This document shows positions 1 through 23,550 of a stretch of DNA of 23,550 nucleotides, piece by piece. Position 1 is the first letter of the stretch. Every line of letters begins with the position of its first letter. The stretch is from contig JAHJNP010000279.1 of NCBI GenBank assembly GCA_018820745.1, positions 1 to 23,550 on the forward strand. Reading direction: 5' to 3'. A program made the translations under genes and the position numbers. The DNA is from Gammaproteobacteria bacterium (lineage in GTDB: Bacteria > Pseudomonadota > Gammaproteobacteria > Burkholderiales > Thiobacillaceae). The notes beneath the pieces are model-generated. The model had not been told where the DNA came from. It did not search any database and was given only the letters and a program-made list of their open reading frames with translations.

Positions 1-791
1 GCCACCGCGACACGCCGCGCTTCGCCGTCATCGGCTACGGCAAGCTCGGCGGCCGGGAGCTCGGCTACGCGTCCGACCTCGACCTGGTGTTCCTCTACGA
101 CGATACCGACGAGCGCGCGCAGGAAATCTACGCGCGGCTGACGCAGCGCATCAACACCTGGCTCGGCACCCTCACCCCGGCGGGCATTCTCTACGAGACC
201 GACCTGCGCCTGCGCCCGGACGGCGCGGCGGGCCTCCTGGTCAGCTCGGTCGAGGCGTTCCGCGACTACCAGCTGCATCACGCCTGGACCTGGGAACACC
301 AGGCGCTGACGCGCGCGCGCTTCGTCTGCGGCGATGCGGCGATCGGCGCGGCCTTCGAGGCCCTGCGCCGCGAGGGGCTGTGCTTGCCGCGCGACGCCGA
401 AAAGCTGCGCGAGGAGGTGCTGGCGATGCGCGAAAAAATGCACGCCGGCCACCTCAACGACAGCGAACTGTTCGACTTGAAGCATGACAGCGGCGGCATC
501 GTCGACGTCGAGTTCTGCGTGCAGTACCTGGTGCTGCGGCATTGCGCCGCGCACCCTGAACTTGCCGACAACGTCGGCAACATCGCGCTGCTGCTGCGCG
601 CGGGCGCGGCCGGACTGGTTCCCGCCGGCGTCGCCGAGGCCGCCGCCGACGCCTACCGCGAGCTGCGCCGCCAGCAGCACGCGATCAAGCTCAGCGGCGC
701 GGACTATGCACGGGTGCCGCTACCCGCGGTGGAAAGCGTGCGCGATGTCGTCAAGTCGCTGTGGGTGCAGGTCATGGACACGGCAAGCTGA
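1..791 (+). CDS. glnE: Glutamine synthetase adenylyltransferase/deadenylylase, C-terminal part (5' truncated)
   Basis: The open frame runs from the window edge (first full codon at base 3) to TGA at 789-791, so only the C-terminal part of a protein of roughly 900-950 residues is present. GlnE adds and removes AMP on glutamine synthetase in response to PII and glutamine. The visible part starts in the second nucleotidyltransferase domain: [20 protein letters not shown] carries the GKLGG and SDLD signature, whose aspartates bind metal. Downstream, [18 protein letters not shown] is the conserved GIVD-E-Q segment of the family, followed by the helical C-terminal domain ending [13 protein letters not shown]. 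By family knowledge this half holds the adenylylating activity. The downstream MarR-type gene starts 45 bp later on the same strand. No terminator was seen between them. Identification is firm from the motifs. Confidence 0.96.
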
Positions 792-836
792 AATTCCTGC
801 CATGATGAGCGCTTTGCCGCATCCGGAGATCACGCC

Positions 837-1310
837 TTGAGTTCAAACACCCCCGCCGCCAGCGAGGCCCTGCGCCAGTTCCGCATGATTTTCGGCGCCG
901 TGCGCCAGCATTTCAAGGCGGTGGAAAAGGCCTGCGGCGTCAGCGGCGCGCAGATCTGGGCGATGGCCGCGTTGCGCCAGCATCCCGGCATGAAAGTGTC
1001 CGAGCTGGCGCAGGCCCTGTCGATCCACGCCTCGACCGCCAGCAACCTGCTCGACAAGATCGAAAAGGCCGGGCTGGTCCGGCGCGAACGCAACCATGTC
1101 GACCAGCGCGTGGTGCAGCTGTACCTCACCGCCGCGGGGGAGCAGGCGCTCGAAAGAGCGCCGCAACCCCAGACCGGCATCCTCACGCATGCGCTCGGCC
1201 AGTTGCCCGACGATGCGCTGGCGCGCCTCAACCAGGACCTGGCGGCGCTGATCGCGCACATGGGCGCGGTCGACACCCAGGCCGCGCAAAAGCCGCTGTC
1301 GGAACTCTGA
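837..1310 (+). CDS. MarR-family winged-helix transcriptional regulator
   Basis: This 157-residue protein has MarR-family size and layout. An N-terminal helical dimerisation segment is followed by a winged helix-turn-helix at about residues 45-105. The recognition region contains MKVSELAQALSIHASTASNLL and the wing LVRRERNHVDQRVVQLYLT; the DxR in the wing is typical of MarR proteins. The start is TTG at 837, chosen because GGAG lies at 824-827 about 9 bases upstream; the next ATG (885) would cut off the first helix. The ligand is unknown. The gene lies between glnE and the convergent Ca2+-ATPase gene, ending 9 bp before it. A role in controlling the neighbouring cation transporters is possible but is inference from position only. 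Confidence 0.85.
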   Translation: MSSNTPAASEALRQFRMIFGAVRQHFKAVEKACGVSGAQIWAMAALRQHPGMKVSELAQALSIHASTASNLLDKIEKAGLVRRERNHVDQRVVQLYLTAAGEQALERAPQPQTGILTHALGQLPDDALARLNQDLAALIAHMGAVDTQAAQKPLSEL

Positions 1311-1312
1311 GC

Positions 1313-1329
1313 CGCCGCGCTACGCGGCG
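1313..1329. terminator. GC-only hairpin at the convergent MarR/Ca2+-ATPase junction
   Basis: CGCCGCG (1313-1319) and CGCGGCG (1323-1329) form a perfect 7-bp stem. The 3-base loop, CTA at 1320-1322, is the TAG stop codon of the minus-strand ATPase gene. It lies exactly between two convergent genes and could act in both directions. No T-run follows on either strand, so a classical intrinsic terminator is not shown; a role in termination or mRNA 3'-end protection is inference. Confidence 0.35.
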
Positions 1330-4022
1330 CCGTACAGCCTGCCGCGCCGCACCAGCCATTTCTCGATTTCCACCCCGAAAAACACCACCGACGACAGCGC
1401 GAGGCAAAGGGTCAGTTCGCCAAGGCTCAAGGGTTCGGTCTTGAAGATCGGATTGAGCCAGGGCACGTAGAGCACGGCCATCTGCAGGGCGAAGGTCAGC
1501 AGCAGCGCGCCGACCAGCAGCCGGTTGGACAGCACACCCTGGCTGAACAGCGATTCGCGCTCGGAGCGGATCGCCAGCACATGGCCCAGCTGCGACAGCG
1601 TCAGCACCGTGAACACCATGCTCTGCCAGTGCGCGGAGCCGACATGGATCGCCCAGGCCTGCGTCAGCAGCGACACCCCGCCCATCAAGAGGCCCACCCA
1701 CAGGATGTGCTGCCACATGCCGTGGGCGAAGATGCTTTCCTTCGGTGGACGCGGCGGCCGCTGCATGAGGTTGCGCTCGGCCTGTTCATTGGCGAGCGCG
1801 AGCCCCGGCAGGCCGTCGGTGACCAGGTTGATCCATAAAATGTGGATCGGCAGCAGCGGGATCGGCAGGCCGAGAAAAGGGGCGAGGAAGATGGTCCAGA
1901 TCTCGCCCGAGTTGCTCGTCATCGTGTATTTGACGAACTTGCGGATGTTGTCGAAGATGCGGCGGCCTTCGCGCACCGCATGGACGATGGTGGCGAAGTT
2001 GTCGTCCAAGAGCGTCATCGCCGCCGCCTCGCGTGCCACGTCGGTACCGCCACGACCCATGGCGACGCCGATGTCGGCCATCTTCAGTGCCGGCGCGTCG
2101 TTGACACCGTCGCCGGTCATGGCGACGAATTCGCCCTGGTCCTGCAGCGCCTGCACGATCTTGATCTTCTGCTCGGGGTTGATGCGGGCGTAGACCCGCA
2201 CCGATTCCACCTCGCGCTCGAATTCCGCCAGACTCAATCGCGCCAGCTCGCTGCCGGTGAGCACGCGGCCGCCGTCCTCGATGATGCCGAGCCGGCTTGC
2301 GATGGCGCGCGCGGTGGCGGGATGGTCGCCGGTGATCATCACCGGGACGATGCCGGCAGTCTTGCACGCGGCCACCGCATCGGCGGCCTCGGGACGCGGC
2401 GGATCGATCATGCCAGCCAGACCGATGAAGCTGAGCCCGGCCTCCAGCGTGGCGGCGTCGAGCGCATCCGGCACCGCCGGCAGCCGCTTCAGCGCGAAAG
2501 CCAGCACCCGCAGCCCCTGCGCGGCCAGCTGTTCGGCCTCGTCCTGCAGCGCGGCCTGATCGATGGTCGTCGCGCCCCCCGCGGCAAGCTGGTCGTCACA
2601 CAGCGCCAGCACACCCTCGGGCGCGCCCTTGACCAGCATCAGCACCGTCTCGCCGTCGCGATGCAGCGTGCTCATGCGGGCGCGATCGGAGTCGAAGGGA
2701 AGCTCCGCCACGCGCGGCAGCGACTGCTGCAGCGCGGTCTTGTCGAACCCGGCCGCCTGCGCGGCTTCGAGCAGCGCGGTCTCGGTGGGGTCGCCGGCCA
2801 GCTTGCCGTCGGCGTCAGCCACAGCGTCGTTGCACAGCGCCATGACGAGTCCCATTTCACGCCACGGCGCGCCCTCGGCCCTAAAGGACTCCGATCCACT
2901 ACGCGCTTGAGTCCCGCAAGGCGGGATGGAATCGTATGCGCCGTGCAGCCCGGAACGGGTTTCGCCGGCGGCCAGCACGCGATCGACCTGCATCTGGTTC
3001 AACGTCAGCGTGCCGGTCTTGTCTGAGCAGATATAGGTGACCGAACCGAGCGTTTCCACCGCGGGCAGACGGCGGATCAGCGCGTTCTGCTTAACCAGGC
3101 GCGCCGCCCCCATCGCGAGCGAAATGGTGACCACCGCCGGCAGCGCCTCGGGGATGGCGGCGACGGCCAGGCTGATCGCGGTGAGCAGCATCAGCAGCGG
3201 CGGCTCTCCGCGCAGCCAGCCGGCGACAAAAATGATGACGCAGATCGCCAGCACCACCAGCGCCAGATGCCGGCCGAAGCGCGCCAGCCGCTTCTGCAGG
3301 GGCGTCTTTCCGGATTCGCCGGACAGCAGCGCGGCGATCTTCCCCAGCTCGGTCTTCATGCCGGTCGCCACCACCAGGCCGCGCGCGCGGCCGTAGGTCA
3401 CTACCGTCCCCTTGTAGGCCAGGTTGAGGCGGTCGCCGAGCGGCAGCTCGGTTTGTTCCAGGCTTGCGAGCTGCTTTTCGACCGGCTGCGATTCGCCGGT
3501 GAGCGCGGACTCGTCGACCTTGAGCGCGGCCAGTTCGGTCAGGCGCAGGTCGGCCGGCAGGATGTTGCCGGCTTCCAGTTCCACCAAGTCGCCGGGCACC
3601 AGATCCACCGCGTTGATCAGGCCGGGCTGGCCGTCGCGGATCACCCGAGCCTGCGGGCTGGCCATCTGCTTCAGCGCCGCCATCGCGCGCTCGGCGCGGT
3701 ATTCCTGGACGAAGCCGAGGATGCCGTTGAGGAAAACGATGACCATGATGGCGATGGCATCCAGCGGCTCGCCGATGAAGCCGGCGATGATCGCGGCGGC
3801 GATCAGCACCAGGATCATGAAATCGGTGAACTGCGACGCCAGCATGACAAGCGGGTGGCGTCGGGCCGCCTCCTGCAGCGCGTTGGGCCCGACCTGCGCC
3901 AGCCGCGCTGCAGCTGCATCGGCAGTCAACCCCTGCTCGAGGTCGCTGTCGAGCTGCGTGGCGGCCACCTCGCTGTCGAGGCCATGCCAGTGGATGGGGG
4001 ATTTGTCGGAATCAGAGGCCAT
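1320..4022 (-). CDS. P-type Ca2+-transporting ATPase (P2A-like)
   Basis: This 900-residue protein has the full P-type ATPase order: N-terminal cation-ATPase domain, TM1-2, actuator domain with TGES at 175-178, TM3-4, phosphorylation motif DKTGTLT with Asp334, nucleotide-binding domain with KGAPEG, the MITGDHPAT and MTGDGVNDAPALK hinge motifs, and a six-helix C-terminal bundle. Residues matching the SERCA calcium ligands are all present: Glu292 in M4 (AAIPEALP), Asn704 and Glu707 in M5 (SNSGE), and Asn732, Thr735 and Asp736 in M6 (NLVTDG). Ca2+ export from the cytoplasm is therefore the best prediction; Mn2+ is an alternative. The ATG at 4022 lies inside the end of the upstream exchanger gene (11-bp overlap), suggesting translational coupling. 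Residues about 362-381 come from an in-frame palindromic insert that does not look like normal family sequence. Confidence 0.93.
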   Translation of the reverse strand: MASDSDKSPIHWHGLDSEVAATQLDSDLEQGLTADAAAARLAQVGPNALQEAARRHPLVMLASQFTDFMILVLIAAAIIAGFIGEPLDAIAIMVIVFLNGILGFVQEYRAERAMAALKQMASPQARVIRDGQPGLINAVDLVPGDLVELEAGNILPADLRLTELAALKVDESALTGESQPVEKQLASLEQTELPLGDRLNLAYKGTVVTYGRARGLVVATGMKTELGKIAALLSGESGKTPLQKRLARFGRHLALVVLAICVIIFVAGWLRGEPPLLMLLTAISLAVAAIPEALPAVVTISLAMGAARLVKQNALIRRLPAVETLGSVTYICSDKTGTLTLNQMQVDRVLAAGETRSGLHGAYDSIPPCGTQARSGSESFRAEGAPWREMGLVMALCNDAVADADGKLAGDPTETALLEAAQAAGFDKTALQQSLPRVAELPFDSDRARMSTLHRDGETVLMLVKGAPEGVLALCDDQLAAGGATTIDQAALQDEAEQLAAQGLRVLAFALKRLPAVPDALDAATLEAGLSFIGLAGMIDPPRPEAADAVAACKTAGIVPVMITGDHPATARAIASRLGIIEDGGRVLTGSELARLSLAEFEREVESVRVYARINPEQKIKIVQALQDQGEFVAMTGDGVNDAPALKMADIGVAMGRGGTDVAREAAAMTLLDDNFATIVHAVREGRRIFDNIRKFVKYTMTSNSGEIWTIFLAPFLGLPIPLLPIHILWINLVTDGLPGLALANEQAERNLMQRPPRPPKESIFAHGMWQHILWVGLLMGGVSLLTQAWAIHVGSAHWQSMVFTVLTLSQLGHVLAIRSERESLFSQGVLSNRLLVGALLLTFALQMAVLYVPWLNPIFKTEPLSLGELTLCLALSSVVFFGVEIEKWLVRRGRLYGAA
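2881..2936. repeat. REP-like palindromic insert inside the Ca2+-ATPase gene
   Basis: This short segment does not read like ATPase coding sequence but keeps the frame. It holds a perfect 6-bp stem, TCCCGC (2912-2917) with GCGGGA (2921-2926), and a looser outer inverted repeat pairing GACTCCGATCC near 2887-2898 with GGATGGAATC (2924-2933). The encoded residues (YDSIPPCGTQARSGSESFR) lie at the start of the nucleotide-binding domain just after the phosphorylation site, a loop position that tolerates insertions. The exact ends are uncertain. No second copy was seen in this window, so calling it a dispersed repeat is inference. Confidence 0.5.
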
Positions 4023-5028
4023 AGAGATAGAGAAACAGTGTGTTCAGCAGGTAGACGACGAGTAGCAGCAGGCTGATCCAGCTGACCGTTCGATAGACGC
4101 GCGATGCCGGCCGCAGGATCAGTCCGACTACTGCCAGCCCGCTCATCATCATGGCCGAGAAGGCCGAGGCGGCATGCGAGATCGAGACGTCGGCCAGCAG
4201 CGGGCCGGGCAGGTAAGCGAGGTCGTCGATGGCGAGAATGGCGATATTGAACAGGTTGCTGCCAAACAGGTTGCCGATGGCCAGGTCGACCGCGCCCATG
4301 CGCAGTGCAGCCAGCGTGACCACGACTTCGGGAGCCGAGGTGACCGCAGCAACGAACAGCGTGCCGACGAAGCTCTGCCCCCAAGCCATCGCCTCTGCCA
4401 GATCCTTGGCGATAAACGGCAGCCAGATGCCGGCCGCCGCCACCGCCGCCGCAGCCATGACGTAGCCCTGCACCGCCTTTTTCAGCGTGACGTGCGGATA
4501 TAGCTCGACCCGGTCTTCAACATACTCGCTGACCTGCGCCTGTTCGTAGCGGTAGAGCGTACGCATGGCCAGCAGGTAGAGCAGCAGGATGACGGGGGTG
4601 TAGAGGCCGACATGGCCGATGGAAGGCATCGTTCCCGCGCGATACAGCAACAGGTTGAAGCCGCCAACGCCGATCAGCACGATGCCATAACCGGCGGCCA
4701 GCACGTTGCCCTGGCGCGCGCGGGTGTAGATGGATTCCTTGCGGTAGAGAACATCGAGCACCACGATGATGAGCAGGTTGAACACGCAACTGCCCAGAAT
4801 GTCGCCCACAGCGATGTCCGGAACCCGTGCGAGCGTAACGGCGGACAGCCCAGTGACGAGTTCCGGGAGCGAAGTGACCGTGGCCAGCAGGATCAGGCCC
4901 ACCCACCCGCGGCTGAGCCCGCTCTTCTCGGCGATGATGTCGCCGTAGCGCGAAAGCCTGACGCCCGCCACACCGATCACGGCGAGGCAGGCAAGCAGAG
5001 ACAGCCAGATGACGGCCAGATCCAGCAT
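4012..5028 (-). CDS. Na+/Ca2+-exchanger family (CaCA, YrbG-like) membrane protein
   Basis: The 338-residue integral membrane protein has two inverted Na_Ca_ex repeats, as in bacterial CaCA antiporters. Alpha-repeat 1 reads LATVTSLPELVTGLSAV and then DIAVGDILGSCVFN. Alpha-repeat 2 reads VAAVTSAPEVVVTLAAL and then DLAIGNLFGSNLFN. The paired TSLPE/TSAPE motifs hold the ion-binding glutamates; repeat 1 has GSC where GSN is usual. A cytoplasmic loop around VSEYVEDRVELYPHVTLKK separates the halves. The start is placed at ATG 5028 because the family begins with this first helix. The frame stays open to 5289, but that extension is Cys/Pro-rich, overlaps the DUF2062 gene and looks non-coding. No good ribosome site is seen. 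The 3' end overlaps the Ca2+-ATPase start by 11 bp, so the two are probably co-translated as a Ca2+ efflux pair. Confidence 0.88.
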   Translation of the reverse strand: MLDLAVIWLSLLACLAVIGVAGVRLSRYGDIIAEKSGLSRGWVGLILLATVTSLPELVTGLSAVTLARVPDIAVGDILGSCVFNLLIIVVLDVLYRKESIYTRARQGNVLAAGYGIVLIGVGGFNLLLYRAGTMPSIGHVGLYTPVILLLYLLAMRTLYRYEQAQVSEYVEDRVELYPHVTLKKAVQGYVMAAAAVAAAGIWLPFIAKDLAEAMAWGQSFVGTLFVAAVTSAPEVVVTLAALRMGAVDLAIGNLFGSNLFNIAILAIDDLAYLPGPLLADVSISHAASAFSAMMMSGLAVVGLILRPASRVYRTVSWISLLLLVVYLLNTLFLYLYGL

Positions 5029-5087
5029 GGTGGGCAGGTAATGCGGCTCCAGGTCGATGGGTGGTTTGCGCCGAAATCCAAGCACAG

Positions 5088-5128
5088 GCCGGCACTGCGC
5101 GGGGTCGTCCGCATGCCGGCACTGCGCG
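5088..5128. repeat. Short direct repeat upstream of the exchanger gene
   Basis: The 14-mer GCCGGCACTGCGCG occurs at 5088-5101 and again at 5115-5128, a 27-bp period, in the 184-bp gap between the DUF2062 gene and the exchanger start. No function is evident. It could be a slippage product or a binding site for a regulator of the exchanger/ATPase pair. Confidence 0.4.
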
Positions 5129-5212
5129 TGTCGAGCTGCAAGTATTGCCGAATTTGGGCCTTTGGCCAGCAGCGGCCGGGAGCATGAGGGGCAAAAAGCC
5201 CGTGCCCAAGCT

Positions 5213-5764
5213 TCAGCGCTGCTGTCGACGGGCCTTGCGGCGCTGCCAGGCGCGCACGACGCGCAGCCGCCAGGTCCAGTGCACGGCAAAATAGATCAGC
5301 ACCGACAGGACCACCGCCAGCGTCAGCAAGCCCAGCGCCAGCGGCGGCCCTACGGTGTACAGGCGGTCCATCCACAGCGCCAGCCCGGTCTCGGTTCTGG
5401 CCGCGACGCGGTCGAGATCGACCTCGGCCAGCGCCACGTCGGCGTGCCCCAGCATCCAGGCGCCCAGATGGTAGGCCGCGTAGTACACCGGCGCGAAGGT
5501 GATGGGGTTGGTGATCAGGGTGCTGCCGACCGCGGCCGGAATGTTGGCGCGCAGCAGCAGCGCCGCCACCGCGGCGAAAACAATCTGCGCCACCGGCATC
5601 AGCAGACCGAAGAAAACACCGATGGCCAGGCCCATGGCAATCCCGCGCCGGTTCACATGCCACAGGCGGCGGTCATGCAGCATAGGTCCCATCCAGCGCA
5701 GCGCGCGGTGTTCGCGCAGGGTCTGCGGGTCGGGGATAAAACGGCGGAAACGCTTCGGCAGCAT
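5213..5764 (-). CDS. DUF2062 membrane protein
   Basis: The 183-residue protein matches the DUF2062 pattern. A basic N-terminal stretch (RRLWHVNRRGIAMGLAIGVF) leads into a first hydrophobic helix, then the conserved AALLLRANIPAAVGSTLITN and NPITFAPVYYAAYHLG segments, and a last helix near residues 137-160 followed by a very basic tail. Two to four membrane segments are visible. The molecular role is unknown; members occur near envelope and cell-surface genes. It is the first gene of the minus-strand group leading to the exchanger and Ca2+-ATPase, 184 bp upstream of them, so co-transcription is possible but not shown. The ATG at 5764 lacks a clear Shine-Dalgarno sequence. It is divergent from the second P-type ATPase, with a 227-bp shared upstream region. 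Confidence 0.85.
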   Translation of the reverse strand: MLPKRFRRFIPDPQTLREHRALRWMGPMLHDRRLWHVNRRGIAMGLAIGVFFGLLMPVAQIVFAAVAALLLRANIPAAVGSTLITNPITFAPVYYAAYHLGAWMLGHADVALAEVDLDRVAARTETGLALWMDRLYTVGPPLALGLLTLAVVLSVLIYFAVHWTWRLRVVRAWQRRKARRQQR

Positions 5765-5991
5765 GAAGTTTCAGACAGCGCGGTTAAGGGGGAGTAAGTC
5801 CGGCATGACGGCTGCACCGACGAATAGGTTTAAAGCCTGCGGTGTTGCGCCCGCGACAGACAATCCCGGCATTGCGCATCCGTATTTTTGAGGTGTGCCA
5901 GAATTGTAGAGCGCGCTGACACAAATTTCATGCCTTCGACACGCTTTTCAGCACGCCCCGTGCCGAACGTCGACCGAACCGGAGATATCGC

Positions 5992-8712
<2,721 letters not shown>

Positions 8713-8733
8713 ATCGCTTCGATCACGCATCCT

Positions 8734-8760
8734 CCCCGCTTTGCCGCGTCCAGCGCGGGG
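8734..8760 (+). terminator. Possible hairpin after the second P-type ATPase gene
   Basis: CCCCGC (8734-8739) and GCGGGG (8755-8760) can pair over a 15-base loop, 22 bp after the ATPase stop. There is no T-run, so this is a weak candidate only. The rest of the 142-bp gap to the antiporter gene holds no clear promoter. Confidence 0.25.
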
Positions 8761-8854
8761 CTTGCGAAAGGCCGCGTCCGCGATAAGCCACGTGGATTTC
8801 TTCAATCATCTCGTCCAAGCATGACGATCGACACAAGGAATCACGCACACAACG

Positions 8855-10528
8855 ATGACGCAGCCTTTTGACGAATTCGCCCTGCTCCTGATCGTCACCA
8901 CCGTGCTGGGGGCGATCGCGGTGCGGCTGCGCCAGCCGATCCTGATCGCCTACATCGTGGTGGGCATTTTGCTCGGGCCGGCGGGCTTCTCCCTGGTGTC
9001 GGCGCACGATCAGATCGACCTCCTGGCGCAGATCGGCATCACCGTGCTGCTGTTCGTGGTGGGGCTCAAGCTCGACCTCAGGCACATCCGCCATATCGGC
9101 CCGGTCGCGCTCGCCACCGGACTGGGGCAGCTCACTTTCACCATCCTGTTCGGCTTCTTCATCATCCTCGCGCTCGGCAAGGGCTGGCTGGAAGCCCTGT
9201 ATGTGGCGGTCGCGCTGACCTTCTCAAGCACCATCATCATCGTCAAGCTGCTGTCGGACAAACGCGAACTCGACTCGCTGCACGGCCGCATCGCGGTCGG
9301 CTTTCTGATCGTGCAGGACCTCGCCGTGGTGATCGCGATGATGGTGATGAGCGGGCTCGGCGGCATGGGCGAGGAAGGCGTCGGCGGCATGACCCTGGTG
9401 CTGACCCTGCTGGCGCGCCTGGGCGGCGCCGCGCTGCTGCTGTTCATCCTGATGCGCTATGTGCTGCCGCGCATCGTCGATACCCTGGCGCGCTCGCAGG
9501 AACTGCTGATGATCTTCGCCATCGCCTGGGGCACCGCACTGGCGGCAGCGGGCGAATTCGCCGGCTTCAGCAAGGAAGCCGGCGCCTTCATCGCCGGCTT
9601 CTCGCTCGCCTCCACGGCCTACCGCGAGGCGATCAGCGCGCGGCTCACCAGCATCCGCGACTTCCTGCTGCTGTTCTTCTTCATCGACCTCGGCGCCAAG
9701 CTCGACTTTTCTACCCTCGGCGACGAAATCAGTTCCTCCATCGTGCTGTCGCTGTTCGTGCTGATCGGCAACCCGCTGATCGTGATGGCGATCATGGGCT
9801 ACATGGGCTACCGAAAAAGAACCGGCTTTCTCGCCGGGCTGACGGTGGCGCAGATCTCCGAGTTCTCCATCATCTTCGTTGCCATGGGCATCAGCCTCGG
9901 CCACGTCGGTCCCAACACGCTGGGGCTCACCACCCTGGTCGGTCTCATCACCATCGCGCTGTCGTCCTACATGATCCTGTACTCGCACTACCTGTATGCC
10001 TGGCTGGCGCCCTGGCTGGGCCTGTTCGAGCGGAAACATCCTTTTCGCGAACTCGCGGTCGAGCACACCCCCCGCGACGGCGTGCGCCCCGACGTGGCCA
10101 TTTTCGGCCTCGGCCGCTACGGCAGCCGCCTGGCGCATTCGCTGCGCAAACAGGATATTCAAGTGCTGGGCGTGGACTTCGACCCCGAAGTGGTGAGGGC
10201 CCAGCAAAACCAGGGGCTGGATGCCCGCTTCGGCGACGGCGAGGCGCCGGACTATGTTGAAAGCCTGCCGTTGGCAGATGTGCCCTGGGTGGTCAGCACA
10301 CTGCCCGACCGCGCCTCCAATCACGCCCTGCTCAATGCGCTGGCGGAACACCATTACAGCGGGCAGATCGCCATCGTGGCGCGCGACGAGGCCGATGCCG
10401 CCAGTCTGCGCACCCTAGGCCGGGTCGAGATCATCCTGCCGTTCAACCAGGCGGCCGACTTTGCCGCGCTCGATCTCGCCGCCCGCATTGCCGAATCCGA
10501 ACTAAAAGAAAACCAGGAGACATCATGA
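8855..10528 (+). CDS. CPA2 monovalent cation:proton antiporter with C-terminal RCK (TrkA-N) domain, KefB/YbaL-like
   Basis: The 557-residue protein has a Na+/H+-exchanger (CPA2) membrane domain over about residues 5-385, with roughly a dozen hydrophobic helices. Typical segments are PILIAYIVVGILLGPAGF, ALTFSSTIIIVKLLSDK, FLIVQDLAVV, GEFAGFSKEAGAFIAGFSLA and FFFIDLGAKLDF. From about residue 412 a Rossmann fold begins (VAIFGLGRYGSRLA, then VLGVDFDPE), an RCK_N domain that binds nucleotide or NAD(H) and gates K+ or Na+ exchange in Kef-type proteins. The long regulatory tail of E. coli KefB/KefC is absent. The ATG at 8855 has AAGGA about 15 bases upstream. The stop overlaps the next gene's start as ATGA, so the universal stress protein is likely made with it. 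Likely role: K+ efflux or pH control under stress. Confidence 0.92.
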   Translation: MTQPFDEFALLLIVTTVLGAIAVRLRQPILIAYIVVGILLGPAGFSLVSAHDQIDLLAQIGITVLLFVVGLKLDLRHIRHIGPVALATGLGQLTFTILFGFFIILALGKGWLEALYVAVALTFSSTIIIVKLLSDKRELDSLHGRIAVGFLIVQDLAVVIAMMVMSGLGGMGEEGVGGMTLVLTLLARLGGAALLLFILMRYVLPRIVDTLARSQELLMIFAIAWGTALAAAGEFAGFSKEAGAFIAGFSLASTAYREAISARLTSIRDFLLLFFFIDLGAKLDFSTLGDEISSSIVLSLFVLIGNPLIVMAIMGYMGYRKRTGFLAGLTVAQISEFSIIFVAMGISLGHVGPNTLGLTTLVGLITIALSSYMILYSHYLYAWLAPWLGLFERKHPFRELAVEHTPRDGVRPDVAIFGLGRYGSRLAHSLRKQDIQVLGVDFDPEVVRAQQNQGLDARFGDGEAPDYVESLPLADVPWVVSTLPDRASNHALLNALAEHHYSGQIAIVARDEADAASLRTLGRVEIILPFNQAADFAALDLAARIAESELKENQETS

Positions 10529-11421
10529 CTGCATCCCTATCGCTACTCGCCACCACCGACTTTTCCGCCCCGGCGCGCCATGCGCTGGAACGCGCGGCGC
10601 AGCTCGCCGCCGCCCATCCGGGGGCACAGCTCACCTTGGCCCACGTCGTCAGTGCGTCGATGCTGGCTCGGCTGCGTGGCGTGATGCGCGACGAGGCACC
10701 GGCGATGGAAGCGCGCGTCGCCGACGAGACGCAGCAGGCCCTGACGGAACTGGCGGCCCGCCTCAGCACGCAGTACGCGTGCCCGGTCGACACCCGGCTC
10801 GCCCAGGGGGTGGCGCTGGATGCCATCACCGACCTCGCCGATGAACTGCAGGCAAACCTTTTGGTGATGGGCGCGCGCGGCGCGCATTTCGTGCGCGAGT
10901 TCCTGCTCGGCTCGACCACCGAACGCGTGCTGCGCAGAACCCGCCGCCCCGTGCTCACGGTCAAGCATCGCCCGCAGGGAGCCTATCGGCGCGTGCTGGT
11001 GCCGGTCGACTTCTCGGTCCACGCCCTGGCGGCCGCGCAGACCGCGCACCGCTGGCTGCCCGACGCCGAGATCGTCCTGCTACACACGTACGAAGTCGAT
11101 ATCGAAAGCACCCTGCGCTTCGCCAGCATCGCCGAGGAGCAGATCCATGAGTACCGCGTCCGCGCCCGCGAGGACGCGCTCGATTCGATGGCGCAGTTCG
11201 TCGACCTGTTGTCCATTCCAGCGGGACAACTGACGCGCCTGGTCGTGCACGGCGCCCCCACCCTGCGCATCCTCGAACACGAGCAGTCGCTCGACACCGA
11301 CCTCATCGTCATGGGCAAGCACGGCCAGTCAACGCTGGAGGAACTGCTGCTCGGCAGCGTCACCAAACACGTGCTGGCCTATTCCAGCAGCGACGTCCTC
11401 GTCGCCGGCCATCTAGTCTGA
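10525..11421 (+). CDS. Tandem-domain universal stress protein (UspA family)
   Basis: The 298-residue protein consists of two Usp domains, about residues 4-147 and 152-298. Both keep the ATP-binding signature G-x2-G-x9-G-S: GARGAHFVREFLLGS in the first and GKHGQSTLEELLLGS in the second, so both halves are predicted to bind ATP. Each domain opens with the usual beta strand and Asp-Phe-Ser motif (LATTDFSAPA, VPVDFSVHA). It starts at ATG 10525 with AGGAGA at 10515-10520 and overlaps the antiporter stop by four bases. The tight coupling with a Kef-type antiporter suggests it senses energy state and modulates the antiporter or the following Mrp complex; this is inference from gene order. Usp regulation of ion transporters is known in other bacteria. 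Confidence 0.93.
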   Translation: MTASLSLLATTDFSAPARHALERAAQLAAAHPGAQLTLAHVVSASMLARLRGVMRDEAPAMEARVADETQQALTELAARLSTQYACPVDTRLAQGVALDAITDLADELQANLLVMGARGAHFVREFLLGSTTERVLRRTRRPVLTVKHRPQGAYRRVLVPVDFSVHALAAAQTAHRWLPDAEIVLLHTYEVDIESTLRFASIAEEQIHEYRVRAREDALDSMAQFVDLLSIPAGQLTRLVVHGAPTLRILEHEQSLDTDLIVMGKHGQSTLEELLLGSVTKHVLAYSSSDVLVAGHLV

Positions 11422-11433
11422 GCCATAACCGTC

Positions 11434-12129
11434 ATGCCCAGCGAAGCCCTGACCCGCCGCAAGCCGCACCTGTTCCGTTACCTGCTGATCGGTTTTTTCA
11501 CCGTCGCGCCGCTGTGGGTGACCTGGCTGGTATTCGACTTCCTGTTCGGCCTCCTGGCCCATGCCGGCGCGCCCTTCATCAAGGCCCTGGCGCGCTTGCT
11601 GCGTCCGCTCTCCGACACGCTGGCGGCCTGGCTGCTCGATAGCGACGTGCAATACGCGCTCGCCGCCCTGTTCACGCTGGTCCTGCTATATTTGATCGGT
11701 TTTTTTGCCTCGTTCGTGATCGGCAAAAAGCTCATCGCCAGCGTCGAACACTGGGTCAGCCGTCTGCCACTGGTGCAGACCATCTACGGCGCGACCAAGC
11801 GCTTCCTGCAAACCGTCAGCACACCGCCGCTGCAGGGGCAACGGGTGGTGCTGATCAGCTTTCCCTCGCCGGAAATGAAGGCGGTCGGCCTCATCACCAA
11901 GGTGATGACGGACGCCGACAGCGGGCGGGAGCTGGCGGTGGTCTACGTCCCCACCTCGCCCAACCCAACCTCGGGCTACATCGAGATTTTGCCGCTGGCC
12001 GACGTGGTGATGACCAACTGGACGATGGAGGAGGCGATGAGCTTCGTCATGACCGGCGGCACCAACGCGCCCGACACGCTGCGCTTCAGCAACCCACCGC
12101 GTGAGACCTGGGAGGCGACGCCGCGATGA
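11434..12129 (+). CDS. DUF502 membrane protein
   Basis: The 231-residue protein matches the DUF502 family. Two N-terminal hydrophobic helices are seen at about residues 14-40 (YLLIGFFTVAPLWVTWLVF) and 70-95 (ALAALFTLVLLYLIGFFASF). They are followed by the conserved soluble part with RLPLVQTIYGATKRFLQT, VVLISFPSPEMKAVG and the family hallmark VYVPTSPNPTSGY. The biochemical function is unknown. The gene lies 12 bp after the universal stress gene and its stop overlaps the mnhE start (ATGA), so it belongs to the same transcript as the Mrp antiporter. The coupling suggests an accessory role in membrane ion transport, unproven. Confidence 0.88.
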   Translation: MPSEALTRRKPHLFRYLLIGFFTVAPLWVTWLVFDFLFGLLAHAGAPFIKALARLLRPLSDTLAAWLLDSDVQYALAALFTLVLLYLIGFFASFVIGKKLIASVEHWVSRLPLVQTIYGATKRFLQTVSTPPLQGQRVVLISFPSPEMKAVGLITKVMTDADSGRELAVVYVPTSPNPTSGYIEILPLADVVMTNWTMEEAMSFVMTGGTNAPDTLRFSNPPRETWEATPR

Positions 12130-12623
12130 AACTGTCGGTCGCCGCCGTCCGCGCTTTTCTCTGGCGAAGCGCCCTGCTTGCAGCGCTGTGGTGGGCGCTA
12201 ACCGATGGCCGCGCCGACAGCTGGGGGGTGGGCAGCGTCAGCATTCTCGCGGCGGTGAGCCTCAGCCTGCGCCTGCTGCCACCGGTGCCCACCACCGTGT
12301 CGCGCATCGGCCTGCTGCGCTTTGCGGTCTTCTTTTTTGTCCAGTCGCTGCGCGGTGGCATCCAGGTCGCGTGGCTCGCGCTGCGCCCGCGTTTTTCGCT
12401 GCGGCCCGCCATCCATGAAATCCCCCTGCGCCTGCCCGAAGGCATCGGCCGCGTGCTGCTGGCCAACACCCTGAGCCTGCTGCCGGGCACCCTGAGCGTG
12501 GGACTGGAGGGCAGGCGCCTGTGCCTGCATGTGCTCGATGCGGCGGCACCGACCGAAGTCGAGGTGCGCCGCGCCGAAACCCGCGTGGCCCACATGCTGG
12601 GACTGAAGCTGGAGGAGACATGA
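12126..12623 (+). CDS. mnhE: Mrp/Mnh antiporter subunit E
   Basis: The 165-residue protein matches MnhE/MrpE. N-terminal helices (SALLAALWWALTDG, then SWGVGSVSILAAVSLSLRL) are followed by the conserved FFFVQSLRGGIQVAWLAL segment and the cytoplasmic part with ANTLSLLPGTLSVGLEG and LHVLD. In Mrp complexes subunit E is a small membrane subunit needed for full activity. The start is ATG 12126, overlapping the DUF502 stop as ATGA. The end overlaps mnhF in the same way, with GGAGGAG just upstream of the mnhF start. This is the first gene of the Mrp part of the train. Confidence 0.92.
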   Translation: MKLSVAAVRAFLWRSALLAALWWALTDGRADSWGVGSVSILAAVSLSLRLLPPVPTTVSRIGLLRFAVFFFVQSLRGGIQVAWLALRPRFSLRPAIHEIPLRLPEGIGRVLLANTLSLLPGTLSVGLEGRRLCLHVLDAAAPTEVEVRRAETRVAHMLGLKLEET

Positions 12624-12904
12624 ACACCCTGCTGCCGATCCTCGCCGTCTTTCTGCTCGGCAACCTGCTGGTCGCCCTGCTGCGGGTGGCGCGCGGACCC
12701 ACCCCGGCCGACCGCCTGCTGGCGGCGCTGCTGTTCGGCACCACCGGCGTGGCGATCCTGCTGCTGCTGGCGTTTGCCACAGCCAGCGCCGCCCTGCTGG
12801 ATGCCGCGCTGGTGTTCGCCCTCTTGGCGGCGATCAGCGGCGCGGCGTTTGCCCAACGCGCATGGCGCGAGGAACAAGCCGAGGCCGCGCATGACGACGA
12901 CTGA
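12620..12904 (+). CDS. mnhF: Mrp/Mnh antiporter subunit F
   Basis: The 94-residue protein has three hydrophobic helices and the MnhF signature LLRVARGPTPADRLLAALLFGTT split by the first loop, where R-G-P-x2-x-D-R is conserved in the family. The start at ATG 12620 is chosen because GGAGGAG lies at 12611-12617 and ATG overlaps the mnhE stop; a longer open frame upstream (to 12521) reads as arginine-rich noise. It overlaps mnhG by 14 bp. In Mrp complexes F forms part of the small-subunit cluster beside E and G. Confidence 0.9.
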   Translation: MNTLLPILAVFLLGNLLVALLRVARGPTPADRLLAALLFGTTGVAILLLLAFATASAALLDAALVFALLAAISGAAFAQRAWREEQAEAAHDDD

Positions 12905-13202
12905 GATCGCGAGCTTCATTCTGCTGCTGACCGGCGCCGTGTTCTTCTTCGCCGGCACCGTCGGCCTGCTGCGCTTTCCCGATGTCTATACCCGCCTGCA
13001 CGCACTGGCCAAGGCCGACAACCTCGGGCTCGGCTTCATCATGCTCGGCCTGCTGCTGCAGGCGCCCAGCCCGGCGACGGCGCTGAAACTGGTCCTGATC
13101 TGGCTGCTGGCGCTCGCCGCCAGCGCCACTGTCGGCTTCCTCATCGCCCGCCGCGCGCGCCAGAACGGCATCGTGCCGTGGCAGTCCGGAGACCGGAGAT
13201 GA
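12891..13202 (+). CDS. mnhG: Mrp/Mnh antiporter subunit G
   Basis: The 103-residue protein has three membrane helices and the clear MnhG signature GTVGLLRFPDVYTRLHALAK followed by ADNLGLGF. The start ATG 12891 lies within the last codons of mnhF (14-bp overlap), so translation is probably coupled; the longer open frame upstream is rejected as noise. The stop overlaps the next gene's start as ATGA. Subunit G is part of the cation-translocating small-subunit group in Mrp complexes. Confidence 0.92.
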   Translation: MTTTEIASFILLLTGAVFFFAGTVGLLRFPDVYTRLHALAKADNLGLGFIMLGLLLQAPSPATALKLVLIWLLALAASATVGFLIARRARQNGIVPWQSGDRR

Positions 13203-13459
13203 CGCCGGCGCTGGCCTTCGACCTGCTGCTGATCGCGGCACTCTTGTGGAGCGCAGCGCGCGCGCTCATCACCGCCGACGTGTTCCGCGCGGTGGTGCTG
13301 TTCATCGTTTTCGGCCTGTTGATGGCGCTGGCCTGGGCGCGTCTCGGCGCCCCCGACATCGCGCTGGCCGAGGCGGCCATCGGCGCCGGACTCACCGGCG
13401 CGTTGCTGCTCGATGCCGTCGGCCACCTGCGGGCAAAATGGCGGGGGCCGGAGAGATGA
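13199..13459 (+). CDS. DUF4040/MbhD-like antiporter subunit (MrpA C-terminal type)
   Basis: The 86-residue protein has three hydrophobic helices and the DUF4040 motif ALAWARLGAPDIALAEAAIG, found in the C-terminal part of MrpA and in stand-alone MbhD subunits of membrane-bound hydrogenases. The start ATG 13199 overlaps the mnhG stop as ATGA and has CGGAG at 13187-13198 upstream. In bacterial group-1 Mrp this domain is fused to the large NuoL-like MrpA; here it is separate, as in archaeal Mbh-type modules. The gene ends just before the palindromic element that splits the operon. Confidence 0.87.
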   Translation: MTPALAFDLLLIAALLWSAARALITADVFRAVVLFIVFGLLMALAWARLGAPDIALAEAAIGAGLTGALLLDAVGHLRAKWRGPER

Positions 13460-13460
13460 A

Positions 13461-13480
13461 GTTCAAAACCCCATTTGAAC
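13461..13480 (+). repeat. Small perfect hairpin after the DUF4040 gene
   Basis: GTTCAAA (13461-13467) pairs with TTTGAAC (13474-13480) around the 6-base loop ACCCCA, starting 2 bp after the TGA stop. Its 3' arm touches the left arm of the larger palindrome. It has no T-run. It may be part of the inserted element or a transcript-stabilising structure. Confidence 0.5.
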
Positions 13481-13604
13481 CACAGAGGCACAGAGACACA
13501 GAGACAACAATAGCTTGCAGAAAAACTCGCTGTCTCAAGACCATGAATGATGCGTACAGGGCTTTCCCCTTGTTCTTAACTCTGTGTCTCTGTGCCTCTG
13601 TGGT
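13479..13604. repeat. 126-bp palindromic (MITE-like) element inside the Mrp operon
   Basis: Perfect inverted arms at 13479-13503 and 13580-13604 (25 bp each) are built of CACAGAG/CTCTGTG-type units and flank a 76-bp spacer with no convincing ORF. In RNA the element would fold into one long hairpin. No clear target-site duplication is visible. It occupies almost all of the only sizeable intergenic gap (157 bp) within the Mrp gene set. The mnhB ribosome-binding site GAGG (13605-13608) begins at the base directly after the right arm. Sequences made of this CACAGAG-rich palindrome recur in many environmental bacterial genomes; that comparison is from memory and needs a search. Confidence 0.75.
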
Positions 13605-13616
13605 GAGGCCTTTCCA

Positions 13617-14279
13617 ATGAAAGCCTGGCTCACTGCGCTGATCGCCCTGCTCTGCAGCGGGCTGGCGCTGGCGCTCGGTGCGGCCATGCTGGCGCTGCCC
13701 GAGTTCGCGGTGCGCCTGCCCGGGCAGGTGGCGGCGAATCTGGACGCCAGCGGCGTCGCCCACCCGGTCACCGCGGTGCTGCTCAACTTCCGCGGCTACG
13801 ACACCCTGCTGGAAGTGGCGGTGCTGCTGCTGGCGCTGCTCGGCGTGTTCGCGCTTTCGCGCCATGCAAGCGACCACGCCCATCCCGCCGCGCCCGCCCA
13901 TCCGGTGCTGCAGACTCTGGCGCGGCTGCTGGCGCCGCTGATGGTGCTGGTGGCGGGCTATCTGCTGTGGATCGGCGCGTACGCGCCGGGCGGCGCGTTT
14001 CAGGCCGGCGCCGTGCTGGCCGCCGCCGGGGTGCTGCTGCGCCTGGCCGGACTGCTGCCCGCCTGGGCACAGCCGGGGCGGCTACTGCGCGGCGGGCTGG
14101 CGCTGGGCCTGCTGGTTTTTCTGGCGGTGGCCGTCGCCGGGCTGCCGCAGGGCGAACTGCTGCACTATCCGCCCGCCCTGGCGAGCCCGCTGATCCTGCT
14201 GGTCGAGGCGGGCCTCACGCTGTCGATCGGCCTCACGCTGGCCGGCCTCTATCTCGCCAGCGCGGGGTGGCGCCAATGA
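13617..14279 (+). CDS. mnhB: Mrp/Mnh antiporter subunit B with MbhE-like N-terminal part
   Basis: The 220-residue membrane protein has two parts. The N-terminal part carries FRGYDTLLEVAVLL (FRGYDT at 58-63), the F-R-x2-D-T-x2-E motif of MbhE-type subunits and of the MrpA C-terminus. The second part, from about residue 100, is the MnhB domain (PLMVLVAGYLLWIGAYAPGG, then AFQAG). It therefore looks like a fusion of MbhE and MbhF/MnhB. The start ATG 13617 has GAGG at 13605-13608 with 8 bases of spacing, directly abutting the palindromic element; an upstream in-frame start (13584) would lie within the repeat arm and is rejected. The end overlaps mnhC as ATGA. Confidence 0.88.
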   Translation: MKAWLTALIALLCSGLALALGAAMLALPEFAVRLPGQVAANLDASGVAHPVTAVLLNFRGYDTLLEVAVLLLALLGVFALSRHASDHAHPAAPAHPVLQTLARLLAPLMVLVAGYLLWIGAYAPGGAFQAGAVLAAAGVLLRLAGLLPAWAQPGRLLRGGLALGLLVFLAVAVAGLPQGELLHYPPALASPLILLVEAGLTLSIGLTLAGLYLASAGWRQ

Positions 14280-14596
14280 GCGCCGCGCTGCTCTACGCGC
14301 TGGCCGGCGCCGCGCTGTTCGCCATCGGCCTGGCCGGCCTGCTGCTGCAGCCGCATCTGCTGCGCAAGATCCTCGCTTTCAACATCCTCGGCAGCGGAGT
14401 CTTCCTGATCCTGGTGGGACTGGGCCAGCGCGACGGCACGATCGACCCGGTGCCGCAGGCGATGGTGCTCACCGGCATCGTCGTCGCCATCGCCGCCACC
14501 GCGCTGGCACTGGCGCTGGCGCGGCAGTTGCTCGACCTGACCGGGCAGATGCGGCTGCCCGAAGACCGGCCCGATGCGGAGCCGGCGGATGACTGA
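14276..14596 (+). CDS. mnhC: Mrp/Mnh antiporter subunit C (NuoK-like)
   Basis: The 106-residue protein has three transmembrane helices and belongs to the NuoK/MnhC family. It carries the MnhC hallmark DPVPQAMVLTGIVVAIA and LLRKILAFNILGSGVFL. NuoK-like subunits take part in proton movement in complex I relatives. It overlaps mnhB by four bases (ATGA), and the first MnhD-type gene begins inside its last codons, an 8-bp overlap. Confidence 0.94.
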   Translation: MSAALLYALAGAALFAIGLAGLLLQPHLLRKILAFNILGSGVFLILVGLGQRDGTIDPVPQAMVLTGIVVAIAATALALALARQLLDLTGQMRLPEDRPDAEPADD

Positions 14597-16049
14597 TTTC
14601 CTCGATCCCCTGCCCTGGCTGATCATGCTGCCGCTGGCGTGGGGCACGCTGGCATTCGTGCTCGGCCCGGGGCGCGGCGGGCGGCTCGCCGTCGCGGCGA
14701 TCGCGCTGCAAGGCGCGCTCGCCCTGCAGCTCGCCGGCCAGTTGATCGACAGCGGCGCGCGGGTCTATGCGGTCGGCGGTTGGGGCGCACCGCTGGGCAT
14801 CGACCTGATGGCAGACGGCCTCGCTGCGGTGATGCTGCTGCTGACGCAGGCGGTCGCCCTGCCGCTGGCGGTCTACGCGCGCGGCTATTTCGCCGCGAGC
14901 CCGAAAGGGCGCGAGCTGTTCTGGCCGTTCACCGGCTTCCTGCTGGCCGCCCTCAACGCGCTGTTCCTGTCGGCCGACCTGTTCAACATCTACGTCACGC
15001 TCGAACTGCTGGGGCTGGCGGCGGTCGGCCTGGTGGCGATCGCCGGCGGCAGGCAGCCGGTGACCGCGGCGATGCGTTATCTGTTCGCCACCCTGCTGGG
15101 GTCCGGCGCCTGGCTGCTCGGCGTCGCGCTGATCTACGGCACCTACGGCAGCGTATCGCTGGCGGTGCTGACGCCCTTGATCCATGCCGGGGCGCCGCTC
15201 GCGGTAACGCTGGCGGCCGCGCTGATGCTGGCAGGCCTGCTGCTCAAAACCGCGCTGTTTCCCTTCCACTTCTGGCTGCCGCCCGCCCACGGCGGCGCGC
15301 CGGCGCCGGTCTCCGCGCTGCTCTCGGCGCTGGTGATCAAGGCCACGTTCTACCTGGCGCTGCGCCTGTGGCTGGAACTGTTCGCGCCGCTCACCACGGT
15401 GGCTGCAGCGCAGCTGCTGGGCGTTCTGGGCGCGGCGGCGATCCTGTGGGGCTCGGTGCTGGCGCTGACGCAATCGCGCCTGAAAATGCTGGTGGCCTAT
15501 TCCACCGTGGCGCAGGTCGGCTACCTGTTCCTGCTGTTCCCGCTCGCCACCCTCGTCCCCCCCGGTACCGCCGACAGCGCGCTGGCCGGCGGCGTGATGC
15601 AGGCGGTGGCGCATGGCCTCGCCAAGGCGGCAATGTTCGCCGCCACCGGCAGCATGATCGTCGCCACCGGGCGCGACGACATCAGCCGCCTGGGTGGCGT
15701 CGGCGCGCGCCTGCCGCTGACCCTGTTCAGTTTCGGCCTCGCCGGGGTGACGCTGATGGGCCTGCCGCCTTCCGGCGGCTTCTCCGCCAAGTGGCTGCTG
15801 CTGGGATCGGCGCTGGAATCCGGCCAGTGGTGGTGGGTGGTCGTGATGATCGTCGGCGGACTCCTCACCGCGGCCTACGTGTTCAAGGTGCTGCGCCGCG
15901 CCTTCCTGCCGAGGGCGGCAGGCGACCGCGTGGCGCGGGTGCCGCGCACGCTGGAGTTCAGCGCCTTCGCGCTGGCGCTGGCGTCGATTCTGCTGGGGCT
16001 GTTCGGTGCGCCACTGCTGGAATTGCTGGCGGTCGGGAGGGAGGCATGA
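14589..16049 (+). CDS. mnhD: Mrp/Mnh antiporter subunit D, first copy (NuoM/NuoN-like)
   Basis: The 486-residue polytopic protein belongs to the proton-translocating family shared by MrpD and NuoL/M/N. The key residues of the antiporter fold are in place: Glu139 in TM5 (YVTLELLGL), Lys220 in TM7 (LLLKTALFPFHFWLPPAHGG) and Lys251 in TM8 (ALVIKATFYL). The later lysines in VAHGLAKAAMF and PSGGFSAKWLL are also present. The start ATG 14589 overlaps mnhC; an in-frame upstream start at 14574 is possible but has no better support. It is followed by a second and third homologue with overlapping junctions. Predicted role: H+ channel of a Na+(K+)/H+ antiporter in the cytoplasmic membrane. Confidence 0.93.
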   Translation: MTDFLDPLPWLIMLPLAWGTLAFVLGPGRGGRLAVAAIALQGALALQLAGQLIDSGARVYAVGGWGAPLGIDLMADGLAAVMLLLTQAVALPLAVYARGYFAASPKGRELFWPFTGFLLAALNALFLSADLFNIYVTLELLGLAAVGLVAIAGGRQPVTAAMRYLFATLLGSGAWLLGVALIYGTYGSVSLAVLTPLIHAGAPLAVTLAAALMLAGLLLKTALFPFHFWLPPAHGGAPAPVSALLSALVIKATFYLALRLWLELFAPLTTVAAAQLLGVLGAAAILWGSVLALTQSRLKMLVAYSTVAQVGYLFLLFPLATLVPPGTADSALAGGVMQAVAHGLAKAAMFAATGSMIVATGRDDISRLGGVGARLPLTLFSFGLAGVTLMGLPPSGGFSAKWLLLGSALESGQWWWVVVMIVGGLLTAAYVFKVLRRAFLPRAAGDRVARVPRTLEFSAFALALASILLGLFGAPLLELLAVGREA

Positions 16050-17554
16050 GCGACCCCTGGCTGCCCGCGCTGGTGGTGCTGAGTTCCCTGCTGCCGGGGC
16101 TGATCATTTTTTTCCTGGCGGAATCGCGCATCCGCCTGCGCACCACGCTCAACCTGACCGGCGCGCTGGTCAAGCTTGGCTTCATCGGCGTGATGCTGTG
16201 GGGGGTGCAGAACGGCCGCGAATACGTGTTCCGCCACACCGTGCTGCCGGGACTCGACCTGGTGCTGCATGCCGACGCGCTGGCGCTGCTGTTCGTCAGC
16301 CTGTCGGCGGTGCTGTGGCTGTTCACCACGCTGTACGCCATCGGCTACCTGGAAGGCGCGCCGAACCGCAGCCGCTTCTTCGGATTTTTCAGCCTGTGCG
16401 TCACCGCCACCGTCGGCGTGGCGATGGCGGGCAACCTGTTCACCTTTTTCCTGTTCTACGAACTACTGACGCTTGCCACCTATCCGCTGGTGGTGCATCG
16501 CGGCACCGACAAGGCGCTGCGCGCGGGCCATGTCTATCTCGCCTACACGCTCGCGGGTGGCGCCCTGCTGCTGATCGGCACGGTGTGGCTGTACGGGCTG
16601 GCCGGCCAGGTCGACTTCGTCCACGGCGGCTCGCTGTCCGCGCTGCCGCCGGAGGCCGCCGGGCAGCTGCAGCTCATTTTCCTGCTCCTGATCGCGGGCC
16701 TCGGGGTCAAGGCCGCGCTGGTGCCGCTGCACGGCTGGCTGCCGATGGCGATGGTGGCGCCGGCGCCGGTGTCGGCGCTGCTGCACGCGGTGGCGGTGGT
16801 CAAGGCCGGCGCCTTCGGCATCGTGCGCGTCGTCTACGAGGTCTACGGCATCGAGTTCGCGCAATCGCTCGCCCTGCTGCTGCCGCTGGCGATCGCCGCC
16901 TCAATCACCATCATCTGGGGCAGCCTGCGCGCGCTGTTCCAGGATGACCTGAAAAAACGCCTGGCCTATTCCACCGTCAGCCAGGTGTCCTACATCGTGC
17001 TCGGCGTCGCCCTGTTCGGCCCGCTCGGCACCATGGGCGGTCTGGTGCACCTGGTTCACCAGGGCATCATGAAAATCACCCTGTTCTTCTGCGCCGGCAA
17101 CTACGCCGAAACCCTGGGCATCCACAAGGTCAGCGAGATGGACGGGGTCGGCCGGCGCATGCCGTGGACCACGCTGGCCTTCAGCCTCGGCGCCCTCGGC
17201 ATGATCGGGGTGCCGCCGCTGGCCGGCTTCGTCAGCAAGTGGTATCTCGGCGTCGGCGCGCTGGAAGCGGGCATGCCGTGGGTGCTGGCGGTGCTGGCCG
17301 CGTCGAGCCTGCTGAACGCCGCCTACTTCCTGCCCATTCTGCATCGTGCCTGGTTCAAGCCGGCGAGCGGCTCATGGCCGGACGAAAAAATTCCGCAGCG
17401 CGGTCGCTGGGAAACCGCGCCGTTGCTGCTGATTCCGCCGCTGGCCACCGCCGCCGCCACGCTGGCGACGGGGCTGTTCGCCGGCGCGGCATTCAGCCCG
17501 CTGAGCTGGGCCGAGTTGATTGCCGTGCGGGAGTACCTGGCATGGATACCCTGA
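16046..17554 (+). CDS. Mrp/Mnh antiporter subunit D-type, second copy
   Basis: The 502-residue protein is a second NuoL/M-type antiporter subunit. It retains Glu139 in TM5 (LFYELLTLATYPLVVH), Lys222 in TM7 (GVKAALVPLHGWLPMAM), Lys253 in TM8 (AVVKAGAFG), HQGIMKITLF and GVPPLAGFVSKWYLG, so it should be a competent proton channel. The start ATG 16046 overlaps the first copy as ATGA; the frame is open much further upstream (to 14639), but that stretch is a Gly/Ala/Arg-rich shadow of the first copy. The LATYPLVVH motif places it nearer to MrpD/MbhH-type than to NuoL. The third copy starts inside its last codons (13-bp overlap). Confidence 0.92.
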   Translation: MSDPWLPALVVLSSLLPGLIIFFLAESRIRLRTTLNLTGALVKLGFIGVMLWGVQNGREYVFRHTVLPGLDLVLHADALALLFVSLSAVLWLFTTLYAIGYLEGAPNRSRFFGFFSLCVTATVGVAMAGNLFTFFLFYELLTLATYPLVVHRGTDKALRAGHVYLAYTLAGGALLLIGTVWLYGLAGQVDFVHGGSLSALPPEAAGQLQLIFLLLIAGLGVKAALVPLHGWLPMAMVAPAPVSALLHAVAVVKAGAFGIVRVVYEVYGIEFAQSLALLLPLAIAASITIIWGSLRALFQDDLKKRLAYSTVSQVSYIVLGVALFGPLGTMGGLVHLVHQGIMKITLFFCAGNYAETLGIHKVSEMDGVGRRMPWTTLAFSLGALGMIGVPPLAGFVSKWYLGVGALEAGMPWVLAVLAASSLLNAAYFLPILHRAWFKPASGSWPDEKIPQRGRWETAPLLLIPPLATAAATLATGLFAGAAFSPLSWAELIAVREYLAWIP

Positions 17555-19176
17555 CCGTCCTGTGCCTGGCGGCGCCGCTATTGGCCGCCGCGCTACTGTG
17601 GCTGCCGGCCAGCCGCCCGCTCGGCCTGCGGCTGGCGCCGTGGGCAGCGCTGCCGGCGCTGCTCCTGGCGCTGGCCGCGCCAATCCCCTACGAAGTCGAC
17701 CTGCCCTGGTTGCTGCTCGGCACCCGCCTCGGACTCGACGAAACCGGCCGGGTGTTCCTGCTGTTCACTGCGCTGATCTGGCTAGCCGCAGGGTGGTTTG
17801 CCCGTGCCTGGCTGGCGGACGACGCACGCCGTCATATTTTTGCCGGGTTTTTCCTGCTGACCCAGGCCGGCAATCTGGGCGTCTGCCTGGTGCTCGACGC
17901 AGCCGGCTTCTATGGCTTCTTCGCCCTGATGAGCCTGGCCGCCTACGGCCTCATCGTGCATGACCGCAGCCCCCCCGCGCGGCGCGCCGGGCGGGTCTAT
18001 CTGGTGCTGGCGCTGGCAGGCGAAATGCTGATCCTGTCCGGCCTCTTGCTCGTCGCCGACGCCACCCACATGCCCGCCGCCGTGGCCTGCCTGATCCTCG
18101 GCTTCGGCGTGAAAACCGGACTGCCGCTGCTGCACGTTTCGCTGCCGCTGGCGTATGCGGCCACGCCGATCCCTGGCGCCGCGGTGCTGGCCGGGGCGAT
18201 GATCAACGCAGGCCTGCTCGGCTGGCTGCGCTTCCTGCCGCTGGGCGAGGCGGCGCTGCCGGGAGCGGGCAGCGCACTCATGCTGGCGGGCCTGCTGGCG
18301 ATTTTCTACGGTGTGGCGGTGGGGCTCACCCAGCGCCAGCCCGGCGCGCTGCTGGCCTATTCCAGCATCAGCCAGATGGGCTACTTCAGCGTCGCCCTCG
18401 GCGCCGGCCTGCTCGCGCCCGAACTGTGGCCGCTGCTGCTGCCGGTGGTGGTGCTCTACGCCCTGCACCATGCGCTGGCCAAGGGCGCGCTGTTCCTCGG
18501 CGTCGGGGTGGCCGAGCGATGCGGCGCCTCGCGTCGGGTCATGCTCGGCCTCGCCCTGCCCGCGCTCGCGCTGGCCGGCGCGCCCTTGACCAGCGGCATG
18601 CTGGTGAAGGGCGGGCTCAAGGCGGGTCTGGCAGACCTGCCGGCGCCGTGGGCGGAGTTGCTGGCGGCGCTGCTGCCGCTGGCCGCGCTGGGCACGGCGC
18701 TGTTGATGGTGCGCCTGCTTTGGCTGGTGGGGCGGGCGGCCCCGGCGCAGCGGACGTCCGCTTCGGTAGTTGGCCTGCTTGCACCCTGGCTGGTGCTGCT
18801 GCTGGCGCTGGCCGGGCTGGCCTGGATGATGGCGCCGCAATCCCTCATAACAAAAGCACTTAGCCTCGGTGCCCAACTGGACGCGGCCTGGCCCCCGCTG
18901 GCCGCGGCCGCGCTCTGCGCCATTGCGCTGCGCCTGCGCTGGCGCGCGCCCATGCTGCCGCCGGGCGACGTGCTGGTGCCGCTGCTGCGCGGACTGGCTT
19001 ATCTCAGGCGGCGGGCGCCGGCATTGCCGCAATGGCGGATCGCGCTGCCGTCCGGCTCACGCGCCGCGGCCCGCCCGCCCCAACTGGAATCGCAGCTGCG
19101 CGCCTGGGGCACGGCAGGCGCCTTGTGGCTGGCGCTGCTGGCGGCGGTGATCGCGCTGCTGGCGGGCACGGGTTAG
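17542..19176 (+). CDS. Divergent MnhD/NuoL-type antiporter subunit, third copy
   Basis: The 544-residue polytopic protein is recognisably of the same family (LLAYSSISQMGYFSVALGAG; LHHALAKGALF; GAPLTSGMLVKGGLKAG) but has lost key residues. The TM5 glutamate is replaced by Ala128 (FALMSLAAYGLIVH aligns with YELLTLATYPLVVH). The TM8 lysine is replaced by Asn222 (GAMINAG versus AVVKAG). Lys191 in TM7 (GFGVKTGLPLLH) and the TM12 lysine remain. It has a longer, basic, less conserved C-terminus with a last hydrophobic helix. The start ATG 17542 lies within the end of the second copy; the open frame upstream to 17164 is a shadow. It ends the antiporter train and may be a structural or non-pumping subunit. 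Confidence 0.87.
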   Translation: MDTLTVLCLAAPLLAAALLWLPASRPLGLRLAPWAALPALLLALAAPIPYEVDLPWLLLGTRLGLDETGRVFLLFTALIWLAAGWFARAWLADDARRHIFAGFFLLTQAGNLGVCLVLDAAGFYGFFALMSLAAYGLIVHDRSPPARRAGRVYLVLALAGEMLILSGLLLVADATHMPAAVACLILGFGVKTGLPLLHVSLPLAYAATPIPGAAVLAGAMINAGLLGWLRFLPLGEAALPGAGSALMLAGLLAIFYGVAVGLTQRQPGALLAYSSISQMGYFSVALGAGLLAPELWPLLLPVVVLYALHHALAKGALFLGVGVAERCGASRRVMLGLALPALALAGAPLTSGMLVKGGLKAGLADLPAPWAELLAALLPLAALGTALLMVRLLWLVGRAAPAQRTSASVVGLLAPWLVLLLALAGLAWMMAPQSLITKALSLGAQLDAAWPPLAAAALCAIALRLRWRAPMLPPGDVLVPLLRGLAYLRRRAPALPQWRIALPSGSRAAARPPQLESQLRAWGTAGALWLALLAAVIALLAGTG

Positions 19177-19198
19177 CGCGGCTTGCGCGGGCTTGGCG

Positions 19199-19295
19199 GT
19201 CTGCTGCAGCAGTCCAGCGGCGGCGCGCTGCCGTCCTTGTTCCAGATGGCTCTGGACTCTCGACGGTGAACAGAACAGTGAGGGCGTATGAACTT
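19199..19295 (-). pseudogene. Decayed 3'-end fragment of an mscS-like gene
   Basis: Positions 19199-19245 align with 22235-22282, the last codons of the mscS-family gene at 22222-23124. By hand count 40 of 47 bases match with a single one-base gap, and all seven differences are transitions. On the minus strand it encodes traces of the same C-terminus: KDGSAPPL in one frame and YALTVLF (compare YPHLTLY) in another, so it is frameshifted. It starts just after the end of the third MnhD-type gene. The left end at 19295 is approximate. It marks the left flank of the cassette array. Confidence 0.6.
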
Positions 19296-19462
19296 TCGGA
19301 CGAACGGTGAAAATGTTGCATTGCAAGACCTAACCCCGGCTTTCCCCTGGCCTCTGAATACGACTCGGCGACCCGTCTCCTGCTATTGTTCGGTTCGCAC
19401 GAAAACATTTACGCGAATTGGAGCGCTAGCGAGGTGCAGCTTAGAATTCCTCAGGGAATATC
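19296..19462. other. Gene-free stretch left of the cassette array
   Basis: No convincing gene, attI site or left-hand GTTRRRY core was found here. ACCTAAC at 19328-19334 fits the RYYYAAC core by chance but has no partner. A 152-codon open frame starting at 19288 runs through the first attC and has no coding signs. The array's true left boundary is therefore unresolved. Confidence 0.4.
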
Positions 19463-19591
19463 GTGTCCGACCCCATTTTTATTTCCGAGCGGCTACCTCT
19501 GCTGGCGCGCCCTACAACACCCGAACAACAAACGCGGCTCCATACGTTCCAGGAGGAACTTCAACGTGCATTGCTATCGAACGAGGCCTAA
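19463..19591 (+). CDS. Small cassette-encoded protein, 42 aa, unknown
   Basis: A GTG start at 19463 is preceded by AGGG (19453-19456) with 6 bases of spacing. The frame runs 42 codons to TAA at 19589-19591, which lies inside the R'' core GCCTAAC of the first attC site. The product is soluble and helical in its second half (PTTPEQQTRLHTFQEELQ), ending ALLSNEA. Ending exactly in the attC core is typical of cassette genes and supports it as real, although it is short. The frame has a stop just upstream (19442-19444), so it cannot extend further left. It could also be the tail of a truncated older cassette gene. No family recognised. Confidence 0.5.
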   Translation: MSDPIFISERLPLLARPTTPEQQTRLHTFQEELQRALLSNEA

Positions 19592-19651
19592 CACTGCGTT
19601 CGAGGCGACCTGCGCGAAAAGCCGCGCAGGCGCCTCAACTTCACGTTGGGC
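19586..19651 (+). other. attC recombination site 1
   Basis: R'' is GCCTAAC (19586-19592) and R' is GTTGGGC (19645-19651). Between them CGTTCGAGGCGACCTGCGCG pairs with the reverse of CGCGCAGGCGCCTCAACTTC apart from a few unpaired extra bases, as integrase-recognised attC hairpins do. Total 66 bp. The stem is closed by an AAAAGC-type loop also seen in site 2. Confidence 0.9.
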
Positions 19652-19690
19652 GCGGAGACAGTAGCAGTGGAAAAGCCAGAGGAGAATCTT

Positions 19691-20209
19691 GTGAATGCTG
19701 GCATCCTCTTCATGTTCAGCGTATGGCTGCAAAGCCAGATGGTTGATCTGATTGTTTTTGGCAAAAATCCCAAGTTGATTGGTAATTTCGTTGCTAGTCC
19801 AGAGCGTGTTCCAGGGGAGGTTCACCAGCAGCGTGCCAAGTATTGGGAAAAGGATTTCGGTCAAATAAAAACCGAGTTCCTAAAGGTATTTGCCAACACA
19901 CTTAGCAGCAGGGAAGTCGAGGATGTCGAACATGTCTATCACCTCAGGAATATGATCGGCCACGCCCATGTTTCGATTGGTCGGGACTATATGCTTTTTC
20001 GGCCGGGAGGGGAGCATCGTGAAAAGGCAGTCCTAGATGCGCTCAAACCTGAGCCGGTCAAAGACCAGTCAAACCCTTTGATGTTTAAGCTTGAATTTTG
20101 GAGGCCCGATAAATTCAAGGCATTTTCCGATCTCATGGAGAGAATTGATCAACAATGTTTCGGGCGCCTCGCAGCAGATTTAGGGGTGCCGCATGGCCGT
20201 ATTCGGTAG
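19691..20209 (+). CDS. Cassette-encoded HEPN-like protein (RNxxxH motif)
   Basis: This is a 172-residue, mostly helical protein. The start GTG at 19691 is chosen because AGAGGAG (19678-19684) lies 6 bases upstream; GTG at 19667 is an alternative adding 8 residues. No named family was recognised with certainty. The segment VYHLRNMIGHAHVSIG contains R86-N-M-I-G-H91, the R-x4-6-H motif with a polar residue after Arg that defines the HEPN RNase active site, set in a helical context and preceded by another helix, as in that superfamily. The cassette is bounded by attC sites 1 and 2. HEPN proteins are often toxins or phage-defence RNases; no antitoxin partner (for example an MNT nucleotidyltransferase) is visible. 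Codon use is clearly AT-richer than the neighbouring Mrp genes. The HEPN call is motif-based inference. Confidence 0.7.
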   Translation: MNAGILFMFSVWLQSQMVDLIVFGKNPKLIGNFVASPERVPGEVHQQRAKYWEKDFGQIKTEFLKVFANTLSSREVEDVEHVYHLRNMIGHAHVSIGRDYMLFRPGGEHREKAVLDALKPEPVKDQSNPLMFKLEFWRPDKFKAFSDLMERIDQQCFGRLAADLGVPHGRIR

Positions 20210-20215
20210 TACAAC

Positions 20216-20284
20216 GCCCAACCCTTCGGTCAACCGGACCTTGCGCATAAAGCCGCGCAAGTCCGGTTACCTCCAACGTTAGGG
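20216..20284 (+). other. attC recombination site 2
   Basis: R'' is GCCCAAC (20216-20222) and R' is GTTAGGG (20278-20284; the last base departs from the GTTRRRY consensus). CGGTCAACCGGACCTTGCGC pairs with GCGCAAGTCCGGTTACC except for two extra bases on the left arm, the expected extrahelical signature. Total 69 bp. The AGGGG at its 3' end also serves as the likely ribosome-binding site of the next cassette gene. Confidence 0.92.
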
Positions 20285-20293
20285 GTCAGCATC

Positions 20294-20665
20294 TTGGCAC
20301 GTGTTACAACGTTCACACTCCGCTTATTTGGAGTTTCCCTTTTTGCTTTAACGATAGGCTTTGCTGGCCTATGGTCTAGCGTAAATGTCTTCGGTTTTTG
20401 TTCGGTTCGTTATCTTGGCGGCATTGGTCCCGGAGGCGGTTTTTCAATTGGCTACGGTGCGCTTATTCTTTCCTGTGCATTAGTGGCTTGGTGGTTTTTC
20501 TCGTCATTATTTTCTTGGCATCAAAGTGCTGGGAACTTTAGCTTTCGTCGGGTGTTGCTTAGTCGGCTTCATCTAGCTGGCCTTTGTCTTTGGCTAATCG
20601 TTTTGTCTTGGGGAGCCCTCTCGTTTTTTGGGTGCAGCCAAGGGTTCGGGTTCGGCAGTTCATGA
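20294..20665 (+). CDS. Cassette-encoded small membrane protein, unknown
   Basis: The 123-residue protein has three likely transmembrane helices: about residues 8-32 (LRLFGVSLFALTIGFAGLW), 48-72 (SIGYGALILSCALVAWWFF) and 90-113 (LHLAGLCLWLIVLSWGALSF). The start TTG 20294 is supported by AGGGG (20281-20285) 8 bases upstream, which is part of the attC site 2 core. No family recognised. The last 38 bp overlap, in another frame, the following STN-like ORF, so the two may be translationally coupled or the remains of one frameshifted gene. Base composition is AT-rich relative to the chromosome. Confidence 0.6.
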   Translation: MARVTTFTLRLFGVSLFALTIGFAGLWSSVNVFGFCSVRYLGGIGPGGGFSIGYGALILSCALVAWWFFSSLFSWHQSAGNFSFRRVLLSRLHLAGLCLWLIVLSWGALSFFGCSQGFGFGSS

Positions 20666-20894
20666 GCTTTCTGTGTTGCTATCGATTGACTTCTACAGCA
20701 TCCCACTGGCCAACACGCTGCAAGTTATCGCAGATGCCTCTGGAAACAAACTTTCGTTCTCTCCTCGAATCGATGTCTCCGGTGCCTTCCGCTACGTATG
20801 CGTTCCGTGGGACACCATACTCAGTGACATCGCAGCAAAGTACAACCTCTATACCAGAGTTGAGGCCGGAACCATCTATGTCCGCCCAAAGTAG
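20628..20894 (+). CDS. Cassette-encoded stand-alone STN-like (secretin/TonB short N-terminal) domain
   Basis: From about residue 15 the 88-residue ORF reads like the STN/secretin N0 fold found in PilQ and TonB-dependent receptors. The segments are LLSIDFYSIPLANTLQVIAD, then ASGNKLSFSPRIDVSGAF, then VPWDTILSDIAAKYNLYTRV and a final strand GTIYVRPK. The PLxxxLxxIAxxSG and VPWDxxLxxI patterns are the telling ones. The start is uncertain: TTG 20628 has GGGAG at 20610-20614 at a long spacing; GTG 20673 is possible. No signal peptide is apparent in this frame, whereas STN domains are normally periplasmic, so it may depend on the overlapping membrane ORF. It is followed by attC site 3. Confidence 0.6.
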   Translation: MGAAKGSGSAVHELSVLLSIDFYSIPLANTLQVIADASGNKLSFSPRIDVSGAFRYVCVPWDTILSDIAAKYNLYTRVEAGTIYVRPK

Positions 20895-20912
20895 CAAACT
20901 GAACCCAATAGT

Positions 20913-20972
20913 GCCTAACCAATCATTCAACCGGGACGCGCTAAAGCGCGCCCCTTAATTCAACCGTTAGGC
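20913..20972 (+). other. attC recombination site 3
   Basis: R'' is GCCTAAC (20913-20919) and R' is GTTAGGC (20966-20972), both perfect to consensus. The inner stem GGGACGCGC/GCGCGCCCC closes around a TAAA loop with one extra A. The outer arms pair less well on the top strand but gain G-T pairs on the bottom strand, which is the strand used in cassette recombination. Total 60 bp. Confidence 0.9.
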
Positions 20973-20984
20973 GTCACAAGCACT

Positions 20985-21653
20985 ATGTCTGCCGACTCCC
21001 ATAGCAAGGTTCCTCCTCAGTTCCGTGAGATCTACGACGAACTGCGGTCAGAAATCACTTGGATGCACGGCCGGTGGCTAACCTACCGAGAGCTCTTTAC
21101 CGACAGCTCGAAGCGGATAGAACTGTTGAACGAAGCAGCGGGAACCTTCTTCTACATCATTCAGGACGTCTTTCTGGACGACATTCAAATCACTCTCAGC
21201 AAACTCACCGACCCGGCTCAAACCGGCAAGCATCACAACCTTTCTATCGAGCAACTGCAATCGCAGCTAAAAGGGCATGGCGATCCTGGCTTGGCAGCAC
21301 AGTGCCGTGCGACGCTCGACGTGCTTCATGCTCAGTGCGCCGTGTTTCGCATGCGGCGCCACAAGGAACTCGCGCATCTTGACCTATCAACCTCATTGAA
21401 GCTTTCATCCGAGCCTCTTCCTGGCGTATCTCGGCAGATGATTGAAGACGCGCTTCACTCCGTCCGAACTTACATGAATGCAATCGAGGGCCACTATAAC
21501 GACAGCGAGTGGGGGTACGAAGACTTCATTCTGCATGACGGGGCAGATGCACTACTTGCTACCCTGCGGGCTGGTTTGCGCTACGAAGAGCTTGTGCAAG
21601 GGCGTGCGCTTCCTTTCGATGACTGGCGGAAAGGGAAGTGGAGTGACGCCTAG
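20985..21653 (+). CDS. Cassette-encoded AbiU2-like HEPN protein
   Basis: The 222-residue helical protein resembles the AbiU2 branch of the HEPN superfamily, recognised from IELLNEAAGTFFYIIQDVFL, DIQITLSKLTDPAQTGK and the catalytic-type segment RMRRHKELAHLDL. In the last, Arg125-His126 to His131 forms the R-x5-H RNase motif. AbiU2 proteins are linked to abortive infection of phages; the exact target is not known to me. The start ATG 20985 lies 12 bp after the R' core of attC site 3. The TAG stop (21651-21653) lies inside the degenerate core GCCTAGC, as expected for a cassette gene. Its last ~95 bp are overlapped antisense by the next minus-strand ORF. No partner antitoxin is visible. Confidence 0.82.
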   Translation: MSADSHSKVPPQFREIYDELRSEITWMHGRWLTYRELFTDSSKRIELLNEAAGTFFYIIQDVFLDDIQITLSKLTDPAQTGKHHNLSIEQLQSQLKGHGDPGLAAQCRATLDVLHAQCAVFRMRRHKELAHLDLSTSLKLSSEPLPGVSRQMIEDALHSVRTYMNAIEGHYNDSEWGYEDFILHDGADALLATLRAGLRYEELVQGRALPFDDWRKGKWSDA

Positions 21654-22074
21654 CAGGGGGCGGGGCGTCATGCTTCGCACCGTCAGTTGACATCTGGATC
21701 ATCGCCTGCGCGTGCGCGACAAATCGCGTCAATGTTGCGCACTTTCCGCTACAGGCACGGCTTCGATCCTCGATCAGCAGGGATACCGTCACCGCGAGCG
21801 CATCGCATGCCTTCATCAGGCGCTCAAAACCCGCCGCACCGGCGCACTCGCGCAATCGAATCAACGCCAGGGCATAGGCCGTAATCCTGCCTTGACTCAA
21901 GGCTTCCGGATTGGCAAAGCATTGTTGTGAAACGATGTTTCCCATGTCGTTCAGCGCATCCACCGCCGCAGCAACCAGGTCCGCAGACGCGCCCGGACCC
22001 GACTCCCATCCCAGGCAGACCGCTGTCGACACACCGATCCGATGCTTCGAGTTCAGAATTTGCATATTGCGCAT
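21559..22074 (-). CDS. Conserved-looking hypothetical protein, 3' end running into the cassette array
   Basis: The 171-residue protein starts at ATG 22074 with AGGGA about 6-10 bases upstream on the minus strand. Residues 1-125 look like a genuine helical domain (ALIRLRECAGAAGFERLMKA, then CDALAVTVSLLIEDRSRA). I do not recognise the family. After about residue 130 the composition changes (HDAPPPARRHSTSLSASHRK) and the frame reads antisense through the end of the AbiU2-like cassette gene, stopping at 21559-21561. The original C-terminus was therefore probably replaced when the array was inserted here. Three cysteines are present in the second half of the domain (CAG, ACD, GKCATL). It lies 147 bp downstream of, and on the same strand as, the mscS-family gene. 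Confidence 0.6.
   Translation of the reverse strand: MRNMQILNSKHRIGVSTAVCLGWESGPGASADLVAAAVDALNDMGNIVSQQCFANPEALSQGRITAYALALIRLRECAGAAGFERLMKACDALAVTVSLLIEDRSRACSGKCATLTRFVAHAQAMIQMSTDGAKHDAPPPARRHSTSLSASHRKEAHALAQALRSANQPAG
21648..21691 (+). other. Degenerate or truncated terminal attC
   Basis: GCCTAGC (21648-21654) differs by one base from an R'' core and holds the stop codon of the AbiU2-like gene, just as GCCTAAC does for the first cassette. A matching R' is not clear; GTTGACA (21687-21693) begins within a plausible distance but departs from GTTRRRY. A 7-bp inverted repeat TGACGCC (21644-21650)/GGCGTCA (21664-21670) spans it. This probably marks the right end of the array. Confidence 0.4.
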
Positions 22075-22221
22075 GGCTAATCCCTGATTATTGAGATGGC
22101 CAGCGGTTGTAGTTGTGGGCTGGCTGTCCTTGTTACGACAAGCCGCCTCCGAACTTTAACTTTTATACCGGCGTTGATGGTTCGTTTGTACCACCATCGC
22201 CTTAGGTCGACCTGAAGTTGC

Positions 22222-23124
22222 TCAGTCCGTCGCAGCCTGTTGCAGCAGCCGCAGCGGCGGCGCGCTGCCATCCTTGTCCTGGCCGGCGTACAGGGTGAGG
22301 TGTGGATAGGGGATCTCGATGCCGGCGGCGTCGAAGGCCTTCTTCAGGCGGTACAGGAACGCGCGGCGGACCGTCCACTGTTCGAGCGGCATGACCTTGA
22401 AGCGGCAGCGGATGACGACTGCCGAATCCGCCCAGTTGTCTACCCCGGCGATTTCGAGGTCCTCCACGATTTTCTCGCCCAGTTCGGGGTCGCTGCGCAT
22501 GCCGGCGGCCACCTCGCGCATCACGGCATAGACCTCGTCGACGTCCTCGCGGTAGGCCACGCCGATGTCGAGCAGCGCGAAGGCAAAGCCGCGGCTGCGG
22601 TTGGTGACGCTGTCGATGGTGCCGTTGGGAATGTAATGCACGCTGCCTTCGTAGTCGCGCAGGCGGATGTAGCGCAGCGTCATCTCCTCGACCAGCCCGC
22701 CCTTGCCGGCGACCTCCACCACGTCGCCCTGGCGCACCTGGTTTTCCAGCAACAGGAAGAAGCCGTTGAAGTAGTCCTTGACCAGGCTTTGCGCGCCGAA
22801 GCCGATGGCGATGCCGAGCACACCGGCGGTGGCCAGGATCGGCGCGATGGAAATGCCGACCGCGGAGAGCACCAGCATGCCGCCGACCAGCGTGATGACC
22901 ACGGCGGCGACATAGCGGAATACGCGTTCCAGCGTATCCAGGCGCTTGATCCGTTCGCGATCACCGAGGTCCTGCTGCATGTGCGTCCGCAGCCGCGCCA
23001 GTCCCTTGCGCGACAGCCTGAGCAGGAGCCAGGTCAGCGCCAGAATGATCACGACATGAAGCGCGCTTTCCAGCAGCCACAGCCAGTCGCCCAGGGCCTG
23101 TTGCAAGGTGGCAAGTATTTCCAT
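22222..23124 (-). CDS. MscS-family small-conductance mechanosensitive channel
   Basis: The 300-residue protein has the MscS layout. Three transmembrane helices are seen: about residues 18-36, 70-88 and the pore helix 95-125 (TAGVLGIAIGFGAQSLVKDY). The conserved beta domain follows (QGDVVEVAGKGGLVEEMTLR, then YIPNGTID), then the mixed alpha/beta C-terminal domain with AGIEIPYPHLTLY. The length matches E. coli MscS (286 aa). The start ATG 23124 has AAAGGAG at 23132-23138, a strong site. It would release solutes on hypo-osmotic shock, which fits the ion-homeostasis theme of the region. Its 3' end has a decayed second copy at 19199-19245 on the far side of the cassette array. Confidence 0.95.
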   Translation of the reverse strand: MEILATLQQALGDWLWLLESALHVVIILALTWLLLRLSRKGLARLRTHMQQDLGDRERIKRLDTLERVFRYVAAVVITLVGGMLVLSAVGISIAPILATAGVLGIAIGFGAQSLVKDYFNGFFLLLENQVRQGDVVEVAGKGGLVEEMTLRYIRLRDYEGSVHYIPNGTIDSVTNRSRGFAFALLDIGVAYREDVDEVYAVMREVAAGMRSDPELGEKIVEDLEIAGVDNWADSAVVIRCRFKVMPLEQWTVRRAFLYRLKKAFDAAGIEIPYPHLTLYAGQDKDGSAPPLRLLQQAATD

Positions 23125-23383
23125 TCATGATCTCCTTTGAGAGTGTTGGGCACGCAGGCAATAGCGGTGCGCGATGCGCGCGTCTTGCGAGGGTCTGCAC
23201 GGCGAGAACGACTGCGGCGGGGCGCGGTCCGACTGTTTGACGGGAAACTGCACGGCATCGCACGGGACAAGGCCTGAAATGCCAGCCTGTTATGAGCGTG
23301 GAAGTCTAATCCCATCGATGCAGCCTGCCAAATCAACTGCTAGCATGGGCATGCAATATAGATGACAACGAATGGAGACCACC

Positions 23384-23550
23384 ATGACGATTCGCTATCT
23401 ACCTGCTTTTTTTCTGGCCTTGCTTGCAACATTTTCCATGCACGCCCTGCACGCCGCAGAACCGGCGGCGGCGGCCCGGATGGGCACCTACTATGGCGGC
23501 AAGGCCACCGAATATCCCGCCTGGTTCAAGGACAGTTTTCTGCACGTGAA
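23384..23550 (+). CDS. Exported protein, probably thioredoxin-like (3' truncated)
   Basis: ATG 23384 has GGAG at 23374-23377, 6 bases upstream. The first 55 codons are in the window. Residues 1-25 form a signal peptide (MTIRYLPAFFLALLATFSMH, then ALHAA). The mature start contains GTYYGGKATEYPAWFKDSFL, which I recall as the lead-in of secreted thioredoxin-fold proteins of the SoxW type; the CxxC motif would lie beyond the window edge, so this is tentative. It is divergent from the mscS-family gene with a 259-bp intergenic region between them in which no clear promoter could be picked. Confidence 0.6.
   Translation, partial: MTIRYLPAFFLALLATFSMHALHAAEPAAAARMGTYYGGKATEYPAWFKDSFLHV

Follow-up and report, generated by a model that had tools for sequence, protein, structure and literature searches.

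A cassette array without an integron integrase, broken at both ends, in a Thiobacillus chromosome

Between the Mrp genes and an mscS-family gene in a draft bacterial genome (75% complete, 431 contigs), whose nearest named relatives are mostly Thiobacillus, several hairpin-forming repeats lie in a row on one strand. We asked whether these repeats are the attC sites of an integron cassette array, and, if so, where such an array begins and ends, what it carries, and how it came to lie at this place. The analysis concerned a window of 23,550 nucleotides of contig C253. Clearly, the stretch from 19474 to 21655 is a CALIN, i.e., an attC cluster without an integron integrase: it contains four tandem cassettes in a single orientation, the first of which has no head, and the last no recombination site.

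attC sites and cassette units

No Rfam family matched the window at gathering thresholds, and we therefore built an attC covariance model (R1) from 22 attC sites of congener integrons, with the window excluded. Out of 33 candidate sites 25 were taken into set A1, the other 8 being alternative ends of one site, over-long, or in odd context, and 3 more were then left out for length to give the 22 sites of A2 and R1; the consensus of these has 20 pairs, 11 of them with double changes. The preliminary description had proposed three attC sites on the basis of the letters alone, and the independent model recovered all of them, with the same starts (19586, 20216, and 20913), lengths, and common orientation, at E 2.1e-12 or better, and with no fourth match in the window up to E 10. 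In the list below, the R1 E-values refer to the 23.5-kb window, and the fold z-scores to single-strand folding of the minus strand.

19474..19651, plus strand: cassette 1, a headless remnant with an open-frame tail running into attC1; homology to locus L048 ends at 19473
19586..19651, plus strand: attC1, 66 nt; R1 62.6 bits, E 3.5e-14; fold z -3.6
19645..20284, plus strand: cassette 2; start box complementary to its own R'' box at 7/7 positions
20216..20284, plus strand: attC2, 69 nt; R1 55.7 bits, E 2.1e-12; fold z -3.5
20278..20972, plus strand: cassette 3, with two small ORFs (20294-20665 and 20628-20894)
20913..20972, plus strand: attC3, 60 nt; R1 62.9 bits, E 2.9e-14; fold z -2.9
20966..21655, plus strand: cassette 4, with ORF 20985-21653 for an AbiU2 family HEPN protein of 222 aa
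21648..21654, plus strand: R'' box of attC4, the sole remainder of this site, within GACGCCTAGC at 21645-21654

In attC1 and attC3 both core boxes, RYYYAAC and GTTRRRY, agree with the consensus and enclose an imperfect hairpin; attC2 ends in GTTAGGG, one base off GTTRRRY, and was still counted as an attC. For attC3, 2 out of 200 shuffles folded equally well. This site and attC sites of an intI-bearing array in congener G023 share 94-95% identity over 60-69 nt, and attC2 resembles the site directly behind blaOXA-9 in the plasmid record NC_003486 (84% identity over 63 nt). A strict DNA pattern for attC was dropped, as it found only site 3 genome-wide, and a reversed control also gave one match.

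The start boxes of cassettes 2, 3, and 4 match their own R'' boxes at 7/7, 6/7, and 6/7 positions, respectively. Among control cassettes, drawn from 18 of 19 matches in locus L105 and 9 of 9 in L120, such a match was perfect in 20/25, as compared with 5/27 within-site pairs and 20% of random pairs. As random pairs average 5.4 of 7, and cassette 3 reaches only 6/7, below the 7/7 within its own attC site, cassette 2 alone passes this test clearly. Judged by these boxes, the intervals would represent cassette units, clearly so for cassette 2 and weakly for cassettes 3 and 4. At the right end, GACGCCTAGC stands against GACGCCTAAC, the latter being expected from cassette 4's own start. At the left end, the stretch from 19241 up to the R' box of attC1 contains no GTTRRRY cassette start. 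Since cassette 1 is headless and attC4 is cut to its first box, the array is a fragment, broken at both ends, of a kind already known.

The CALIN label of the preliminary description thus holds, since the three attC sites are sound and the contig gave no integrase match, and so does the location, but its limits of 19463 and 21691 had to be moved: the right end is at 21655, and 19463-19473 is left flank. Its count of three attC sites was right, but a fourth cassette (20966-21655), with its attC cut to R'', is present as well. The contrast between an AT-rich array and GC-rich neighbours, also claimed there, is clear on the Mrp side (G+C of ~0.49-0.53 in the array versus ~0.64-0.75), but weaker on the mscS side (~0.57-0.67). 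A literature search, which reached few subscription papers, found no published account of the array. In the accessible parts of the integron literature examined, Thiobacillus figures as a XerC/XerD outgroup or as an entry in an abbreviation list.

Borders, neighbours, and integrase genes

The surroundings of the array comprise the following features.

19196..19240, minus strand: duplicated mscS 3' tail, outside the array and from an older event
19347..19473, plus strand: remnant of a ParE-like toxin gene (its 3' part) with a further 44 nt downstream, 89.8% identical to L048 7192-7066
21559..22074, minus strand: resident gene, its native C-terminal tail (~20 residues) replaced by ~31 array-encoded residues
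22222..23124, minus strand: mscS-family gene (PF00924, PF21082, PF21088), the right neighbour

The right border lies at 21655/21656, as DNA identity to L051 (92.8%) begins exactly at 21656, which is also where the comparison with G022 places it. The resident gene crosses this border; its closest homologues stop near residue 159, and the tail that they share differs from its own. The left border lies at ~19474-19485, behind the broken ParE-like gene; left-flank homology runs to 19473 in G002 and to 19471 in 16-64-40, and the flank is also 86.9% identical (84 nt) to L049 5364-5447. The intact toxin gene in L048 matches PF15781 (ParE-like_toxin) at E 5.6e-36.

Part of the duplicated mscS tail (19215-19240, 26 nt) is 96% identical to 22252-22277, and the tail gives matches of ~40-46 nt to the mscS ends of relatives. 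We considered whether arrival of the array had produced it as a target duplication and rejected this reading, because G006 carries the repeat to the left of the same interval without an attC match at its fetched mscS locus. Moreover, the earlier supposition that the two neighbours would almost touch if the array were absent is too simple, since relatives G022 and G006 carry other genes in this interval. The comparison of relatives did not yield a clean empty site, but it revealed an interval that was already variable and an array cut at both ends. None of the 20 fetched congener mscS loci had an attC up to E 1, and in only 4 of the 20 did the Mrp genes lie in the same stretch as mscS. No weight was given to a promoter scan (1 promoter-like site versus 1.6 expected by shuffling) or a terminator scan (7 terminator-like sites versus 3.1 expected).

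No IntI match was obtained on the contig at E 1e-3, nor any TIGR02249 match over the 19.5 kb upstream and 2.6 kb downstream to the contig end, and neither an attI-like core nor a cassette start box was found left of attC1, so that no complete integron, with intI and attI beside the array, lies here. The earlier remark that no intI or attI is visible is valid for the contig; the genome elsewhere has attC sites, a frameshifted intI on C209, and, on C135, a 43-position intI remnant beside a cassette. The host genome contains seven TIGR02249 matches in total; score and length were the only grounds on which the matches of C397, C299, and C417 were put down to other tyrosine recombinases. With the host included, 40 of the 56 genus genomes have IntI and 52 have attC. 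As published for Xanthomonas, integrase-free arrays look common in Thiobacillus.

Cassette-encoded proteins

The cargo genes encode an AbiU2 HEPN protein and, probably, a further HEPN protein; two small ORFs complete the set. At least one cassette gene is of the abortive-infection type: the cassette 4 protein belongs to the AbiU2 family by profile (PF18734, 81.2 bits against a curated cut-off of 26.8), and R125 and H131 do not vary among 22 aligned sequences (alignment A5, with 21 of the 120 AbiU2 homologues listed). A PDB profile search with this family returned nothing up to E 1. Relatives of the protein, 28-31% identical, occur in 2 of 55 other genus genomes (L099 and L100), with no attC beside them. 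Among the four AbiU2 relatives outside the host genome, the two in other genera of the order adjoin attC.

The cassette 2 ORF (~19667-20209, ~180 aa, the start being chosen by homologues) probably encodes a HEPN protein of the Swt1-like kind. In 29 aligned family sequences (alignment A4, with 28 of 48 homologues), R97, N98, and H102 are invariant, R97 and H102 being candidate residues of an Rx4-6H motif. Seven of the 29 match PF18731 (HEPN_Swt1; best E 9.2e-6), although the window protein itself does not, and a PDB profile search gave weak matches to patatin-type chains only (E 0.003-0.006). At E 1e-5, none of the 55 other genus genomes had a match to the protein. In cassette 3, ORF 20294-20665 (123 aa) is hydrophobic by eye and has no Pfam match, and ORF 20628-20894 (up to 88 aa) is weakly STN/PilQ-N-like. 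Five proteins of the region were compared with PADLOC, and none matched at E 0.1. The proteins of cassette 4 (AbiU2) and cassette 2 (probable HEPN) are candidate RNase-type abortive-infection or dormancy effectors.

Origin of the array and comparison with known systems

The order and orientation of the attC sites, the near-identity of attC3 to congener sites, both borders, and the lack of an integrase here are matters of observation, and we consider the array to be probably a displaced, decaying piece of a Thiobacillus chromosomal-integron cassette array. The cassettes would have been collected by IntI at an attI site elsewhere, and a piece of the array would then have moved into the already variable interval by illegitimate or repeat-mediated recombination. 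Such a move, rather than a clean insertion by the integrase, would have cut the cassette at each end and the tail of the resident gene. Displacement rather than survival in place is our inference, for none of the relatives has the two flanks directly joined. As there is no integron promoter, the genes may be transcribed from the Mrp operon upstream of them or by their own promoters, or they may be silent. Cassettes 2 and 3, being flanked by attC on either side, could be excised by an IntI acting in trans; cassettes 1 and 4 could not.

A complete integron that decayed in place, losing intI and attI by deletion and leaving its array behind, would fit with the intI decay in the same genome, both in the frameshifted C209 copy and in the remnant beside a cassette on C135. 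We nevertheless regard it as unlikely, since neither intI on the contig nor a start box or attI-like core left of attC1 was detected, the 20 congener mscS loci are free of attC, the listed IntI matches lie outside the fetched stretches, and the left flank is a toxin-gene fragment common to relatives that have no attC there. Loot et al. reportedly described cassette insertion at attG, a non-classical site, in 2024. An integrase-mediated insertion of this kind followed by erosion of the ends has a published precedent, as cited in the accessible parts of PMC12444791 and PMC12901181, and full-length IntI exists in congeners; a clean event predicts, however, that a G/TTRRRY start box marks the left border and that the right one ends in a complete attC, and both are absent, which makes this course improbable.

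That the assembly fused an array from elsewhere in the sample with the Mrp contig at a repeat is harder still to accept. The draft is fragmented into its 431 contigs, very similar attC sites complicate assembly (according to the accessible part of PMC9024848), and a short dispersed motif does occur at the left border, but the attC sites are of the type found in this genus, both flanks lie in the mscS-Mrp neighbourhood of relatives, and the stretches in common at the borders are short (~15 nt left and ~13 nt right). The idea that these are ordinary vertically inherited genes with chance palindromes can be practically dismissed: we found no point supporting it, the three in-register sites reach covariance E-values of 2.1e-12 or lower, and, as the check proposed at the outset had asked, the comparison with relatives speaks against it, with no attC up to E 1 at the 20 congener mscS loci, no cassette-2 protein in the 55 other genus genomes at E 1e-5, and only two distant AbiU2 relatives in congeners.

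Returning to the displaced piece of a chromosomal-integron array, it offers a bounded example of cassettes outliving their integrase, with borders defined to ~12 nt, a resident gene cut, and HEPN-type cargo. The frequency of attC in the genus (52/56) suggests Thiobacillus as a tractable environmental group for studying cassette exit and resettlement. One might speculate, though we hold it doubtful, that Thiobacillus keeps scattered integrase-free arrays as a store mobilisable in trans, arising from repeated cassette escape and not from integron decay, in which case the array would be one escapee with HEPN-type conflict genes.

The array is a further instance of the already known CALIN kind. 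In Xanthomonas, CALIN positions are relatively conserved across species, according to the accessible part of PMC12444791; in contrast, the Thiobacillus array was found in one genome only and is truncated on either side. For HEPN proteins encoded by integron cassettes, a role as stress or dormancy RNases has been proposed, with PDB 3jrt named (PMC3710099, accessible part). Likewise, the present array carries a cassette-borne HEPN protein and probably a second one, but the protein of cassette 4 is of the AbiU2 family and that of cassette 2 is probably nearer to Swt1-like HEPN. Chromosomal integrons of congeners, such as that of G023 (locus L105), have the same attC type and cassettes in one orientation; L105 has a full-length intI nearby and, within 11 kb, 19 attC matches at E 0.001, whereas the window has three sites and neither intI nor attI.

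attC sites of the array and their setting

Contig C253 (23,550 bases, the entire window) belongs to a draft genome of 2.5 Mb in 431 contigs, which is 75% complete. The mscS protein of the window has named relatives at 97–99% identity, most of them bearing Thiobacillus in their titles (among them Thiobacillus sp. Sulfur_bin.2, 99%; Hydrogenophilales bacterium 16-64-40, 98%; T. denitrificans RG, 97%), and we assign the genome to this genus from these titles. Between the last Mrp gene and mscS, the G+C content falls to about 0.49–0.53, and short plus-strand ORFs are present.

For a non-circular test of the attC claim, congener integron loci were scanned for attC-like hairpins, and 22 sites were aligned and used to train a covariance model, R1. 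Its consensus has 20 pairs, 11 of them with changes on both sides, and these counts are biased to structure, as the scan choosing the training sites itself required boxes and a hairpin; the independence of the test lies in the absence of the window from the training sites. R1 returned exactly three matches in the window (E 2e-12 to 3e-14), at 19586, 20216 and 20913, all three being positions where attC sites had been proposed from the sequence alone. The preliminary description of an integrase-less cassette array (CALIN) was right, and to this label we add the position of the borders, the broken state of both ends, a further (fourth) cassette and the setting within the genus.

Features of the array and its neighbours (bit scores from the R1 scan of the window)
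ending at 19176: last Mrp gene, left neighbour
19586-19651: attC1, 62.6 bits
20216-20284: attC2, 55.7 bits
20913-20972: attC3, 62.9 bits
22222-23124, minus strand: mscS, right neighbour

No R1 match up to E 1 was found in any of 20 congener mscS loci, a comparison weakened by the fact that the Mrp genes share a stretch with mscS in no more than 4 of these loci. The 26 named mscS loci (L145–L170, from genomes partly overlapping the 20) contained one weaker site (L151, 33.8 bits), positioned on the other side of mscS. Matches to parts of the array were found in 571 plasmid records; among the 10 matches listed, 9 were on attC2 and 1 on attC3. In a Klebsiella plasmid record, the one record whose adjoining gene was looked up, the site behind blaOXA-9 is 84% identical to attC2 over 63 nt, and this likeness may hint at the source of the recombination site of cassette 2.

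Borders and the fourth cassette

At the right border, identity with the congener G022 (92.8%) runs from exactly 21656 to 22196. The G022 interval (L051), in which the R1 scan found no attC, carries a 397-residue gene, an MgtC gene and a minus-strand resident gene of 159 codons. In the window, the last residues of this resident gene are read from cassette 4, and its nearest homologues have a different tail, common to them. At the left border, identity with the congener G002 (L048) is 89.8% over 19347–19473, a stretch comprising the 3' end of a ParE-like toxin gene (PF15781) and 44 nt; in 16-64-40 (L146) it is 85% over 19347–19471. The bases at about 19458–19484 resemble a short dispersed motif: ATCGTGTCCGACCCC occurs with at most one mismatch at six genome sites, the window copy included, and its reversed control at none, and three of the five other copies continue similarly to the window. 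The motif is possibly tied to IS200-like/RAYT transposases; the interval of the congener G006 (L049), which is occupied by other genes, includes the gene of one such transposase (Y1_Tnp). No cassette start box was found left of attC1. Based on the limits of homology in the relatives, the dispersed motif and the missing start box, we place the left end of the array at 19474, or as far right as 19485, and its right end at 21655; it is cut at both ends.

Two copies of the mscS 3' tail (19196–19240 and 22232–22277) flank the variable interval; the duplication, an older insertion or duplication event, is also present in G006, where the interval lacks attC. In G002, the Mrp operon does not adjoin mscS, and at 1895–2182 of L048 the third MnhD-type gene apparently contributes its final residues to a fusion with an upstream gene, as if by deletion of the operon.

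Once a cassette has moved as a circle, its opening bases are those of the R' box complementary to its own R''. In two congener arrays used as a control, 20 of 25 cassettes had a start box in perfect agreement with their own R'', and R'' agreed perfectly with R' within 5 of 27 sites; random pairing gives 20% perfect matches and a mean of 5.4 of 7. The start box matched the own R'' at 7/7 positions in cassette 2 (5/7 within the site), 6/7 in cassette 3 (7/7 within the site) and 6/7 in cassette 4, so that, given the random mean, the test is clear for cassette 2 alone. Cassette 4 begins with GTTAGGCGTC at 20966, and its expected R'' over ten bases, GACGCCTAAC, was found as GACGCCTAGC at 21645–21654, overlapping the cassette 4 stop codon. 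Cassette 4 therefore once ended in a fourth attC, of which the R'' box alone remains.

Cargo proteins

The cassette 4 protein is an AbiU2 (PF18734, 81.2 bits) with 123 homologues at E 1e-3. That of cassette 2 has 48 homologues, including two under the name Xanthomonas. R97, N98 and H102 are invariant across 29 aligned sequences of its family, 7 of which match HEPN_Swt1 (the window protein itself does not); cassette 2 therefore probably encodes a second HEPN protein. Both AbiU2 as a HEPN family and HEPN proteins as integron cassettes are already described (PMC3710099). Cassette 3 has an ORF of 123 residues, hydrophobic by eye and without a family match, and a further ORF that is weakly STN/PilQ-N-like, below cut-offs.

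Within the genus, the cassette 2 protein is confined to one of 56 genomes, our own, and at E 1e-8 it had no other match in 399 genomes of the order. The AbiU2 protein has two distant relatives in the genus (28 and 31% identity), with no attC within 1.5 kb on either side. In the order sample, two genomes besides our own have relatives at E 1e-15, and both of these adjoin attC, on both sides (L225) or on one (L226). Expression and excision of the array and the function of its cargo are predictions.

Origin of the array and integrons of the genus

Across our own genome, R1 matched 14 sites up to E 1 (window, 3; C321, 3; C191, 4; C209, 2; C135, 1; C19, 1), the weakest two at E ~0.1. On C209 (L014, 1985–2922 and 564–1160), an intI split over two frames by a frameshift adjoins two cassettes with attC, of which one has a PEP-CTERM motif, and two long minus-strand genes that look by eye like topoisomerase IV/gyrase subunits. 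On C135 (L015, 235–1408), a C-terminal intI remnant (model positions 272–314) directly adjoins a DUF2971 cassette with attC. An intact intI may lie in the missing quarter of the genome. The array on C191 (L137, 3744–7113) heads to the contig end with four attC matches, one weak, and includes a cassette for a TIR_2/SEFIR protein; on C321, a CAP12/Pycsar-type TIR protein (L136, 1513–2418) is encoded near an array of three attC, at a distance of about 1.4 kb.

IntI (TIGR02249) was detected at E 1e-30 in 40 of 56 genus genomes, including the broken copy of our own, and 38 exceeded the curated cut-off; attC at E 1e-4 was found by R1 in at least 52 of 56. We hand-picked 20 attC regions among the matches listed, on contigs without an IntI match at E 1e-30, a selected set in which weaker IntI copies would escape and one region shares its contig with IntI 63 kb away. 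At least two attC up to E 0.01 were present in 16 of them, and 9 extend to a contig end. In the clearest case, G062 (9 contigs, rated 100% complete), the one IntI match is on C2 and seven attC are on C8. Judging from these regions, integrase-free arrays look common in Thiobacillus.

A clean insertion at attG fails at both ends of the array, and the two flanks joined without it were found in none of the relatives examined. Taken as a whole, displacement of a fragment of a congener-type array is the explanation that we regard as likely. In Xanthomonas, about half of the genomes show the same pattern (PMC12444791); the array type is already known, and the instance is new.
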